64,000 bases of DNA from Coprothermobacter proteolyticus DSM 5265. Lineage in GTDB: Bacteria > Coprothermobacterota > Coprothermobacteria > Coprothermobacterales > Coprothermobacteraceae. Both the position numbers and the translations under genes were made by a program. The notes beneath the pieces were generated by a model. The model was not told the DNA's origin. It did no database searches and saw only the letters and a program-made list of their open reading frames with translations. Below are positions 1 through 64,000 of this stretch, piece after piece. The DNA is taken from the NCBI RefSeq assembly GCF_000020945.1, contig NC_011295.1, positions 186,001-250,000 on the forward strand. Reading direction: 5' to 3'. Every line of letters begins with the position of its first letter. Position 1 is the stretch's first letter.

Positions 1-8
1 TTTCTCAT
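1..8 (-). CDS. possible start of a further minus-strand gene (edge)
   Basis: An ATG on the minus strand at 8-6 follows the end of the DUF1537 kinase gene. A purine-rich GGGAGAG lies about 7 nt upstream, inside that gene's last codons. Only ATGAGAAA is inside the window, so the product cannot be read. DUF1537 kinases often sit beside a PdxA2-type dehydrogenase or an aldolase, but that is only a guess from family context. Confidence 0.3.
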
Positions 9-12
9 GGGC

Positions 13-1272
13 TTACTCTCCCTTCATTAAGGACTCTAAGTAGTTGACAATGTCATAGAGTGCTTCCACATTTCCTACTAATCCACCCTTTGTAACCACG
101 TTATAAAGACGATCATTCACTTTGGCAGTACCATGAACAGCCAAGGGAAGCACCTCTGACTCCACAGTGAACTCGTTTATTCCAAGTACGTCAAAGAAAG
201 CAAGAGCCGTATCTCCTCCTGTGATATAGATGCCACTAAAAGGTTTGTCCTTTACGAATGTGTATGCTATTCGGCTTAATGTTTCATTTATGCGGTTTGA
301 TATTTCTTCTGGGTCACATTGTGCTTTAATTGAGTAGCTTTGAAGGTCCAGAACATCTGAAGCATCTCCTTTAGTGCTGATGCCCATTATTAGTCCGGGT
401 TTGTAGTGTTGGATTAAAACTTCCAGAGCCTTTTTGATGGCTGCTTCCTCATTAGTTAAAATTTCAGGCACACTTATCTTACAAATGTAAGCTTCTTTTC
501 GCTTTAGTAAATAGTTCAATTGAGCTGTGGTGAGTTCAGAAACACTACCAAGAATAAGAAAAATACCGTCTTGTTTCTGGAATCCCATCTTTTGTTCGAT
601 AAATGCGGCAGTGAAAGGACCTGGATCAACACAAATGATTTTCTCTTGGCTACTCAGAGCTGATGCGATGTTCTCTATGTCGTCGTCAGTTACTGCATCG
701 AAAACAACGATGTCTTCTTTTACTTGGAAAAAAGCATCTGAAATAGCTTTTCTACCGCCAGCTACAATGTCCAGTGTAATGTTCGCAATACTTCTTTTCG
801 TTTGAGAAGAAATCAGCTCTTTTACATTTGAAGACCTAATGGGGCATTTTGGATCTTTGGCCACTTCTGTGAGCTGAAGTGGGGTGCCATTTACCAATAA
901 ATACCCTCCCACACATACTCTTCCCGACTTTGGGTAAACAGGAACTACTGCAGCTCTGTAGCCTTCACCGGCAGCGTCAAGCACTGCGTCTATTTCAGCT
1001 CCTAAATTACCCCTCAACGTGCTATCAATTCTTTTAGCTACATATGGGGTGCTCTTAATGACCGTTTTAGTCGCTTCATAAACTCTTTTATAGGCTTCCT
1101 TAGGATCAATACTTCGAGAATTGGTGCTTATGGAGATTACTTCTGCATTAACCTGATCTATGTTGCTATTTGGCTTAAGCAACGTAGTTACTTTCAAGCC
1201 CTTTTTCTTTAGTAAAATACCGGTGGCATTAGCGCCGGTAAAATCATCTGCTATGATAGCTACTTCCAGCAT
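13..1272 (-). CDS. DUF1537 four-carbon acid sugar kinase family protein
   Basis: A 419-residue protein of the OtnK/DtnK-like family, ATP-dependent kinases of four-carbon sugar acids such as erythronate or threonate. The N-terminal IIADDFTGAN motif (about residues 5-14) is the family's substrate-binding signature. A C-terminal ITGGDTA motif (about residue 350) marks the nucleotide-binding domain. The ATG at 1272 is preferred to a GTG nine bases upstream because GAGGGG sits 8 nt before it. The start is six bases past the stop of the upstream DeoR-type regulator, so the two are one operon and the regulator probably controls it. The substrate cannot be told from sequence alone. Confidence 0.82.
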   Translation of the reverse strand: MLEVAIIADDFTGANATGILLKKKGLKVTTLLKPNSNIDQVNAEVISISTNSRSIDPKEAYKRVYEATKTVIKSTPYVAKRIDSTLRGNLGAEIDAVLDAAGEGYRAAVVPVYPKSGRVCVGGYLLVNGTPLQLTEVAKDPKCPIRSSNVKELISSQTKRSIANITLDIVAGGRKAISDAFFQVKEDIVVFDAVTDDDIENIASALSSQEKIICVDPGPFTAAFIEQKMGFQKQDGIFLILGSVSELTTAQLNYLLKRKEAYICKISVPEILTNEEAAIKKALEVLIQHYKPGLIMGISTKGDASDVLDLQSYSIKAQCDPEEISNRINETLSRIAYTFVKDKPFSGIYITGGDTALAFFDVLGINEFTVESEVLPLAVHGTAKVNDRLYNVVTKGGLVGNVEALYDIVNYLESLMKGE

Positions 1273-1277
1273 ACCTT

Positions 1278-2039
1278 TCACCCCTCAACCAAATCGTAAT
1301 TGATGCCCACGCTGTCCATTTCTTGAACAAAGAATTCTTCTAAATGGTCGTCTGTAATAACTAGGTCAAATTGTTCCAAATGGCATATTTTGAACAGTGA
1401 GGAGCGACCGAATTTTGATGAGTCTGCAAGGAGAATGGACGTGTTGGCATTCTTTATGAATTTTCTCTTCAAGGACGCCTTTTCCAAGGTGGGTGTGGAT
1501 AGGAAAAGGCCGTTATCCACGGCAGAAGTACCTATGAAGGCTTTGTCTACCGTTAAGGACTCTATCATTTCTTCAGCAAAAGAGCCAGTAACGGCTCCCA
1601 CGTTAGTTTGGACAATGCCCCCGAGTATTATGAGTTTAATTGTTGGGCTTCTATAGAGTTCAAAAGCTATTCTTACGTCACTTGTTATAACGGTGAGGCG
1701 CATGTTCTGTATGTACCTTGCCAAAGCTAAGCATGTGGTTCCTGCATCCAGCAGTACAGATTCGTTTTCTTCTATTAGTGTTGCAGCACGTTCACCTATT
1801 CTGTTCTTTACTTCAGCATTAGAAACCATTTTTTCTTCAAGAGACAATTCATAGTTTATGTTTGGTGAAACAGCTCCTCCTCTTGTACGCAGGGCTAGTC
1901 CTTGCTGGGATAGTGCATCTAAATCTCTTCTTATGGTCATGGGAGAAACGTTTAGTTGTTGTGCGAGTTTGTTAACTTCGACCTTCCCTTCTTTCTTAAG
2001 TAAATCCAGGACTACGCGCCTTCTTTCATATGTTAACAC
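1278..2039 (-). CDS. DeoR family transcriptional regulator
   Basis: A 253-residue DeoR-type repressor. An N-terminal winged helix (about residues 3-58) carries the family signature around SPMTIRRDLD. The C-terminal sugar-phosphate sensor domain (about 75-235) has the DAGTT loop that binds phosphorylated effectors. It starts with GTG at 2039 behind a strong GAGGTGG ribosome site. It runs directly into the DUF1537 kinase gene and so probably represses that sugar-acid pathway in response to a phosphorylated intermediate. A second DeoR protein in the window (28321) belongs to the fructose operon. Confidence 0.88.
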   Translation of the reverse strand: MLTYERRRVVLDLLKKEGKVEVNKLAQQLNVSPMTIRRDLDALSQQGLALRTRGGAVSPNINYELSLEEKMVSNAEVKNRIGERAATLIEENESVLLDAGTTCLALARYIQNMRLTVITSDVRIAFELYRSPTIKLIILGGIVQTNVGAVTGSFAEEMIESLTVDKAFIGTSAVDNGLFLSTPTLEKASLKRKFIKNANTSILLADSSKFGRSSLFKICHLEQFDLVITDDHLEEFFVQEMDSVGINYDLVEG

Positions 2040-2195
2040 GTTTCCACCTCTGTTTCTTAATGTGCGTTTCTGTTACAAAATGATATCACAAGTTTTTGTC
2101 AATGTAAAGGCACTTTTAACTCAAGGGAAATAAACCGCACACCAGTTTAGGGAACACGTGATAGAATCAGTAGCAAGAATAGGGGTGCAAATTAG

Positions 2196-3455
2196 ATGTG
2201 TGACACCTTTTATGTAAGATCGCATAAAGACACTGGTAGCACAGCGTTCTTTGCCAAAAACAGCGATCGAGATCCAAATGAGCCGCAGTGCATGGTGTTT
2301 GTTCCCAAAGGTTCCATAAGTGAACCGGGTACCTACGTGAAGCTTCCTCCTTACAAGGTAAAGTATGATGTTTGGCTATCTAGACCATCCTGGATGTGGG
2401 GAGCGGAAATCGGAGTAAATAGTAAAGAAGTGTGCATTGGGAACGAAGCTACTTTCAATAAACTACCTGTTGAAAAGAGCGGAGTCTTGGGCATGGATTA
2501 CTTACGCATGGCTTTGGAACAAGCCTCTACTGCGTTCGAAGCCATGAACATCATCATCGAAAACACTCAGCATTTTGGTCAAGGCGGTGATGGTGGATAC
2601 GAGCATCCACTTTATTACCACAATAGCTATCTTCTGGTAGATCCAAAAGAGGCTTACGTTCTGGAAACCGTTGGCAAGTATTATGCCTTCAAAAAGCTTG
2701 AAGGTAGCTATAACATAAGCAACAAACTATCACTAACTGACGATTTTGATGGTATTTCACCAGAGCTAGAAGGTAAGGTGAAGAGCTTCCAAGCCTACTT
2801 TACTAACCGTCTGGTCACGCATTTTGCAGGGGCGCCACATCGCGAGCGGCGTGGAAGGGAACTACTTAACACTTTGGTACCAAACGTGGTAAACGTCATG
2901 GCAGTGTTACAAGACCGCAGTACGGGAGCCGTTTGTTCCATGAGAAACATAAACATGATTGGTGGAGGCTTTGTTAGCTCTCAGACTACGGCGTCTCTTG
3001 TATACGACTATCAAAGGAAGATACTGTGGTATACCGAGGGACCAGACCCTGAGCTGCAGCTGTTCAAACCCCTGAGTTTTAATGTACCAGACTCGGTGGA
3101 AAACGAGGAACTGCAACTGCAACAAGGCGTAAATAGGTGGAAGTGGAATAATCTGCTTTTCCGTGCAGCTTTAAAGGATTACGCCGTTAATAAAGACAAG
3201 ACTTACCCTTTGCGTCTTGAGAGTCAAAGAAAACTCTTAGAGACTAGTGTGGAGCAACTTCGAGCTGATAAACTCTTGGAACAGGTCTGGTCAATAAACC
3301 AAGAGTACTTGAAAGAAGCATTGGAGAAGATTGAGAAAGGTTCTATGAAGGGTTCATGGCAGTTCAGACGCTATTGGGCTGCGGAGAATAGAATGCTCAT
3401 TGCCAAAGAAACGGACCCGGCTTTTAAGAGTTTGCTAAAGCAGTATTTGCTTTAA
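2196..3455 (+). CDS. C69 family dipeptidase
   Basis: A 419-residue Ntn-hydrolase of peptidase family C69 (PepD/dipeptidase A type). Cys2, directly after the initiator Met in MCDTFYV, would become the N-terminal nucleophile once Met is removed. The FFAKNSDRDPNEPQ segment that follows is the family's substrate-pocket motif. There is no signal peptide, so it should work in the cytoplasm on dipeptides. The start is set by AGGGGTG 9 nt upstream and by the required Cys2. It is transcribed divergently from the DeoR gene. This fits a peptide-fermenting lifestyle. Confidence 0.85.
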   Translation: MCDTFYVRSHKDTGSTAFFAKNSDRDPNEPQCMVFVPKGSISEPGTYVKLPPYKVKYDVWLSRPSWMWGAEIGVNSKEVCIGNEATFNKLPVEKSGVLGMDYLRMALEQASTAFEAMNIIIENTQHFGQGGDGGYEHPLYYHNSYLLVDPKEAYVLETVGKYYAFKKLEGSYNISNKLSLTDDFDGISPELEGKVKSFQAYFTNRLVTHFAGAPHRERRGRELLNTLVPNVVNVMAVLQDRSTGAVCSMRNINMIGGGFVSSQTTASLVYDYQRKILWYTEGPDPELQLFKPLSFNVPDSVENEELQLQQGVNRWKWNNLLFRAALKDYAVNKDKTYPLRLESQRKLLETSVEQLRADKLLEQVWSINQEYLKEALEKIEKGSMKGSWQFRRYWAAENRMLIAKETDPAFKSLLKQYLL

Positions 3456-3666
3456 CGTCGGCGTTAGGCACTTTTCACTTTATTAAAGGGTTCTTTGTTA
3501 CAGGAGCTATTGTGAGTGCTTGATTCTTCTGTTCTTTTCCTCAAATGAAACACAACCTGATAAAATCTCTCACTTATTGGTTTTCTTTGTACAATGTGTT
3601 TAAAGGATTTTCGCGGTGGTTGTAAAACACACAAAGTTGCAGCCCGCGTTTGGAGGAGGTGATTTG

Positions 3667-5157
3667 GTGAAAAGCAAGCCTCTGTTGAAGCTTGTTAACA
3701 TGTTGGTTATTGCCATCATGCTACTGCCCGCATGCTTATCTCCGGTGGATGCCTACATTGGAAACGGCATTGGTGGGCAGGACATTGCCATCTACATCGG
3801 TGGTCAAAAGCTCTCTTTCGACACTCCACCACTGAATAAAGAAGGACGCATTTTTGTTCCTATCCGCTACATTGCCGAGTACTTTGGTGGTGAAGTGGAA
3901 TGGGATCCAGAAAACCAGATCGTGAACGTCAGAAATGGATCAAGCTTTGTCAGTTTGCAGATCGGGTTTAAATTTGCTGGCGTTAACGGCGCAGTAAAAG
4001 TACTAGATGTGGCGCCTTTCATCTACAATGGCAGGACTTATGTGCCTTTGCGATTTATCAGTGAAGCACTGGGCAAAGAAGTCAGGTGGGATGACCAAAA
4101 CAGAGTGGTGTACATCGAAACAGGCGTTGAGTCCTACACCACTACTGTGGCTGTGAGCACTGGAACGGCTACCGTTAATGTGGTTAAAGTGTTTCTTAAC
4201 GATCCGACCATAAAGTTGGAAATTGTGAATGCCCAAGATCAGATTGGTGTTCTGGAGCCTTTTGAAAGCATGGTAAAGCGGAAGAATCCTCTGGCTGCGA
4301 TTAATGGAACGTTTTTCCAGGTTGCTGATACCAGCTTGCCCATGGAACCAGCAGCAAACTTAGTGATAAACGGTAGAATCGAACACTTAGGTACTCCGGA
4401 AAAATATGCCAGCACATTTGCTTTCACTCAGGACAATCAGGTGGATATTGCAAACGTGAAGATGAAATTGCAGGGTGAATACACCTACATTCCCAATCCT
4501 GAGTTGGAGCGCCTATATACCCAGGGCTGGTATATCGGCACCATAAACCGTACTATGTGGGGAGAGAATTCCATTCGGGTGTTCACACCTTTAAGAGGTG
4601 CTACTACCAGGCTCAACGTGGATGGGATTAATGTCATTGTTAGGAATGGAGAAGTAGTGGAGCAAGTTACGGGTACCAATGTGCCCATTCCACCTGATGG
4701 TTATGTAATTCACTTAGGAGGAACTGAAGTACGCTTCAAGGACCGCTTCGAAGTGGGCACGAGACTTTCATACCGTGACATTTATGATGTACGCAACAGC
4801 TCAAATCCTGAGATGTGGCAGGAAGGTGTTATTTGGGGAACTCTCAGTGCTGGCCCACGCCTTATAACAAATGGAGAGATAACGTTGGATCCAGCGTCTG
4901 AACTTCTGGATATTCCCAAAATCACAGGTCAACCTCTTACACGCAGTGCTTTGGGCATCACACAGAACAACGAGTTACTCATGGTCACTGTTAGTAAGTG
5001 CACAATTCAGGACCTGGCAACTATTATGAAGGATTTAGGAGCTTATAACGCCATGAATTTAGATGGTGGTGCCAGCACCAGTCTGTATGCCAATGGTAAG
5101 TTTTTGGCAACACCTACCAGAAAGATTAGCAATGCTCTTATGGTATTGCCAAGATAG
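3667..5157 (+). CDS. secreted protein: copper-amine-oxidase-like N domain plus phosphodiester glycosidase domain
   Basis: A 496-residue exported protein. Residues 1-30 form a signal peptide (Lys-rich start, hydrophobic core, PACLSPVDAYIG). A stalk-type copper amine oxidase N-terminal domain (about 35-160) shows two repeats, RIFVPIRYIAEYFGGEVEWD and TYVPLRFISEALGKEVRWD. The C-terminal half (about 200-495) resembles the NAGPA/phosphodiester glycosidase family: AINGTFF, and near the end NLDGGASTSLY. In such Firmicutes-like proteins the first domain is thought to bind the cell wall rather than copper. GTG at 3667 is chosen because GGAGGAGGTG lies about 7 nt before it. It likely acts on surface or extracellular glycans; the substrate is unknown. 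Confidence 0.82.
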   Translation: MKSKPLLKLVNMLVIAIMLLPACLSPVDAYIGNGIGGQDIAIYIGGQKLSFDTPPLNKEGRIFVPIRYIAEYFGGEVEWDPENQIVNVRNGSSFVSLQIGFKFAGVNGAVKVLDVAPFIYNGRTYVPLRFISEALGKEVRWDDQNRVVYIETGVESYTTTVAVSTGTATVNVVKVFLNDPTIKLEIVNAQDQIGVLEPFESMVKRKNPLAAINGTFFQVADTSLPMEPAANLVINGRIEHLGTPEKYASTFAFTQDNQVDIANVKMKLQGEYTYIPNPELERLYTQGWYIGTINRTMWGENSIRVFTPLRGATTRLNVDGINVIVRNGEVVEQVTGTNVPIPPDGYVIHLGGTEVRFKDRFEVGTRLSYRDIYDVRNSSNPEMWQEGVIWGTLSAGPRLITNGEITLDPASELLDIPKITGQPLTRSALGITQNNELLMVTVSKCTIQDLATIMKDLGAYNAMNLDGGASTSLYANGKFLATPTRKISNALMVLPR

Positions 5158-5221
5158 GTCTTTAGCTATCACCATGACACCAAAGTAACCTGCATTTGTC
5201 AATACCAGTTTTGCAAAAATA

Positions 5222-5278
5222 GGGCCGCTGGGGCAGAGTGCAGCTAGTAACTCACAGGAATCTCCAGCGGCCCTTTTT
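5222..5278 (+). terminator. rho-independent terminator after the phosphodiester glycosidase gene
   Basis: A 10-bp perfect stem, GGGCCGCTGG (5222-5231) with CCAGCGGCCC (5264-5273), is followed by five T. The loop is unusually long (32 nt). It lies 64 bp past the upstream stop and before the promoter of the small gene at 5391. Confidence 0.8.
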
Positions 5279-5303
5279 GGTCTGCAGAGCGCTTAACGTA
5301 GCC

Positions 5304-5332
5304 TTGACCAATGTAGGCAATTCATTTAAATA
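5304..5332 (+). promoter_or_regulatory. sigma-A-type promoter of the 34-residue peptide gene
   Basis: TTGACC (5304-5309), a 17-nt spacer and TAAATA (5327-5332) make a good vegetative promoter. It is about 60 bp upstream of the small gene at 5391 and just after a terminator, so that gene would be transcribed on its own. Confidence 0.5.
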
Positions 5333-5390
5333 CTTATGCCTCCTGTTGGTATTACTATACTAGCGATAAAATTTGCAGGAGGTGTTTAAG

Positions 5391-5495
5391 GTGAAAGAAA
5401 AGAAGAGCAGACCCGTAGAAAAGGAAGAATCTAAAGTGTTCTATGACCCCGTGTCTGACACTTACTATGAGCTGTACAATTATCCTCTTGTTTAG
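5391..5495 (+). CDS. 34-residue hypothetical peptide
   Basis: A short reading frame starting with GTG after a strong AGGAGGTG site (spacing 7-8 nt), with its own promoter-like sequence upstream. The product is charged at the N-terminus (MKEKKSRPVEKEE) and aromatic at the C-terminus (YDPVSDTYYELYNYPLV). It has no membrane segment and no cysteines. Its stop TAG shares bases with the stop TAA of the convergent transporter gene (TTAG, 5492-5495). I do not recognise the family. The ribosome site and promoter make it more credible than a chance frame. Confidence 0.55.
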   Translation: MKEKKSRPVEKEESKVFYDPVSDTYYELYNYPLV

Positions 5496-6349
5496 CTGCC
5501 ATTAGCTTTGCTGGTTCGGTATTCTCCGTACTGGACCAGCAAAGCACTTAAAAAGATGAGTAGTGCCCCTATGTTTCCGAATGTAGTAAGGTTTTCTCCC
5601 ACAGTGAAGTGAGCGAACAAATATGCAAATATGGGTTCGAATGCAAATATATACGCTGCTGTGGTGGCGCTGACGTTTTTCTGTCCTTGGAGCTGTAGCC
5701 AAATGGTTAGGGTTGTGGCAACCAAGGCCAAGTAAAGCAAGGGACTCAAGACGCCCCTGGGTATGGAGAAGCTTCTAGTAAAGGGCAAAGACCAAAGAGC
5801 AGTAAATCCAATCATGTATGCGGACGTGTTCAGTTGGTTTTCTATGTGTAGTGTGGGTATGAGTACGAACTGCACGGTGTAAGCCAAAGCGCTTATGAGC
5901 ATGAGAAACGCCCCAATGGAAACGGAGAACTTTTCTCCTGGTACGTAACTTAGTGCTAAGAAACCTACTACTGACACAATTTGCCCTAGGGTCACTGTGC
6001 TGCTTTGTCTTTTCTTTAACCATAGCATCTCCAAAAGTGGTGTGAGCGGTATGCTCAAACTCACGATAAAGGCAGCTGTGGATGCATTTATTGTGGTTAA
6101 CGCAACAAATTGAGTAATGAGAGCTATTGCATTGGTAATGCTGAGCCAGAACCCATCAAGCATGTCCTTCTTCCGTATTCTAATGAACGGTATCAAGGGG
6201 ATAAAGGCAATAACGTACCGCCAAAATAGGTAAGAGAATGGGTCCAAGTAGTTTAGCACTTCTTTAGAAAACACGAACGTGGTTCCCCAGAAGAACGTGG
6301 TAGCAATCAGATATATGTAACCCAGCGTGTCTTGGCTCTTTCTAGACAT
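5492..6349 (-). CDS. EamA/DMT superfamily transporter
   Basis: A 285-residue integral membrane protein with about ten hydrophobic segments in two EamA repeats. The first begins at GYIYLIATTFFWGTTFVFSK, the second at about residue 150. Members export amino acids or other metabolites, but the substrate cannot be read from sequence. ATG at 6349 matches the usual family start. An in-frame TTG 30 bases upstream is the alternative. No Shine-Dalgarno is present; TATAAT (6364-6359) ends 9 nt before the ATG, which suggests a leaderless transcript. Confidence 0.8.
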   Translation of the reverse strand: MSRKSQDTLGYIYLIATTFFWGTTFVFSKEVLNYLDPFSYLFWRYVIAFIPLIPFIRIRKKDMLDGFWLSITNAIALITQFVALTTINASTAAFIVSLSIPLTPLLEMLWLKKRQSSTVTLGQIVSVVGFLALSYVPGEKFSVSIGAFLMLISALAYTVQFVLIPTLHIENQLNTSAYMIGFTALWSLPFTRSFSIPRGVLSPLLYLALVATTLTIWLQLQGQKNVSATTAAYIFAFEPIFAYLFAHFTVGENLTTFGNIGALLIFLSALLVQYGEYRTSKANGS

Positions 6350-6358
6350 GATGTAATC

Positions 6359-6364
6359 ATTATA
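6359..6364 (-). promoter_or_regulatory. -10 box 9 nt upstream of the EamA start (leaderless)
   Basis: A perfect TATAAT on the minus strand, with 9 nt between it and the ATG at 6349. Transcription would begin at or within 2-3 nt of the start codon, and there is no ribosome site between. No convincing -35 box was found. Confidence 0.4.
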
Positions 6365-6483
6365 AGTAGTTGTATGCAACCTTGTGAGTAAAGCGGGTGT
6401 TAATGCTGGACTCTTCTTATCACAGTTTAGTTATATAATGTGTTATATGTTTCATCATTTCCCCACTTTGGGAGGTCATTACC

Positions 6484-6969
6484 ATGTCTAATAGTAGTAT
6501 TGACGGTATTGGTAGAGTTGCCATTGTGGTCGGGAGTAAGTCCGACATCCCCATTATTGAAAAGTGCACAACTGTTCTAGACCAGCTGGGGGTATCATGG
6601 CAATTAAAAGTGCTTTCTGCCCACAGGACTCCATTTGAAACCCAGCAGTTTGCTGTTAGTGCTGATGAGAATTATGACGTAATCATTGCAGCCGCAGGTA
6701 AAGCAGCGCATCTTCCAGGTGTCATTGCTTCTTATACGCTGCTTCCGGTAATTGGGCTGCCCATCAAATCTTCAGCACTTGGAGGTTTAGATTCCCTTTT
6801 ATCTATGGTGCAGATGCCTAAGGGTGTTCCTGTTGCAACGGTAGGTATAAACGAGGCAGAAAATGCAGCACTTTTAGCTTGCCACATACTGTCTTTGAAG
6901 TATGAGGCATTAAGGGAAACCCTAAAGGAGTACCGCCGCAACATGGCTGAAGATGTGCTCCGAGGTTAG
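6484..6969 (+). CDS. purE: N5-carboxyaminoimidazole ribonucleotide mutase / AIR carboxylase
   Basis: A 161-residue PurE, first gene of the purine operon. The phosphate-binding VGSKSD (16-21), SAHRTP (45-50) and AAHLPG (74-79) motifs are present, as is the DSLLSMVQMP segment. The fold motifs are class I, the type that needs PurK. However, no purK is in the operon, and the usual second Gly of AGGAAHLPG is Lys73 here (AGKAAHLPG). GGGAGG lies 8 nt before the ATG, and TATAAT at 6434-6439 may be the operon's -10 box, although no clear -35 was found. Confidence 0.92.
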   Translation: MSNSSIDGIGRVAIVVGSKSDIPIIEKCTTVLDQLGVSWQLKVLSAHRTPFETQQFAVSADENYDVIIAAAGKAAHLPGVIASYTLLPVIGLPIKSSALGGLDSLLSMVQMPKGVPVATVGINEAENAALLACHILSLKYEALRETLKEYRRNMAEDVLRG

Positions 6970-6992
6970 GTGTAGGGAGAAAGGAGGCTTTC

Positions 6993-7703
6993 ATGGAAAA
7001 ATTGGACCTTCTCTATGAGGGCAAAGCAAAAAGGGTTTACAAAACAGATGATCCACGCTACTACATCATTGAATACAAAGATGAAGCCACAGCATTTGAT
7101 GGTAAGAAGAAAGGCATAATCCAAGGCAAAGGCACTGTGAACAACAAGGTGTCTGCGGTGTTTTTCCAGCTTTTGGAGGAAAATGGTGTGCCCACGCATT
7201 TCGTTGAGTTACTCTCGCCAACGGAAATGTTGGTGAAAAGGGTTGAGATTATTCCATTGGAGGTCATCGTTAGGAATTACGCAGCAGGCAGCATAAGCAG
7301 AAGGTTGGGGTTGGAAGAAGGCATTAAATTTGATCAGCCCATTGTGGAGTTCTGCTACAAGAACGATGAGTTGGGTGACCCCATGGTGAACAATTACCAC
7401 ATTTTAGCTATGAAGCTGGCTAATGAAGAAGAAATAAACGCTCTTACCCAACAGGCATTAAGGATTAATCAGATTCTGTCGCAGTTCTTGCTTGGTAAAA
7501 ACATCATTCTCGTGGACTTTAAGCTGGAATTTGGCAGAACAGACGAAGGAGACATTGTCTTGGCAGATGAGATTTCACCTGATACCTGCCGTTTTTGGGA
7601 CAGCGCCACCATGGAAAAGCTGGACAAAGATAGGTTCAGACGTGACATGGGCGGAGTAGAAGAAGCCTACATGGAAATAGCTCGTCGATTGGGGTGTGTT
7701 TAA
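6993..7703 (+). CDS. purC: phosphoribosylaminoimidazole-succinocarboxamide (SAICAR) synthase
   Basis: A 236-residue PurC that joins aspartate to CAIR using ATP. It has the N-terminal LLYEGKAKRVY motif, KRVEIIPLEVIVRNYAAGS in the middle, and the LADEISPDTCRFWD signature (about residues 190-203), all typical of the bacterial monofunctional enzyme. AGGAGG lies 8 nt before the ATG. It follows purE by 23 bp and is followed by purS at once, so the genes are co-transcribed. Confidence 0.96.
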   Translation: MEKLDLLYEGKAKRVYKTDDPRYYIIEYKDEATAFDGKKKGIIQGKGTVNNKVSAVFFQLLEENGVPTHFVELLSPTEMLVKRVEIIPLEVIVRNYAAGSISRRLGLEEGIKFDQPIVEFCYKNDELGDPMVNNYHILAMKLANEEEINALTQQALRINQILSQFLLGKNIILVDFKLEFGRTDEGDIVLADEISPDTCRFWDSATMEKLDKDRFRRDMGGVEEAYMEIARRLGCV

Positions 7704-7704
7704 C

Positions 7705-7956
7705 ATGGCACAGGCGAGGGTGTATGTGACTTTAAAGAAGGGTATTTTGGATCCACAAGGGGAAGCAGTTAAGAATGCATTGCATACGTTAGGATACGGA
7801 AATATTGATGAAGTCAGAGTAGGCAAATATGTTGTACTTACATTACAGGATAGCTCAGATTCTGAGGCACTTAAGAACACTGTCGAGGAGATCTGCAAGA
7901 AAGTACTAACAAACCCTGTTATTGAAGACTTCTCCTTTGAAATCGTTGAGGGCTAA
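7705..7956 (+). CDS. purS: FGAM synthase subunit PurS
   Basis: An 83-residue PurS, the small structural subunit that bridges PurQ and short PurL in the FGAM synthase complex. It shows the typical VYVTLKKGILDPQG start and VGKYVVL motif. ATG at 7705, one base past the purC stop, is preferred over the in-frame GTG at 7696. Having purS next to purQ and a 738-residue purL is the three-subunit arrangement of Gram-positives and many thermophiles. Confidence 0.93.
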   Translation: MAQARVYVTLKKGILDPQGEAVKNALHTLGYGNIDEVRVGKYVVLTLQDSSDSEALKNTVEEICKKVLTNPVIEDFSFEIVEG

Positions 7957-7961
7957 TAGCC

Positions 7962-8639
7962 ATGAAAACCTTTGGCATTATTGTCCTTCCTGGTTCCAAC
8001 TGCGATTCTGACTGTTTTTACGCAGTCAGAGACTACTTAAACCAAGATGCTCAGTATGTTTGGCATGAGGAAAGAAACTTGGACAAATACGACGTGCTCA
8101 TGATTCCAGGTGGTTTTTCCTACGGTGATTACTTACGCCCTGGCGCTTTGGCGCGTTTTTCACCAGCTGTGGATGCCCTAGTTAAGGAAGCTGAGAAGGG
8201 AAAGCTGGTCGTGGGTATTTGCAATGGTTTTCAGGTGCTCACAGAACTGGGCTTGCTTCCAGGTGCGCTTATGCGCAATAAAAACTTGAAGTTCATTTGC
8301 AAATACGTGGATGTGCAGGTTGAAAACGCCCACACACCTTTTACGTCCCGGTTAAAGATGGGGCAGACCATCAAACTACCAGTAGCTCATAAAGATGGTA
8401 ATTACTACGTTGACGAGGATACTTTGCAGCAGTTAAAGAAAAATGGGCAAGTAGTTTTACGCTACAGCGAGGATGTGAATGGTTCAGTAGACCGCATCGC
8501 CGCCGTCACAAACAGACAGGGCAACGTGGTGGGCATGATGCCCCACCCTGAACGTGCTTGTGATCCACTCTTGGGGTCCTCGGATGGCATGTACATCTTG
8601 GGGTCCATGCTGGATCACCTGCTGAAAGGTGGGTTTTGA
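7962..8639 (+). CDS. purQ: FGAM synthase glutaminase subunit PurQ
   Basis: A 225-residue class I glutamine amidotransferase that supplies ammonia to PurL. The nucleophile is in VGICNGFQVLTELGLLPGAL (about residues 84-103), with the Cys in GICNG. The catalytic His and Glu are in MMPHPERA (about 193-200). It starts 5 bp after purS and ends 6 bp before purL, so translation is probably coupled. Confidence 0.95.
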   Translation: MKTFGIIVLPGSNCDSDCFYAVRDYLNQDAQYVWHEERNLDKYDVLMIPGGFSYGDYLRPGALARFSPAVDALVKEAEKGKLVVGICNGFQVLTELGLLPGALMRNKNLKFICKYVDVQVENAHTPFTSRLKMGQTIKLPVAHKDGNYYVDEDTLQQLKKNGQVVLRYSEDVNGSVDRIAAVTNRQGNVVGMMPHPERACDPLLGSSDGMYILGSMLDHLLKGGF

Positions 8640-8645
8640 AAAACA

Positions 8646-10862
8646 ATGGAAAACAGCAATACAACTCCTTTATGGAGAACGTTGGGACTAACCGATTTAG
8701 AGTACGAGCAAATAGTCTCTGGCTTGGGTAGAGAGCCAAATTTCACCGAACTCGCCATGTTCAGTGTGATGTGGTCGGAGCACTGCGCTTACAAGAATTC
8801 AAAACCTTTGCTAAAAATGCTGCCCAGTAAGGGACAAAGAGTCATGCAGGGACCTGGTGAGAACGCGGGTGTTTTGGACATCGGTGACGGTTTAGCGTTG
8901 GTCATGAAAATAGAAAGCCATAATCATCCATCGGCGGTGGAGCCATATCAAGGTGCCGCCACAGGTGTGGGTGGTATTGTCCGAGACATCTTCGCCATGG
9001 GGGCACGCCCTGTGGTGCTCATGGATTCCCTGCGATTTGGCTCTTTGGGTGAAGGAAGAACCAACTACCTATTTGAACAAGTAGTAGCTGGAATAAGCGA
9101 TTATGGAAACTGCATAGGAGTGCCCACTGTTGGTGGAGAAATATATTTTCAAGATTGCTATCAGAAAAGCCCACTGGTGAATGCACTTTGTGCTGGCATA
9201 GTGGAGCAAGATAAGATGCAGACAGGGAAAGCCAGTGGTGTCGGCAGTCCAGTACTCATTGTGGGTGCTACTACGGGTAGAGACGGTATTGGAGGAGCCA
9301 GCTTTGCCTCTCAGGAGCTTGGAGAAGACGCTGAAGAGAAGCTCCCTTCGGTTCAAGTGGGAGATCCTTTCATGGAGAAATTGCTCATTGAGGCATGCTT
9401 GGAAGCTTACGAGACAGGCTTTGTGGTGGCTGTTCAGGATATGGGAGCTGCTGGCATAACCTCCTCGGCTTCTGAGATGGCTGCTCGTGGAGAGGTGGGC
9501 ATGGAGCTCAACCTAGACTGTGTCCCACTTAGAGCTGAGGGCATGGCTGCCCATGAGATTCTCATCTCTGAATCTCAAGAACGCATGCTGCTGGTAGTGG
9601 AAAAAGGCAAAGAAGATCAAATAAAGCAAATAATGGAAAAATGGGGACTTCACGCTGCTATTATGGGCCGTGTAACGGATGATGGGTGGCTACGAGTATG
9701 CTATCACGGTGAAGTGGTGGCACAGCTGCCAGCTCAACTATTGGCAGAGGGCGCTCCCCAGTATATCCGCGAAGGGATACCTTCTGAACATCTGAAAGAC
9801 ATTCAGGACCTTGACGTGACAGCTTTACAGCCTCCTGCTGATCTGGAGTGCACGCTATTAGAACTCTTAAAATCGCCCAACATTGCTTCCAAAGCATGGG
9901 TATTTGAGCAGTATGACCACATGGTGAGAACTGACACCGTTGTCAGACCAGGTTCGGACGCTGCTGTGGTTCGCATAAAAGGTAAACACCAAGCGCTGGC
10001 GTTTACCACTGACTGCAATGCCACCTACTGCTTTTTGGATCCCTACGAGGGTGCTAAGGCTGCTGTGGTAGAAGCGGCAAGGAACTTGAGCATGGTGGGT
10101 GCTGAGCCCATCGGCATAACAGATTGTTTGAATTTCGGCAATCCTGAGGATCCTGCAGTTTACTGGCAAATGCAGCGCTGCATAGAAGGCATCAGAGATG
10201 CCTGCCAAGTCTTGAACATACCAGTGGTTAGTGGGAATGTGAGCCTGTACAACGAAACTGAGCTGGGCCCCATTTTCCCCACGCCGGTGATCGGCTGTGC
10301 AGGACTGATCCCGGACGTTTCCAGGGTGTGCACCATGGGCCTTAAAGACGATGGTGATGTGGTTCTCGTGCTGGGTGAAGATAAAGGGGAGCTTGGTGGT
10401 AGTGAATACCTACAAGTTCAATACGGTCTGGTAAAAGGAAAGCCTCCCGTTGTGGATCTGGAAAAGGAAAAAGCACTGCAGGAACTGGTGCGTAAGCTCA
10501 TCTGGGAAGGGCTACTCAAATCTGCTCATGATATTTCTGAGGGTGGTTTGGCTGTTGCATTGGCAGAATGTGCACTTTGCGGTGAAAGAGGCGTTGAGGT
10601 GGATCTAACCACTTCTTTGAGGCCTGATGCTGCTCTTTTCTCGGAATCCCAAGCCCGGGCAGTGGTTTCACTGAGCCCACAGAACTTGGAAGCGGTCTTA
10701 AAGCTTGCCCAAGATTATGAGGTACCCGCTGCGGTTTTAGGCAACGTGGGCGGGGAAAGTTTGCTTATCAGGGTGAATGGAGAAGAAGTTGCTGATGTGC
10801 CCCTGATTCAGTGCGCGGAGCATTACTGGCGGGGATTGGAATGGGCTATGAAGGGCATCTGA
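8646..10862 (+). CDS. purL: FGAM synthase subunit PurL (short type)
   Basis: A 738-residue PurL of the small type that needs PurS and PurQ. It converts FGAR to FGAM with ATP and glutamine-derived ammonia. Visible motifs include [13 protein letters not shown] near residue 45, the KIESHNHPS substrate segment near 95, and IAGGDIGGAS-like [14 protein letters not shown] near 215. The C-terminal half repeats the fold, with [11 protein letters not shown] and [10 protein letters not shown]. It overlaps the purF start by one base (TGATG), indicating coupling. Confidence 0.96.
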
Positions 10863-12253
10863 TGAAAGAAGATTGCGGCGTTTTTGGGGTTGTTTTGGAT
10901 AACCCCGAAGCTTCAGTGTACATCTACTACGGTCTTCAGTCGCTGCAGCATCGCGGTGAAGAAAGTGCCGGTATTGCCGTCTATGACGGTAGCGAAACCC
11001 ATGTGCAAAAGGGCATGGGTCTGGTAAGCGAAGTTTTTGACCGAATCAAGGTAAAGTCACTCAAAGGCAACGCGGGTATTGGCCATGTGCGCTATTCCAC
11101 CACAGGAGCACCAAGTTTATTCAATGCTCAACCGCTGGTGGCTCATTTACGCGGTCATTCCATTGCTGTGGCTCATAACGGGAATCTCATAAATGCACAG
11201 CAGCTCAGAGATTCTCTGGAAAAGGAAGGCCGAATTTTCCAGACCACTTCGGATACAGAAATCATCATGCACCTCATGGCAAAAAACCTCCACAAAGGTT
11301 TTGAAAACGCGCTTCTTGAGGTGATGAAGTCCATAAAGGGTTCCTATGCACTGCTGGTGCTTTTTGACAACACGCTTGCCGGGGTCAGAGACCCAAACGG
11401 CATAAGGCCACTTTGTTTGGGCAAGAACGAAGTAGGTTATTTCCTTTCCTCGGAATCTTGTGCTTTGGACGTGGTCAATGCTCAGCTTGTCAGGGACATC
11501 GAACCCGGCGAGATTGTCCTCATTGATGGTGTGGACAGCTCTCAACTGAGGTCGGTTAAGGCTGAGTCTGAAGCCGTTAATCCCATGCACTGCGTGTTTG
11601 AATACATTTACTTTGCACGCCCCGACAGTGTGATTGATGGCGCAAGTGTTTACCTCGCCCGCATGGAGATGGGCAGGCAACTTGCTAAAGAAGCACCTGT
11701 GGACGCTCACTGGGTCGTGCCTGTACCAGATTCCGGAAATTCCGCTGCTCGTGGGTACGCAGTCGAGTCCGGCATACCCAGTGTGGACGGTCTCATAAAG
11801 AACAAATACGTGGGACGTACCTTCATAGCGCCTGAGCAAAGCATGAGAGAGGCCAGTCTCAGGGTCAAACTGAATGTGCTAAAGGAGCTTGTGAAGGGCA
11901 AGAGCGTTGTCTTGGTTGATGACTCCATTGTCCGAGGAACTACCATGAGGCGTTTGGTCAGGCTGCTCAAAGAAGCTGGAGCCAAAGAAGTGCACCTGCG
12001 GATTAGTTCTCCGCCCATAATCATGCCATGTTATTTCGGCATCGATATGCCCACGCGTAAGCAACTCATTTCCGCTCAAATGTCGCCTGAAGAAGTGAGA
12101 AAACTGGTTGATGCTGACAGTTTGCATTTTTTAAGTTTGGAAGGTTTGATAAAGAGTGTTGGCATGTCCAGTCTGTGCACGGGTTGTTTGAATGGTAACT
12201 ACCCCATGGATGTACCCAAAGAGGGCAACAAGTACCTTTTTGAGAAAAAGTGA
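10862..12253 (+). CDS. purF: glutamine phosphoribosylpyrophosphate amidotransferase
   Basis: A 463-residue PurF, the first committed enzyme of purine synthesis. ATG at 10862 gives MKEDCGVFG, so a four-residue propeptide would be removed to expose the Cys5 nucleophile. It has the PRPP site VVLVDDSIVRGTT (about residue 350). Cysteines at HCVFEYIYF, MPCYFG and CTGC match the ligands of the [4Fe-4S] cluster of the Bacillus-type enzyme, as expected in an anaerobe. The TGATG overlap with purL supports this start rather than upstream ones. Confidence 0.95.
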   Translation: MKEDCGVFGVVLDNPEASVYIYYGLQSLQHRGEESAGIAVYDGSETHVQKGMGLVSEVFDRIKVKSLKGNAGIGHVRYSTTGAPSLFNAQPLVAHLRGHSIAVAHNGNLINAQQLRDSLEKEGRIFQTTSDTEIIMHLMAKNLHKGFENALLEVMKSIKGSYALLVLFDNTLAGVRDPNGIRPLCLGKNEVGYFLSSESCALDVVNAQLVRDIEPGEIVLIDGVDSSQLRSVKAESEAVNPMHCVFEYIYFARPDSVIDGASVYLARMEMGRQLAKEAPVDAHWVVPVPDSGNSAARGYAVESGIPSVDGLIKNKYVGRTFIAPEQSMREASLRVKLNVLKELVKGKSVVLVDDSIVRGTTMRRLVRLLKEAGAKEVHLRISSPPIIMPCYFGIDMPTRKQLISAQMSPEEVRKLVDADSLHFLSLEGLIKSVGMSSLCTGCLNGNYPMDVPKEGNKYLFEKK

Positions 12254-12266
12254 AGGTGAATAAGTA

Positions 12267-13283
12267 ATGAAATACGAGGATGCGGGAGTAAACATTTCCA
12301 AAGCGGATTTTTTCATTGAGAAAATAAAACCGCTGGCACAAGCCACACTCACCGATTTTGTTTTGGAAGGCATTGGCCCCTTCGCTTCCTTGGTGGAGCT
12401 AAAAGGTTACAAGAATCCTGTTTTGGTCTCTGGCACTGATGGTGTGGGTACCAAGCTGAAAATCGCATTCATGATGAACAAGCACGATACAGTGGGCATC
12501 GATTTGGTTGCCATGTGTGTAAACGATGTCATCACCACGGGAGCGAAGCCTCTGTTTTTCTTGGATTACTTTGCCTGCGGTAAGTTGGATGAAAACATAG
12601 GAGTGGATGTGATAAAAGGCATTGCGCAGGGCTGCACCATGGCCAAGTGTGCCTTAGTGGGTGGTGAAACTGCTGAGATGCCATCTTTTTACCCAGAGGG
12701 TGAGTACGATTTGGCTGGCTTCTGCGTTGGTGTTGCTGAAAAAGAAGAGCTTCTTAACCCTGAAACGGTTTCGGTGGGTGACGCGGTTATCGGTTTAGCC
12801 TCTTCGGGCTTGCACAGCAACGGTTATTCCTTGGTCAGGAAAATATTTTTTGAGCAGCACCATTTCAGTGTAAATGACCAGCTGCCGGAGCTTGGTAAAA
12901 CTTTGGGCGAGGAGCTTCTCACTCCCACGCTCATTTATGTGCGCGCGTTGGAGCTCCTTCAGGGTTTGCCCATAAAGGCGGCTGCTCACATCACCGGTGG
13001 TGGGCTGCTTGAGAACGTACCTCGTGTTCTGCCAGAAGGCACCGCCGTGAAGCTGCATGGAGACGCTTGGTTTGTGCCACCCATTTTCAAACTCATTCAA
13101 CAACTGGGCAATGTGGACCTGGTGGAAATGTATCGCACTTTCAACATGGGCATTGGCATGGTTCTCATTGTTCCCGAGGAGCGTGCCAATGACTGCGTAA
13201 ACAAGATTAACAGCTCTGGTGATTTCAATGCACAAATCATTGGTGAAGTGGTGGCTGGAGAACGTCAGGTGATCTTGCCGTGA
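12267..13283 (+). CDS. purM: phosphoribosylformylglycinamidine cyclo-ligase (AIR synthetase)
   Basis: A 338-residue PurM that closes the imidazole ring to form AIR. Motifs include LVSGTDGVGTKL (about residues 52-63), the metal/ATP-binding MCVNDV, GGETAEMP (about 133-140), SGLHSNGYSLVRK and HITGGGLLENVPRVLP. GAAGGTG lies 8 nt before the ATG. The length is typical of the family. Its stop overlaps the purN start. Confidence 0.96.
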   Translation: MKYEDAGVNISKADFFIEKIKPLAQATLTDFVLEGIGPFASLVELKGYKNPVLVSGTDGVGTKLKIAFMMNKHDTVGIDLVAMCVNDVITTGAKPLFFLDYFACGKLDENIGVDVIKGIAQGCTMAKCALVGGETAEMPSFYPEGEYDLAGFCVGVAEKEELLNPETVSVGDAVIGLASSGLHSNGYSLVRKIFFEQHHFSVNDQLPELGKTLGEELLTPTLIYVRALELLQGLPIKAAAHITGGGLLENVPRVLPEGTAVKLHGDAWFVPPIFKLIQQLGNVDLVEMYRTFNMGIGMVLIVPEERANDCVNKINSSGDFNAQIIGEVVAGERQVILP

Positions 13284-13927
13284 ACATCGTAGTGCTAGTT
13301 TCGGGCAGGGGCACGGATTTGCAGTCCATCATTGATGCTACTCAGGAAGGCTGGCTTAAAGTGAACATACAGGCTGTCATCAGTGACAAGGAAGACGCCT
13401 ATGCCCTGGAGCGAGCAAAACAGCACGGTATTCCCACTTACGTACTTTCTAAGAAGGTTTTGAAATCTGAGTTTCAAGAGGCTTTGCTAAACCTCTTAAC
13501 CATGCTCAGTCCTGATTTAGTGGTGCTGGCTGGCTTCCTGACCATATTAGGTCCACAGGTGGTGGAACGTTTTCCACAAAAGATCATCAACATACATCCG
13601 GCGCTCCTGCCCTCTTTTTGTGGTAAGGGATTCTACGGTATGAAAGTGCACGAAGCCGTTTACGAAAGTGGAGTAAAGTACACCGGATGCACGGTACATT
13701 TTGTGGATGCGGGAGTAGATGCAGGTCCCATCATCCTTCAAGAAGTGGTTAAGGTGGATGATGACGACACGCCCGAAACCATTGCAGAGAAAGTTCTGGA
13801 GGTGGAGCATAGGCTTTTACCCACTGCCATAAAGCTCATTTCTGAAGGCAGAGTGGTGCTGGAAGGCAGGAGGGTTCGCATACTACCAGCGTCAAGTGAA
13901 GGCTCAGAAGGAAGAAACGAGGTGTGA
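13280..13927 (+). CDS. purN: phosphoribosylglycinamide formyltransferase
   Basis: A 215-residue folate-dependent GAR transformylase. The catalytic Asn-His-Asp set is in [11 protein letters not shown] (about residues 105-115) and GVDAGPII (about 142-149). It starts at GTG 13280 inside the purM stop (GTGA). It needs 10-formyl-THF, so folate one-carbon metabolism is implied. The C-terminal tail of about 20 charged residues beyond the fold looks unconserved. Confidence 0.93.
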
Positions 13928-13932
13928 AAGTG

Positions 13933-15465
13933 ATGAAAAAGAGGAAAGCACTCATAAGCGTGTCAAGAAAAGAAGGTGTGGTGGAGTTTGCCAGGGAACT
14001 GCAAGGACTTGGTTTTGAAATCATCTCCACAGGCGGTACCTATGGCCTTTTAAAGGAAAGCGGCGTTGACGCTGTTAAGGTTTCTGACATTACCGGTTTT
14101 CCAGAGATTCTTGATGGCAGGGTGAAAACCCTTCATCCCGCTATTCATGCTGGCATTCTGGCAAACAGAAACAATGCAGATCACATGGCTCAGCTTGCCC
14201 TCTTTAACATCGAACCCATCGATTTGGTAGTGGTAAACCTTTACCCATTTAAGGAAACTGTTCTTGATGAAGACGCCACAATGGGTGATGCCGTTGAGAA
14301 CATTGACATTGGAGGCCCCACACTCATAAGAGCAGCCGCAAAGAATTGGGAAAGTGTCACCGTTTTGGTTGATCCACAGGATTACGCCGACGTACTCGAT
14401 GAGCTTCGGGATAGTGGCTCAACCAGTCTCAGCACACGTTTTCGTTTGGCAGCGAAGGCTTTCCGCCACACGGCTTACTACGATGCTGTCATAAGCAGCT
14501 ATTTTAGCCGAGGAGCGAAGGTCTTGTTTCCTGATGAAATTGTTCTGCCCTTTGAAAAAGTACAAGAACTGCGTTATGGAGAGAATCCTCACCAAAAGGG
14601 GGCTTTCTACAAAGACCCACTGTCAAAAACGGGCTTAGCAAATTACGTTCAGCTTCAGGGTAAGGAACTTTCCTTTAACAACCTGCACGATGTGAATGCT
14701 GTTTTGGAAATACTCCAAGAGTTTTATGGTGTGCACTGTGCCGTGGCAGTGAAACATGCCAATCCCTGCGGAGTTGGAGTGGGTGAGAACTTGTTTGAGG
14801 CTTACCAAAAGGCATATGAAGGCGACCCCGTGTCCATTTATGGTGGCATTGTGGGCGTGAACGACACGTTGGACGAAGTTACGGCTTTGGAAATGTCTAA
14901 GCAGTTCTTGGAGGTCATTGTGGCCCCCGAGTTCACCCCAGAAGCACTGGATGTGCTTCAAAAGAAGAAAAACCTCCGACTGCTCAAGGTAAACCTTTCC
15001 ACTGCCAGTGGTTTTGACATTAAACGCGTGGAAGGTGGCGTTCTTCTGCAGGACAAGGACCTTCAGGATTTGGATGAAAAAGAGCTGACTGTGGTTACAA
15101 ACAAGGCGCCCACACCTGAGGAGATGGCGGACCTGCGTTTTGCTTGGAAAGTGGTGAAGCATTTAAGCTCCAACGCCATCGCATTGGCAAAAAATGGCGG
15201 AACAATTGGCTTGGGTGCTGGGCAGGTTAACCGTGTGGGGGCTGTGGAGATTGCCATCAAACAGGCTGGTGAAAAGGCTCGTGGTGCTGTTTTGGCTTCC
15301 GACGGTTTCTTTCCCTTCAGTGACTCCGTGGAATTGGCTGCCAAAGCTGGCATAACCGCCATTATTCAACCGGGCGGCTCTAAACGGGATCAGGAATGCA
15401 TCGATGCTGCTAACAGCTACAACATTGCCATGGTATTTACCCACATCCGGCATTTCAGGCATTGA
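13933..15465 (+). CDS. purH: bifunctional AICAR transformylase / IMP cyclohydrolase
   Basis: A 510-residue PurH with the N-terminal cyclohydrolase domain ([39 protein letters not shown]) and the C-terminal transformylase domain ([23 protein letters not shown]; the catalytic Lys-His is in VKHANPCG). ATG at 13933 has GAGGTG 8 nt upstream, so it is preferred to the GTG that overlaps the purN stop. It carries out the last two steps to IMP. Confidence 0.95.
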
Positions 15466-15500
15466 CACATGCATGGGAAGAGAAGGGAAGTGCACTTCGC

Positions 15501-16760
15501 ATGAACGTGTTGGTAATTGGTGGTGGTGGGCGTGAACATGTGCTGGTTTACAAACTAAAGCAAAGCCCGTTGGTTCAAAAGATTTACTGCGCACCCGGCA
15601 ATGCAGGCATTGCCCAAATAGCAGAGCTGGTGAATGTTGCCCCCACGGATGTGGAAAAGCTTAGATCCTTTGCCTTGGAAAAGAGCATTGATTTAACTGT
15701 GGTTGGCCCCGAAATACCACTCATGGCAGGCATCGTGGATGGTTTTAAGGAGGCGGGATTGACTATTTTTGGTCCTTCAAAGGCTGCAGCCCTGCTCGAA
15801 GGCAGCAAGGTGTTTGCAAAGAACCTCATGAAACGCTGCCACGTACCCACTGCTCAGTTTGAGGTGTTTTCAAGCTTGGATGATGCCGTTAACTATGTGA
15901 AAACAAGGCAGCGACCCTTGGTAGTGAAAGCCGATGGCTTAGCTCAGGGGAAGGGCGTTGTCATTGCTCAGAGCACCGAGGAAGCTGTGCAGGCGTTGGA
16001 GTCTCTCATGGAAGAAAGGGTTTTCGGCAGTGCCGGTGAGAAAGTGGTAGTGGAAGAACTGCTTCAAGGACCAGAGGCCTCCGTATTTGCTCTTTGCAAC
16101 GGTGCTGATGCTGTCATTTTGGGCACTGCCATGGACTACAAGCGTGCCTTTGACGGCGACCAGGGACCAAACACCGGTGGCATGGGCAGTATCAGTCCTC
16201 ATCCTTTAATCGACCGTGCCATGGAAGAGGATATTCTGGAAACCATCATAAAACCAGTTCTGCGTGGGCTAATGGAAGAAGGCATTCCCTATACAGGTGT
16301 GCTCTATGCCGGGCTCATGCTAACTCAGGAAGGGCCAAAAGTGCTTGAGTTCAACGTGCGCTTTGGCGACCCAGAGACCCAAGCCATGATGCCGCTTTTG
16401 GAGAGCGACCTTGCTCAGCTTCTGATGAGCACCTGCATTGGGAACTTAAGTGCTGTTCAGGTGCAGTGGAAACAAGAAAAGTGCGTTTGCGTGGTGGCTG
16501 CCTCAAAGGGTTATCCGGGTCATTACCAAACTGGATTCCCCATAAATGGCTTGGGCAACGTTCGAGACGCATTGGTGTTTCACGCTGGAACCACTTTTGA
16601 CGCTACGGGGAATGTGGTAACGTCAGGGGGTCGCGTGCTAAGTGTGGTCGCCACTGGCAAAAGCTACGAAGAAGCACGGCAAAAGGCTTACAAGGAAATG
16701 GAAAAAATCTCGTTCCCCGGTATGTTTTACAGAAAAGACATCGCTTCCGGCTTCGATTGA
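15501..16760 (+). CDS. purD: phosphoribosylamine-glycine ligase (GAR synthetase)
   Basis: A 419-residue ATP-grasp enzyme, last gene of the operon. It has the N-terminal VIGGGGREH motif, VVKADGLAQGKGV for ATP binding, and FNVRFGDPETQ near residue 280 for Mg and catalysis. ATG at 15501 is chosen since the fold begins MNVLVIGGGGREH; upstream in-frame starts would add an unsupported tail. The operon lacks purB and purK, and purA/guaB are also elsewhere. Confidence 0.95.
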   Translation: MNVLVIGGGGREHVLVYKLKQSPLVQKIYCAPGNAGIAQIAELVNVAPTDVEKLRSFALEKSIDLTVVGPEIPLMAGIVDGFKEAGLTIFGPSKAAALLEGSKVFAKNLMKRCHVPTAQFEVFSSLDDAVNYVKTRQRPLVVKADGLAQGKGVVIAQSTEEAVQALESLMEERVFGSAGEKVVVEELLQGPEASVFALCNGADAVILGTAMDYKRAFDGDQGPNTGGMGSISPHPLIDRAMEEDILETIIKPVLRGLMEEGIPYTGVLYAGLMLTQEGPKVLEFNVRFGDPETQAMMPLLESDLAQLLMSTCIGNLSAVQVQWKQEKCVCVVAASKGYPGHYQTGFPINGLGNVRDALVFHAGTTFDATGNVVTSGGRVLSVVATGKSYEEARQKAYKEMEKISFPGMFYRKDIASGFD

Positions 16761-16852
16761 GAGAAGTATTTGTACCTATTCCTACGTTGTTTTTTTGAAA
16801 CTAACAGTATGGAGATCTGAGGCACAAACGCTGTGCAGAAGAGAAGCTTACT

Positions 16853-17275
16853 TTACGATTTCTGTCTTTCCAGATAACTGTTGATGACGTTTTTTAGTTC
16901 ATCCGGTCGCTTGGTGTTGGGAATGCCGCTTAGGGACACAGCTGCTAAGGTAAAGGGTGTTATGGCCTCCAAATCGTATGGGTCTTTCACGCAGAGGATG
17001 TTAGGTACATCAGGGATGTATCCTTCTACCACCAAAAAATCCACTGGAGGTAAATTCACTGGTGCTTTGGTTGTAATTAGCTGAAGGTTTTCACTGTCAC
17101 GTACTACTGACCACAGGGTTTGGTGTGCCATTTGCAGGTGCTGATCCAGTTTAATGGTGGTATGAGTGCGCTTCTCGTAACCCACGGTGCCCTTTTTAGA
17201 AAGCACATCGATGAGCTCTTGGCACACCGTGGTTTTCCCACTGTGTTTCCTGCCGAATACTGAGAAGGTAATCAC
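16853..17275 (-). CDS. mobB: MobB-like P-loop GTP-binding protein
   Basis: A 140-residue P-loop protein with GRKHSGKTTVCQEL (about residues 8-21) and VEGYIPDVPN, matching the molybdopterin-guanine-dinucleotide biosynthesis MobB family. MobB is thought to help insert nucleotide-modified molybdenum or tungsten cofactor into enzymes such as formate dehydrogenase. No other cofactor gene is in the window. It is convergent with purD and overlaps the upstream unknown gene by 4 bases, so it belongs to the minus-strand operon 16853-18646. Confidence 0.72.
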   Translation of the reverse strand: MITFSVFGRKHSGKTTVCQELIDVLSKKGTVGYEKRTHTTIKLDQHLQMAHQTLWSVVRDSENLQLITTKAPVNLPPVDFLVVEGYIPDVPNILCVKDPYDLEAITPFTLAAVSLSGIPNTKRPDELKNVINSYLERQKS

Positions 17276-17820
17276 AGTGAGATATACCCCTTTTCTCCAC
17301 AGAACCGCAATACATTTTTAATCCAGCTACCAGCTTTCGTGTTTAGGTTTATTAGTTCACGCTGCTCTGTTAAGATCCAATTTTCCAGTTGATGTTCAGT
17401 TATTACCCGCTCCAGGCCATCACTGCTCTGCACCCACCAAAGCTGTTTTCCCACCAAGGGAGCCAATAAAGAAAGAGGAACACCTGTGAAGGTGAGTTTT
17501 CCCTTGCTAAATTGCTTAGGCTCCATATTTGGCGGTGGTATTTGCTCAGTTGGTTCTTTGTCAAGATAGATGCTCTCTACGTATTTAACCTGCTTAAGCC
17601 AGTACATGGGTTTGTTGTCCATGACAAAAACACCTAAAGTAGGCTGGCCGTCTACCGTATTTACTAGCCATGTGCGTCCACTAAAGGTACGTGGAATATA
17701 AGCGTCGAAGTTATCTTGGGTAATCACATGTAGCCACCGAGCTGTGAACAGTATGGGGAAACCTATTACTTCATGCTTTTTCTCTCTACCTCGGGCAATG
17801 CCCTCCACGATGCCCTTCAT
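17272..17820 (-). CDS. unknown protein coupled to mobB
   Basis: A 182-residue soluble protein that I do not recognise. It is rich in Trp (seven to eight) and has no signal peptide or membrane segment. A stretch near residue 110, LTFTGVPLSLLAPLVG, resembles the GVPL-x-x-LL segment of sulfite-oxidase-type molybdopterin-binding domains. That would fit the neighbouring MobB, but the rest of that domain is not visible. It lies between dppA (4 bp upstream) and mobB (4-base overlap), so it is made together with both. Confidence 0.6.
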   Translation of the reverse strand: MKGIVEGIARGREKKHEVIGFPILFTARWLHVITQDNFDAYIPRTFSGRTWLVNTVDGQPTLGVFVMDNKPMYWLKQVKYVESIYLDKEPTEQIPPPNMEPKQFSKGKLTFTGVPLSLLAPLVGKQLWWVQSSDGLERVITEHQLENWILTEQRELINLNTKAGSWIKNVLRFCGEKGYISL

Positions 17821-17824
17821 ATTT

Positions 17825-18646
17825 TTACAACCTCATTGCTGAAGAAGCCATGAAAACAATGGCTTGGAAAGCATGGAAGGCTTGATCGTAGTCAGACATG
17901 GTGAATTCAATGGTACGTGAGCTTAGACGCTTTACGAAAGGCAGCTCAGAGGTTACATCAGCGGCCAGGCGATTTAGGAACTCCACGGTGAATGTGGCTT
18001 CGCCTATCTTTGTGATGGATGAGTCCTTAAGTTGTTTTGCATTTTGCAGCGCTTGGTGCACTTTTTCTGCCAGAGTCATTAATGCATCGTGATAACTTTG
18101 TGCACTAAAACGGGACCACGTTTTGTTTGTGGCATGGAATACGGCTTCGGGTAAGTTCTCCTTTATTTCTTCTTCCAATTCCTCGGAACCGCTTACCAAA
18201 ATGACAGGCACTCCGTGGTAGTGAGCCAAAAAGCCGTTTATGGTGGATTCGCCCACCTCTTTGCCGTTAATGAGAACGCGGTAAATGGTGGATGAGGAGT
18301 AAGAGTGATCCATGGCACCCCAGCCACCAGCTTTTGTGTGGTAACCCACAAACATGACCCCATCAAAGCTGTTATCGATACCGGTCATCATGTAATTGGG
18401 CCGTGGGTAACCAGATATGAGATCCAGTTTCACAGAACTGGTTTCCAGCATGCTGCGGCAAATGTTGTCTCCACGCGAATGACTATCTACCATGAGCACA
18501 TAGGCATTGGCATCCACTTCTTCAATGGACTTTAGGAGCACGTTTAGCTCTTTATGAAGCAGTTGCTTTGCTTCTTCCGTTTTCATAAATTCCCATGAAG
18601 GAACACCCCAAATGCCTTCGTAATCAACTGAAACAAATAGGCGCAT
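17825..18646 (-). CDS. dppA: M55 family D-aminopeptidase (DppA-like)
   Basis: A 273-residue zinc peptidase of the DppA family. The N-terminal SVDYEGIWG (about residues 5-13) supplies the D-x-E zinc ligands. VDSHSRG (about 52-58) and the GYHTKAGG segment supply the His ligands. Known members cut D-Ala-containing peptides. ATG at 18646 begins the conserved MRLFVSVDYEG and has AAAGGGGTGA about 7 nt upstream, so the 9-residue longer start is rejected. No dpp transport genes are adjacent. Confidence 0.88.
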   Translation of the reverse strand: MRLFVSVDYEGIWGVPSWEFMKTEEAKQLLHKELNVLLKSIEEVDANAYVLMVDSHSRGDNICRSMLETSSVKLDLISGYPRPNYMMTGIDNSFDGVMFVGYHTKAGGWGAMDHSYSSSTIYRVLINGKEVGESTINGFLAHYHGVPVILVSGSEELEEEIKENLPEAVFHATNKTWSRFSAQSYHDALMTLAEKVHQALQNAKQLKDSSITKIGEATFTVEFLNRLAADVTSELPFVKRLSSRTIEFTMSDYDQAFHAFQAIVFMASSAMRL

Positions 18647-18702
18647 ATAGTTTTCACCCCTTTTAAGAAGCATTATACTTTAGGCCCCTTCTTGCTCATC
18701 TC

Positions 18703-19728
18703 TCAAAGTTGCTCTGCATTCATGCGTTCCATGGTTTCAGTCAACGCGGAGGGCTTCACCTGCAGCTTTTGGGTGTGCAAGAACAGATAATTTTCCGCTT
18801 TCACCTTAACCAAAGGCAAAGTCCTGGCTTTGCTGTAGCGTGCAGTAAGAAGGGCTGAAAGCTCCAAGACTTCTTCTGTGAGCTTTCCCCTTGACCGCAC
18901 AAGGGTAGTAGGGCCTGGTACATCGGTAAGTTCCACTTTGTAGTCCCATACTTTCATAAGGGCTCGCAAGCTATAACTTTCCTGCTCGTTTCTGGCTACC
19001 ACAATGAGATCGCTACCTGTCCAGAAATGCCTACCCACCTTTGCAAGTTCAAGGAAAGGTCTGTCAATATCATCTTTCCAGTATTGGAAGATTTTTTGAA
19101 GCCTTCGTGTAACGCTAATATCAGTAAGTAGGCATCCGCCAGCGGGCATGGGGTAGTCGTTTATGCCCAGTGTTTGCGCTAGCTCAAGTTGCCTTTGGCG
19201 AGATCTTCCTTGAATATCCAGCAGTAAGGAGCGGTTAACCCAGCCTTCTCTTTCTGGTTTTGTTGGTGGGAGTAGTTTTGCTGACAAAGGTCTGAGGATG
19301 AGATCCTGAGCACCACTGTCTTTTGCTACTGCCATGAGCCCTCCCATTTTTTGACTCTTTGGCCTTTGGTAAAGCACTTCACCAGTAATGATGAACTGTG
19401 CTTGCAGTGAAGGTAAAAGCTCTAATGCTTTTTTCACCATCAAGGCATGGCAGTCAATGCAGGGATTAAAAAACCTACCAAAACCGTGCTTTGGATTCTT
19501 CAGAACCTTTATAAGCTCATCGGTGATGTCCCAGGTTATAAGCGGTATGGCTAGTTGTTTAGCCGCTGTTCTGGCTCGATCTGCGTTAAAAAACGGGCTT
19601 TCAAAAGAGATGCCTATGACCTCGATGCCTTGATCCAAAATGAGCTTGGCTGCCAGCATGCTGTCTAAGCCACCCGAAAGCAAAGCAATGGCTCTAATAG
19701 GATTTGTTTGCGAAGTTCCTTGTGTCAT
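18703..19728 (-). CDS. PP-loop ATPase, ThiI/MnmA-like tRNA thiolation family
   Basis: A 341-residue protein. The N-terminal PP-loop LLSGGLDSMLAAKL (about residues 17-30) adenylates a substrate. A CxxC (FNPCIDCHAL, about 90) and Cys in PAGGCLLTD (about 196) are suited to sulfur transfer. The C-terminal part (about 225-300: DLIVVARNEQESYSLR, DVPGPTTLVRSRG) resembles the NFACT-R RNA-binding domain. Homologues are usually annotated as ThiI or 2-thiouridylase without proof. Its tRNA target is unknown. Confidence 0.7.
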   Translation of the reverse strand: MTQGTSQTNPIRAIALLSGGLDSMLAAKLILDQGIEVIGISFESPFFNADRARTAAKQLAIPLITWDITDELIKVLKNPKHGFGRFFNPCIDCHALMVKKALELLPSLQAQFIITGEVLYQRPKSQKMGGLMAVAKDSGAQDLILRPLSAKLLPPTKPEREGWVNRSLLLDIQGRSRQRQLELAQTLGINDYPMPAGGCLLTDISVTRRLQKIFQYWKDDIDRPFLELAKVGRHFWTGSDLIVVARNEQESYSLRALMKVWDYKVELTDVPGPTTLVRSRGKLTEEVLELSALLTARYSKARTLPLVKVKAENYLFLHTQKLQVKPSALTETMERMNAEQL

Positions 19729-19936
19729 GGTTTATATGTTACCAAGTTTGCAGAAGTGCTGTTTTGGGTTGCTACGAAACAATGAGATTAGGTGTTAATG
19801 GCTACCGGTTTATTCATACAAGTGAACAAGATGCTTACAGTCTCGCTGGATAAGGGGTTAAGGAAACTAGTGGTGAAGCTGCAACTTCAACCAATGCTGA
19901 CTTCACCGTTTTTTGCTGAATTACTAACAAGTGTTG

Positions 19937-19968
19937 TATAATTTGACCATAATGGTAAAAAGGTCAAA
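19937..19968 (+). promoter_or_regulatory. TetR-gene -10 box and overlapping operator-like inverted repeats
   Basis: TATAAT (19937-19942) lies 9 nt before the ATG at 19952, with TTGCTG (19913-19918, 18-nt spacer) as a possible -35. Two inverted repeats overlap the start codon: ACCAT-A-ATGGT (19946-19956), and TTTGACC (19942-19948) with GGTCAAA (19962-19968). This is what autorepression by the encoded regulator would look like. There is no ribosome site, so the mRNA may be leaderless. Confidence 0.5.
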
Positions 19969-20539
19969 TGATGAATTACGTGCAGAGATAGTCGGCTCCG
20001 CGAAGAGATTGTTCCAGCAATATGGCTACAAGAAGACTACTGTATCGGATATTGCAAAAGCTATGGGAAAGGTGAAATCAGCAATTTATTACTATTTTCC
20101 TGACAAGGAGTCGTTGCTGAGGGCAGTCATTGATGAGGAGATTGGAAAGCTTATACGAAGCATAAAAGATGCTGTGGGAAGAGCTTCAACTCCGGAAGAA
20201 AAGCTTAGAGCATACGCTCTCATTAGAAGCCTTGAAATTAGACGCTTGTCGACGGAGTACGCAAGGTTTCAGGAGGAATACGATCAGCTTTTTCCTCTGG
20301 TAAAGGAAATACATGAGCGTTATGACCACTTTGAGCGTGACACCTTAGAAGGCATTTTAGAAGTTGGTATGGAGCTGGGTCACTTTAATAAGACTGATTC
20401 AGAAGTGCTTGCAGATACTATTCTCTTGTGGCTAAAGGGTTTAGAAGCTCAGCTTAGTTCTTTTGGAAGCGAAGAAGCATTAAAGGAAGCAGTGGAACAC
20501 CTGGTAAATGTTTTACTTTTTGGAATAAAAGTGAGGTGA
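19952..20539 (+). CDS. TetR/AcrR family transcriptional regulator
   Basis: A 195-residue TetR-type repressor. The N-terminal HTH (about residues 10-55) reads LFQQYGYKKTTVSDIAKAMG followed by KSAIYYYFPDKESL, the family signature. The C-terminal ligand domain is not recognisable. ATG at 19952 is chosen over an in-frame upstream start because the latter would lie in the -10 box. The next gene starts 7 bp after its stop, so it probably co-regulates the adjacent reductase. Confidence 0.88.
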   Translation: MVKRSNDELRAEIVGSAKRLFQQYGYKKTTVSDIAKAMGKVKSAIYYYFPDKESLLRAVIDEEIGKLIRSIKDAVGRASTPEEKLRAYALIRSLEIRRLSTEYARFQEEYDQLFPLVKEIHERYDHFERDTLEGILEVGMELGHFNKTDSEVLADTILLWLKGLEAQLSSFGSEEALKEAVEHLVNVLLFGIKVR

Positions 20540-20546
20540 ATCCACT

Positions 20547-21542
20547 GTGTTAGTAGCAGTAACAGGTGCAACGGGGTTGGTTGGCAACAACGTGGTTAGG
20601 TTCTTTCTCAAGTTGGGTTTCGATATTTTAGCTGTGGTGCACCCGGAGGAGGGCTTGCAGTCCTTAGAGGGCTTAAGTGTCAGGGTGGTGCGTGCCGATA
20701 TAACGAACCCTGAGCAGATAAAAGAAGCGCTGAAAGGTGCAGAAGCGGTGGTGCATGCTGCTGGTTTAGTTAGCATAACTGAGGCCAGTAAGGATAAGTT
20801 GGAAGCTGTCAACGTGGAAGGTACCAAAAACGTCATTGAAGCGTGCAAAGCGAACGGTGTTAAGAAGCTGATCTACATAAGTTCCATACACGCTTTGCCT
20901 GCTGACGAGGAAGGTCCCATAAGAGAAACTAAAGACCTTTCAGTAAATCGAGTGCAGGGAGCTTACGCAAAAACTAAGGTAAAAGCAACGCTACTGGCGT
21001 TTCAGGCAGCGAAGGATGGACTATGGACTGTGGTTTTACATCCCACGGGCATTGTGGGACCCTATGATTTTCGCACGTCCATTGTAGGAAAGCTAATCAT
21101 AAATGCTCTTAGCGGTAAGCTGAAGTGGTATGTATCAGGGGGTTACGACTTTGTGGATGCACGTGATGTGGCAAAAGCCACTTACTTGGCACTAGAAAAG
21201 GGTAAATGCGGCGAGAACTACATTGTGGCAGGCGACTACATTTCCATGAAGGATTTTTTGGAGCAGTGCTTCAAAACGGCTGGCAAACCCTTTAATCTGA
21301 AAGAAATCCCCTATGGTCTAGCTTTGGCAGTCAGCCCCTTCATGGAATGGTATGAGGTCAGCAAAGGTAAAGAACCACAGATGAGCATCTATGCACTAAA
21401 GACTCTTCGAAGTAAAAGCGACATAGATAGCTCAAAGATCCGTGAAGAGTTGGGGTTTGAGCCCATGCCAATGACTCAAACAGTCAAGGATCTTACCAAC
21501 TGGTATTTAAGCAGAATGAAAGAGGCCGAAATTAGGCGATGA
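20547..21542 (+). CDS. NAD(P)-dependent epimerase/reductase (extended SDR, dihydroflavonol-reductase-like)
   Basis: A 331-residue extended short-chain dehydrogenase. The N-terminal VTGATGLVGNNV (about residues 4-15) binds NAD(P). Ser in YISSIHA and the YAKTK pair (about 140-144) form the catalytic Ser-Tyr-Lys. The closest general type is dihydroflavonol-4-reductase-like bacterial proteins whose substrates are mostly unknown. It starts with GTG behind GTGAGGTG and follows the TetR gene by 7 bp. Confidence 0.82.
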   Translation: MLVAVTGATGLVGNNVVRFFLKLGFDILAVVHPEEGLQSLEGLSVRVVRADITNPEQIKEALKGAEAVVHAAGLVSITEASKDKLEAVNVEGTKNVIEACKANGVKKLIYISSIHALPADEEGPIRETKDLSVNRVQGAYAKTKVKATLLAFQAAKDGLWTVVLHPTGIVGPYDFRTSIVGKLIINALSGKLKWYVSGGYDFVDARDVAKATYLALEKGKCGENYIVAGDYISMKDFLEQCFKTAGKPFNLKEIPYGLALAVSPFMEWYEVSKGKEPQMSIYALKTLRSKSDIDSSKIREELGFEPMPMTQTVKDLTNWYLSRMKEAEIRR

Positions 21543-21590
21543 AAAGAAATACAGCAGCTAAAATGCCGTTTGGGGGGAGGTGAAAACTCT

Positions 21591-21824
21591 ATGAGAAAGG
21601 GCGTTGTGGACAGTTTTGAAGATAATGGGGAACTGGTAGTTATTGAATTGGAAGATAAAACCACAATTGCAGTACCAAAGGATAAGTTCATATGTGAAGT
21701 GCATGTAAATGATGTGGTATATGAAACAGAATCAGGCATGTGGCAGGTGGACAGAGAGGAGACAAAAAGCAAGCTTGAAGAGGTGCAAAACCTCATGGAT
21801 GAACTTTGGGAGAAAGAAGAGTGA
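21591..21824 (+). CDS. DUF3006 domain protein
   Basis: A 77-residue DUF3006 protein: KGVVDSFEDNGELVVIELE, then a short acidic C-terminal helix. A GGGGGGAGGTG site precedes the ATG. The stop overlaps the next start by one base (TGATG), so it is coupled to the metallo-hydrolase gene. DUF3006 genes commonly sit beside ComEC-like metallo-hydrolases in Firmicutes, but their role is not known. Confidence 0.85.
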   Translation: MRKGVVDSFEDNGELVVIELEDKTTIAVPKDKFICEVHVNDVVYETESGMWQVDREETKSKLEEVQNLMDELWEKEE

Positions 21825-23077
21825 TGCTCGGAAATAGTAAAAACGCTAAACTGCTTGCAGCATCGTTTTTTCTTTTGCTTTTAATCGGTCTTACTGCTTA
21901 CAGTTTTACGTTTACCGCTCAACACAGCTCTGACCTTGTAGTCAGCCACATCGACGTTGGTCAAGGCTTGTCTGTATTAGTGCAGTTTCCTAATGGGACA
22001 GCCATGCTCTATGATGCAGGACCAAATAAGTCTGCTGAGACCATCGTAAATTACCTCAAAAGCCATTCTGTAAGTAAAATTGATGCGCTTATTTTAAGCC
22101 ATCCTGATAGCGACCACATAGGGGCAGCAGACGAAGTAATAGAGAGTTTTACCATTGGTTCTTTCTACATGCCAAAAGTGGCTCACAGCACGCAGAGTTA
22201 TTTAGACGTACTCAGTGCAGCCAAGGCCAAGGAGCTTACCATAAAAACAGCTAAGAAAGGAGTAACAATTTCTCTGGACCCAGAGGTAAAGGTGACCATG
22301 TGGGGGCCTGTGAAGGAATACGACCTTGACGACACGAATAACTGGTCAGCTGTGGTGTCAATTACTTACGGCAGTACTTCTTTCTTACTCACAGGTGATG
22401 CTGGGCAGGAAGCAGAAAATGACATGATAAACACCGGAGTTGTGGAGCCACAAACTGTTCTTCAGGTGGGTCATCACGGCTCTAAATACTCTACCTCCAC
22501 GGAGTTTTTGAGCGCTGTGACGCCCACATATGCAGTAATCTCAGTGGGAGAAAACAGCTACGGCCATCCATCAGAAGAAACCTTAAGCAGACTGCAAAGC
22601 TACAATGTTCATGTGTTCCGTACAGATAAGCAGGGAACTGTGGTAGCAACAAGCGATGGTAAAACTATTACCTGGAACGTAGAGCCTATCAGTTGGGAAG
22701 ACAGTTCACAAGCTAGCCCTACTACTTCTCAAACCGACTCTGCATCCACAGCTACACCTAACCAAGAAGCTCTTCCCAAAGTGGTTATCATAAGCAAGGA
22801 TCTCAAAGAAGAAATAGTGGTAATCCAGAACAACGATGCAGTTGACATAGATATGAGCGGTTGGAGTCTTGTAAGCGTGAAGGGCGATCAAGTTTTTACT
22901 TTCCCTGAAGGGTTCCGCCTTGGGAAAGGTAAAACAGTTACGATAACTTCAGGCTTTAAGGCATACGAGGATTCGCCAAGTGTGCTCAAATGGACTTCCT
23001 CTACCATATGGAACAATGATGGAGATCCAGCGGAACTATTGGACGACAAGGGTCGGCTGGTTAGCTCACTACCTTGA
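21824..23077 (+). CDS. secreted ComEC-like metallo-beta-lactamase-fold hydrolase with lamin tail domain
   Basis: A 417-residue exported protein. A signal or anchor segment (about residues 8-28) is followed by an MBL-fold nuclease-like domain (about 40-285): SHIDVGQGLSVLV, ILSHPDSDHIGA (metal ligands), LLTGDAG and VGHHGSKYST. After a Ser/Thr/Gln-rich linker (about 290-315), a C-terminal lamin tail domain (about 318-417) has SGWSLVSVKGDQVFTFPEG and WNNDGDPAELLD. The pairing suggests an extracellular nuclease or DNA-processing role. The start is set by the TGATG overlap with DUF3006. Confidence 0.85.
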   Translation: MLGNSKNAKLLAASFFLLLLIGLTAYSFTFTAQHSSDLVVSHIDVGQGLSVLVQFPNGTAMLYDAGPNKSAETIVNYLKSHSVSKIDALILSHPDSDHIGAADEVIESFTIGSFYMPKVAHSTQSYLDVLSAAKAKELTIKTAKKGVTISLDPEVKVTMWGPVKEYDLDDTNNWSAVVSITYGSTSFLLTGDAGQEAENDMINTGVVEPQTVLQVGHHGSKYSTSTEFLSAVTPTYAVISVGENSYGHPSEETLSRLQSYNVHVFRTDKQGTVVATSDGKTITWNVEPISWEDSSQASPTTSQTDSASTATPNQEALPKVVIISKDLKEEIVVIQNNDAVDIDMSGWSLVSVKGDQVFTFPEGFRLGKGKTVTITSGFKAYEDSPSVLKWTSSTIWNNDGDPAELLDDKGRLVSSLP

Positions 23078-23195
23078 GAGAATCTGTTAGGAATTTTACA
23101 GATAGTATTTCTTGGCTTACTCTAAATGACTGACCTGCACCCACAAAGTACAGCAGATTATTGGCCATGGAAGTAAGTGTAAGGAGTATCATTTT

Positions 23196-23291
23196 TGGCG
23201 GGAGCATGTGGGAATCGAACCCACCCCTCGCCTTTTTGGACGAGGAACCGGATTTGAAGTCCGGCAGGCACACCAGCACCCTTCTGCTCCC
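23196..23291 (-). tRNA. selC: tRNA-Sec (anticodon UCA)
   Basis: A 96-nt selenocysteine tRNA with encoded CCA. The anticodon loop is CTTCAAA on a 5-bp stem CCGGA/TCCGG, so the anticodon is UCA, which reads UGA. The hallmarks of tRNA-Sec are present: a 6-bp D stem closing a 4-nt loop (GGGTGC-TGGT-GTGCCT, with G-U pairs), a long variable arm built on CCTCG/CGAGG, a 5-bp T stem GTGGG/CCCAC, and an extended acceptor stem. The eighth acceptor pair is G8 opposite A rather than a Watson-Crick pair. It lies divergent from the csd-yedF-grdX genes. Confidence 0.96.
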
Positions 23292-23372
23292 ACATTCATT
23301 ATAGATCAAGCCTTGTTCAGGTGCTGTGTGAAGTTTCTCTTTTTCGGTGATAAACTGAGAAAGGTACATGCC

Positions 23373-24539
23373 ATGAGAGAAACGTTTGATAGAAAAATCA
23401 TTTACTTAGACAACGCAGCCACTTCTTGGCCTAAACCTGAAGCAGTGTATGAGGCTGTGGATCACGCCATGCGTTACAGCGGTAATGCCAGTAGAAGCGG
23501 TCACAGACTTGCTTTGGAGGCTGACAGGCTTTTATACCAAACTAGGAAATTGTTGGCTTCATTTTTCAATGTGCAGGACCCAGCACAGGTTGTGTTCACG
23601 AAGAACTGCACTGAAGCTCTGAATGTGGCACTAAAGGGATTGCTTAAAGTGGGAGACCATGTTATTACCACCAGTATGGAGCACAACTCTGTGTTAAGAC
23701 CACTAAGTAGACTACAAAGGAGCGGCGTTGAGGTAACTGTACTGCAGGCAAATAAAGAAGGTTATGTGACACCCAAGCAAATTGCCGAAGCAATCAGGGG
23801 CAATACAAAACTCATAGCAGTAACCCACGCTTCAAATGTGGTTGGTACCATTATGCCCGTTGCTGATATTGGTAAAGTGGCTCATGATCACGGTGTACTT
23901 TTCTTGGTGGATGCGGCACAGACAGCAGGCGTTTTGCCTATTGACATGGAACAGTGTTTCATAGATGTGCTGTGCGTTCCTGGTCATAAAAGCCTCATGG
24001 GACCTTCAGGGACGGGCGCCTTGCTTGTTAGAGAAGGCATTGTGGTAGAACCTCTGATTGAGGGAGGGACAGGAAGCCTTTCTGAATCCATTGAACAGCC
24101 GTCTTTCATGCCTGACAGGTTGGAGAGTGGCACGCTAAATGTTGTTGGCATTGCTGGATTGAAAGCCGGCTTAGAGTTCATCATGGGGAAAGGTTTGTCC
24201 AACATACGCCAGCATGAGCAAAAGTTGACAAAGATGCTTTTGGAAGGTTTAAGTGAACTGGATAACGTCACGGTTTACGGTCCCAAAGATGTTGAACGCA
24301 TGGTTGGGGTAGTTTCCGCAGTTGTAAAGGGTGTAGATCCAGCCAGAGTAAGTGCCTTGTTGGATCAAGAATACGGCATCGCTACAAGACCGGGGCTGCA
24401 CTGTGCGCCACTGGCACATAAAAGCATTGGTACTTTTGAGACGGGAACGGTGAGATTTTCAGTGGGATTCTTCAACACCCTAGAGGACATCGAAGAGACT
24501 ATTCGAGCCATGAAACACATTGTAAAGGAATATGGCTAA
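23373..24539 (+). CDS. csd: cysteine desulfurase-like PLP enzyme of selenium metabolism
   Basis: A 388-residue class V aminotransferase-fold enzyme. The PLP lysine is in CVPGHKSLMGPSGTG (about residue 206), the His in THASNVVGT, and a catalytic Cys in RPGLHCAPLAHKS (about 345). Enzymes of this subfamily often sit beside selD or yedF and may release Se from selenocysteine or S from cysteine. ATG at 23373 is chosen since upstream in-frame codons run into the tRNA gene; AGAAAGG lies 8 nt before it. It is followed by yedF. Confidence 0.85.
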   Translation: MRETFDRKIIYLDNAATSWPKPEAVYEAVDHAMRYSGNASRSGHRLALEADRLLYQTRKLLASFFNVQDPAQVVFTKNCTEALNVALKGLLKVGDHVITTSMEHNSVLRPLSRLQRSGVEVTVLQANKEGYVTPKQIAEAIRGNTKLIAVTHASNVVGTIMPVADIGKVAHDHGVLFLVDAAQTAGVLPIDMEQCFIDVLCVPGHKSLMGPSGTGALLVREGIVVEPLIEGGTGSLSESIEQPSFMPDRLESGTLNVVGIAGLKAGLEFIMGKGLSNIRQHEQKLTKMLLEGLSELDNVTVYGPKDVERMVGVVSAVVKGVDPARVSALLDQEYGIATRPGLHCAPLAHKSIGTFETGTVRFSVGFFNTLEDIEETIRAMKHIVKEYG

Positions 24540-24562
24540 AAAGGAGGGAGGAGTAAGAAACT

Positions 24563-25192
24563 ATGGAAAACGATAACAACATCATAGTGGATGCTCGAGG
24601 TAAAGCGTGCCCTACACCAGTCATAATGACTAAGAAGGCAGTGGAATCAGCTCCAGGTAAGACTGTCACAGTCATCGTTGATAACGAAGTTGCCAAGGAG
24701 AACGTTTCAAAGTTTGCTGCCAGTATTAGTTATGATGTGGCTGTAGAAAGTAGGGAAGGTCTGTACTATCTCACACTAACACCTCCGGGTGGAGTAGCTC
24801 AGCCCGTAACGATGGAAAATCAGCCTGATGTAATGAAGTGTGAGAGTACACTGGAAAGTCAAACGTATGTGGTAGTAGTTACTACTGATACGTTTGGTCA
24901 AGGCGATTCAACGCTTGGCAAGCTTCTCATGAAGAATTACATTTATGCCCTTAAAGAGCTTGATAACAAGCCAAGCTCTATCATATTTTTGAACAGGGGC
25001 GTATTTCTTACTACGGAAGGTTCTGAGGTCATAAATGATCTAAAAGAACTGGAGAAGATTGGAGTGGAAATCATCTCCTGCGGTACTTGCCTGGATTACT
25101 ACAATCTAAAAGAGAAACTTCAGGTAGGCAGTGTGGGTAATATGTACACCATTGCAGAAAAGATGAGCAAAAGCCGGGCGGTGGTCTTATAA
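24563..25192 (+). CDS. yedF: selenium metabolism protein YedF (TusA + DsrE-like domains)
   Basis: A 209-residue two-domain protein. Residues 1-75 are a TusA/SirA-like sulfur carrier with the CPxP motif in ARGKACPTPVIMTKKAVE (Cys about 16). Residues about 95-205 are a DsrE-like domain with ISCGTCLDYYN (CxxC near 172). This is the architecture of the selenium-linked YedF family, found in organisms that make selenoproteins. Its lying between a cysteine-desulfurase-like gene and grdX suggests it carries selenium toward SelD. A strong GGAGGGAGGAG site precedes the ATG. Confidence 0.88.
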   Translation: MENDNNIIVDARGKACPTPVIMTKKAVESAPGKTVTVIVDNEVAKENVSKFAASISYDVAVESREGLYYLTLTPPGGVAQPVTMENQPDVMKCESTLESQTYVVVVTTDTFGQGDSTLGKLLMKNYIYALKELDNKPSSIIFLNRGVFLTTEGSEVINDLKELEKIGVEIISCGTCLDYYNLKEKLQVGSVGNMYTIAEKMSKSRAVVL

Positions 25193-25203
25193 GACCAAAA
25201 ATC

Positions 25204-25554
25204 TTGGTTGTTACTAATAACAAGAAGGTTTTGGAGACTTATCCAAATCAAGTGCAGTTTATTGAGGGTTCTGTTTTGGACGTGTTTCTTCAGTGTGAGC
25301 AGCTGCTAAAGGAGGGGTACGATTTAGTCACGCACCCTTTAAGCGGTAACCTACAAGTGAGCAAGACGCCGTTTAAATCGGTTGTACTCGAAAGGTCTAA
25401 TGAGAATGTACAACCAAAAAGTTTGGAGCTTATTAGGTTGTGCATTGAGAAGGTCAAGGAAGGGCAGCCTATTAGCTACCCCGATGCTGTTCTTGAGGAT
25501 TTTGCTTTTTTGGATTTGGAGCTTATAAAAGAGCCGCTGGAAGAGCTTCTTTAG
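25204..25554 (+). CDS. grdX: GrdX-like protein
   Basis: A 116-residue protein matching GrdX, the small protein of unknown function usually encoded first in glycine reductase operons. It shows the expected VVTNNKKVLETYP start, VQFIEGSVLDVF and GYDLVTHPLSGNLQVSKTPFKS (about 40-61). Here it is 7 kb from the grd operon, behind csd and yedF. The start seems to be TTG at 25204; there is no ribosome site, and it begins 11 nt after the yedF stop, so translation is likely coupled. A terminator stem overlaps its 3' end. Confidence 0.8.
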   Translation: MVVTNNKKVLETYPNQVQFIEGSVLDVFLQCEQLLKEGYDLVTHPLSGNLQVSKTPFKSVVLERSNENVQPKSLELIRLCIEKVKEGQPISYPDAVLEDFAFLDLELIKEPLEELL

Positions 25555-25576
25555 GTGTGTAGAGTTCGCCAGCGGC
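25533..25576. terminator. bidirectional terminator between grdX and glycerate kinase
   Basis: An 8-bp stem GCCGCTGG (25533-25540) with CCAGCGGC (25569-25576) and a 28-nt loop. The left arm lies in the last codons of grdX. T-rich sequence follows on the plus strand (TTCTTCATTT) and on the minus strand (TCTTTTAT), so it can end both convergent transcripts. The same 8-bp stem forms the core of the terminator at 5222. Confidence 0.6.
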
Positions 25577-25584
25577 TTCTTCAT

Positions 25585-26730
25585 TTAACCTTCTTTTGTC
25601 AAAGCAACTAACAGTCTACCGATGTTCTGTGCTATGTCCACAAGCAAGCTGTAGGCATTCTCCATTGCCTCTTGTAGCGATACGGGCCCATTGGCTATGG
25701 AAAATGCAGCAATTACTCCTTGATTGAAGAGTTCCTGGTATCCCTCACCCAAAGCACCTGAGATAAGAAGTACTGGTTTTCCCATACGTTTACCCAACTT
25801 TGCTACACCCGATGGCGCTTTGCCAAATTGAGCTGTTTGATAATCTGTTCTGCCTTCGCCTGTTATGATGATGTCAGATTGAGCAGCTAACGTGTCCATG
25901 TGCGTAGCTTCCATGACAACGTCTATGCCTGGGCGCATTTGAGCATCTAAAAAGGTTTTAAAAGCAAAGCCTAAGCCACCTGCAGCGCCAGCCCCTGGGT
26001 CATTTCTATGGTCTTCGCCCAAAACACTAGCTACAACATCTGCAAGGTGAGAAAGGTTTCTGTCCAGCAGTTTAACCATGTCAGGGGTTGCCCCTTTTTG
26101 TGGACCGTAAACAGCTGAGGCACCGTTTTCTCCGCACAGGGGATTATCCACATCACATGCAACAATGAACTGAGCATTCTTAAGCCTCGAATCCATGCCT
26201 TTTAGGTCAATAGTTGCCACCTTGTCCAGGTTGCCTCCGCCACAAGGTACCTCTTTTCCAGCATCATCTAAAAACTTGATGCCAAGTGCCTGTAGCATGC
26301 CAACGCCTGCATCGTTGGTGGCACTTCCACCTATGCCCACAATGAACCTGCTGCATCCACGGTCAAGTGCGTTCATAATGAGCTGACCAGTGCCGTAAGT
26401 GGTGGTCACTAAAGGGTTACGCTGGTGTGTTGGTACCAAGCTTAACCCAGAAGCTGCAGCCATTTCAATTACAGCTGTGCCATCGGGTAAAATGCCGTAA
26501 AAGCTGTGCACGGGCTTGCCCAATGGACCTGTAACGGTTAGTTCAATCAGCTGACCACCAAGGGCGCTAAGGAAGGCATCAACCGTACCTTCGCCACCGT
26601 CAGCAATGGGTACTTTCACTACTTCAAAAACTCCTTGGCATGCTTTGAGCAAACCCTCTTCGATAGCTTGACAAACTTGTTTTGAAGAAAGGCTGCCTTT
26701 GTAAGAATCTGGTGCTACCAATATTTTCAT
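25585..26730 (-). CDS. glxK: glycerate kinase (GlxK/GarK family)
   Basis: A 381-residue type I glycerate kinase that phosphorylates glycerate to 2-phosphoglycerate. Motifs include the start MKILVAPDSYKGSLSS, PIADGGEGTVDAFL (about 41-54), GIGGSATNDAGVGML (about 132-146) and ITGEGRTDYQT (about 285). The length is typical. It lies 18 bp downstream of a GntP-type permease on the same strand, so the pair likely imports and uses glycerate or a related hydroxy acid. Confidence 0.92.
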   Translation of the reverse strand: MKILVAPDSYKGSLSSKQVCQAIEEGLLKACQGVFEVVKVPIADGGEGTVDAFLSALGGQLIELTVTGPLGKPVHSFYGILPDGTAVIEMAAASGLSLVPTHQRNPLVTTTYGTGQLIMNALDRGCSRFIVGIGGSATNDAGVGMLQALGIKFLDDAGKEVPCGGGNLDKVATIDLKGMDSRLKNAQFIVACDVDNPLCGENGASAVYGPQKGATPDMVKLLDRNLSHLADVVASVLGEDHRNDPGAGAAGGLGFAFKTFLDAQMRPGIDVVMEATHMDTLAAQSDIIITGEGRTDYQTAQFGKAPSGVAKLGKRMGKPVLLISGALGEGYQELFNQGVIAAFSIANGPVSLQEAMENAYSLLVDIAQNIGRLLVALTKEG

Positions 26731-26748
26731 GTGGTGGTCACCTATTCT

Positions 26749-28131
26749 CTACGCAAACAATGCAAATAAGATAATGGTGGTTATGATAGTTGCTAATCCT
26801 TCCAGTAGTGTGCCCATGGTCTGTGCTTTGTAGGCATCGGTCACCTTCATACCGCTAAATTGGCTTACCACCCAGAAGTAGCTGTCATTTACGTGAGATA
26901 CGGTCATAGCACCTGCACCTATTGCCATAACTGCTAATGCCAGCTGCAAAGGTGTAGTAATACCCAACTGCGGCAGCATGGGAGCCATCATGCTGGAAGT
27001 AGTAACCAAAGCCACCGTTGATGAACCCTGCGCCGTCTTTAGCAGGGCAGAGATCACGAACAAAAGTATGATGGCACCAATCCCTGCCACGTTTCCCGTG
27101 GCAAGTGTTTTTATGTAGTCGGAAATAGGAGAGTTAGAGAGCACTGCACCTAAGGAACCACCTGCACCAGTTATGAGGAGTATGTTAGCTGAGTCGAGAA
27201 GGCCTTTTCCCACCCATCCATTGAGTGTTTCTTCAGATAGATTTGGCAGTAAAAAGAATGACAGCAGTACGCCTACCATGAGTGCGTTTACTGGAGTACC
27301 TAAGAACCCAATAAAAGCGCTGCCAAATCCTGTGTACTTTGTAAAGCTGACTACGGAGGACAAGGCGATAAGAACTATGGGTACTACGATGGGAGCAAAG
27401 GAAAGCCATACGTTGGGCAGTTTTTTGTACTGTTTTTTGAGCTCGTCGTAGCTCATCTGGTTTTCCGTGCCTTCAATGATAATGTTTTTCCCTATGCGGT
27501 TTGCCCACCAAAGGCCTACCAAAGCAGCTGGAATAGCTACGATAAGTCCCACGATGATGACCAAACCAAGATCTGCACCGACGTTTCCGGCAGCGGCTAT
27601 AGGTCCGGGTGTGGGAGGTACCAGGGTATGGGTTGCGTAAAGACCAGTGGACAGAGCAACAGCCATGGTAGCCAACGGTATCCCAGCCCTTTTTGCCAAA
27701 GCCTTGTTTAGTGGTGACAGAATGACGAATCCTGAATCGCAAAACACGGGAATACTGGTGACGTAACCGATAATGCTCATGGCCAAAGCTGATCGTTTTT
27801 CTCCCACAATTCTAAGAATGGAGTCTGCCATGCGCAATGCTGCACCGGATTTTTCAATAATGGTTCCGATAATGGTACCAAAGACAATGACCAATCCAAT
27901 GTTAGTCATTAAATTACCAAAGCCACTAGCAATTACTGTGCCAATGTACTTGAAAGGCATACCGGCTAAGAAAGCAAAACCATAGGCACTAAAAAGCAGC
28001 GCCAAAAACGGATGAAGTTTCCATTTTGATGTGGAATAGACGATAAAAAGAATGACTAAAACCAAGAAAACCAATAACAGTGGTCCATGAACCATGACCT
28101 GTTTCATCTCTGCTACTTGCTCGGGTGTCAT
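26749..28131 (-). CDS. GntP family permease
   Basis: A 460-residue proton-coupled symporter of the gluconate permease family, with about 12 membrane segments (for example FLVLVILFIVYSTSKWKLHP near the N-terminus, and the GPIAAA and ALLKTAQGSSTVALVT segments typical of the family). The strong AAAGGAGG site is 8 nt before the ATG. The link with glycerate kinase favours glycerate over gluconate as substrate; this is an inference. It is divergent from the fru operon. Confidence 0.88.
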   Translation of the reverse strand: MTPEQVAEMKQVMVHGPLLLVFLVLVILFIVYSTSKWKLHPFLALLFSAYGFAFLAGMPFKYIGTVIASGFGNLMTNIGLVIVFGTIIGTIIEKSGAALRMADSILRIVGEKRSALAMSIIGYVTSIPVFCDSGFVILSPLNKALAKRAGIPLATMAVALSTGLYATHTLVPPTPGPIAAAGNVGADLGLVIIVGLIVAIPAALVGLWWANRIGKNIIIEGTENQMSYDELKKQYKKLPNVWLSFAPIVVPIVLIALSSVVSFTKYTGFGSAFIGFLGTPVNALMVGVLLSFFLLPNLSEETLNGWVGKGLLDSANILLITGAGGSLGAVLSNSPISDYIKTLATGNVAGIGAIILLFVISALLKTAQGSSTVALVTTSSMMAPMLPQLGITTPLQLALAVMAIGAGAMTVSHVNDSYFWVVSQFSGMKVTDAYKAQTMGTLLEGLATIITTIILFALFA

Positions 28132-28243
28132 TAGTCGTTCCTCCTTTTTGTGTTGGCTAGTCTAACTTGATTATATACGGCTTTTCTGAATAAATTCACA
28201 TGACCCTGATAAGTGCTCGGTTAGCGGTTCTTTTGAAGAACTA

Positions 28244-28272
28244 TTGACTTTCTAAAAACGATCCTATATAAT
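28244..28272 (+). promoter_or_regulatory. fru operon promoter
   Basis: TTGACT (28244-28249), a 17-nt spacer and TATAAT (28267-28272): a near-consensus vegetative promoter about 50 bp upstream of the fruR start. Transcription would start at about 28279, just before the palindrome at 28282-28311. Confidence 0.8.
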
Positions 28273-28281
28273 CAAAAGTAA

Positions 28282-28311
28282 TCATAAATGGTCACGAATG
28301 ACCAAAAATGA
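28282..28311 (+). promoter_or_regulatory. FruR operator-like palindrome
   Basis: A symmetric 30-bp element: TCAT-n4-GGTCA-n4-TGACC-n4-ATGA, centred at 28296, immediately after the predicted transcription start and before the fruR ribosome site. A repressor here would block the fru operon. The two-tier symmetry fits a DeoR-type regulator binding as a dimer or tetramer. Confidence 0.6.
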
Positions 28312-28320
28312 GCAGGTGAT

Positions 28321-29097
28321 ATGGTGCTAGTGGGAGAGCGGAGGCAGAAAATTCTTGAGGTTGTAAGCAGCGGAAAGGCCGTCACTGTGGAGGAACTAAG
28401 CAGGATTTTAGATGTTTCCCCTTCTACTGTGAGAAGAGATTTGAGGTTCTTGGAGTCCAAGGGCCTGCTTTACAGAACACACGGCGGCGCTATGCCTCCT
28501 GTGTTATCAAGCTACGAGCCATCACTGGTTGAGAAGGAAAGCTCCATGGTGGAAGAAAAAGAGGCCATAGGCAAGTACGCAGCTTCTCTTATAGAGGAAG
28601 GGGACACAGTGGTCATTGATGCTGGTACAACCACTATACACATAGTAAGAAGTTTGATGGTTAACAAAGCCAAAATAGTTACCAATTTTCTTAAAGCAGC
28701 GCTGGAAGTCCCGTACAAACCTGACATAGAGGTTCTGTTAACTGGTGGAAACCTAAGGTTCAGCACACAAGCACTTGTGGGTCCCGTAGCAGAAAACTTC
28801 TTGCAGCACATAAGAGTTGATAAAGCCTTTATTGGAACTAATGGTGTTACCTTGGAAGGATTTTCTACTCCAAACGTGCTGGAGGCTGCCACTAAAAGAG
28901 CCATGGTCAAATGTGCAGAAAAAGTCTTTGTGGTGTCGGACAGCACTAAGTTTGGAAAGGAATCCTTTGTCCGTTTTGCGGACATCGACGAAGTGGACTG
29001 CATAATAACAGATTGGCATTTGGCTGATGAGGAGGTGAAAAGCTACCGAGAAGCTGGTTTGGAGGTAATTAGAGTAAAAGAAGGGGGAACCATATGA
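28321..29097 (+). CDS. fruR: DeoR family regulator of the fructose operon
   Basis: A 258-residue DeoR-type repressor. The N-terminal HTH (about residues 4-58) has SRILDVSPSTVRRDLRFLES. The sensor domain has VIDAGTTTIHIV and the VLLTGGNLRF segment. It is the first gene of fruR-fruK-IIA-IIBC, so its effector is probably fructose-1-phosphate. AGCAGGTG precedes the ATG closely. Its stop overlaps the fruK start (ATGA). A strong promoter and palindrome lie upstream. Confidence 0.88.
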   Translation: MVLVGERRQKILEVVSSGKAVTVEELSRILDVSPSTVRRDLRFLESKGLLYRTHGGAMPPVLSSYEPSLVEKESSMVEEKEAIGKYAASLIEEGDTVVIDAGTTTIHIVRSLMVNKAKIVTNFLKAALEVPYKPDIEVLLTGGNLRFSTQALVGPVAENFLQHIRVDKAFIGTNGVTLEGFSTPNVLEAATKRAMVKCAEKVFVVSDSTKFGKESFVRFADIDEVDCIITDWHLADEEVKSYREAGLEVIRVKEGGTI

Positions 29098-30017
29098 ACA
29101 ATGGCGTGGCCACGGTAACCTTGAACCCTGCTATTGACCACACGATTTATGTAAATACGTTTACACCCAATACTCTAAACAGAGCGGAAGCAGTTGAGTA
29201 CCACATTGGCGGCAAAGGCATAAATGTCTCCAAAGTACTTTCCACATTGGGGCAACCCAGCGTAGCTTTGGGTTTCTTAGGTAGGAATGCGCTGTATTTC
29301 GAAGAGGAACTAAAAGCAGCAAGTATTGAGACTGATTTTGTGCAAGTCTCTGGCAGAACCAGAACCAACATAAAAGTCATCGATAAGAGTAACTTAGGCT
29401 GTACGGAGATAAACGAGCCGGGACCATATATTGACACTGCTAGTTGGGAAAAGCTAGTAAAGAAAGTTACTTCGTGGGCAGCGAAGTGCGAGTACGTAGT
29501 TATTGCAGGTAGTCTGCCACCAGGTGTGCCCCATGACAGCTACAAGTTTCTTATTCAAGAGGCAAAAAAACAAGGGGCAAAAACAGTTCTGGATGCAGAT
29601 GGAGAAGCCCTGAAGAGAGGTTTACAGGCTATGCCTTTCATGATTAAACCCAACATCCATGAGCTTGAGGGGTTGACTGGTAAGCAATTATCTGGAAGCA
29701 AACAAGAATTGCTAAGTGTTTGCCGCGAACTACTTTTAGCTGGTATATCAGTGGTGGTTGTGTCCATGGGAAGTGAAGGTAGCATTTACGCTTCTCAGGA
29801 AGGCATTTATAGGGTTTACCCGCTCAATCTGGAGGTTAAAAACACCGTGGGTGCAGGAGATGCCATGGTAGCTGGTTTGATCCATGGTATGAGCAAAGGA
29901 TTGCAGGCGGAGAAGTTGGCAGCTTTTGGGGCTGCCGTTTCAGCCTGTCAAATTGTGGATGACTTTGGCAGACTGGAGGAGTTTTCGAAACAAATAAGAG
30001 TGGAGAGGTGGGTGTGA
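29094..30017 (+). CDS. fruK: 1-phosphofructokinase
   Basis: A 307-residue PfkB-family kinase that converts fructose-1-phosphate to fructose-1,6-bisphosphate. It begins with VATVTLNPAIDHTIYV, typical of FruK/LacC. The sugar-binding motif is HIGGKGINVSKVL (about residues 37-49) and the C-terminal PfkB signature is VKNTVGAGDAMVAGLI (about 248-263, catalytic Asp in GAGD). It overlaps fruR (ATGA) and the IIA gene (GTGA), so all are coupled. Confidence 0.93.
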   Translation: MNNGVATVTLNPAIDHTIYVNTFTPNTLNRAEAVEYHIGGKGINVSKVLSTLGQPSVALGFLGRNALYFEEELKAASIETDFVQVSGRTRTNIKVIDKSNLGCTEINEPGPYIDTASWEKLVKKVTSWAAKCEYVVIAGSLPPGVPHDSYKFLIQEAKKQGAKTVLDADGEALKRGLQAMPFMIKPNIHELEGLTGKQLSGSKQELLSVCRELLLAGISVVVVSMGSEGSIYASQEGIYRVYPLNLEVKNTVGAGDAMVAGLIHGMSKGLQAEKLAAFGAAVSACQIVDDFGRLEEFSKQIRVERWV

Positions 30018-30475
30018 AGGTGGACATTTCAGAGGTACTAAAACCAGAACTCATGAAGTTCGACATGGAGGCGCGTGAAAAGAGGCAAGCCATTTTGGAA
30101 CTTGCTCAGCTGATGTGGGAACACGGTTATGTTGAGGATTTGCAGGGTTTGGTTGATGCCACCATGGCAAGAGAGGCAGAGTACTCCACGGGTATTGGTA
30201 TGGGTGTGGGCATACCTCACGCCAAAAGCCCTCTGGTGAAGCAGCCTGTAGTGGCTTTTGGTAAATCCAGCAAGGGCATCGAGTTTGACTCTTTCGATGG
30301 GGAGCCGGTCTACCTTGTCTTTCTCATTGCCGTACCTGAGAAGTCTGATAAAGAGCATTTGAACATTCTCAGCATGTTGTCCAGAGCGTTAATGCATGAG
30401 GAGGTGAGAGAAGCTCTGATGGGAGCTTCCACGCCAGAGGAGGTGGTCAATGCGTTTCAGATCAACGACGACTGA
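30014..30475 (+). CDS. PTS fructose-type IIA component
   Basis: A 153-residue IIA-Ntr/IIA-Fru domain protein. The phosphorylated His is in GMGVGIPHAKSPLVK (about residue 66). GTG at 30014 overlaps the fruK stop and has GGAGAGG 5 nt upstream; GTG 30008 and 30020 are alternatives. It takes phosphate from HPr and passes it to the IIB domain of the next gene. Confidence 0.88.
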   Translation: MKVDISEVLKPELMKFDMEAREKRQAILELAQLMWEHGYVEDLQGLVDATMAREAEYSTGIGMGVGIPHAKSPLVKQPVVAFGKSSKGIEFDSFDGEPVYLVFLIAVPEKSDKEHLNILSMLSRALMHEEVREALMGASTPEEVVNAFQINDD

Positions 30476-30551
30476 AAACAAAGGCAGTAAATGTAAGAAA
30501 AATGAAAAAAGCTGTAAAGCAAAGGCAAATTAGTGGGAGGTGCAAGAAACT

Positions 30552-31940
30552 ATGAAGATGGTAGCTGTGACAGCTTGTCCAACTGGGATTGCCCATACGT
30601 ACATGGCTGCAGAAAGTTTGGAAAAGGCTGCAAGGGAATTGGGTGTGGAAATAAAGGTTGAAACAGAGGGTTCTGTGGGTGCGGAAAATGCCTTAACCCC
30701 AGAAGATATCGCCAGCGCTGATGTGGTCATCATTGCTGCTGCCACGCAAGTACCTAAAGACAGATTTGCTGGAAAACCCATTTTAGAAGTGCCCATTCAA
30801 GATGCCATAAAAAATGGAAAGGCTGTTATTGAACGTGCCATGAAATTGGAAAAGCCAGCGCAAATGGATTACGTCCAGCAAGTTCAAAAAACGAAAGAGG
30901 AAAAATCAGAAGCCCGAACTGGTGTTTACAAACACCTCATGACGGGTGTGTCCTACATGCTTCCCTTTGTGGTAGCTGGTGGCATACTGATAGCCTTGTC
31001 CTTCGCTTTTGGCATACATGCTGCTGATGTGGAGGGTAGTTTGGCTTGGGCGCTTATGAAGATTGGTGGCGGTACTGCTTTTGCATTAATGGTCCCAGTG
31101 CTAGCAGGTTACATTTCTTATTCCATAGCTGATAGGCCGGGTCTGGCTCCTGGCATGATTGGCGGTATGCTTGCTACATCGCTAGGTGCTGGGTTCTTGG
31201 GCGGAATCGTAGCTGGCTTTTTGGCAGGCTATATAACACAGTGGCTAAAGAGTGTGATAAAACTTCCCAAGTCACTGCAAGGGTTAATGCCAGTGTTGGT
31301 GCTTCCACTACTTTCTACTGCGGCAGTGGGGTTGCTCATGATTTACGTCATTGGAACACCGGTTGCCAGCCTCATGAACGCACTAACGAGTTGGCTCACT
31401 GGCATGAGTGAAGCAAATGCCGTGGTCTTGGGCTTAATCCTTGGGCTAATGATGGCTTTGGATATGGGAGGTCCCGTGAATAAGGCAGCTTACACCTTTG
31501 CCGTGGGGCTGCTCGGTTCTCAGATCTATTCACCCATGGCTGCTGTGATGGCTGCTGGTATGACGCCGCCTCTAGCGTTGGCACTGGCCACTGTTTTGGC
31601 TAAGAACAAGTTCACGCGTGAAGAAGTAGAGGCAGGTAAGGTGGCTTGGATATTGGGTGCGAGTTTCATAACCGAAGGCGCTATTCCATTTGCCGCTGCG
31701 GATCCTTTGAGGGTTATCCCTTCCATAATGGTAGGCTCTGCTGTTACAGGTGCTCTGTCCATGGCTTTTGGTTGTCAGCTTATGGCACCTCACGGAGGGG
31801 TGTTTGTGTTCTTCATACCCGGTGTTATTACTAATTTGCCCATGTACATCGTTTCCATATTGGCTGGTACAGTTGTGTCAGCACTGCTCTTAGTGATGCT
31901 TAAACCCAGTGTGAGACCTGTACAAGCAGCTGCTCAGTAA
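30552..31940 (+). CDS. fruA: PTS fructose transporter subunit IIBC
   Basis: A 462-residue fusion. The IIB domain (about 1-100) has the phosphocysteine in [18 protein letters not shown] (Cys9). The IIC domain (about 120-455) has about nine or ten membrane segments and the [10 protein letters not shown] signature. ATG at 30552 begins right at the IIB fold and has GGGAGGTG about 10 nt upstream. IIA is a separate gene, unlike the IIABC fusions of some Firmicutes. It ends the fru operon. Confidence 0.93.
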
Positions 31941-31984
31941 CACTACGGCGCTCGTGTAACGCGAGTAGTTACATATTACAAAGG

Positions 31985-32020
31985 AAAGGGCTGGTGCCAA
32001 ATTAAGAGTGCCAGCCCTTT
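31985..32020 (+). terminator. terminator of the fru operon
   Basis: AAAGGGCTGG (31985-31994) pairs with CCAGCCCTTT (32011-32020), giving a 10-bp stem with a 16-nt loop followed by CTTAATT. It is 45 bp after the fruA stop. Confidence 0.75.
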
Positions 32021-32041
32021 CTTAATTGAATGTATGCGTTG

Positions 32042-32066
32042 ACTCCTAAGAAAAGTGTTTTAGCAT
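32042..32066 (+). promoter_or_regulatory. candidate promoter of the trxB-trxA-grd operon
   Basis: TTGACT ends near 32044 and is followed after a 16-nt spacer by TAGCAT (about 32061-32066). It lies about 90 bp before trxB, downstream of the fru terminator. The arms GAATGTATGC and GCATACGTTC flank it as a 9-of-10 inverted repeat with a 30-nt spacing, which could be a regulator site. TTGCAT-n18-TGATAA just downstream is an alternative promoter. Confidence 0.4.
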
Positions 32067-32154
32067 TGCATACGTTCAGCGTGAAAAAATGATAAAATAA
32101 TTTTAAGTGAATCGCGACGAAAATAACAATAAATCTCATCTGCGAGGTGACAAA

Positions 32155-33084
32155 ATGCCCGATTTGTACGATTGCTTAATCATTGGTGCAGGACCAGCGG
32201 GTTTGTCGGCTGCTATTTACGCCGGAAGAGCAAGGCTTAGCACCATAGTTTTTGAAAAAAAGCAAGTGGGGGGTCAAGCTGCACTTACTTGGGGTTTGGA
32301 GAACTATCCAGGTTCCGTAGAGGATCCCACAGGACCCAAGATTACCGCCAGAATGCGTGAGCAGGCTGAGTATTTTGGCGCTCTTATAAAACACGAAGAA
32401 GTGAAGTCTGTGGATCTGAGCGGGAAAGTGAAGAAAGTAGTTACCAACAAGGGTACGTATGAAGGGAAAACAGTCATTTTGGCTCCAGGAGCTTCCCACA
32501 TCAGGCTGGGCATTCCTGGCGAAGAGAAGTTTACCGGCAAAGGTGTTTCCTACTGCGCCACTTGCGATGCCGATTTCTTCACCGATTTGGATGTTGTAGT
32601 CATCGGTGGAGGTGACTCTGGGTTGCAGGAGGGTTTGTATTTAACAAAGTACTGCAACAGCGTAACCATTGTGGAAATGCTCCCCGAGCTTAGGGCTTCA
32701 AAAATACTTCAAGAACGAGCTGCGAACAACCCTAAGGTAAAAATTCTCACCCACACAGCTGTGGAAAGCATTGAAGGAGAAGATCTCGTAGAAAAGGTTG
32801 TGCTTAAAGATACGCAGACCGGCGAAAGAACGGAGCTACAGGTTCAGGGTGTGTTTGTGTTTGCTGGCATGAAGCCCGACACGGAGCTTTTCAAGGGTTT
32901 GGTGGACATGGATGAAAAGGGCTACATAAAGACTGATGAGTACATGCGTACCAATGTACCAGGTGTTTTTGCTGCTGGTGATTGTAGGGTTAAATGGCTC
33001 AGACAGGTGGTAACAGCTGCTGCTGATGGTGCACAAGCCGCAGTGGCAGCAGAAAGATACGTGGACGAGAACTTCTCTGACTAA
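32155..33084 (+). CDS. trxB: thioredoxin reductase (glycine reductase-linked)
   Basis: A 309-residue FAD/NADPH enzyme that reduces the adjacent thioredoxin. It has the N-terminal IIGAGPAGLSAAIYAG for FAD, the redox CATCDADF (about residues 137-144), VVIGGGDSG for NADPH, and GVFAAGDCR near the C-terminus. ATG at 32155 follows GAGGTG; the longer frame would add an unconserved charged tail. It leads the operon trxB-trxA-grdEAB, as in other glycine reducers. Confidence 0.94.
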   Translation: MPDLYDCLIIGAGPAGLSAAIYAGRARLSTIVFEKKQVGGQAALTWGLENYPGSVEDPTGPKITARMREQAEYFGALIKHEEVKSVDLSGKVKKVVTNKGTYEGKTVILAPGASHIRLGIPGEEKFTGKGVSYCATCDADFFTDLDVVVIGGGDSGLQEGLYLTKYCNSVTIVEMLPELRASKILQERAANNPKVKILTHTAVESIEGEDLVEKVVLKDTQTGERTELQVQGVFVFAGMKPDTELFKGLVDMDEKGYIKTDEYMRTNVPGVFAAGDCRVKWLRQVVTAAADGAQAAVAAERYVDENFSD

Positions 33085-33097
33085 GGAGGTGACAAAC

Positions 33098-33415
33098 ATG
33101 GTTGAGGTAACAGCTCAAAATTTCGAACAGGAAGTAAAAAGTGAAACCGACAAATTGGTGTTGGTGGACTTTTGGAGTGAGAAGTGCGAGAAGTGCATGG
33201 CTCTTATGCCCGAGGTAGAGGAACTGGAGAAGAAATACGCAGATAAAGTGAAGTTTGCAAAGGTCGATGCTGCTAAAGACAGGCGCTTCTGCTGGAGTTT
33301 AAAGGTGATGAGCTTGCCCACATTCCAGCTGTACAAAAATGGCGAAAAGGTGGACGAGATTACACAGGATGTAACCGTTGATAAAATCGAGGAAATGATT
33401 AACAAGTACTTGTAA
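33098..33415 (+). CDS. trxA: thioredoxin with CEKC active site
   Basis: A 105-residue thioredoxin that passes electrons from TrxB to selenoprotein A. The fold motifs are kept (LVLVDFWSE, cis-Pro in SLPTF, KFAKVDAAKD), but the usual WCGPC is KCEKC, so the redox pair is C-E-K-C and the preceding Trp is Lys. Non-standard active sites are known for glycine-reductase thioredoxins. A perfect AAGGAGGTG precedes the ATG. It lies 13 bp after trxB. Confidence 0.92.
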   Translation: MVEVTAQNFEQEVKSETDKLVLVDFWSEKCEKCMALMPEVEELEKKYADKVKFAKVDAAKDRRFCWSLKVMSLPTFQLYKNGEKVDEITQDVTVDKIEEMINKYL

Positions 33416-33435
33416 GCGAAGAAGGGGGTGACAGC

Positions 33436-34722
33436 GTGAAACTGGAACTCGGTAACATCTTCATCAAAGATGTGATTTTTTCCAACGAAACCAAAGTGGT
33501 CGATGGTGTGCTCCATGTTAACAAGGAAGCCATTATTGAAGCCCTCATGCAGGATCCTCGCTTAGCCAAGGTGGACATTGATTTGGCTAAACCTGGTGAG
33601 GAGGTCAGGATCATCCCGGTAAAAGACGTTATTGAACCTCGTGTCAAAGTCAGTGGACCGGGTGGTGTGTTCCCGGGGTTCATCAGTAAGGTTAGCACTG
33701 TTGGCAGTGGGCGCACTCACGTGCTGAAGAACACAGCCGTGGTTACTACTGGAACCATTGTGGGCTTCCAGGAAGGCATCATCGATATGTCGGGAGAAGG
33801 AGCCAAATACACTCCTTTTTCCAAGACGTTGAACATTGTTGTGGTGTGCGAACCCGTGGAGGGGCTGCCAAAGCATGAGCACGAAGAAGTAGTGAGGCTG
33901 GCAGGACTTAGAGCTGCAGCCCTGATCGGAGAAGCCGGGAGAAATGTGGAACCTGATGAAGTTAAGGTTTATGAGACACTACCTTTGTTTGAAAGTGTAA
34001 AGAAGTATCCTGATCTGCCCAGAGTAGGGTATGTATATCAATTGCAGAGCCAAGGCCTGCTCCATGATACATACGTGTACGGTGTGGATGCGAAGAGGAT
34101 TCTTCCCACGTTTATGTATCCCACAGAGCCCATGGATGGTGCCATTGTTAGTGGTAACTGTGTTTCTGCTTGTGACAAGAATCCAACGTATGTGCACCAG
34201 AACAATCCCATCATTGAAGATTTGTATGAGCGCCACGGTAAGGACTACAACTTTGTTGGCGTCATCATTACTAACGAAAACGTCACGTTAGCTGATAAGG
34301 AGCGTTCTTCTGACTACACAGCAAAACTAGTGGAGTACTTGGGTCTGGATGCAGTAATCATTAATGAGGAAGGTTTTGGAAATCCTGATACGGACCTCAT
34401 CATGAACTGCAAGAAGATTTCCGAAAAAGGGATAAAGACGGTGCTTGTCACCGACGAATACGCAGGCCGAGACGGGCAGTCGCAGTCTTTGGCCGACGTG
34501 GACAAAACCGCTGATGCGGTGGTATCCGTGGGTAACGCAAACGAAATCGTTCACTTGCCACCTATGAAGAAAGTCATAGGCGATCCTAAGGCTGCCAATG
34601 TCATCGCGGGCGGTTTCGAAGGAGCTCTGGCTCCTGACGGCAGCATAACAGTGGAGCTTCAAGCCATAACAGCCTCTACTTCAGAAGTAGGATTTGGCAC
34701 ATTGGCAGCAAAAGGGTACTAG
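33436..34722 (+). CDS. grdE: glycine reductase component B, GrdE proprotein
   Basis: A 428-residue proprotein of the substrate-binding component B of glycine reductase. It is expected to self-cleave at Cys242, in IVSGNCVSACDKN, forming the pyruvoyl group that holds glycine as a Schiff base, and giving about 25-kDa and 20-kDa chains. The cysteine falls on residue 242, the position I recall for the Eubacterium acidaminophilum protein. GTG start with AAGGGGGTGA upstream. It is followed by grdA and grdB. Confidence 0.94.
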   Translation: MKLELGNIFIKDVIFSNETKVVDGVLHVNKEAIIEALMQDPRLAKVDIDLAKPGEEVRIIPVKDVIEPRVKVSGPGGVFPGFISKVSTVGSGRTHVLKNTAVVTTGTIVGFQEGIIDMSGEGAKYTPFSKTLNIVVVCEPVEGLPKHEHEEVVRLAGLRAAALIGEAGRNVEPDEVKVYETLPLFESVKKYPDLPRVGYVYQLQSQGLLHDTYVYGVDAKRILPTFMYPTEPMDGAIVSGNCVSACDKNPTYVHQNNPIIEDLYERHGKDYNFVGVIITNENVTLADKERSSDYTAKLVEYLGLDAVIINEEGFGNPDTDLIMNCKKISEKGIKTVLVTDEYAGRDGQSQSLADVDKTADAVVSVGNANEIVHLPPMKKVIGDPKAANVIAGGFEGALAPDGSITVELQAITASTSEVGFGTLAAKGY

Positions 34723-34748
34723 ATCACAAATAAGGAGGGAGTAAGCCC

Positions 34749-35213
34749 ATGTTAGAAGGAAAGAAAGTCATCATTGTAGGCGAAAGGGACGGCGTTCCGG
34801 GCCCCGCCATTGAAGAGTGCATTAAAACAGCAGGAGCAGAAGTAGTATTTTCTACTACAGAATGCTCTGTTTGAACAGCCGCAGGCGCAATGGACCTTGA
34901 GGTTCAAGGTCGTATAAAAGAAATAGCCGAGAAGTACGGACCTGAAAATGTTGTCGTGATCTTGGGCAACAGTGACCCAGATGGAGCATCCATTTTTGCT
35001 GAAACCGTTACCAACGGTGACCCCAGCTTTGCTGGTCCGCTAGCTGGTGTTGCTTTGGGACTCCCCGTTTACCACATTATTGAACCGGAGATCAAACAGG
35101 AAATAGATCCACAGGTTTATGAGGAGCAAGTAGGTATCGTAGAAATGGTTTTAGATGTGGACGCAATAACCAATGCGGTTAAGTCCATAAGGGAGCAGTA
35201 CAGCAAATTCTAA
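34749..35213 (+). CDS. grdA: glycine reductase selenoprotein A (in-frame UGA = Sec42)
   Basis: A 154-residue selenoprotein, read through a UGA at 34872-34874. The active site reads [14 protein letters not shown], the CxxU motif of GrdA, with Sec42 and Cys39. It carries the carboxymethyl-selenoether from component B to component C and is re-reduced by thioredoxin. AAGGAGGGAG precedes the ATG. Without readthrough the frame would stop after 41 residues; both halves match GrdA. A perfect hairpin follows the UGA (34893-34911). Confidence 0.96.
34893..34911 (+). promoter_or_regulatory. bacterial SECIS-like hairpin of grdA
   Basis: GACCTTGA (34893-34900) pairs perfectly with TCAAGGTC (34904-34911) around a GGT triloop, 18 nt after the Sec UGA. 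Bacterial SECIS elements place a stem-loop with G/U loop bases just after UGA for SelB to bind. The element is inside the coding sequence. Confidence 0.75.
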
Positions 35214-35279
35214 TGGAAACACGTTGTGAACGTGGAGAAACTATTTCAGATGCTGTGCTGTTCATGAGGAGGTGATGGA

Positions 35280-36587
35280 ATGTTAAAAGTAGTACATTAC
35301 ATAAACCAGTTCTTTGGGCAAATAGGTGGCGAAGACAAGGCAGATACTCCACCTCTGGTTAAAGAAGGACCAGTAGGCCCAGGATTGGCTTTGCAGCAAG
35401 CACTGGGCGATCAGGGAAAGGTAGTTGCTACCATCATATGCGGAGACTCTTATTTCAACGAGCACGTGGACGAAGCCTTAGCAGAAGTCCTTCGTATGGT
35501 GGAACAGTATCAGCCTGACCTGTTTGTGGCTGGTCCTGCATTCTTTGCTGGGCGCTACGGAATCGCATGTGCCACAGTGTGTAAAGCTGTGCAGGAGAAG
35601 TTCGGCATTCCCGTGGTGACTGGAATGTATCCCGAGAACCCCGGTGTGGATTTATGCAAGAAAGACGTTTACGTGGTAAAGACCGGTGATTCAGCTGCGC
35701 AGATGAAAGATGCCATAACAAAGATGGTAAAGCTGGCTCTAAAAATGGTTAACAAAGAGGAAATTGGGACTCCCGAGGAAGAGGGCTACATTCCCAGGGG
35801 CATTAGGAAGAACTATTTTGCTCAGGAACGTGGTTCCAAGCGTGCAGTGGACATGCTTGTTAAGAAGCTTAAGGGAGAACCTTACACAACGGAACTGCCT
35901 ATGCCGGAGTTCGATCGTGTACCACCAGCTCCTGCCGTGAAGGACTTGAGTAAAGCACTAGTGGCTTTAGTAACTTCTGGTGGTATTGTGCCTAAAGGTA
36001 ATCCTGACCACATTGAGTCTTCCAGTGCAAGTAAGTTTGGGAAGTATGACTTGGAAGGCATTCAGGCACTTAGTCCGGAAACTCACCAGACAGCTCACGG
36101 TGGGTACGACCCTGTGTATGCCAACGAAGATCCCAACAGGGTATTGCCTGTGGATGTGATGAGAGAGCTGGAAAAGGAAGGGAAGATCGGCAAACTTCAC
36201 AGGTACTACTACGCCACAGTAGGCAACGGTACCCCGGTTGCCAAGGCTCAGCAGTATGGTCAGGCCATTGCAAAGGAACTCAAAGATGCAGGAGTGCAGG
36301 CTGTCATACTCACCTCAACCTGAGGGACTTGTACTCGTTGCGGTGCAACGATGGTAAAAGAACTTGAGAGGGCAGGATTGCCCACGGTTCATATTTGTAC
36401 CATTGTGCCAATTTCCAAGACCGTAGGAGCTAACAGAATAGTGCCTGCGGTGGCCATTCCTCACCCACTGGGGAACCCAGAGTTGTCCAAAGAAGACGAA
36501 AAAGCCTTAAGAAGGAAGATTCTCGAAAAGGCTTTGGAAGCGTTGCAGACAGATATTGATACCCAGACGGTTTTTGAGTGGCAGTAA
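35280..36587 (+). CDS. grdB: glycine reductase selenoprotein B subunit GrdB (in-frame UGA = Sec348)
   Basis: A 435-residue selenoprotein subunit of component B, read through UGA at 36321-36323. The active site is TST-U-GTCTRCGAT, the UxxCxxC motif of GrdB, followed by VPISKTVGANRIVPA. Sec348 attacks the C-alpha of the pyruvoyl-bound glycine, releasing ammonia. GAGGAGGTGATGGA precedes the ATG. Both sides of the UGA match the family and keep one frame. A perfect hairpin with the same GGT triloop as grdA follows the UGA. Confidence 0.96.
36336..36350 (+). promoter_or_regulatory. bacterial SECIS-like hairpin of grdB
   Basis: CGTTGC (36336-36341) pairs perfectly with GCAACG (36345-36350) around a GGT triloop, 12 nt after the Sec UGA. 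The triloop is identical to the one in grdA, which supports both being SelB-binding sites. Confidence 0.75.
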
Positions 36588-36597
36588 GAAGATTAAA

Positions 36598-36631
36598 GGG
36601 GCGGCTCACCTGTGGGAGAACCGCCCCTTCT
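36598..36631 (+). terminator. terminator between grdB and grdC
   Basis: GGGGCGG (36598-36604) pairs with CCGCCCC (36621-36627), with a nested CTC/GAG pair in the loop and TTCTTATT after. It would end or attenuate the trxB-trxA-grdEAB transcript, so grdC-grdD-selD must have readthrough or their own promoter in 36632-36756. Confidence 0.75.
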
Positions 36632-36756
36632 TATTGATGTGTGCATGCGATAATTTCATACACATGAAGAGTGGTTGCATACGAGGAAAAAAGGAGAAAG
36701 GTTATTTTTTTGAGCACTTCTAAAGAAAAAACACTGCAAGGAAGGGAGTTTGTGCG

Positions 36757-38301
36757 ATGAAACCCGTAGTCAAGGGTACAAGTTTTGTGCTGGTACACAC
36801 ACCAAACATTATGACTGAAGCAGGAACCACATTCACGTTGGAGAAAGCGGAGAACAAGAACACCGAGTTTCTTCAAAGAGCCCCTGAGTTTGTACGAAGC
36901 TACGAACAGTGTGTAGGTTACCCACCGAACCAAGTTTTCATTGGAAACATGAATCCTGAAGAGCTTGAAAACATTCCTCAACCGTGGTACGAGCATTTGA
37001 CAGAGGCAAAAAGATTTGGCAAGTTCGGAGAAATCATGCCCGAAGATGAGTTCTATGGGCTCATGCAAATAGCTGACGTTTTTGACTTGGTTTGGCTGGA
37101 GGAGTCCTTTGCGCAGCAGATTAAAGAAAAGCTCTCTAAACATCCCTTGCTGGACGAAAAAGACCTTAGTAAGCTCAAAGGAAAGCCCTTAGCTGAGATT
37201 GAGAAACACATAGAAGACGAAGGGATTCCGCTAAAGCTGGATGGAAAAGTGGTAGGGTGTGTAAGAAAGGCTCACGAAATGGATGAAACATTGGCAGCGC
37301 ATGTCATGCTTGAGAACTTGGCAACTAAGGCATCTGCGATTCTGGCTTTGAAACATCTGCTAAGGAATACGAACATGGATCCGGGTGCTATTGAATACAT
37401 CATTGAGTGCTCTGAAGAAGCTTGCGGCGATATGAACCAGAGAGGTGGAGGCAATTTTGCCAAAGCTATCGGTGAAATTGTGGGCACTGTGAATGCTACA
37501 GGTTCCGATGTACGGGGTTTCTGTGCAGGCCCAGCTCATGCCATCCTTCATGCAGCATCCATGGTGGCCTCAGGGGTATTTAAAAACGTGGCAGTGGTTG
37601 CAGGAGGCGCCACAGCGAAACTGGGTATGAACGCTAAGGAACATGTAAAGAAGGGTGTTCCACTGCTGGAGGATGTTTTGGGTGGATTTGCTGTGCTCAT
37701 CTCAGAGAACGATGGTGTAAGCCCCGAGATACGTCTGGACAGCATTGGCGTCCATACTGTGGGTACGGGTTCGTCGCCACAGCAGGTCATGGGCGCATTA
37801 ACGGTGAAACCATTGGAGAAGCTGGGACTGAATTTGCAGGATGTGGACAAGTACGCTCCTGAAATGCAGAACCCGGAGGTCACAGAGCCAGCTGGCGCTG
37901 GCGACGTTCCAAAGTCCAACTACAAAATGATTGCAGCACTGGCTGTGAAACGCGGCGAAATTACTAAAGAAAACATGGATGATTTCATAAGAAAGCACGG
38001 CATGCCCGGGTTTGCACCTACTCAGGGCCACATTCCTTCTGGTGTGCCTATCATGGGCTATGCTCGAGAAAAGATACTGGAAGGCAAGCTTTCTCGGGTC
38101 ATGGTTATTGGGAAGGGGAGCTTGTTCCTTAGTCGCATGACAAACCAGTTCGATGGTGTTTCCTTCCTCATTGAGAACAACAAGGGCAAAGAGGAAGAGA
38201 AGCTCGCTGAAGTGAAAGCAGGTGAGGAGGAACAGCTACGTAAACTACTGGCAGATGTTCTCCGAGACGTGGCTAACCGTCTCAGGAACGAAGAGGTGTA
38301 A
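36757..38301 (+). CDS. grdC: glycine reductase component C, beta subunit GrdC
   Basis: A 514-residue FabH/thiolase-like subunit of component C, which with GrdD releases acetyl phosphate from the carboxymethylated selenoprotein A. Cysteines in ECSEEACGDMNQRGG (about residues 210-225) and RGFCAGPAHA (about 252) correspond to those proposed to form the acetyl-thioester. AAGGAAGGGAG lies upstream of the ATG. It overlaps nothing and is followed by grdD after 7 bp. Confidence 0.94.
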   Translation: MKPVVKGTSFVLVHTPNIMTEAGTTFTLEKAENKNTEFLQRAPEFVRSYEQCVGYPPNQVFIGNMNPEELENIPQPWYEHLTEAKRFGKFGEIMPEDEFYGLMQIADVFDLVWLEESFAQQIKEKLSKHPLLDEKDLSKLKGKPLAEIEKHIEDEGIPLKLDGKVVGCVRKAHEMDETLAAHVMLENLATKASAILALKHLLRNTNMDPGAIEYIIECSEEACGDMNQRGGGNFAKAIGEIVGTVNATGSDVRGFCAGPAHAILHAASMVASGVFKNVAVVAGGATAKLGMNAKEHVKKGVPLLEDVLGGFAVLISENDGVSPEIRLDSIGVHTVGTGSSPQQVMGALTVKPLEKLGLNLQDVDKYAPEMQNPEVTEPAGAGDVPKSNYKMIAALAVKRGEITKENMDDFIRKHGMPGFAPTQGHIPSGVPIMGYAREKILEGKLSRVMVIGKGSLFLSRMTNQFDGVSFLIENNKGKEEEKLAEVKAGEEEQLRKLLADVLRDVANRLRNEEV

Positions 38302-38308
38302 AAGGACC

Positions 38309-39448
38309 ATGGACAGAAACTTAATGGCCGACATTTTGGAACAGGTAGCCGATTTCTTGGAAAAAGGCGAATACAGAAAGAAAGTACGAGTGGGTATTAC
38401 CACACTGGGCAGTGAGCACGGCACTGAGGAAATTATCCGCGGAGCTGAACTTGCTCAAAAGCTCTATGACGATGTGGAAGTGGTACTCATCGGGGCAAAG
38501 GGTAACAGTTCTCTGCATTGCTATGAAGCCGAGACGTTGGAAGGGTGCCACTGCCTCATGGAAGAGCTTCTGGACAAGCATGAAATTGATGCTTGCGTGA
38601 CCATGCACTACAATTTCCCACTGGGTGTTTCCACAGTGGGAAGGCTCATAACGCCAGCCAAAGGCAAAGAGATATTGCTGGCGACCACTACGGGTACTGC
38701 AGCTGCGGATCGTGTGGAAGCCATGGTGAAGAACGCTGTTTATGGCAACATTGTGGCAAAAGCTTTGGGGATAAAAGAACCCACTGTTGGCATATTGAAT
38801 GTGGATGGCGCAAGGCAAGTGGAAAGAGTACTTAATCAGCTTAAGGAAAGGGGCTATCCCATAAAGTTCGCTCAGTCACTCAGGGAAGATGGCGGTGTGG
38901 TTATGCGTGGGAACGATTTGTTGGCTGCTTCCTGTGACGTCATGGTTACAGACACGCTTACGGGCAATCTGCTGGTTAAGATATTGTCTGCGTTTACTAC
39001 AGGTGGGGACTATGAATCCATCGGGTTTGGTTATGGCCCTGGCATTGGTGAAGGATATGATCGCATCATCATGATTTTATCCAGAGCTTCAGGTGCGCCT
39101 GTGGCCGCCAATGCCATAAAGTTTGCAGCCGACCTGGTAAAAGGTAACCTTAAGGAGGTTGCGCGTGCGGAATTTGAAATGCTAAACCGCATAGGTTGGA
39201 AGGATCTACTTAGCAAAAAGGAAAAGGCACCTGCAGCGGAGTTGCAAGAAGTAAAAATGCCTGATCCGAAGCCCGTAGCAGAGGAGATATCTGGTATTGA
39301 CGTGTTGGAGCTGGAGGACATGGTTAAGCTCCTTTGGTCTCATGGGATCTACGCTGAGAGCGGAATGGGCTGCACCGGTCCAGTAATCAGGGTTAGTGAA
39401 GAAGATTTGGAAGAAGCCATGAAACTTTTGCAGGAGGCAATGCAATAA
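38309..39448 (+). CDS. grdD: glycine reductase component C, alpha subunit GrdD
   Basis: A 379-residue GrdD, the PlsX/phosphotransacetylase-like subunit that makes acetyl phosphate. Visible motifs include TTTGTAAADRVEAMVKNAVY (about 123-142), GNLLVK, and GFGYGPGIGEG. The C-terminus has the conserved GMGCTGPVIRVSEEDL with a Cys near residue 356. ATG at 38309 is preceded by GAGGTG at the end of grdC, which is a better start than the longer in-frame reading. It is followed by selD after 55 bp. Confidence 0.94.
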   Translation: MDRNLMADILEQVADFLEKGEYRKKVRVGITTLGSEHGTEEIIRGAELAQKLYDDVEVVLIGAKGNSSLHCYEAETLEGCHCLMEELLDKHEIDACVTMHYNFPLGVSTVGRLITPAKGKEILLATTTGTAAADRVEAMVKNAVYGNIVAKALGIKEPTVGILNVDGARQVERVLNQLKERGYPIKFAQSLREDGGVVMRGNDLLAASCDVMVTDTLTGNLLVKILSAFTTGGDYESIGFGYGPGIGEGYDRIIMILSRASGAPVAANAIKFAADLVKGNLKEVARAEFEMLNRIGWKDLLSKKEKAPAAELQEVKMPDPKPVAEEISGIDVLELEDMVKLLWSHGIYAESGMGCTGPVIRVSEEDLEEAMKLLQEAMQ

Positions 39449-39503
39449 GAAAGCTCTTTTTGAAAGATGCATATTTGATAGGGAGGAGGTGCAGTACCGC
39501 GAC

Positions 39504-40544
39504 ATGGAAGAAGGTATCAGATTAACCCAGATGACGAAGGCTTCTGGCTGAGGGGCAAAAATTGGCCCTCAGGCCCTGGCGCAGGTACTGCACCAGTTTG
39601 AAAATGAAGAACAGCGGGAAGAGAATCTTTTAGTGGGTTTGGGAACCAATGAGGATGCTGCAGTGTACCGAATACCTGAAGGCATGGCAGTCATACACAC
39701 GTTGGACTTTTTTACGCCGGTGGTGGATGATCCTTATGATTTTGGACAAATAGCTGCTGCTAATGCTCTTAGCGACATTTACGCCATGGGTGGTGAACCC
39801 ATGTTTGCATTGAACGTGGTGTGCTGGCCCAGTTGCTACATGGACCTTTTGGAGCGAACACTGAAGGGTGGATGGGACAAAGTAAAGGAAGCTGGAGCTG
39901 TGGTTACAGGCGGGCATTCCATTGATGACGATGAACCCAAGTACGGTCTTAGCGTAATAGGTTACGTTAAGCCACATGCCATCGTAAGAAACAGTACAGC
40001 AAGAGTGGGCGATGTTTTGGTTCTAACCAAACCATTGGGCACAGGGGTTATCAATACTGCCATTAAGGGTGATCTATGCCCGCCGGAAGTGGCTGCTCGA
40101 GCAGTGCAGGTAATGAAAGCCTTGAACAAAGAAGCCTCTAGGCTTATGGTGGAGCTTCAAACAAGCGCTTGCACCGACATAACAGGTTTTGGATTCCTTG
40201 GCCATGCCTATGAAATGGCATCAGGCAGCGGAGTCACGCTGGTAATTCACAGGAATGCTGTGCCAATCATTGAGGGCGCTGTGGAGCTGGCACAGATGGG
40301 TCTCATACCTGCTGGTACTTATAGAAACAAGGATTACCTAAAAGGAAAGGTGGCATTGAGTTGCCCCGAGGATGCCATGACTGATCTACTCTTCGACCCT
40401 CAAACGTCTGGTGGGTTACTCATCGCCATGGCAGAGGACAAAGCGGCCACTTTTGTTTCCGAACTTAAGGAGAAATTTCATATTGAGGCCCACATCGTTG
40501 GTCATGTCATAGCACGTGAAGATGTGGATATTAAAGTAATTTAG
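39504..40544 (+). CDS. selD: selenophosphate synthetase, itself a selenoprotein (in-frame UGA = Sec16)
   Basis: A 346-residue SelD that makes selenophosphate from selenide and ATP. The active site, read through UGA at 39549-39551, is TKASG-U-GAKIGPQ, so Sec16 replaces the catalytic Cys17 of E. coli SelD and Lys19 is kept. The N-terminal MEEGIRLTQ aligns with E. coli SelD, which supports ATG 39504; GTG 39489 overlaps the ribosome site GGGAGGAGGT. Later motifs DITGFGFLGHAYEMA and DPQTSGGLL are normal. It follows grdD, so selenium supply is tied to glycine reduction. Confidence 0.95.
39576..39596 (+). promoter_or_regulatory. SECIS-like hairpin of selD
   Basis: CTGGCGCAG (39576-39584) pairs with CTGCACCAG (39588-39596) with one C-A mismatch and a GTA triloop, 24 nt after the UGA. 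An alternative stem, TGAGGG (39549-39554) with CCCTCA (39566-39571), includes the UGA itself. Which one SelB uses cannot be decided by eye. Confidence 0.5.
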
Positions 40545-40557
40545 GGCTTACTAAGGG

Positions 40558-40574
40558 GCGTTAACAGCGCTTTT
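40558..40574 (+). terminator. weak terminator between selD and selA
   Basis: GCGTT (40558-40562) can pair with AGCGC (40566-40570) around AAC, followed by TTTT. The stem is short. It fits selA-selB having a separate promoter, but readthrough is plausible. Confidence 0.35.
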
Positions 40575-40605
40575 GTGTTCTTCTTCTGTGTAATAATAAG
40601 AGTAT

Positions 40606-42015
40606 ATGGCGACAGAAAAAGAGAACACTGACAGCCAAAACCTCTTTCGGTTACTTCCTTCAGTTGATGAGTTTTTGAAACTTCCACAAGTGGTCAAGTT
40701 TGCAGAAACGCGCAGTCACAGTTCCTTGGTGAACGCGGTGCGCGTAGTGCTAGACAAGTGGCGTCAGGGCATCAGCGAAGGAAAGATACATTCTGTGGAT
40801 ACAGACGCTTTGGTTGATGATCTACGTAAGCTTCTGCACGAGCTTGATTTGCGCAGCCTCAGGCGAGTGGTGAACGGCACTGGTATTATCGTTCATACTA
40901 ATCTCGGCAGATCTCTCTTGCCTTCTTCACTAGAACAGCAGCTAAAAGAAGTTGCCTTTCACTACAATACGCTGGAGTACGATGTTGAGGAAGGCGAACG
41001 CGGTTCTCGGTATGTGCACGTAGAAGGTTTACTTAGGGAATTACTGGGAGTGGAAGGAGCCTTAGTTGTTAACAACAATGCTGCAGCAGTTTTGCTGGCG
41101 CTCAATACTCTGGCAAAGGGTAAAGAGGTTATTGTTTCTCGAGGTGAACTCATTGAAATAGGTGGGTCTTTTCGCATCCCCGATGTCATGACACAAAGTG
41201 GTGCCATTCTCAAAGAAGTGGGCACAACTAACCGCACCCGTGTAGAAGACTACACTGGTGCCATTGGCGAAAACACGGGGCTACTGTTTAAGGCCCATAC
41301 CAGTAATTACCGCATCATTGGCTTTACACAGGAAGTGGACGTGGGAACGTTAGCTCGCATAGGTAAAAGTCATAATGTACCTACCATGATGGATTTAGGT
41401 AGTGGTGTTATGGTGGACTTAGCGCTGCAGGGGATAGACCATGAGCCCACCGTCCAAGAAGTAGTCAATGCAGGTGTGGACATCGTCACTTTTAGTGGTG
41501 ACAAGCTACTAGGCGGGCCACAAGCCGGCATCATCGTGGGCAAAAAAGCCTTTATTGATGCCATGAAGAAGAATCCACTTACTCGTGCGTTAAGGGTGGA
41601 TAAACTGTGCCTCACTATGCTAGAAGGTACGCTACGTATTTACAGAGATGGTAATCCCATGGAAATGATTCCCACCCTACACATGATGGCCATGCCCATG
41701 GAACAGCTTGAAGAAAGAGCAAATCGCTTAAATGACATGCTGAGTACTATTAAGGACGTTAACTGCTGCGTAGTACAGGTAAATTCAGCTCCTGGTGGCG
41801 GTTCGTTACCAGGCCAGCAACTGCCTTCTTTCGGTGTGTCAGTGGAAGTCGGTTCCATGAGCGAAGTGGAGCTGGAACGTAGACTGCGCCAGCGGGACAT
41901 ACCCATCATATCGCGCATAGTGGAGAACAAGGTTATCTTGGATGTGCGCACACTGCTGGACGAAGATTTTCAGGTCATTTTTGATGCCCTTCAAGACATT
42001 GTTTCCTGCGTATGA
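40606..42015 (+). CDS. selA: L-seryl-tRNA(Sec) selenium transferase
   Basis: A 469-residue PLP enzyme that turns Ser-tRNA-Sec into Sec-tRNA-Sec using selenophosphate. It has RRVVNGTGIIVHTNLGRS (about residues 87-104), LVVNNNAAAVLL, and the PLP lysine in VTFSGDKLLGGPQAG (about 298). No ribosome site precedes the ATG; TAATAA (40591-40596) ends 9 nt before it, so the transcript may be leaderless. Its stop overlaps the selB start (ATGA). Confidence 0.95.
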   Translation: MATEKENTDSQNLFRLLPSVDEFLKLPQVVKFAETRSHSSLVNAVRVVLDKWRQGISEGKIHSVDTDALVDDLRKLLHELDLRSLRRVVNGTGIIVHTNLGRSLLPSSLEQQLKEVAFHYNTLEYDVEEGERGSRYVHVEGLLRELLGVEGALVVNNNAAAVLLALNTLAKGKEVIVSRGELIEIGGSFRIPDVMTQSGAILKEVGTTNRTRVEDYTGAIGENTGLLFKAHTSNYRIIGFTQEVDVGTLARIGKSHNVPTMMDLGSGVMVDLALQGIDHEPTVQEVVNAGVDIVTFSGDKLLGGPQAGIIVGKKAFIDAMKKNPLTRALRVDKLCLTMLEGTLRIYRDGNPMEMIPTLHMMAMPMEQLEERANRLNDMLSTIKDVNCCVVQVNSAPGGGSLPGQQLPSFGVSVEVGSMSEVELERRLRQRDIPIISRIVENKVILDVRTLLDEDFQVIFDALQDIVSCV

Positions 42016-43877
42016 AAAATGTAATTATTGGTACAGCTGGTCACATCGACCACGGAAAAACCACACTCATAAAAGCTCTCACAGGTAAAGACACTGACAG
42101 GCTCAAAGAAGAAAAACTACGTGGTATGACCACGGACTTAGGCTTTGCCTATTTGGATCTACCTTCTGGTATAAGGGCTGGAATTATCGATGTTCCAGGT
42201 CATGAGAAATTCATCAAGAACATGCTGGCGGGTGCCCACGGTATCGACATTGTTATGATGGTTATAGCGGCTGATGAAGGTATCATGCCACAAACGGAAG
42301 AACATCTGCAGATCATCTCTTTATTGGATGTAAAAAAGGGTATTGTTGTTCTCACAAAATGCGATTTAGTGGATGACGAGTGGCTAACATTAGTTGAGGA
42401 AGAAGTTAGAGAAGCGCTCAAAGGAACTGTGCTGGAAAATGCACCTTTCGTGCCTGTTTCCTCCACTACTGGCAAGGGTTTAGACAAACTTGTAGCAGAG
42501 CTGGATAACCTTGCTCAGTCCATTGAAGAGCGTAGCCATGATGGTATTTTCAGGATGCCCATTGACCGCGTGTTCACTGTGCAAGGTCACGGAACTGTGG
42601 TTACTGGTACCATGATTTCTGGCACTCTGAAGGTGGGCGACGAGGTAGTTGTTTATCCCAAGATGCTTAGCTCTCGGGTACGGTCCATACAAGTTTACGG
42701 AGAGCCCGTGGAAGCTGCTTATGCAGGTCAACGTACTGCTGTGAACTTGTCCAACGTAAAAGTGGAAGAGTTGGACCGTGGTGATGTTATTGCCCCCAAG
42801 GGCGCATTGGTACCGTCTCGCGTTTTGGATGTCAAGCTCATCCTGCTGAACAATGTAAAACCACTTAAGAATAGGTCCCGGATAAGGTTCTATGTGGGTG
42901 CCTCTGAGGTCATGGGCAGGGTTGTACTCCTAGACAGGGACGAACTCAGTGCTGGTGAAAGCTGCTATGCCCAGATGCAGCTGGAGTCGTTTGTATGTGT
43001 GCTTTATGGTGATCGATTTGTCCTTCGCAGCTACTCTCCCATGGAAACCATAGGAGGCGGTGTGGTCTTAGTTCCCAATGCGCGCAAGCATAAGCGTTAC
43101 AAAGACCAGATTATCGATGAACTTCAAAACATAGAACACAAAGGCAAGACGTTCCAGGTAGAAAAAGCCATATACGAGAGTGGTGTGGCTTGGACACTAG
43201 ATGAGCTTGCTAAGAAGTTTGGTGTGGTTGAGGAAGTCTTGGCTGCGTCGGAGAACTTAGTCAAAGTACACTACGGGACTAGTGCATATGTGTACCACAA
43301 ACAGCGCTATGAGAAGCTTAAAGAGGAAGTGAGAAGGCTCCTTGAAGATTACCACAAACGGTTTCCTCTAAAGGATGGTATGCCCAAAGAGGAGCTTAAA
43401 GAAAAGGTGCTCAGGGAAGCCAAGAGCAAGCAGTTTGATGTAATGCTTTGGCTCATGGAACAAGATGGGTTGATCCAAGCTAGGGAACAAGTAGTTTGGT
43501 TGAAAGGCTTTACTGCCACGCTTTCTCCAAAGGACCAGCAGATAAGAGAACGCATCTTAAAAGAGCTTTCAGTGTCACACTTCAAGCCTCTTAAGGAAGA
43601 AGAAATTCTGAAATCTACATCAGAGGCGCCAGTACTTCACTTCTTGGTCAAGACAGGAGATGTGGTCAAACTGCCCAGTGGAGAATATCTCGCGGGAGCT
43701 GCAGTGGAAGAGGCAAAAGCGCTTTTGGTGGATTACTTAAAAGAGCACGGGCAGATCACTCTTGGGGCCTTTAGGGATATGCTTGGCGTCAGCCGACGGG
43801 ATGCATTAGCCCTACTTGAGTATTTTGACGCAGTTAGGGTAACAAAAAGGTCTGGAGATACCAGGGTTTTGGCTTAA
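42012..43877 (+). CDS. selB: selenocysteine-specific elongation factor SelB
   Basis: A 621-residue GTPase that brings Sec-tRNA-Sec to UGA codons bearing a SECIS. The N-terminal G domain shows [17 protein letters not shown] (G1), [13 protein letters not shown] (G3) and LTKCDLVDD (G4). EF-Tu-like domains II/III follow ([17 protein letters not shown]). The C-terminal third (about 390-621) holds winged helices that bind the mRNA hairpin. It overlaps selA by 4 bases and is convergent with the DUF3343 gene, sharing the stop-codon bases. Confidence 0.95.
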
Positions 43878-44146
43878 AGTACGCGCTGTGGCTTAGAAAA
43901 GCCGTCGTCGGCATAAAAGTAAACTCCTGAAAAGGAGAGATTGTATTCCCTAAGTAGCTGTAGAAGTTCTTCCTTCGTGATGTGCTGTACCTTGGCTGCT
44001 ACCCCGCAGCTGGAGCTAATCTCTCTGGGCACGGGAATCAGCTGGAATACTAAAGGGCCATTTCTTGCTTTGTCTTCGAAAGCCATAGCGTGGTGAACAG
44101 AAGGAAAGGTTATTAAATAGTAGCCGCTAGTGCTATGTTGTTCCAA
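43874..44146 (-). CDS. DUF3343 Se/S carrier-like protein
   Basis: A 90-residue protein matching DUF3343, annotated in Pfam as a putative Se/S carrier. It shows the expected YYLITFPSVHHAMAFEDKAR start and the key LIPVPREISSSCGVAAKV segment with its single Cys (about residue 54). TTG at 44146 is chosen: a perfect AGGAGGTG lies 11 nt before it and the domain starts there. A longer in-frame reading (to 44233) would add 29 unconserved residues. It is convergent with selB, sharing TTAA for both stops. Confidence 0.78.
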   Translation of the reverse strand: MEQHSTSGYYLITFPSVHHAMAFEDKARNGPLVFQLIPVPREISSSCGVAAKVQHITKEELLQLLREYNLSFSGVYFYADDGFSKPQRVL

Positions 44147-44337
44147 GTTATAAAAGACACCTCCTATATTTGTCCAGCCCTGTCTGCGTTTTTGGCCCTT
44201 GTCTATATAATTGTGCACCAGCAAAGTGCTCAAGTAAATACTCCATCGTGTTCAAAAGTTTTGGTTTCCATTGTTTTTACTTTGCTTGAAAAGACGTTTT
44301 TGGGGTGATGTTACAATCAAAAGGAGGTGAAAAGTCC

Positions 44338-45174
44338 TTGATTAAGCTTGTACTCATTGACATTGATGGAACATTGGTCCGAGACGATAAAACGCTTCCA
44401 GCTGAGAATGAGGAAGCCATAAAAGAGGCGCTGCAAAGCGGTGTACTTGTTACGCTTGTCACCGGCCGTAACTATGGTGCTGCTAAGGAGATTATTGACA
44501 AGTTACAGCTGGATGTGCCAGTGGTGCTTCAAAACGGTGCCTTCATTTATAGACCCTACTCAGGTGAGGTTATCAGAAAGGTGGGCCTGACCGGTGATGT
44601 GGCTAAGCGTGTAATTCATCTTTGCCGCCAAGAAGGTACTTTCTACATACTGTACAGAGATTTTCTCATGCAGAAAGACATGCTCATTGACCAAGATTAT
44701 GATGGTCCCTTCAGCATGTATCTAAAGAGAAATGCTGTTAGGTTAGACAGGGTAGAAGATGTTACAAGCTTCATCTCGGGCGAGGTAGCAGAAGTGGCTT
44801 TACTTGGGAACGAAGATAGAATTCTCCGGGTTCTGCGGCAGTTAGGCGACGGTGACAACTTTACTGTTATTAAATCCCTCACAAGGGAAGATGAAGCTTT
44901 CTACGAGATTTTCGGACCGAAGGTTGGAAAAGGTGAGGCTTTAAACTACCTTTGTCAGCACTTTGGTGTGAGTCCTGAGGAGGTTATGTTTATAGGGGAT
45001 GCTTATAATGACATCGATATAATGCCGCTGGTGGGTTTCCCTGTTGCCATGGGAAACGCCGTAGAAGAGGTTAAGAAATTTGCTAAGGCAGTAACCAAGA
45101 GCAACAATGAAGGAGGAGTGGCTTGGGCAATTAGGCACTTTGTGCTGTCGCCCAAGGGGGACTTCACTCGTTAA
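44338..45174 (+). CDS. Cof-type HAD-IIB phosphatase
   Basis: A 278-residue HAD-superfamily hydrolase. It has motif I LIDIDGTLVRDDKT (about residues 6-19), motif II VTGRNYG, the Lys in KGEALNYL and motif IV VMFIGDAYNDIDIM (about 218-231), with a C2B-type cap. Such enzymes dephosphorylate sugar phosphates, FMN or pyridoxal phosphate. TTG at 44338 is selected because AAGGAGGTG lies 8 nt upstream. It precedes an ECF vitamin-type transporter operon, so it could process the imported vitamin; this is a guess. Confidence 0.85.
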   Translation: MIKLVLIDIDGTLVRDDKTLPAENEEAIKEALQSGVLVTLVTGRNYGAAKEIIDKLQLDVPVVLQNGAFIYRPYSGEVIRKVGLTGDVAKRVIHLCRQEGTFYILYRDFLMQKDMLIDQDYDGPFSMYLKRNAVRLDRVEDVTSFISGEVAEVALLGNEDRILRVLRQLGDGDNFTVIKSLTREDEAFYEIFGPKVGKGEALNYLCQHFGVSPEEVMFIGDAYNDIDIMPLVGFPVAMGNAVEEVKKFAKAVTKSNNEGGVAWAIRHFVLSPKGDFTR

Positions 45175-45177
45175 TGC

Positions 45178-45204
45178 TTGTTAAAGACCTTTCACGTCTA
45201 TAAT
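45178..45204 (+). promoter_or_regulatory. promoter of the ECF transporter operon
   Basis: TTGTTA (45178-45183), a 15-nt spacer and TATAAT (45199-45204), about 30 bp before the S-component start. The spacer is shorter than ideal, but the -10 box is perfect. Confidence 0.5.
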
Positions 45205-45235
45205 GGGTACAGGAATAGGAGGTGGATTACGTATC

Positions 45236-45841
45236 ATGAGCAAGAAAAGCATGTGGTCAATTAGTTTTTCCACGCCAGTTTTGGTGCTTATACCCGTTGC
45301 CGTAGGTATTAACTATGTGGGGAAGTTGTTTGCACAACTTCTCAAGCTTCCATTGTGGCTTGACTCTATTGGAACTGTAATTGCTAGTATGCTTTCTGGT
45401 CCGATTGTGGGTTCCATATCTGGAGCAATCAACAACATCATTTATGGACTAACCATGGATCCAATTTCTTTCGTTTACGCTCTTACAAGTGTTGCTATTG
45501 GTCTTACCGTGGGTATTATGGCTTACAAGGGACGTATTAATAATTTGTGGAGAGCTGTAGTAGTCGGCTTGGTGGTGGCGCTGGTGGCGGCCGTGGTTTC
45601 CACTCCGCTAAACGTCATATTTTGGGGTGGACAAACGGGAAACGTGTGGGGAGATGCTCTGTATGCCTATCTCATCGCACATGGTGTCCCTGTTTGGCTT
45701 TCCTCCTTCTTGGATGAGCTAGTGGTGGATTTGCCTGATAAGGTGGCTACTGTAATCATCGCTTTTCTAATCTTTGCCAGCTTGCCTAAGCGGTTGGTCC
45801 AGATGTATGAAGGAGAAGAGGCTTTGGAGAAGCTTGACTGA
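45236..45841 (+). CDS. ECF transporter substrate-binding S component
   Basis: A 201-residue membrane protein with about six hydrophobic helices, of the ECF S-component type (LPLWLDSIGTVIASMLSGP and the following GSISGAINNIIYG helix). It captures the substrate for the EcfT-EcfA-EcfA' module encoded right after it. The family member is one whose substrate I cannot name. AGGAGGTGG lies 10 nt before ATG 45236. Being in one operon with its own energizing module suggests a dedicated (group I) transporter. Confidence 0.82.
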   Translation: MSKKSMWSISFSTPVLVLIPVAVGINYVGKLFAQLLKLPLWLDSIGTVIASMLSGPIVGSISGAINNIIYGLTMDPISFVYALTSVAIGLTVGIMAYKGRINNLWRAVVVGLVVALVAAVVSTPLNVIFWGGQTGNVWGDALYAYLIAHGVPVWLSSFLDELVVDLPDKVATVIIAFLIFASLPKRLVQMYEGEEALEKLD

Positions 45842-45854
45842 TTTTTGATGTATC

Positions 45855-46631
45855 ATGGCTCGTGTTTTAAGTTTATATGTTGAAACGAACACATTTGTGC
45901 AGAGGCTTGATCCCATGGTCAAGCTTCTGTACATTCTCGTTGCAGTCTTAATATCCTTCGTTATCCTGCCCTTTAGGTGGGTGGGTGCTGCTTTTATTGT
46001 GTTAAGTTGCTTGGCGCTTCTATATGCCAGAGTGTTTGCAAGAGTAGTGCCACTTCTGGGCTTCAGTTTTCTCATACTTATTTCCATCGTTATCATTCAA
46101 GGCTTATTCATGCCTGGTAATAAGACGCCCGCTATTAACATTTTGGGGCTGACCTTTTACAAAGAAGGCCTGCTTTACGCCTTAACACTGTGCATAAGGG
46201 TTTTAGATGTTTTACTTGCCTTCGCGTTATTGGTTCTTACTACCAGACCGTCTGATCTAATTCAGTCCCTGGTGAAGAGGGGTTTATCTCCGCGTTTTGG
46301 TTATGTGCTGAGTTCGGCATTGCAGGTTATACCCCAAATGATGTCGCAAGTAGGCAGTATCATGGATGCACAAAGATCCAGGGGATTGGAAACAGAGGGC
46401 AACTTATGGACCCGCTTAAAAGCTTTCTTGCCTCTAATTGGCCCAGTGGTAATGAGCTCTCTTCTGGAAACCAGAGAACGCGCCATGGCGCTGGAAGTTA
46501 GGGGCTTTAGTGCCTCTGGCAAGAAAACGTTTCTTTACGAAAGAGAATCTTCCACTTTAGATAGAGTCCTGCAGTGGACTCTAATTGTTGTGCTCATTTT
46601 GTCCATTGCAGCGAGGTTTATGCTGGTATGA
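45855..46631 (+). CDS. ecfT: ECF transporter transmembrane component EcfT
   Basis: A 258-residue membrane protein. N-terminal helices follow ARVLSLYVETNTFVQRLDPMVKLL, the usual EcfT/CbiQ start (DPR/K-K-L motif). The cytoplasmic coupling helices carry AQRSRGLE (about residues 177-184) and RERAMALEVRGFS (about 205-217), the Ala-Arg-Gly motifs that contact the ATPases. It lies 13 bp after the S component and overlaps the first ATPase gene by 4 bases. Confidence 0.92.
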   Translation: MARVLSLYVETNTFVQRLDPMVKLLYILVAVLISFVILPFRWVGAAFIVLSCLALLYARVFARVVPLLGFSFLILISIVIIQGLFMPGNKTPAINILGLTFYKEGLLYALTLCIRVLDVLLAFALLVLTTRPSDLIQSLVKRGLSPRFGYVLSSALQVIPQMMSQVGSIMDAQRSRGLETEGNLWTRLKAFLPLIGPVVMSSLLETRERAMALEVRGFSASGKKTFLYERESSTLDRVLQWTLIVVLILSIAARFMLV

Positions 46632-47479
46632 AAGCTGTTGTGGTGGAGAATCTTAAGTATCGCTATCCTTCCACGGAGCGTCTGGCACTCAGCGGTGTGA
46701 GTTTTGAAGTGGAGCAAGGTGAGTTCATAGGCATAATCGGCAAGAACCTTGCTGGGAAATCTACTTTGTGTGAAGCTTTGGTTGGATTAGTACCTCATTT
46801 CTATAAAGGTGCCTACGGTGGTCGCGTGGTTGTGGATGGCGTGGAGGTACTCAGCAGTAGTGTGAGCGAGCTGGCACGCCATATTGGTATAGTGTTTCAA
46901 AACCCTTTCACTCAGATCACAGCTGCAAAACTTACGGTGTATGAGGAAGTGGCTTTTGGTTTGGAGAACTTGGGTTTCCAGCGCGAAGAGATGGTTAAGA
47001 GAATTGATTATGTGCTAAAACTGTTGGGTCTTTACGCGTATAAAGACAGAAATCCTTTTGAACTTTCAGGTGGCCAAATGCAGCGATTGGCCATAGCAAG
47101 TATCATCGCCATGAAGCCCAGTATTATTGTTTTGGACGAGCCCACATCACAGCTGGACCCTTTAGGCTCTGAGGAAGTTTTCAAAGCGGTGCAAAGTTTG
47201 AGCAAAGAAGGCATAACCATAATCATGGTTGAACAGAAAATGGAGAAGATTGCGCAGTATGCCGACAAGATCATTCTCCTGCACGAGGGCCATTTAGTGG
47301 ACTTTGGCGTACCAGAAGAGGTATTTTCGCGTCCGGACCTTGAAAGTTATGGTGTGGAACCACCTGTGTTCACGTCTATTGCCAAAAAGTTGGGCATAAA
47401 GGATAATAACACCGGTTTGTACCCGGTCACTTTGGAACAAATGCGGAGGCTAATGATTGGTGAACCTCATAGAAGTTGA
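46628..47479 (+). CDS. ecfA1: ECF transporter ATPase EcfA1
   Basis: A 283-residue ABC ATPase of the ECF type. Walker A is GIIGKNLAGKSTLCEAL (about residues 34-50), the signature is LSGGQMQRLAIAS (about 144-156), Walker B is PSIIVLDEPTSQLDP, and the H-loop position carries MVEQKM, where Glu/Gln stands in place of the usual His. ATG at 46628 overlaps the ecfT stop (ATGA). Confidence 0.9.
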   Translation: MKAVVVENLKYRYPSTERLALSGVSFEVEQGEFIGIIGKNLAGKSTLCEALVGLVPHFYKGAYGGRVVVDGVEVLSSSVSELARHIGIVFQNPFTQITAAKLTVYEEVAFGLENLGFQREEMVKRIDYVLKLLGLYAYKDRNPFELSGGQMQRLAIASIIAMKPSIIVLDEPTSQLDPLGSEEVFKAVQSLSKEGITIIMVEQKMEKIAQYADKIILLHEGHLVDFGVPEEVFSRPDLESYGVEPPVFTSIAKKLGIKDNNTGLYPVTLEQMRRLMIGEPHRS

Positions 47480-48284
47480 CAATGTAAGCTTTGCTTACAC
47501 AGAAGGAATACCTGTTCTAAAGAATGTGACCTTTTCCTTGAATAATGGCAGTGTGGCTATTATTGGACAAAACGGATCTGGCAAGACCACTTTGGTCAAG
47601 CTCCTAAAGGCACTCCTTAAACCGATTAGTGGCGACATTTTTATCAATGGTATCAATACGAAGGAGACTACAGCTGCTAAATTGGCTAGAACTGTGGGGC
47701 TGGTGTTCCAGAATCCTAATGACCAAATATTCAAGAACAAAGTTCTGGACGAAGTCATGTTTGGTCCACTAAATATTGGTCAAAGCATGGAGGAAGCGAG
47801 GGAAAATGCCATCAAGGCTTTGGAAACTGTCTCATTGGTAGATAAGAAAGAGGAAAACCCATACGACCTCAGTCTATCGGAGAGAAAATTGGTGAGCATT
47901 GCATCCATATTGTCCATGGACACGGACATAGTCATTCTTGATGAGCCCACCATTGCACAAGATTACTTGGGTAAAGCAAAGATCAGGAGTATCGTTCACG
48001 AGTTGGTGCAGAGGGGAAAACTTGTTATCACCATTACGCACGATATGGATTTTGTGGGCGAGTGTTTCCAAAGAGTTATTGTGCTTAGTGAGGGGCAGCT
48101 TTTGCTGGATGGTCCCGCACGTGAAGTTTTCTCAAAAGAGGACGTACTAAGGAGTGCAAATTTAGAGCCTCCTTATGTGGCGCAGCTGAGCAAAACAACG
48201 GGTTATCAAGGTGTTTTACTAAGCGTTGAAGAATTCGTGGCTTATTACCGCAGTGCTATGGAGGACTGGGAACGAAGGTCGTAA
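47457..48284 (+). CDS. ecfA2: ECF transporter ATPase EcfA2
   Basis: A 275-residue ABC ATPase partnering EcfA1. Walker A is IIGQNGSGKTTLVKLL (about residues 33-48), Walker B is DIVILDEPTIAQDYLG and the H-loop is ITHDMDF. The signature reads LSLSERKLVSIAS instead of LSGGQ, so one of the two ATP sites of the heterodimer is probably degenerate. The start is TTG 47457 or GTG 47460 behind GGAGG, inside the end of ecfA1. Confidence 0.9.
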   Translation: MVNLIEVDNVSFAYTEGIPVLKNVTFSLNNGSVAIIGQNGSGKTTLVKLLKALLKPISGDIFINGINTKETTAAKLARTVGLVFQNPNDQIFKNKVLDEVMFGPLNIGQSMEEARENAIKALETVSLVDKKEENPYDLSLSERKLVSIASILSMDTDIVILDEPTIAQDYLGKAKIRSIVHELVQRGKLVITITHDMDFVGECFQRVIVLSEGQLLLDGPAREVFSKEDVLRSANLEPPYVAQLSKTTGYQGVLLSVEEFVAYYRSAMEDWERRS

Positions 48285-48379
48285 TGGCGAAACAAAAACG
48301 CTTTGTCTTAAGTTTGTTGGTAATACTTGTGCAAACTGCTTGCTTAGTAGTTAGGGTCTTGAAGCTTGACGGAGTATGA
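48284..48379 (+). CDS. possible 31-residue hydrophobic peptide coupled to ecfA2
   Basis: An ATG that overlaps the ecfA2 stop (TAATG) opens a 31-codon frame: basic start MAKQKR, then a single hydrophobic stretch FVLSLLVILVQTACLVVRVL. It looks like a one-helix membrane peptide, or a lipoprotein-like remnant with a Cys. The last 36 bases overlap the convergent PHP gene. There is only an AAGG upstream. It may be chance or a gene remnant. Confidence 0.3.
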   Translation: MAKQKRFVLSLLVILVQTACLVVRVLKLDGV

Positions 48380-49162
48380 TGTCCAAGAGATCAGCTTGGG
48401 ACGTGTATCCTCAAAAACGGTAAGCTTATCTAAGCCAACCAAGCTAAGCAATTGCTCAGCACGATCAAAGTTTCTACCGATGGCTTCCAGCTTATGGGCA
48501 TCACTACCCACAGTAACCATGTAGCCACCTAAGTTTGTATACTGCTGTAAAATCCATTGCATGATTTTGAAGTTCTCTGACTTATCTAAACGAGCTGTGT
48601 TCAGTTCTAAGGCTTTTCTTCGTTCTATTAGTGTCCTCAATACTTTTTCTACCAAATCGGCATTCTGTACGTAGTCTTGCAGTGTAAAAGCTGTGTACCG
48701 CGCTGGATAGTCCAAATGTGCTAGGACTTGATACTGTTCCATGTGAGTCACGCAGAAAAGTGTTTCTTCAAGGTATGCTTTTATAAACGAGACGCTATCC
48801 AGATATGGCAGTGGTTTCGCCACATTGATTTTGTTAAAGACGTGTATGGAGAGTAAAATCACGTCAAACTTATGAGGTGCAATAAGTGATTCTGTTTCCT
48901 GAAGATTATCCTTGTTCACACCAGCTTCAAGCCCTTTTAGGATTTCCATAGTGGGGAAGTTACGACCTGTGTATTCAATGTCAGCTAAGTACCTGTCCAA
49001 GTCTTTTACACCTTCATCACCAGATGGGTCGTGAAGGTCTAAGTGATCCGTTATGGCTATGTGAGTCAGATTTTTCGCAGCACATTCTGAGAAAATGTGA
49101 GACAAAGGTTCCTGGCCATCTGGTGACCATAGGGAATGCAGGTGCAAATCAGTGGAAATCAT
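48344..49162 (-). CDS. PHP domain histidinol-phosphatase-type hydrolase
   Basis: A 272-residue PHP-family metal phosphoesterase of the HisJ type. The metal ligands are in TDLHLHSLWSPDG (about residues 4-16), ITDHLDLHD, LGLEAGV-like KGLEAGVN, LSIHVFN, LAHLDYPARY and VGSDAHK (about 224-230). It need not be in histidine synthesis, as no his genes are near. The start overlaps the upstream gene's stop by 4 bases (ATGA). Confidence 0.88.
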   Translation of the reverse strand: MISTDLHLHSLWSPDGQEPLSHIFSECAAKNLTHIAITDHLDLHDPSGDEGVKDLDRYLADIEYTGRNFPTMEILKGLEAGVNKDNLQETESLIAPHKFDVILLSIHVFNKINVAKPLPYLDSVSFIKAYLEETLFCVTHMEQYQVLAHLDYPARYTAFTLQDYVQNADLVEKVLRTLIERRKALELNTARLDKSENFKIMQWILQQYTNLGGYMVTVGSDAHKLEAIGRNFDRAEQLLSLVGLDKLTVFEDTRPKLISWTSYSVKLQDPNY

Positions 49163-50043
49163 TTCACAGAGATTTCCTTTGTTACAGTTCTGACGTTGTA
49201 CATGTTGTCACTAGCTGCCACCTGTATAACGTAGTTCCCCGGTTCCAGGTGAGCAGAAACTGTCACAGGTCCATCGTACTTTTTATCTTCAGGCGTAGTA
49301 TAGAGATTGTTTTCAAGGTAAGTTCCATTTGGCTGCGGTATCAATGCAGAAACAGTTATCTTGGTGGGTTTAGAGTAGGGTCCGTCAGTGGCAGTTACCG
49401 TGAAAGAGAATGTTGGTGTTACCACTGAAGGTAAGTCGAATGTTACCTGAGGCGGTGCATTAAGTACGATTTCAGTAGTGCCACCAGACTCCTCTAATAC
49501 TCCAAAGAATGTGGCTACCTTGGCTGCAGCCGTTGCTACTAGCAGTGTGTCTTTGAGCTGTCCACCATTTTCCAATGCACATGCACTAAAATCGACGCTG
49601 GTTCTTATGTTAGACATGGACATGGTGACGGGTGTCCACTGTTCTCCTGTTGAGGTTTGGGTTTCGCTGCTCAGGGTGTACTTTACCCCCAGCTCTGAAG
49701 GTAAACCGCCTTGAAAAAGTATCCAGCTGCGAGTATTGTCTCTTTGAACGGCGTAGCTCATGTCCACACATTTGTTTTCATCCTCCACGTTTATATAGTT
49801 TCTTTCTTCATCTTCTGCTGGTTCCACATCGTTTAGTATTTTCAGGTTCAAAGCGTAATTGGCTGGTAAGCGATCTTCTGAAGCAAAGAGTAAAGGTATG
49901 AGGTGTGCATATGATATGAAGAACAGCGCAGCTATTACCAACACTACGATGGCAATGCGCGCCCATAGTTGCAGTCCTTTTTGTTGCTTAGATTTGTTTT
50001 TCTTGCTTTGTTGCTGTTGTTTTTTCGGTTTCTTCGAGCTCAT
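49159..50043 (-). CDS. membrane-anchored extracytoplasmic protein of unknown function
   Basis: A 294-residue protein I do not recognise. Residues 1-25 are very rich in Lys and Gln (KKPKKQQQQSKKNKSKQQ), residues about 28-48 form one membrane helix (ARIAIVVLVIAALFFISYAH), and the rest is outside. The last 90 residues look like an Ig/Big-type beta domain (PPQVTFDLPSVVTPTFSFTV; GNYVIQVAASDNMYNVRTV). Two Cys (about 97 and 160) may form a disulfide. An extended -10 box lies 12 nt before the ATG, with no ribosome site. Confidence 0.7.
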   Translation of the reverse strand: MSSKKPKKQQQQSKKNKSKQQKGLQLWARIAIVVLVIAALFFISYAHLIPLLFASEDRLPANYALNLKILNDVEPAEDEERNYINVEDENKCVDMSYAVQRDNTRSWILFQGGLPSELGVKYTLSSETQTSTGEQWTPVTMSMSNIRTSVDFSACALENGGQLKDTLLVATAAAKVATFFGVLEESGGTTEIVLNAPPQVTFDLPSVVTPTFSFTVTATDGPYSKPTKITVSALIPQPNGTYLENNLYTTPEDKKYDGPVTVSAHLEPGNYVIQVAASDNMYNVRTVTKEISVK

Positions 50044-50055
50044 AGCACTTAAACT

Positions 50056-50061
50056 ATTATA
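50056..50061 (-). promoter_or_regulatory. extended -10 box 12 nt before the unknown anchored-protein gene
   Basis: TATAAT on the minus strand (50061-50056), preceded by TGG, giving TGGTATAAT, a textbook extended -10. It lies within the last codon and stop of the DUF554 gene. The 5' leader would be only about 5 nt, too short for a ribosome site. Confidence 0.5.
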
Positions 50062-50734
50062 CCAGAGCACCAACCAGCCAAGCCAAGAAAATCTGGATAA
50101 GTAAAGCCGGGAGATAATTTCCCACCTTTATCTCCTTAATGCCCAACATTCTTAACCCTATCATGGCAATCAAAAGGTTGCCAACAGCAGAAAAATCGTT
50201 TACATACATGGGCAACTGCAAAAAGGACAATTGCGCACTGAACAGTGCAATGGCTCCTTGCACAATCAACACTGCGAGAGCGCTTAGAAATACACCTATC
50301 CCGTAGGCGGCTGATAGAGCGGCAGCGGAAAAACCATCCATCACCGATTTTAAAAACAGAATGCTGTAATCTTTCATAAGTCCAGCATTGATACTGCCGA
50401 TTATGGTCATTGGACCTACCACAAAGAGCGTAGTAGCATAGACAAAGCCTTCAGTGATCTGCTGTCCTTGAAACCTTTGTTGCAGCGACTGCGTAAGGCG
50501 ACCCAAATGCCCTTCAATGTCCATGACTGCACCAATTAGACCACCCACCAATAGGGAGATGAGTACAATGGCTGGACTGTTCATGTCTTTTATGCCGTAT
50601 ATCCCCAGTGCAAGCACTAAGACACCCACAGATTCTGTTATGACGTGCCGATATGTCTGCAGCGGCTTTATGAAAACCAGGCCTGCAAAAGCACCAGCCA
50701 AAACAGCGAGTGTGTTCACATAGACGCCTAGCAT
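50057..50734 (-). CDS. DUF554 membrane protein
   Basis: A 225-residue integral membrane protein of the DUF554 family (E. coli YdfK/YqgA type): MLGVYVNTLAVLAGAFAGLVF at the start, and the TLFVVGPMTIIGSINAGL and SVMDGFSAAALSAAYGIGV helices. About seven membrane segments. The function is unknown in the family. ATG at 50734 fits the conserved start; an ATG at 50761 adds nine residues. Neither has a clear ribosome site. Confidence 0.82.
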   Translation of the reverse strand: MLGVYVNTLAVLAGAFAGLVFIKPLQTYRHVITESVGVLVLALGIYGIKDMNSPAIVLISLLVGGLIGAVMDIEGHLGRLTQSLQQRFQGQQITEGFVYATTLFVVGPMTIIGSINAGLMKDYSILFLKSVMDGFSAAALSAAYGIGVFLSALAVLIVQGAIALFSAQLSFLQLPMYVNDFSAVGNLLIAMIGLRMLGIKEIKVGNYLPALLIQIFLAWLVGALV

Positions 50735-50835
50735 AGTAGTTAAACAATATTCTAACAGCATAACAGCATCTGAAATGGAAGAATTTCACAGCCGGAGTTA
50801 GAATGTTTCTAGATAGTATGGGAGGTGAGTAGTGT

Positions 50836-50946
50836 ATGGCCATTTGGAAATGCAGCGTTTGCGGCTACGAAAAAGAAGGCAAGTGCAAACCGAAAAAATG
50901 CCCAGAATGCGGCAGTACTGGTACTTTTGAGAAAAAGGAGGGCTAG
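50836..50946 (+). CDS. 36-residue rubredoxin-like protein
   Basis: A short gene with a strong GGGAGGTGAG site 7-8 nt before the ATG. The product has CSVCGY (Cys6, Cys9) and CPECG (Cys22, Cys25), the four-Cys knuckle pair of the rubredoxin-like domain found at the end of rubrerythrins, plus an extra Cys17 (GKCKPKKCPEC). It should bind one Fe or Zn and could carry electrons to oxidative-stress enzymes. Its TAG stop shares bases with the stop of the convergent M28 peptidase gene (CTAG). Confidence 0.82.
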   Translation: MAIWKCSVCGYEKEGKCKPKKCPECGSTGTFEKKEG

Positions 50947-52526
50947 AGCTTTTCTAAGAACTCTTTAGTAGCTTCTTGGTACAGCTCTTGGTCAAAAACT
51001 CCTAACTCGGCTTTCAATACGGCTTCAATATCATGTACACCCATAGATTTGCTGAGGATGATGGTTTCTGCTAGTAGAATGTCAAGATTGTTTTGTTTTT
51101 CTTTGTAAGTACGAGCTTTCAAAAAGTTGGATATTTGCCGATTCTGCAGTGGCATAACGGGCTTGAATGGAGAGGCAGCTTGGCTGGGACGCCAGCTGGT
51201 TTCAAAATCAGTATTTAGCCTGCTGTTGAGAAAATAAGCCAATATTTCAGCGCCAGAGGGGTTCTTAGCCAGTTCGGTACCATAAATGTGGTGAGCCCAA
51301 CCTTTGACAATATTTTCCTCAGGTTTGTCCAATGCGTTTATGGTCATAACGACAGCATCTGTTATCATTTCGAACACGTTCCAGTCGGTTTTATCTAAGT
51401 AATCGCTGGAGGAATGGTAATAGCGGTCGGGCCATGTAATGGGCATGATACCAGGTATGCCCTTTAAAGTGAAGGGTGCATGGTCAGATCCCAGTCCATA
51501 TCCCTGCTCAGCCACCTTCAGCATATTGGATGGGTGATTGGCAAGTTGTTGCAGGTAAAACCACATGTAAGCGTCAGACGGGTGAAGCAAAGGCCATGGA
51601 TTGTGGTTCAAGTTTATGGCACTGTTACTAAGGAGCTGTGATGCACCAATCATGTCTAAGTTTATATTCGCTTCCATGGGCAAGGTAGCATCCTTTTCTA
51701 ACCACTGCACTGTGCCGTAGTGTTCGGGAACCCATAGGAAGATAACTCCGAAGTTTCTTGGCGGGTTCTTAACGAGTCTTTCCGCTACTCGGATCAAGCC
51801 AGCACTACCTGAGGCATTGTCATCGGAGCCCGGACCCACATGGCAGTAGTGAGCAGTTAGCACAATATTTGCTTTCTCAGAGGGATTCAGTCTGGCTTCA
51901 ACTACGGGCATCTTTTCTACTTTAAAAGAGCTCTTTACTTCCAAGTGTGCTTCCACATTGTTTTGGCTGTTTAGTAGCCTTTTTAGCTTCCTTGAAATAC
52001 TGGGTTTTACTTGTACCATGGGAATCATTTTTAGTTCCCTTAAGTGACTCTCATTTAGAAACAAACCCCTGTAGGTGTAAGCATCTATATCGCGTTCTTG
52101 GTACCATATAACGCCCAATGCGCCTTTTTCTGATGCTTTGTACAAAGCCACTAGCGGTTCCTCATCAGTGAGTACTATCTTTCCGGTGGTATTTGACCAA
52201 TCTGGCAAAGGAATTACCAAAGAGCCCTCAGCTGTTCCACCAGGTGAGTAAGGCACTACAGCCAGTGTATGTTCCTGAGTGGAACAAAGCAGCTCCTTAT
52301 GGGGACTTACCAGTTCACAGTATCCATCGGTTAGTTCCCAGCCCAGAGGCATGGTCAATCCCATAATGGTTTCTTTCCCGTCGTATTGGTAAGTACGTGC
52401 GACTACATCTAGCTCTAAATTAGAAGCTTCTTGTGAAATGATTTCTGCAGCCTCAATTAGCCCAGCAGTTCCTTGTAAACGATCCATTGAAGACAAAAGC
52501 CCCCAAACCTTTTTTGCGGGATCCAT
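50943..52526 (-). CDS. M28 family zinc aminopeptidase with PA domain
   Basis: A 527-residue peptidase. A protease-associated insert lies at about 100-190. The M28 catalytic part shows TAHYCHVGPGSDDNASGSAG (His and bridging Asp, about residues 226-245), VPEHYG (catalytic Glu), NLDMIGAS, and YYHSSSD near 385 as the last His. No signal peptide is seen, so it may act inside the cell. GAGGTG lies 10 nt before the ATG. The C-terminal 100 residues are not recognised. Confidence 0.85.
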   Translation of the reverse strand: MDPAKKVWGLLSSMDRLQGTAGLIEAAEIISQEASNLELDVVARTYQYDGKETIMGLTMPLGWELTDGYCELVSPHKELLCSTQEHTLAVVPYSPGGTAEGSLVIPLPDWSNTTGKIVLTDEEPLVALYKASEKGALGVIWYQERDIDAYTYRGLFLNESHLRELKMIPMVQVKPSISRKLKRLLNSQNNVEAHLEVKSSFKVEKMPVVEARLNPSEKANIVLTAHYCHVGPGSDDNASGSAGLIRVAERLVKNPPRNFGVIFLWVPEHYGTVQWLEKDATLPMEANINLDMIGASQLLSNSAINLNHNPWPLLHPSDAYMWFYLQQLANHPSNMLKVAEQGYGLGSDHAPFTLKGIPGIMPITWPDRYYHSSSDYLDKTDWNVFEMITDAVVMTINALDKPEENIVKGWAHHIYGTELAKNPSGAEILAYFLNSRLNTDFETSWRPSQAASPFKPVMPLQNRQISNFLKARTYKEKQNNLDILLAETIILSKSMGVHDIEAVLKAELGVFDQELYQEATKEFLEKL

Positions 52527-52569
52527 TCACGCATCACCTCAAGAACAGTTTATCTCACTTATTGCATAA

Positions 52570-52575
52570 TATAAT
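52570..52575 (+). promoter_or_regulatory. -10 box 6 nt before the HD hydrolase start (leaderless)
   Basis: TATAAT (52570-52575) and then GAAATT directly before the GTG at 52582. Transcription would start on the start codon itself, and no ribosome site can fit. It is the clearest leaderless case in the window. Confidence 0.55.
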
Positions 52576-52581
52576 GAAATT

Positions 52582-53769
52582 GTGAGGCCGTTAGTTGCCA
52601 AAGTTATTCGAGATCCTCTTTACGGTGACATAAGGTTGAACTTCTTAGAAGCTGCCATTATGGATCATGTGGCTTTCCAAAGGCTGAGAAGGATAACACA
52701 ACTGGCTGGAGCCCCTTTTGTGTACCCAGCTGCTGTCCATACACGTTTTTCACATTCTTTAGGAACCATGAACGTGGCAAAGCTTTACGCTGATGCGCTG
52801 GAGCTAAGTCCAGAGGATTATTTGATTACAGCGCTATGTGCCCTTTTGCATGATGTTGGTCATGGTCCCTTTAGTCACTGTTTTGAAGATGCAGCTTCTA
52901 GCTGGTTAGGTATGAACCATGAGCAGCTTGGCATGAGCATAATGCAGCTAATTGGTAGTACCCTGCTTGATCAGTGTTCTGCCAAGCTTTTGCAGGGCTT
53001 GGAGAGGGAATCGCACATTTATGGATTTGATAATGCGAGGGATTATGTGCAATGGGCTTTTGAGGAAACCATTTCAGCTGTAAAGAACGAAGACTACAGA
53101 GCTCACATTGTTGATGGTCCCATGGGTGCCGACAGGTTGGACTTTATAACTCGAGATGCGTACTTTACTGGTGTTAGTGCGTTTAACACAGTGGATATTT
53201 TCAGGCTCACAGGTAATGCGCTTCTAATGGATGGTCAGCTGGTGTACAGGGCAAAAGTTGTGGACAATATCTATGGTCTGACACTGGGGCGTTTTCTCAT
53301 GTACAAGAATGTGTATTACCACAAAACCAGCAGGGCTGCTGAGCTTATGATGCAACTCATGATCACGGAAGCCATTGAGGAAGGGCTTCTAGATGGCTAT
53401 CGAAGTGTGAAAGAGTTTAGCAACCTAGATGAGCCTACCCTCTTGGGTTTAGTGAAGATAAAAGGCGGTAAGAGCGCGCAGATTTATGACCAGCTTCTCC
53501 GAAGAAAGTTGTGGAAGGTGGTGGAAGAAAGAATTGTAAAGGCTGAGCAGCAGAGCCAGATTTTAGAAGAGCTTTATTTGTTGCATGCACCTTGCCATAT
53601 TGACGTACCTGAGAAACTTAGCCTTATTAGTCCCATGGATCGTGGCGAGGTGCTCATCTTGGATGAAAAAGGTGTGGTCATGCCACTTTCACACTACGAA
53701 GAAAAGACTGGTTATTCGTTGCTTCAACAGGAAATGAACGTTTTTGTTAGAGTTTACAAGGAGGTGTAA
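52582..53769 (+). CDS. HD domain phosphohydrolase (SAMHD1/dNTPase-like)
   Basis: A 395-residue HD-superfamily protein of the COG1078 type. It has IRDPLYGDIRLN at the start, QRLRRITQLAGAPFVYPAAVHTRF-type segment with H-x-RF-x-HS (about residues 53-58), ALLHDVGHGPFSH (HD pair, about 93-105), and GADRLDFITRD (final Asp). Homologues are dNTP or (p)ppGpp hydrolases. The GTG start has no ribosome site and lies 6 nt after TATAAT. The next gene's ribosome site lies in its last codons. Confidence 0.85.
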   Translation: MRPLVAKVIRDPLYGDIRLNFLEAAIMDHVAFQRLRRITQLAGAPFVYPAAVHTRFSHSLGTMNVAKLYADALELSPEDYLITALCALLHDVGHGPFSHCFEDAASSWLGMNHEQLGMSIMQLIGSTLLDQCSAKLLQGLERESHIYGFDNARDYVQWAFEETISAVKNEDYRAHIVDGPMGADRLDFITRDAYFTGVSAFNTVDIFRLTGNALLMDGQLVYRAKVVDNIYGLTLGRFLMYKNVYYHKTSRAAELMMQLMITEAIEEGLLDGYRSVKEFSNLDEPTLLGLVKIKGGKSAQIYDQLLRRKLWKVVEERIVKAEQQSQILEELYLLHAPCHIDVPEKLSLISPMDRGEVLILDEKGVVMPLSHYEEKTGYSLLQQEMNVFVRVYKEV

Positions 53770-53776
53770 AACACAT

Positions 53777-54997
53777 ATGAAAGATTTAGAGGAGTTAGTA
53801 AAGAGTTACGAGCAAGAGATGGTGGAAACGCTGTCCAAGTTAGTCAGTATTAAAGCTGTGAATGTGCGTTCTGGTGAAGGGCAGAGCGAATGGGACAGAG
53901 TGAAGTTCTTGGAACCCATCCTGAAAGAAATGGGCTTGGATACGAAGGTAGTTGTAGCTCCTGATCCGTTGGTGCCTGAAGGAAGACCCAACCTGCTAGC
54001 TGTGCTGCCCGGCAAGGACACGTCTAGAACCCTTTGGTTCATAGGGCACTTGGATACTGTGCCAGCAGGTGATCCTAGCTTATGGAGTCATGATCCGTTT
54101 GAAGCTCACGTGGAAGATGGAAAGATCTATGGGCGTGGAGCTGAAGATAACGGTCAAGCAGTGATTACCAGCTTGTTCGCAGTGAAAGCCTTGATTGAAG
54201 CCGGTATAAAACCCAATGTGAATATTGGACTAGCTTTTGTGGCAGATGAAGAAACCGGCTCAGAGTACGGTATCATTTACCTTATTCAGCAAGGTATTTT
54301 TAAGTCTACTGACATGGCCGTAGTCCCAGACTCAGGGGACAGTGAGGGTTCTTTTATCGAAGTAGCCGAAAAATCCATGATGTGGCTGAAATTCAAGGTC
54401 ATGGGAAAGCAGACCCACGCGTCCATGCCTGGAAGTGGCATAAACGCTCACAAGATTGGTATGATGTTTGCTTTGTCAGTGGATGAAGCTCTACATGACA
54501 ATTTCAGTGACAGAGACGAACTGTTTGAGCCACCATTTAGCACCTTTGAAATCACAAAGAAAGAAGCGAACGTGGAGAACATCAACACCATACCGGGAAG
54601 CGATGTTTTCTACATGGACATGCGAATTCTGCCTGATGAGAATTTGGATGACATACTAAGAATCATTGATGAAATAAGAACATACTTCGAGTACGAATAC
54701 AAGGTGCGTATACAGTTGGAGATTATACAGCGGAGCGATGCTCCGGCTCCCACTGATCCAGAGCACCCCTTGGTAAAGACTCTTGCCAGCGTTATCAAGG
54801 AAACGCGAGGCATTGAACCGAAAGTTGGCGGTATTGGTGGCGGTACCTGCGCGGCGCCTTTACGCAGAGTTGGTATACCTTCAGTGGTTTGGGCCACCAT
54901 TGATGAGCTGGCACATCAACCTGATGAATACGCAAAAATAGAAAATTTAACAAAAGATGCACTGGTTTTTGCAAAACTCATGAGTAGAATGGAATAA
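53777..54997 (+). CDS. M20 family dipeptidase/deacylase
   Basis: A 406-residue M20 metallopeptidase (ArgE/DapE/carnosinase type). It has IGHLDTVPAGD (about residues 96-106), GRGAEDNGQAV (bridging Asp, about 125-135), ADEETGSEYG (catalytic Glu, about 160-169) and PDSGDSEG. The Sec-free family needs two Zn or Co ions. A Shine-Dalgarno AAGGAGGTG overlaps the stop of the HD gene. It probably finishes peptide breakdown to amino acids, although an acyl-amino-acid substrate cannot be ruled out. Confidence 0.86.
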   Translation: MKDLEELVKSYEQEMVETLSKLVSIKAVNVRSGEGQSEWDRVKFLEPILKEMGLDTKVVVAPDPLVPEGRPNLLAVLPGKDTSRTLWFIGHLDTVPAGDPSLWSHDPFEAHVEDGKIYGRGAEDNGQAVITSLFAVKALIEAGIKPNVNIGLAFVADEETGSEYGIIYLIQQGIFKSTDMAVVPDSGDSEGSFIEVAEKSMMWLKFKVMGKQTHASMPGSGINAHKIGMMFALSVDEALHDNFSDRDELFEPPFSTFEITKKEANVENINTIPGSDVFYMDMRILPDENLDDILRIIDEIRTYFEYEYKVRIQLEIIQRSDAPAPTDPEHPLVKTLASVIKETRGIEPKVGGIGGGTCAAPLRRVGIPSVVWATIDELAHQPDEYAKIENLTKDALVFAKLMSRME

Positions 54998-55038
54998 GGA
55001 TAGGTCTTTTCGTGTATGACGAAAGGAGGTTGATTCAA

Positions 55039-55977
55039 TTGCCATATGCAAAAACCAAAGACATTCTCAGCAAAGCTCACAACGAAGGTTACGGTGTGGG
55101 CGCTTTTAACGTTAACGATTTGGAGTTCATACAAGCCATTGTAAAAGCTGCGGTTATGGAGAATTCACCAGCCATCATTGAGGCTTCCGAAGGAGCTTTA
55201 AAGTATGCTGGTGATGGCGATGTGGAAAAGGGAGCTTTCATCTTAGCTGACATGGTACGTCGTTACGCCGATGCTGTTTCTGTGCCCATTTCCCTTCATT
55301 TAGACCACGGCCACGATCTTAAACACATCATGGCGGCTATAAAGGCAGGATTTACTTCTGTCATGATTGATGCTTCCGACAAGCCTTTGGAGGAAAACAT
55401 CAGAATTACTCGCCAAATTGTGGAAGTGGCACATGCTGCTGGTGTGGCTGTGGAGGCCGAGCTCGGACGATTAATGGGCATTGAAGACAACGTTGCCAGT
55501 GCCGAGAGCGTTTTGGTGGATCCAGATGAAGCTAAGAGGTTTGTTACTGAAACTCAAGTAGATTTCTTAGCTCCGGCGGTAGGGACAAGCCATGGCGCTT
55601 TCAAGTTCAAAGGCGAAGCAAAGATTGATTATGAAAGGATTTCCAAGGTAAAGGAACTAACCCAACTACCACTCGTACTTCATGGAGCAAGTGGTGTGCC
55701 TGCCCAGTGGGTTGAACTTGCTGAAAAATACGGTGCTGACCTGTCAGGTGCTAAGGGTGTTCCTGATGAAGTGCTTCAGGAAGCCGTTAAGAGAGGTATT
55801 AACAAAGTCAACACCGATACGGACCTCAGGATTGCTTTCTTGGCTGGTTTAAGGAAGCATTTGGCTGAAAATCCAAAAGAGTTCGACCCCAGGAAATACT
55901 TCGGAGAAGCTAAAGATTTTGTTACTGAAGTAGTAAGAGACAGAATGAAAATGCTTGGTTCTTCGGGAAAAGCTTAA
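55039..55977 (+). CDS. fba: class II fructose-1,6-bisphosphate aldolase
   Basis: A 312-residue zinc aldolase. It has GYGVGAFNVNDLE (about residues 15-27), LHLDHGHDLKHI (catalytic Asp and Zn His, about 80-91), VEAELGRLMGIED (about 134-146), VGTSHGAFK and VLHGASGVP (Zn His). TTG at 55039 has a perfect AAAGGAGGT 8-9 nt upstream, so the longer in-frame start is rejected. It follows the M20 gene by 41 bp. It links fructose uptake (fru operon) to glycolysis. Confidence 0.94.
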   Translation: MPYAKTKDILSKAHNEGYGVGAFNVNDLEFIQAIVKAAVMENSPAIIEASEGALKYAGDGDVEKGAFILADMVRRYADAVSVPISLHLDHGHDLKHIMAAIKAGFTSVMIDASDKPLEENIRITRQIVEVAHAAGVAVEAELGRLMGIEDNVASAESVLVDPDEAKRFVTETQVDFLAPAVGTSHGAFKFKGEAKIDYERISKVKELTQLPLVLHGASGVPAQWVELAEKYGADLSGAKGVPDEVLQEAVKRGINKVNTDTDLRIAFLAGLRKHLAENPKEFDPRKYFGEAKDFVTEVVRDRMKMLGSSGKA

Positions 55978-56002
55978 AAAGAACGTCAAAACAACAAAAA
56001 AA

Positions 56003-56026
56003 GGGGCTCCCCGTATGGGGAGCCCC
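56003..56026 (-). terminator. terminator between fba and the SPW gene
   Basis: GGGGCTCCCC (56003-56012) and GGGGAGCCCC (56017-56026) form a perfect 10-bp stem with a GTAT loop. On the minus strand it is followed by seven T, so it is strongest as the end of the SPW-gene transcript. On the plus strand the tail (TAATCAATTT) is weaker, but it probably also ends fba. Confidence 0.85.
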
Positions 56027-56062
56027 TAATCAATTTCCTAAGCCTTTAGGGAAGCTATGGTG

Positions 56063-56356
56063 TTACTGATTTCCACCAAGTGCAGCAAAACCTGCGATGG
56101 CCATTAGGATACCAACAATGATGTTGTTCCACATGTAACCTGCACCCTGTGTTAAGAAGAATGCCGCTATTATTGCCCAAATTCCCATTAATACGCCAAG
56201 CCATTTTTGCCATGATTTCTCAGCTGGGAACATGTAAGCGCAAATTGCTACTATGATACCGACGATAATTCCATTCCACATTGCTGCAGATGCTGCCTTA
56301 AAGATCCAAGGAGATAGCAAATACCAAATACCAAGTAAACCGACTAACCATTGCAT
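56063..56356 (-). CDS. SPW-repeat membrane protein
   Basis: A 97-residue membrane protein with four hydrophobic helices arranged as two repeats. The first is GIWYLLSPWIFKAASAAMWNG and IIVGIIVAICAYMF; the second begins GIWAIIAAFFLTQGAGYMWNN. The first carries the SPW tripeptide that names the family; the second has lost it. Function in the family is unknown. TAAGGAGGTG precedes the ATG. Confidence 0.8.
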   Translation of the reverse strand: MQWLVGLLGIWYLLSPWIFKAASAAMWNGIIVGIIVAICAYMFPAEKSWQKWLGVLMGIWAIIAAFFLTQGAGYMWNNIIVGILMAIAGFAALGGNQ

Positions 56357-56460
56357 GTTTCAACACCTCCTTAGGCAACACATGGTTCTCTCATTGCCCA
56401 CATGTTTTATACCCATGTGCACCCATTCTTATGCGCCATAGTTCAGAAGGTTTTGCAAGG

Positions 56461-57354
56461 TTATGCTGCTATGGATTTTATTATGTCTTTAACGGGCAGG
56501 ATCTCTTTTATTAATCCGGCGCTTTGCCCCATCATGAAAGCACCGTTTTCTAAGTCACCTTCAACCGCTCTGATAAGAGCTCCCAGCATGAGGTTGGAAA
56601 ACGTTTCTTCATCACCGTTGTATTCTGCCTCAATAAGCTTTTGTGCTAACTGGTTCCTCCATATGCGCACAGCGTGTTTGAACCGTCTGCCCACTTCCAC
56701 AGTGGACCGTTCGTTAGCTTTTAGCACCACGTCCTTGTATGCAGAACTAATAGGTGCCTCTTCAGAGGCTACAAAACGCGTACCCATTTGAACGCCTGCT
56801 GCGCCCATGGCTCTCATGGCGCGGTAACTATCTTTATCTACTATGCCGCCTGCGGCTATGACAGGAATGTTCGTAACTGACTTAAGAACTGCGTTTACCA
56901 GTACGATGGTAGTCACATCGCCAATGTGCCCACCCGATTCTTTACCTTCGGCAATTACTCCGTCAGCACCAGCTTTCTCCAACAAAAGTGCTTGGTTTGC
57001 AGAACCAACCAAAGGCAATATTTTGATGCCTTTTTCTTTGAGGGTTTTCATGAAACTGGAAGGATTCCCTGCTCCCGTAGTAATCACTGGAGGCTTTTCT
57101 TCCAGCACGACCTTTATTTGGTCTTGCCAGAACTCGCTTTGAAGCATCAGATTCACGCCAAAAGGTTTAGATGTGTTTCTTCTGACTTCGCGAATTTGAT
57201 CCCTGAGTTCTTCAGGTGTCATAGCAGCGCCGCCTAGTACTCCTAAGCCGCCAGCTTCACTCACTGCTGCCACCAGTGGTGCTTTTGCAACGCGTGCCAT
57301 GCCACCTTGTATGATGGGATATTCAATACTAAGTAGTTCTTCTAAAGAGATCAT
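56461..57354 (-). CDS. fabK: enoyl-ACP reductase II (FabK-type, FMN)
   Basis: A 297-residue FMN enzyme of the nitronate monooxygenase/FabK family. It has PIIQGGMARVAKAPLVAAVS at the start, GVNLML, the GAGNPSSF loop, EGKESGGHIG with the substrate His, and IAAGGIVD plus QMGTRFVAS for FMN phosphate. Placement after fabZ in a fatty-acid operon supports enoyl-ACP reduction rather than nitronate oxidation. Its ATG overlaps the fabZ stop. Confidence 0.88.
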   Translation of the reverse strand: MISLEELLSIEYPIIQGGMARVAKAPLVAAVSEAGGLGVLGGAAMTPEELRDQIREVRRNTSKPFGVNLMLQSEFWQDQIKVVLEEKPPVITTGAGNPSSFMKTLKEKGIKILPLVGSANQALLLEKAGADGVIAEGKESGGHIGDVTTIVLVNAVLKSVTNIPVIAAGGIVDKDSYRAMRAMGAAGVQMGTRFVASEEAPISSAYKDVVLKANERSTVEVGRRFKHAVRIWRNQLAQKLIEAEYNGDEETFSNLMLGALIRAVEGDLENGAFMMGQSAGLIKEILPVKDIIKSIAA

Positions 57355-57740
57355 TATTCCACCGCCACCTTAAAAACTATTTTCGCTTCACTAACCAGCG
57401 TATCCCCTTTGAAAATTTGTCCGCTTCCAAAATAGAAGCCCGCTTTTTCGTTTTCCAGCTTCGCCTTTATGGTAATGTTGTCACCTGGGAAAATGGGCTG
57501 CATGAATTTAGCCTGCTCAATCCGTGCCAGTAGTGGTAGTCCAGGTGTTTTAACCAATAGCCCCAGCGTCTGAGCCATGGCTTCAACGTGCAGTACACCT
57601 GGAAAGATAGGATAACCGGGGAAATGACCCTGAAAAAAGGGTAAATTAGGGTCCACATAATACTGCGCTTCACACATATTCCCTTCCGCCTTAAAGCTGT
57701 CAACAAACAAGAATGGCCAGCGGTGGGGAAGGGGTATCAC
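57354..57740 (-). CDS. fabZ: 3-hydroxyacyl-ACP dehydratase FabZ
   Basis: A 128-residue hotdog-fold dehydratase. The N-terminal LPHRWPFLFVD and the catalytic PFFQGHFPGYPIFPGVLHVEAMAQ (His about 46, Glu about 60) are characteristic. GTG at 57740 has GGAGG 5 nt upstream and begins the fold; longer readings run into the anti-sigma gene. It overlaps the anti-sigma stop by 4 bases and fabK by 1-3 bases, so the three are translationally coupled. Confidence 0.93.
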   Translation of the reverse strand: MIPLPHRWPFLFVDSFKAEGNMCEAQYYVDPNLPFFQGHFPGYPIFPGVLHVEAMAQTLGLLVKTPGLPLLARIEQAKFMQPIFPGDNITIKAKLENEKAGFYFGSGQIFKGDTLVSEAKIVFKVAVE

Positions 57741-58045
57741 TTTTTCCTCCAAAGCAAGGCACCTCCTGCTGCTAGTAGTACGCCCACACCCAAACCAACA
57801 CCGCCAACTATCCACGGTGTTAAGGAAGATGTCTTACCTCTGGTTAACTGTGCTACTTTCTTCTCTGGCTTGTGGGTGTAGCTAACCAAACTTCGAAGTT
57901 CGGCAAACAGCTCTTCCCATTTCTCAGCCTCTTCATAGCAACTATTGCAATTTTGCAGGTGCTCAGAGACCTCATTCATTTGATTTCTCGTCAGCTCGCC
58001 CTTTACGTAGGCTGGTATTAGTTCCACTACTTCTTTGCATTCCAC
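57737..58045 (-). CDS. zinc-finger anti-sigma factor
   Basis: A 102-residue anti-sigma factor. The N-terminal zf-HC2 domain has MECKEVVELI, His in VSEHLQNCNSCYEEAE (HxxxCxxC, about residues 31-38), which binds zinc in ZAS-type anti-sigmas. A single membrane helix (about 77-97, IVGGVGLGVGVLLAAGGALL) ends in WRKK, leaving almost nothing outside. GTG at 58045 has GGAGGTG 6 nt upstream. It overlaps the sigma gene by 74 bases and fabZ by 4. Confidence 0.88.
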   Translation of the reverse strand: MECKEVVELIPAYVKGELTRNQMNEVSEHLQNCNSCYEEAEKWEELFAELRSLVSYTHKPEKKVAQLTRGKTSSLTPWIVGGVGLGVGVLLAAGGALLWRKK

Positions 58046-58544
58046 CGTTCTCACCTCCTTCTAATCTCTTTCTTAAGGCTTTCCGAGCCCTATGGAGTTG
58101 CACCCGCACGTTTTCCTCTGATATGTCCAACATTCTTGCGATCTCTTTCATGGGGAAGTTATAGATGTCACGTAGAACTATGAGTGTGCGTTGATTTTCT
58201 GGTAAGTCCATGACAGCCATTTCTAACATGAGATGCATGTCCTCTGCTGTATGAGCACTGGGCTCGACATAAATGATTTTTCGCTTTTTTCTAAGAAGTT
58301 GAAGAGCAGTGTTTGCTGTTACGCGGTAAAGCCACGTGCTCAAGCTGGATTCGTTTCTGAAGGACTTTATCTTGGACCACAAGATCCACGCTACTTCTTG
58401 GGTCACATCCTCAGCGTCCTCTCGGTTTCCCAGCAGTCTGTATGCTAACGTGTAAATATCGCGCTCAAAACGACTAAAGAGTTCCTGAAAAGCTTTTGGA
58501 TCACCACGTTTTACTTTTTCAATGAGCACATGTTCAACCTTCAT
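57972..58544 (-). CDS. ECF-family RNA polymerase sigma factor
   Basis: A 190-residue ECF sigma factor. Region 2 (about 10-75) has FSRFERDIYTLAYRLLGNREDAEDVTQ-type sequence and WLYRVTANTALQLLRKK. Region 4 (about 105-160) has LPENQRTLIVLRDI and EIARMLDISEENVRVQLHRARKALRK. The start overlaps fabF by 11 bases. About 24 residues after region 4 (GGMQRSSG onward) are read from DNA that also encodes the anti-sigma start. Its targets may include the surrounding lipid genes. Confidence 0.88.
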   Translation of the reverse strand: MKVEHVLIEKVKRGDPKAFQELFSRFERDIYTLAYRLLGNREDAEDVTQEVAWILWSKIKSFRNESSLSTWLYRVTANTALQLLRKKRKIIYVEPSAHTAEDMHLMLEMAVMDLPENQRTLIVLRDIYNFPMKEIARMLDISEENVRVQLHRARKALRKRLEGGENGGMQRSSGTNTSLRKGRADEKSNE

Positions 58545-59754
58545 AGCGCCTCAGCACCAATACGGAGTTATGACCACCGAAACCCAATGACTCCTTTAGA
58601 GCATAGTTGATAGTTCTTTTCTCGCCTTTGTTTGGCACATAGTAAAGGTCACACTCTTCGGCAGGCTCCTGGAAGTTTATCGTGGGTGGCACCATTTGTT
58701 CTTGCAAAGCCAACACAGTTGCTACCGTTTCCACGGCGCCTGATGCCCCCAGCAAATGTCCTATCATGGATTTTACGGAGCTCACAGGTATTTCATAAGC
58801 ATGATCTCCTAAAGCTTGCTTTATTGCTTTGGTTTCAATAACGTCGTTTAATGGAGTAGACGTTCCATGAGCACATACGTAGTCAATTTGTGCTGGTGTT
58901 ATGCCTGCTCTCTTTAATGCTTTTTCTATGGCTATTGCTTGAGGCTCAGCAGAAGGGTCTGGAGCTGTCACGTGATAAGCATCGCAGGTGGCAGCATAGG
59001 CTACTACTTCGGCTAATGGTTTAGCGCCACGTTTTAGTGCATGTTCCAAGCTTTCCAAAACCAAAGCACCAGCGCCTTCTCCCATAACAAATCCGGAATG
59101 CCTTTTATCAAATGGTCGTGATGCAGTGGGTTCATTCAACGGTGATAGAGCTTTCATATTGTGGAAACTAGTGATACCCAAGGGAGTAATGCTGGCTTCA
59201 GAGCCTCCAACTAGTACTGCGTTTAGGTCTTCTTCTTGTTGCAGTAAGGTGTATCCTTGTCCGATGGCATCTAAGGAAGCTGCGCATGCTGTAGTGGGAG
59301 CGAACGTGGGGCCATGAAAACCGTGTTCTATGGCAATGTTTGCAGCTGCTATGTTAATGATGGAAGCTGGAACAGTGAAAGGCGAAACTGTTCTTTGTCC
59401 CTTTGTGTACAGGTTCACTATTTGGCTTTCCAAGTACTCCAGACCACCCATGCCAGATGCGAAAACCACTCCCACCGTGTATGGATCTACATCCTTTAAC
59501 TGAGCAGCCTCTATTGCCTCTCGAGCTGCCACCAGGGCAAACTGAGTGAAGCGATCCAATCTTTTGACATCTTTCTTATCAAAGTACTGCAGGGGATCAA
59601 AATCCACTTCCCCTGCATATTTCACCGGCAGATCACTGTATCTGGTTATGGGTTTTATGCCGTTTCGTCCTGCAAAAATACCTTCTTTGAACGTTTGCAG
59701 GCCTACGCCGAAGGGTGTTACCACACCTACTCCGGTGATTACGATTCTTTTCAT
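58534..59754 (-). CDS. fabF: 3-oxoacyl-ACP synthase II
   Basis: A 406-residue condensing enzyme. The catalytic Cys is in APTTACAASLDAIGQGY (about residue 161). His residues are in CAHGTSTPLND (about 295) and KSMIGHLLGASG (about 331). It elongates acyl-ACP with malonyl-ACP. It starts within the acpP stop (ATGA) and its own end overlaps the ECF sigma start. No fabH is in the cluster, so the initiating condensation must come from elsewhere or from this enzyme. Confidence 0.94.
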   Translation of the reverse strand: MKRIVITGVGVVTPFGVGLQTFKEGIFAGRNGIKPITRYSDLPVKYAGEVDFDPLQYFDKKDVKRLDRFTQFALVAAREAIEAAQLKDVDPYTVGVVFASGMGGLEYLESQIVNLYTKGQRTVSPFTVPASIINIAAANIAIEHGFHGPTFAPTTACAASLDAIGQGYTLLQQEEDLNAVLVGGSEASITPLGITSFHNMKALSPLNEPTASRPFDKRHSGFVMGEGAGALVLESLEHALKRGAKPLAEVVAYAATCDAYHVTAPDPSAEPQAIAIEKALKRAGITPAQIDYVCAHGTSTPLNDVIETKAIKQALGDHAYEIPVSSVKSMIGHLLGASGAVETVATVLALQEQMVPPTINFQEPAEECDLYYVPNKGEKRTINYALKESLGFGGHNSVLVLRRYEG

Positions 59755-59966
59755 GCATTACCACCTAGCACCCGGAGCAGATCGCCCACGGTCTTGATTT
59801 CAGATAGCTTTTCTTCGGGAATTGTATAGCCCTTCTGTTCCAAAGAAAGAGTTAGATCCACCAAACCCAAGGAATCCACACCCAAGCTTTCAAAACTGGT
59901 CTCCTCAGTCAAGCCCTCTGTTGGGTAACCATTTTCTTCCAATAAGCTCTTTACCATTTCCATCAT
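59751..59966 (-). CDS. acpP: acyl carrier protein
   Basis: A 71-residue acidic ACP. The phosphopantetheine serine is in SLGVDSLGLVDLTLSLEQ (about residue 33); the usual DSLD-x-VE is DSLGLVD here. The N-terminus is a few residues shorter than typical ACP (75-80). AAGGAGGT lies 9-10 nt before the ATG. The stop overlaps fabF. Confidence 0.92.
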   Translation of the reverse strand: MMEMVKSLLEENGYPTEGLTEETSFESLGVDSLGLVDLTLSLEQKGYTIPEEKLSEIKTVGDLLRVLGGNA

Positions 59967-60029
59967 GTTTTTTCAAACCTCCTTGTTTTTCTTTTTAGTT
60001 TTTATCTCGATAGTATTAACGCACTTGAA

Positions 60030-60704
60030 TCACGCAGTAAAAAAGCCTCCGTCTACGTAAATGACTTGCCCAGTCATGAAGGAAGACAGAGGTGAGAGCA
60101 AGAAACAGATGACATTTGCCACCTCTTCAGGTTCAGCCAATCGCTTTAGCAGTGTGTGCTGAGTAAAGCCATCGACGACCATTTGAGGCAACTCTGTTGT
60201 CATTTTGGTGTTAACTAAACCTGGCGCTATGGCGTTGACCCTGATACCCTTTCTTGCCCATTCTTTTGCCAGTGTTTTCATCAGGGCTTCCAAACCTGCC
60301 TTAGAAGAACTGTAGGCTGCTTGTCCAATATTTCCCCACTGAGCTACTATGGAACTCAAGAATACCACACTGCTGTTTGGCTTTAAGGCCATGTAAAAAT
60401 GTTTGGCTGTTAGGAATGCACCGGTCAGGTTCGTTTCTATGACTCGTTGCCAATCAGCCAATGTGAGGAGTCCTACTGGTTTGTCCACCGTTATGCCTGC
60501 AGTATATACCAATCCATCCAATATCTTGGACCACGATCCATACTGCTTAAAAGATTCTTCGTCAGTGACATCCAAATAATGTTGGCTTTTTCTACTAAGC
60601 AGTATGGCTTTGGCACCTTCTTGTTCTAGAGCTTGAGCTGTGGCTTTTCCGATATCGCCACTTCCTACAATGGCAAACGTTTTTTCACAGAGTTGCCAGT
60701 TCAT
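60030..60704 (-). CDS. fabG: 3-oxoacyl-ACP reductase (FabG-like SDR)
   Basis: A 224-residue short-chain dehydrogenase. The cofactor motif is IVGSGDIGKATA (about residues 11-22; the usual TGxxxGIG is GSGDIG), then AGIT, the catalytic Ser in FLSSIVAQWG and AAYSSSKAG (Tyr-Lys, about 132-136), and VNAIAPGLVNTKM. It is shorter than typical FabG (245), mainly in the early part after the Rossmann start. It overlaps the upstream acyltransferase by 20 bases. Confidence 0.88.
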   Translation of the reverse strand: MNWQLCEKTFAIVGSGDIGKATAQALEQEGAKAILLSRKSQHYLDVTDEESFKQYGSWSKILDGLVYTAGITVDKPVGLLTLADWQRVIETNLTGAFLTAKHFYMALKPNSSVVFLSSIVAQWGNIGQAAYSSSKAGLEALMKTLAKEWARKGIRVNAIAPGLVNTKMTTELPQMVVDGFTQHTLLKRLAEPEEVANVICFLLSPLSSFMTGQVIYVDGGFFTA

Positions 60705-61524
60705 GAACTAATACCACCTTCTGACCGGTGAGTTTGGCCAGCAATGGTTCCAAGTTGATTTCCACAAGTATGTCAAAGTTCCTGCTTTCTAAGAAGGCAA
60801 CAGTTCTTGTCCAATCTACTGGCTTTGCGAGAGATTCTGCCAAGAGTTTAACAATTTCCCCGTAGTTTGTTACTACATCGTCTGCAATGTTCAAGTACAC
60901 ATCAAATTCGGGGTCCTTGCCTTCAACAGTGAGAAGGAATTCGTAGAAAGCTTTTGAAGCCTTTTCCAAGTAAGGTGTGTGGAAGGGCTTGTTTCCTTGT
61001 ATCCTCTTATAGGCAATACGCTCTTCCTTCAATGTAGCTTCTACTGCGGGCAAATCTTCAATGATACCTCCCACAAGTACCTGCCTTTGACTGTTAATGT
61101 TCGAATAGAAAACTCTTCCCTTGAATGCGTTTACTACAAAATCTGCAGATTCTCTGTCCCTGAGTGCAATTAGCCACCCATCTGGGCAGAGTTCTTGCAT
61201 GTAGTATCCACGTGCTTTTACAACCTTGTACAAGGATTGCAAATTCCAAACCCCGGCCTCCCAAAGTGCTGCGTATTCCCCCAAACTGTGTCCCACAGCC
61301 AAATCTGGTTTGTCTAAGTCTTCTGCCAGCGACACTTGCATTAAGGTTATAGTTGGTTGAGCATTAATGGTCTTATTTAGTTCCTCTTGAGGGCCTACCC
61401 AGGCAACTTCCAGCAGCTTGGGATCTTCAGCCATTAATAAGTTTTCTACTGTTCTACTGAAGTACTTTCCCATGCCCACTTTCTGTATGCCTTGTCCTGG
61501 AAAAAGATGAGCCATTTTTTGCAC
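60685..61524 (-). CDS. fabD: malonyl-CoA:ACP transacylase-like protein 1
   Basis: A 279-residue FabD-like acyltransferase. It has AHLFPGQGIQKVGMGK (about residues 5-20), the catalytic Ser in VGHSLGEYAAL (about 77-87), the carboxylate-binding Arg in KARGYYMQE (about 105), and His in NKPFHTPYLEKA (about 188). All four malonyl-transfer features are kept, so of the two paralogues it is the better FabD candidate. GTG 61524 has GAGGTG 7 nt upstream. Somewhat shorter than usual FabD (about 310). Confidence 0.82.
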   Translation of the reverse strand: MQKMAHLFPGQGIQKVGMGKYFSRTVENLLMAEDPKLLEVAWVGPQEELNKTINAQPTITLMQVSLAEDLDKPDLAVGHSLGEYAALWEAGVWNLQSLYKVVKARGYYMQELCPDGWLIALRDRESADFVVNAFKGRVFYSNINSQRQVLVGGIIEDLPAVEATLKEERIAYKRIQGNKPFHTPYLEKASKAFYEFLLTVEGKDPEFDVYLNIADDVVTNYGEIVKLLAESLAKPVDWTRTVAFLESRNFDILVEINLEPLLAKLTGQKVVLVHELATL

Positions 61525-61569
61525 GTTTCATCACCTCAATACTATTAGATGCACCTGGGGGGTGAAATG

Positions 61570-62412
61570 TTACAAAGTCAAATGGTAGAACTCCGACACG
61601 TTATAGGTTGGAAAGGAGGTAAATTTGCTTAAATAGGGGCGTGGGTACACTTCCACCAATGTGCTTATTTCACTTCTCTTTAGGTACTCTTGGGTTTCCA
61701 ACCAGTTGATAGGTTTTGTCAGACCAAGAGTTAAACCTTCGATTACATCATCATAACTCTGTACCACGCGTTTTAGGGCGTTCAGGTAGACAGATATGGC
61801 AGGCATTTTGCCCGGATTGATTTCCAAGAAGGAACGTAGCCTTTGTGCGGCTTTTTCCATGTAGGGTGTGTGAAAAGGTGCTGACACGTGTAGCAATGTG
61901 TATTCCACGTGGTTTTCTTCTAGAAACTCTTTCAACTTTTTCCAATCAGCTTCAACACCTGCTACGACTACTCGGTCTTCGCTGTTAATGGCAGCCAAGT
62001 ATACGGACTTGAATTCTCCAAGCACCTGTTGTCTGCTGTTTGAGGGGATTTGCACCATGAAACCCTTGGGTGCGAAGGAAGCGCTGAAATGGCCCCTAGC
62101 TCTTATGATTTCAAATCCAGTTCGAACATCCCAAACTCTGGCTTCCACCAAGGCTGCATATTCTCCTGAGCTATGCCCTAAGACTAGGGATGGAGATGGC
62201 AGCTTTTCCATGAGGGACGCTTCTACTAGGTAAACAGCAGGCTGTACGAATTCTGTTTCTGTGAGTATTTCTTTATCTTGTTTTTCCAAAGCAGTTATTA
62301 ACTTTTGGAAGCTTTCAGTAGCAATTTGCAATGCCTTCCTTGAAAGGTACTTTCCCATTTCAGGGAACTGTGCACCTTGTCCCGGGTACGCATGTGCAAT
62401 CTTTGTTGCCAT
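61570..62412 (-). CDS. malonyl-CoA:ACP transacylase-like protein 2 (divergent paralogue)
   Basis: A 280-residue FabD-like acyltransferase, tandem to the one downstream. It keeps AYPGQGAQFPEMGKYLS, the Ser nucleophile in LGHSSGEYAALVEA (about residue 81) and His in SAPFHTPYMEKA (about 183). The Arg is kept in RARGHFSAS, but the Met-Gln that follows it in malonyl-specific enzymes is lost, and the Ser flank is S-S-G rather than S-L-G. Its acyl preference could differ. First gene of the fab cluster; no ribosome site, TATAAT 6 nt before the ATG. Confidence 0.8.
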   Translation of the reverse strand: MATKIAHAYPGQGAQFPEMGKYLSRKALQIATESFQKLITALEKQDKEILTETEFVQPAVYLVEASLMEKLPSPSLVLGHSSGEYAALVEARVWDVRTGFEIIRARGHFSASFAPKGFMVQIPSNSRQQVLGEFKSVYLAAINSEDRVVVAGVEADWKKLKEFLEENHVEYTLLHVSAPFHTPYMEKAAQRLRSFLEINPGKMPAISVYLNALKRVVQSYDDVIEGLTLGLTKPINWLETQEYLKRSEISTLVEVYPRPYLSKFTSFPTYNVSEFYHLTL

Positions 62413-62418
62413 AAAAAT

Positions 62419-62424
62419 ATTATA
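62419..62424 (-). promoter_or_regulatory. -10 box 6 nt before the first fab gene (leaderless)
   Basis: TATAAT on the minus strand (62424-62419), then ATTTTT and ATG at 62412. It has the same geometry as the HD-hydrolase gene at 52582. No ribosome site is possible in this gap. It would be the main promoter of the fatty-acid cluster. Confidence 0.5.
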
Positions 62425-62480
62425 GATCCACTAAAATGAAATAGTATGAGCATGAACTCCTCTCCTAAGGAGGACTAATT

Positions 62481-63242
62481 GTGAACGAACGGTATGTGGT
62501 TCAGGAAAAGTTTCCCCCACTGGGGGTGGAAGGCCAGAAGCTGCTTAGAAAAAGTAGTGTTGTTTTAGTTGGCGTGGGCGGTTTAGGAACTTTTATTGCT
62601 CAGTACTTAGTCAGAGCAGGCGTGGGTCGTCTTAGGTTGATTGATTTTGACGTTGTTGAGCTATCAAATCTGCAAAGACAGATTTTGTACGACGAAGGTG
62701 ATGTGGGAAAGTCCAAAGCCCAATGTGCTTATACACACTTGAGACGAATTAACAGTGAGGTAATCTTGGAGCCGGTGGAAGATAAACTCACTGGCCAAAA
62801 TGCTGAGAGTCTTCTTACGGGCTTTGACGTAATTATGGATGGGACGGACAATTATCAAGCACGTTTTGTAATGAACGACGTGGCCAAGAAGAATGGCATC
62901 CCTTTTGCATTTGGTAGTGTTGCTGGCGCCTATGGCATGTCGAAAATGTTCCTTCCTGATGAAAAGATATGTTTGCGCGACGTAGTGGGAGACAGCCTTG
63001 ATGTTTCTAACGCACCTACAGCCGCCACAGGAGGGCTAATAAGCCCTATTTTAGGTGTGGTCACCGCTTTCATGGCTACCGAGACCATAAAAGTACTCAC
63101 AGGCGCCTTGGATAAAGTGGAAAGGAGGCTCATGGTTTTCGATCTTTGGCAAAACCAATGGAGTCAACTCTACATTGCTGAAAATCCCCAATGCGAGGTC
63201 TGTTCCGGTAAACGTTATCCAGCGTTAGAGGGCGATTTTTAG
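62481..63242 (+). CDS. MoeB/ThiF/HesA-family adenylyltransferase (E1-like)
   Basis: A 253-residue E1-like enzyme that would adenylate the C-terminal Gly of a ubiquitin-fold sulfur carrier. It has VLVGVGGLGTFIAQYL (about residues 28-43), IDFDVVELSNLQRQ (about 53-66) and MDGTDNY. The zinc site is altered: the usual first CxxC is CLRD (about 172) while the second, CEVC near the C-terminus, is kept. The active-loop Cys region reads SNAPTAATGG with no Cys. No carrier gene is adjacent. AAGGAGGA precedes the GTG. Confidence 0.85.
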   Translation: MNERYVVQEKFPPLGVEGQKLLRKSSVVLVGVGGLGTFIAQYLVRAGVGRLRLIDFDVVELSNLQRQILYDEGDVGKSKAQCAYTHLRRINSEVILEPVEDKLTGQNAESLLTGFDVIMDGTDNYQARFVMNDVAKKNGIPFAFGSVAGAYGMSKMFLPDEKICLRDVVGDSLDVSNAPTAATGGLISPILGVVTAFMATETIKVLTGALDKVERRLMVFDLWQNQWSQLYIAENPQCEVCSGKRYPALEGDF

Positions 63243-63251
63243 GTAGATGGC

Positions 63252-64000
63252 ATGAAAGGAACCTACGCGAAATACTTCTTGATGAGTCTTGGTTACATGG
63301 GGATTTCGGTCATATTGAGTTTGTACGAAGCAGATGTTCCAGTGATGTTGGAAGAAACATTTAGCTTGAGCAACCTTGCTACAGGATTGGTCATAAACAT
63401 TGATGCTTTTTTCGCAGTGGCTTTCATGCCGATTGTTACGGCATATTCTGATATCGTGCGAACGAGAACTGGAAGACGATTGCCTTTTTTTCTGACAGCC
63501 ATGCCATTAATGGCTTTCTTCTTTGCTCTAAGTGCGTTGATACCGATGGTACTGGGCAGTAGTACTTGTTCACTTTTAGTGTTCATACTCATGCTAATAC
63601 TAACTAATGTTTTTCTGGGTGTAGCTAAGGGACCATTTATGGCTCTAATGTGTGACGTCACTGAACCAAGGGAACGCTCTGTTGCTTACGGGTTTCTGAA
63701 CTTTATGGGCGGTTTGGGTTCTATTTTGGTTTATTTGGGTATCGGACACATTAGCAGTTACAACAGATTTGCTGGTTTCGCTATGGCATCTGCGGTAGCT
63801 CTCCTCTGTGCCTCGGTGGTAGGTTCTTACGTAAAAGAAGTTCCTCGCGTGTCGCCTTTGGTCAATAGCGGCAGTTGGTGGCATGAGGTTCAAACGATCA
63901 TGAACCCGAAATATACTGGCCTTTGGCTGGAGTTGTTCGGTGTTTTCCTCTGGTTTATGGCAGTAAGCGGCATAGAGGTTTTTTACGTTGTATTCGTTGC
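63252..64000 (+). CDS. MFS transporter, N-terminal part (cut by window end)
   Basis: An open frame of 249 codons running off the window. It encodes a membrane protein with about seven hydrophobic helices so far. The loop SDIVRTRTGRRLPFF (about residues 69-83) after the second helix matches the MFS motif A of the sucrose/GPH-type branch (D-x-x-x-R/K-G-R-R), and CDVTEPRERSVAYG (about 135-148) matches the loop 4-5 motif. The substrate is unknown. It follows the MoeB-like gene by 9 bp. Confidence 0.78.
   Translation, partial: MKGTYAKYFLMSLGYMGISVILSLYEADVPVMLEETFSLSNLATGLVINIDAFFAVAFMPIVTAYSDIVRTRTGRRLPFFLTAMPLMAFFFALSALIPMVLGSSTCSLLVFILMLILTNVFLGVAKGPFMALMCDVTEPRERSVAYGFLNFMGGLGSILVYLGIGHISSYNRFAGFAMASAVALLCASVVGSYVKEVPRVSPLVNSGSWWHEVQTIMNPKYTGLWLELFGVFLWFMAVSGIEVFYVVFV

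Follow-up and report, generated by a model that had tools for sequence, protein, structure and literature searches.

How a bacterium reads the state of its own membrane and adjusts lipid synthesis to it is an open question. Within a fatty acid synthesis (fab) operon of Coprothermobacter proteolyticus DSM 5265 lie overlapping genes for an ECF sigma factor and a putative anti-sigma factor. Does this pair control the operon in which it resides and, if so, what does it sense? An initial annotation, made from the DNA alone, had proposed a feedback system linking membrane state to lipid synthesis. Here the question would be testable in a very small system, with a one-helix sensor candidate of about 100 residues, a regulon of two promoters in its own genome and a control loop contained within one operon.

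The window analysed is a 64,000-base stretch (G000:C1:186001-250000) of a 1,424,912-base genome in a single contig. The comparison set comprised nine Coprothermobacterota genomes (G000 to G008, G000 being the genome under study). G000 to G003 are Coprothermobacter, and G004 belongs to the same family. G005 and G006 come from another family of the same order; G008 is from a third family and shares its genus with G007.

Organization of the fab operon

Gene coordinates, together with Pfam and NCBIfam matches, bear out the order fabF-sigma-anti-sigma-fabZ-fabK given initially. The operon is larger than first noted, with fabD2-fabG-acpP upstream of these genes and an SPW-repeat gene and a terminator downstream. 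The complete order on the minus strand is fabD2-fabG-acpP-fabF-ECF sigma-anti-sigma-fabZ-fabK-SPW (Table 1). An equivalent hairpin follows the SPW gene in G001. We predict that fabD2 is the first gene of a transcript driven by a candidate ECF promoter, whose -35 box overlaps the final bases of fabD1.

Table 1. Features of the fab operon and its flanks, in window coordinates
Feature	Coordinates	Strand	Basis or detail
fabD1, second FabD-like gene, upstream of predicted ECF promoter	61570..62412	-	Acyl_transf_1 2.1e-21
Predicted ECF promoter TGTAAC-N19-TCTAA	61545..61574	-	-35 61574-61569, -10 61549-61545; exact match
fabD2, malonyl-CoA:ACP transacylase-like	60685..61524	-	Acyl_transf_1 8.6e-21; fabD model 2.4e-42
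fabG, 3-oxoacyl-ACP reductase	60030..60704	-	adh_short_C2 4.1e-53
acpP, acyl carrier protein	59751..59966	-	PP-binding 1e-11
fabF	58534..59754	-	TIGR03150 556 bits, above cut-off
ECF sigma factor, 190 aa	57972..58544	-	Sigma70_r2 5.9e-18, Sigma70_r4_2 5.2e-16
Anti-sigma factor, 102 aa	57737..58045	-	zf-HC2 2.8e-10 (40.5 bits, cut-off 22.2)
fabZ, from conserved TTG start; alternative GTG 57740	57354..57752	-	FabZ models and start conservation
fabK, enoyl-ACP reductase II	56461..57354	-	TIGR03151 349 bits
SPW-repeat small membrane protein, last gene of operon	56063..56356	-	PF03779 1.8e-18; position kept in G001-G004
Intrinsic terminator, strong, 11-bp stem and T run, operon end	56002..56027	-	

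The two FabD-like genes are a diverged tandem pair (about 36% identical), and the candidate promoter precedes fabD2 only. A TATAAT sequence (62424-62419), for which no -35 element was found, lies 6 bases 5' of the fabD1 ATG and suggests that the fabD1 transcript is leaderless. Genes for fabH and acc are absent from this operon; the third family (G008) clusters both with the sigma gene. The SPW gene closes the fab unit throughout the family of Coprothermobacter, even where fatty acid synthesis has been lost.

The overlaps of 11 bases between fabF and the sigma gene and of 74 bases between the sigma and anti-sigma genes are as initially described, and the anti-sigma gene starts at a GTG behind a near-perfect Shine-Dalgarno sequence (AGAAGGAGGTGA). 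The 4-base overlap given for anti-sigma and fabZ fared less well. The corresponding fabZ start candidate, GTG 57740, reads ATA in G001 and G003, whereas an in-frame TTG at 57752, preceded by AGGAGGTG, is conserved (GTG in G001). Because the TTG is conserved and the GTG is not, an overlap of 16 bases is more likely.

The 74-base overlap is specific to the genus, the sigma and anti-sigma genes of the other families sharing only 4 (ATGA) and 10 bases; short overlaps occur at the fabF/sigma and sigma/anti-sigma junctions in every family. A comparison of G000 with G001 shows 21 differences in the 74 bases, 12 of them at third positions of the anti-sigma frame (first positions of the sigma frame), and residues are kept at 16 of 24 positions in the anti-sigma frame versus 11 of 23 in the sigma frame. 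The excess of differences at the anti-sigma third position indicates that the anti-sigma frame is constrained and that the C-terminal tail of the sigma factor (about 25 residues), which overlaps the anti-sigma gene, is a passenger. Since this tail is unconstrained and missing in other families, a function specific to the 74-base overlap was rejected; at most, the overlap has a role in coupling.

The sigma factor and its membrane partner

The sigma factor consists of sigma2 and sigma4 only (Sigma70_r2, residues 22-89; Sigma70_r4_2, residues 105-157), joined by a short linker. This domain make-up and the adjacent, overlapping anti-sigma gene found in all families are those of an ECF (group IV) sigma factor, as is the AAC in the -35 element predicted for the promoter of the sigma transcript in three families. 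The ECF-typical CGT of the -10 element is not matched, all sites reading TCTAA; CGT is typical of ECF promoters and does not define them (PMC8103513). Family models place the protein nearest SigW/SigM-type ECFs, and its nearest solved structure is SigW (5wuq). Its scores stay below both NCBIfam SigW equivalog cut-offs, at 115.1 of 209 and 108.2 of 243.1 bits. A profile of the sigma factor yields 270-327 bits inside the phylum versus 142 or less for the best outsider. In a tree of 42 ECFs, the sigmas of the Coprothermobacter family and of G005 and G006, six in all, form a supported clade (98/91), which the G008 sigma joins with modest support (65/85).

The Coprothermobacter anti-sigma factor carries a zf-HC2 domain with an Hx3Cx2C motif. 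AlphaFold2 models residues 1-50 with a pLDDT of about 90 and leaves the tail unmodelled, and its PDB fold matches, all weak with E values from 0.25 upwards, are led by the anti-sigma domains of RskA, RslA, RsiW and ChrR. The N-terminal domain resembles those of Class I anti-sigma factors (ASDI; RskA, RslA, RsiW, ChrR) in its profile match and, weakly, in fold. The protein differs from these in having about 100 residues, a C-terminal helix and 3-10 residues beyond it.

Hydropathy confirms the single membrane helix and near absence of an outer domain that had been proposed: there is one hydrophobic stretch, at about residues 78-97 of 102, with some 5 residues beyond. The same holds in every family, where the proteins have 99-104 residues, one helix and 3-10 residues past it; the helix of the other families is Gly/Ala-rich or hydrophobic. 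No family's anti-sigma factor has an outer domain for site-1 cleavage of the RsiW type. A site-2-type protease gene is encoded in the genome, and to our knowledge such proteases occur in nearly all bacteria. The C-terminal tail is basic (RKK), and its predicted location outside conflicts with the positive-inside rule.

The zinc finger described for this protein is present in Coprothermobacter and is not conserved further, the cysteines being gone in both other families. What remains without them is a GEL[TS] motif, the W and, in the family of G005 and G006, YTHKP. A zinc finger acting as a conserved sensor was rejected on the loss of the motif in two of three families, and zinc can be dispensed with, its role in the protein being probably structural. 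Mixtures of zinc and non-zinc members occur within anti-sigma groups (PMC7406223). The partner protein of G005 and G006 gives a weak anti-sigma match (7.3e-6), below the cut-off, and that of G008 (103 aa) matches no family. The latter is a putative anti-sigma homologue by its place, size and topology.

Conservation of the pair and a candidate promoter

The insertion of the pair among fab genes is conserved in three families of the phylum. In G000 to G003, fabF-sigma-anti-sigma-fabZ-fabK is kept with the same overlaps. G005 and G006 have fabD-fabG-acp-fabF-sigma-anti-sigma-fabZ-fabK, divided between two contigs in G006, with a sigma factor about 50% identical. The pair leads the gene set in G008, where sigma-partner-fabZ-fabK-fabH-accD-accA-accB-accC-birA-fabD-fabG-acp-fabF form one run and the sigma factor is 36% identical. 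The surrounding fab gene order varies between families, and sigma-anti-sigma-fabZ-fabK is contiguous in all three.

Two genomes of the phylum are without a detected sigma factor. G004 is without fabF and has also lost the sigma factor, anti-sigma factor, fabD2, fabG, acp and fabZ; it probably lives on outside fatty acids. Its fabK and SPW genes remain at the same locus (L084:8110-10226, G004:C1) along with fabD1, the sole surviving copy of the FabD-like pair. In G007, fab genes are present. An IS605-type transposase gene (TnpB/OrfB-like) lies beside fabZ at a contig end of this genome (L083:5086-6210, G007:C253), in the position held by the sigma and anti-sigma genes in its sister genome G008. 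Outside the phylum, no ECF gene lies near fabF in any of 60 fabF neighbourhoods (about 656 kb). One outside genome (L322) seemed to have a sigma gene no more than 5 kb from fabF; this gene, which lies on the opposite strand, was discarded, as its product reads as a sigma-70 family member that is not an ECF.

The sequence TGTAAC-N19-TCTAA was first spotted by eye when the regions upstream in G000 and in G008 were compared; G005 and G006, seen afterwards, served as an independent test. In G000, G001, G002, G005, G006 and G008, the same boxes and spacing precede whichever gene comes first in the transcript that includes sigma; in G008 they lie directly before the sigma gene itself. The motif occurs once in the window (0.02 expected in shuffles), and the nine genomes hold 21 exact sites versus 6 for the reversed pattern. 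Neither G004 nor G007 has an exact site. None was found in G003, whose contig starts at fabF and whose genome is 68% complete. The boxes are invariant, and the spacers, with 7-13 of 19 bases identical, have diverged. Sites with one mismatch were set aside, being at background and no commoner than those of the reversed control; nearly all of those examined are intragenic. Scoring of 55950-62600 for sigma-70-type promoters returned 0 versus 9.1 expected.

G000 has only two exact sites in 1.42 Mb, at the fab operon and at plsY (TIGR00023, 167 bits, cut-off 137), the product of which is the first phospholipid acyltransferase. The plsY site lies on the minus strand at C1:497685 and is also present in G001 and G002; between G000 and G001, 7 of 19 spacer bases are shared and 11 of 11 box bases are kept. 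The initial annotation had predicted both a common, sigma-dependent fab promoter and a regulon tied to membrane lipids. The candidate with identical boxes and spacing in three families agrees with the first prediction. A single further exact site in the genome, at plsY and kept in the genus, points the same way for the second. With the insertion itself conserved, none of the three outcomes named beforehand as contradicting the initial proposal was seen. A phylum-wide role for plsY as a target was rejected, as no plsY site exists in G004 to G008.

Other exact sites were considered individually. The same promoter precedes a second FabK/NMO-like gene in G005:C40 and G006:C86 (L099, L096); the G006 copy is degenerate, with the promoter before it intact. 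A DegV/FakB-like gene of a fatty acid-binding family (L221, G005:C89) was rejected as a regulon member, the exact site in G005 being absent from the G006 orthologue.

A proposed control loop and its alternatives

ECF control of fatty acid synthesis has precedents. In Bacillus subtilis, SigW increases fabF expression by way of a promoter that lies within fabHA-fabF, making the membrane stiffer (PMC8144471, PMC3875570); how membrane stress leads to SigW activation has been described as unclear (PMC8144471). The pair studied here resembles SigW-RsiW in joining an ECF sigma factor to a membrane-bound, zinc-type anti-sigma factor and in its fab-linked control. Unlike this pair, SigW is encoded at a distance from fab and governs a large envelope regulon, and its -10 element is a different one. 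RsiW is longer, with an outer domain that is cut by site-1 protease. In Pseudomonas aeruginosa, SigX upregulates many fab and acc genes and changes the fluidity of the membrane; its operon includes no anti-sigma gene, and the fab genes that it targets revealed no upstream consensus (PMC3875570). Its gene, unlike that of the sigma factor here, lies outside any fab operon. Regulators of the FabT/FapR/FasR type, which bind DNA and read lipid intermediates, likewise exert dedicated or co-located control over fatty acid synthesis. In this deep-branching, thermophilic phylum, the sigma/anti-sigma pair would stand in place of such regulators, an ECF sigma factor taking a role filled elsewhere by dedicated repressors.

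No description of an ECF sigma factor in a fab operon, or of Coprothermobacter sigma factors, was found in the open-access literature. The initial view that such a system had not been described therefore stands for the arrangement, as far as that literature goes, and falls for ECF control of fatty acid synthesis as such, given SigW and SigX. What is new is the dedicated regulon, its place inside the fab operon, the coupled, tail-anchored partner and the persistence of the pair across the phylum.

Most likely, the pair serves as an ECF switch that is dedicated to membrane-lipid synthesis and activates its own expression. Together with RNA polymerase, the sigma factor would read TGTAAC-N19-TCTAA and transcribe fabD2 through SPW and, in Coprothermobacter, also plsY; conservation of the motif, conservation of its position and its rarity genome-wide argue that the sigma factor reads it. 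The anti-sigma factor, made by coupled translation, would bind the sigma factor via its N-terminal domain and hold it at the membrane through its single C-terminal helix, as its family and fold suggest. Jointly, action of the sigma factor on the motif targets and its binding and tethering by the anti-sigma factor appear likely.

Because nearly nothing of the anti-sigma factor lies outside the membrane, a signal would have to come from the cytoplasm, enter through the helix or bilayer, or act by proteolysis within the membrane or the cytoplasm. For the same reason, there would be no substrate for the usual site-1 step of RsiW/RseA-type systems, and activation would fall to proteolysis directly in the membrane or in the cytoplasm, or to altered helix packing. 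In the version that we favour, a bilayer with too little or too fluid lipid would loosen or destabilise the anti-sigma factor, and the freed sigma factor would increase production of fatty acids and phospholipids until the membrane had recovered. A single-helix anti-sigma factor free of an outer domain fits bilayer sensing without being proof of it, and the near absence of this domain in every family strengthens the idea. We nevertheless propose the bilayer as the signal only tentatively. Equally provisional is the broader picture of a fab operon that encodes its own sigma factor and a bilayer-reading anti-sigma factor, in a loop ancestral to Coprothermobacterota that replaces FapR/FabT-type repressors.

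The same regulon could instead answer to a cytoplasmic signal (acyl-ACP, malonyl-ACP, redox or zinc) at the anti-sigma domain, with the helix as a mere tether. This domain is the best conserved part of the protein and has Hx3Cx2C in Coprothermobacter, redox sensing is common among soluble zinc anti-sigma factors (PMC7406223), and the pair is predicted to be expressed along with the enzymes that would make the signal. Loss of the zinc motif in two of three families, however, means that zinc or redox is not the conserved signal, and a cytoplasmic sensor would not need the C-terminal helix kept in all families. We therefore consider this reading somewhat unlikely. It is improbable that the anti-sigma factor is a stoichiometric brake on a standing fatty acid sigma factor, with coupled translation setting the ratio for homeostasis or noise control and no specific sensor. 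Such a brake would accord with the short coupled overlaps in every family, the lack of a sensor domain and the prediction of no other promoter for the operon, but would have no need of a membrane anchor. Moreover, such sigma/anti-sigma pairs are as a rule signal-responsive.

The remaining alternatives detach the pair from the operon. Another sigma factor, either a different ECF or the housekeeping one, might read the motif while the pair controls something else; the genome has at least three other ECF-type genes, and GTAACA-N18-TCTAAT is vaguely sigma-70-like. Housekeeping sigma factors nearly require an A at the second -10 position, and the invariant C found there argues against one. The motif was not found upstream of the other ECF genes of G000, exact sites are absent from both genomes without the pair's sigma factor (G004 and G007), and the G008 site lies immediately before the pair's own sigma gene, all of which makes this alternative very improbable. 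Finally, the likeness to SigW/SigM-type ECFs would suit a general envelope-stress system that came to lie in the fab operon by chance. We give this idea scarcely any credence: the pair is kept in three families despite their differing fab orders, it was lost together with fabF in G004, and its exact sites in G000 are confined to fab and plsY.
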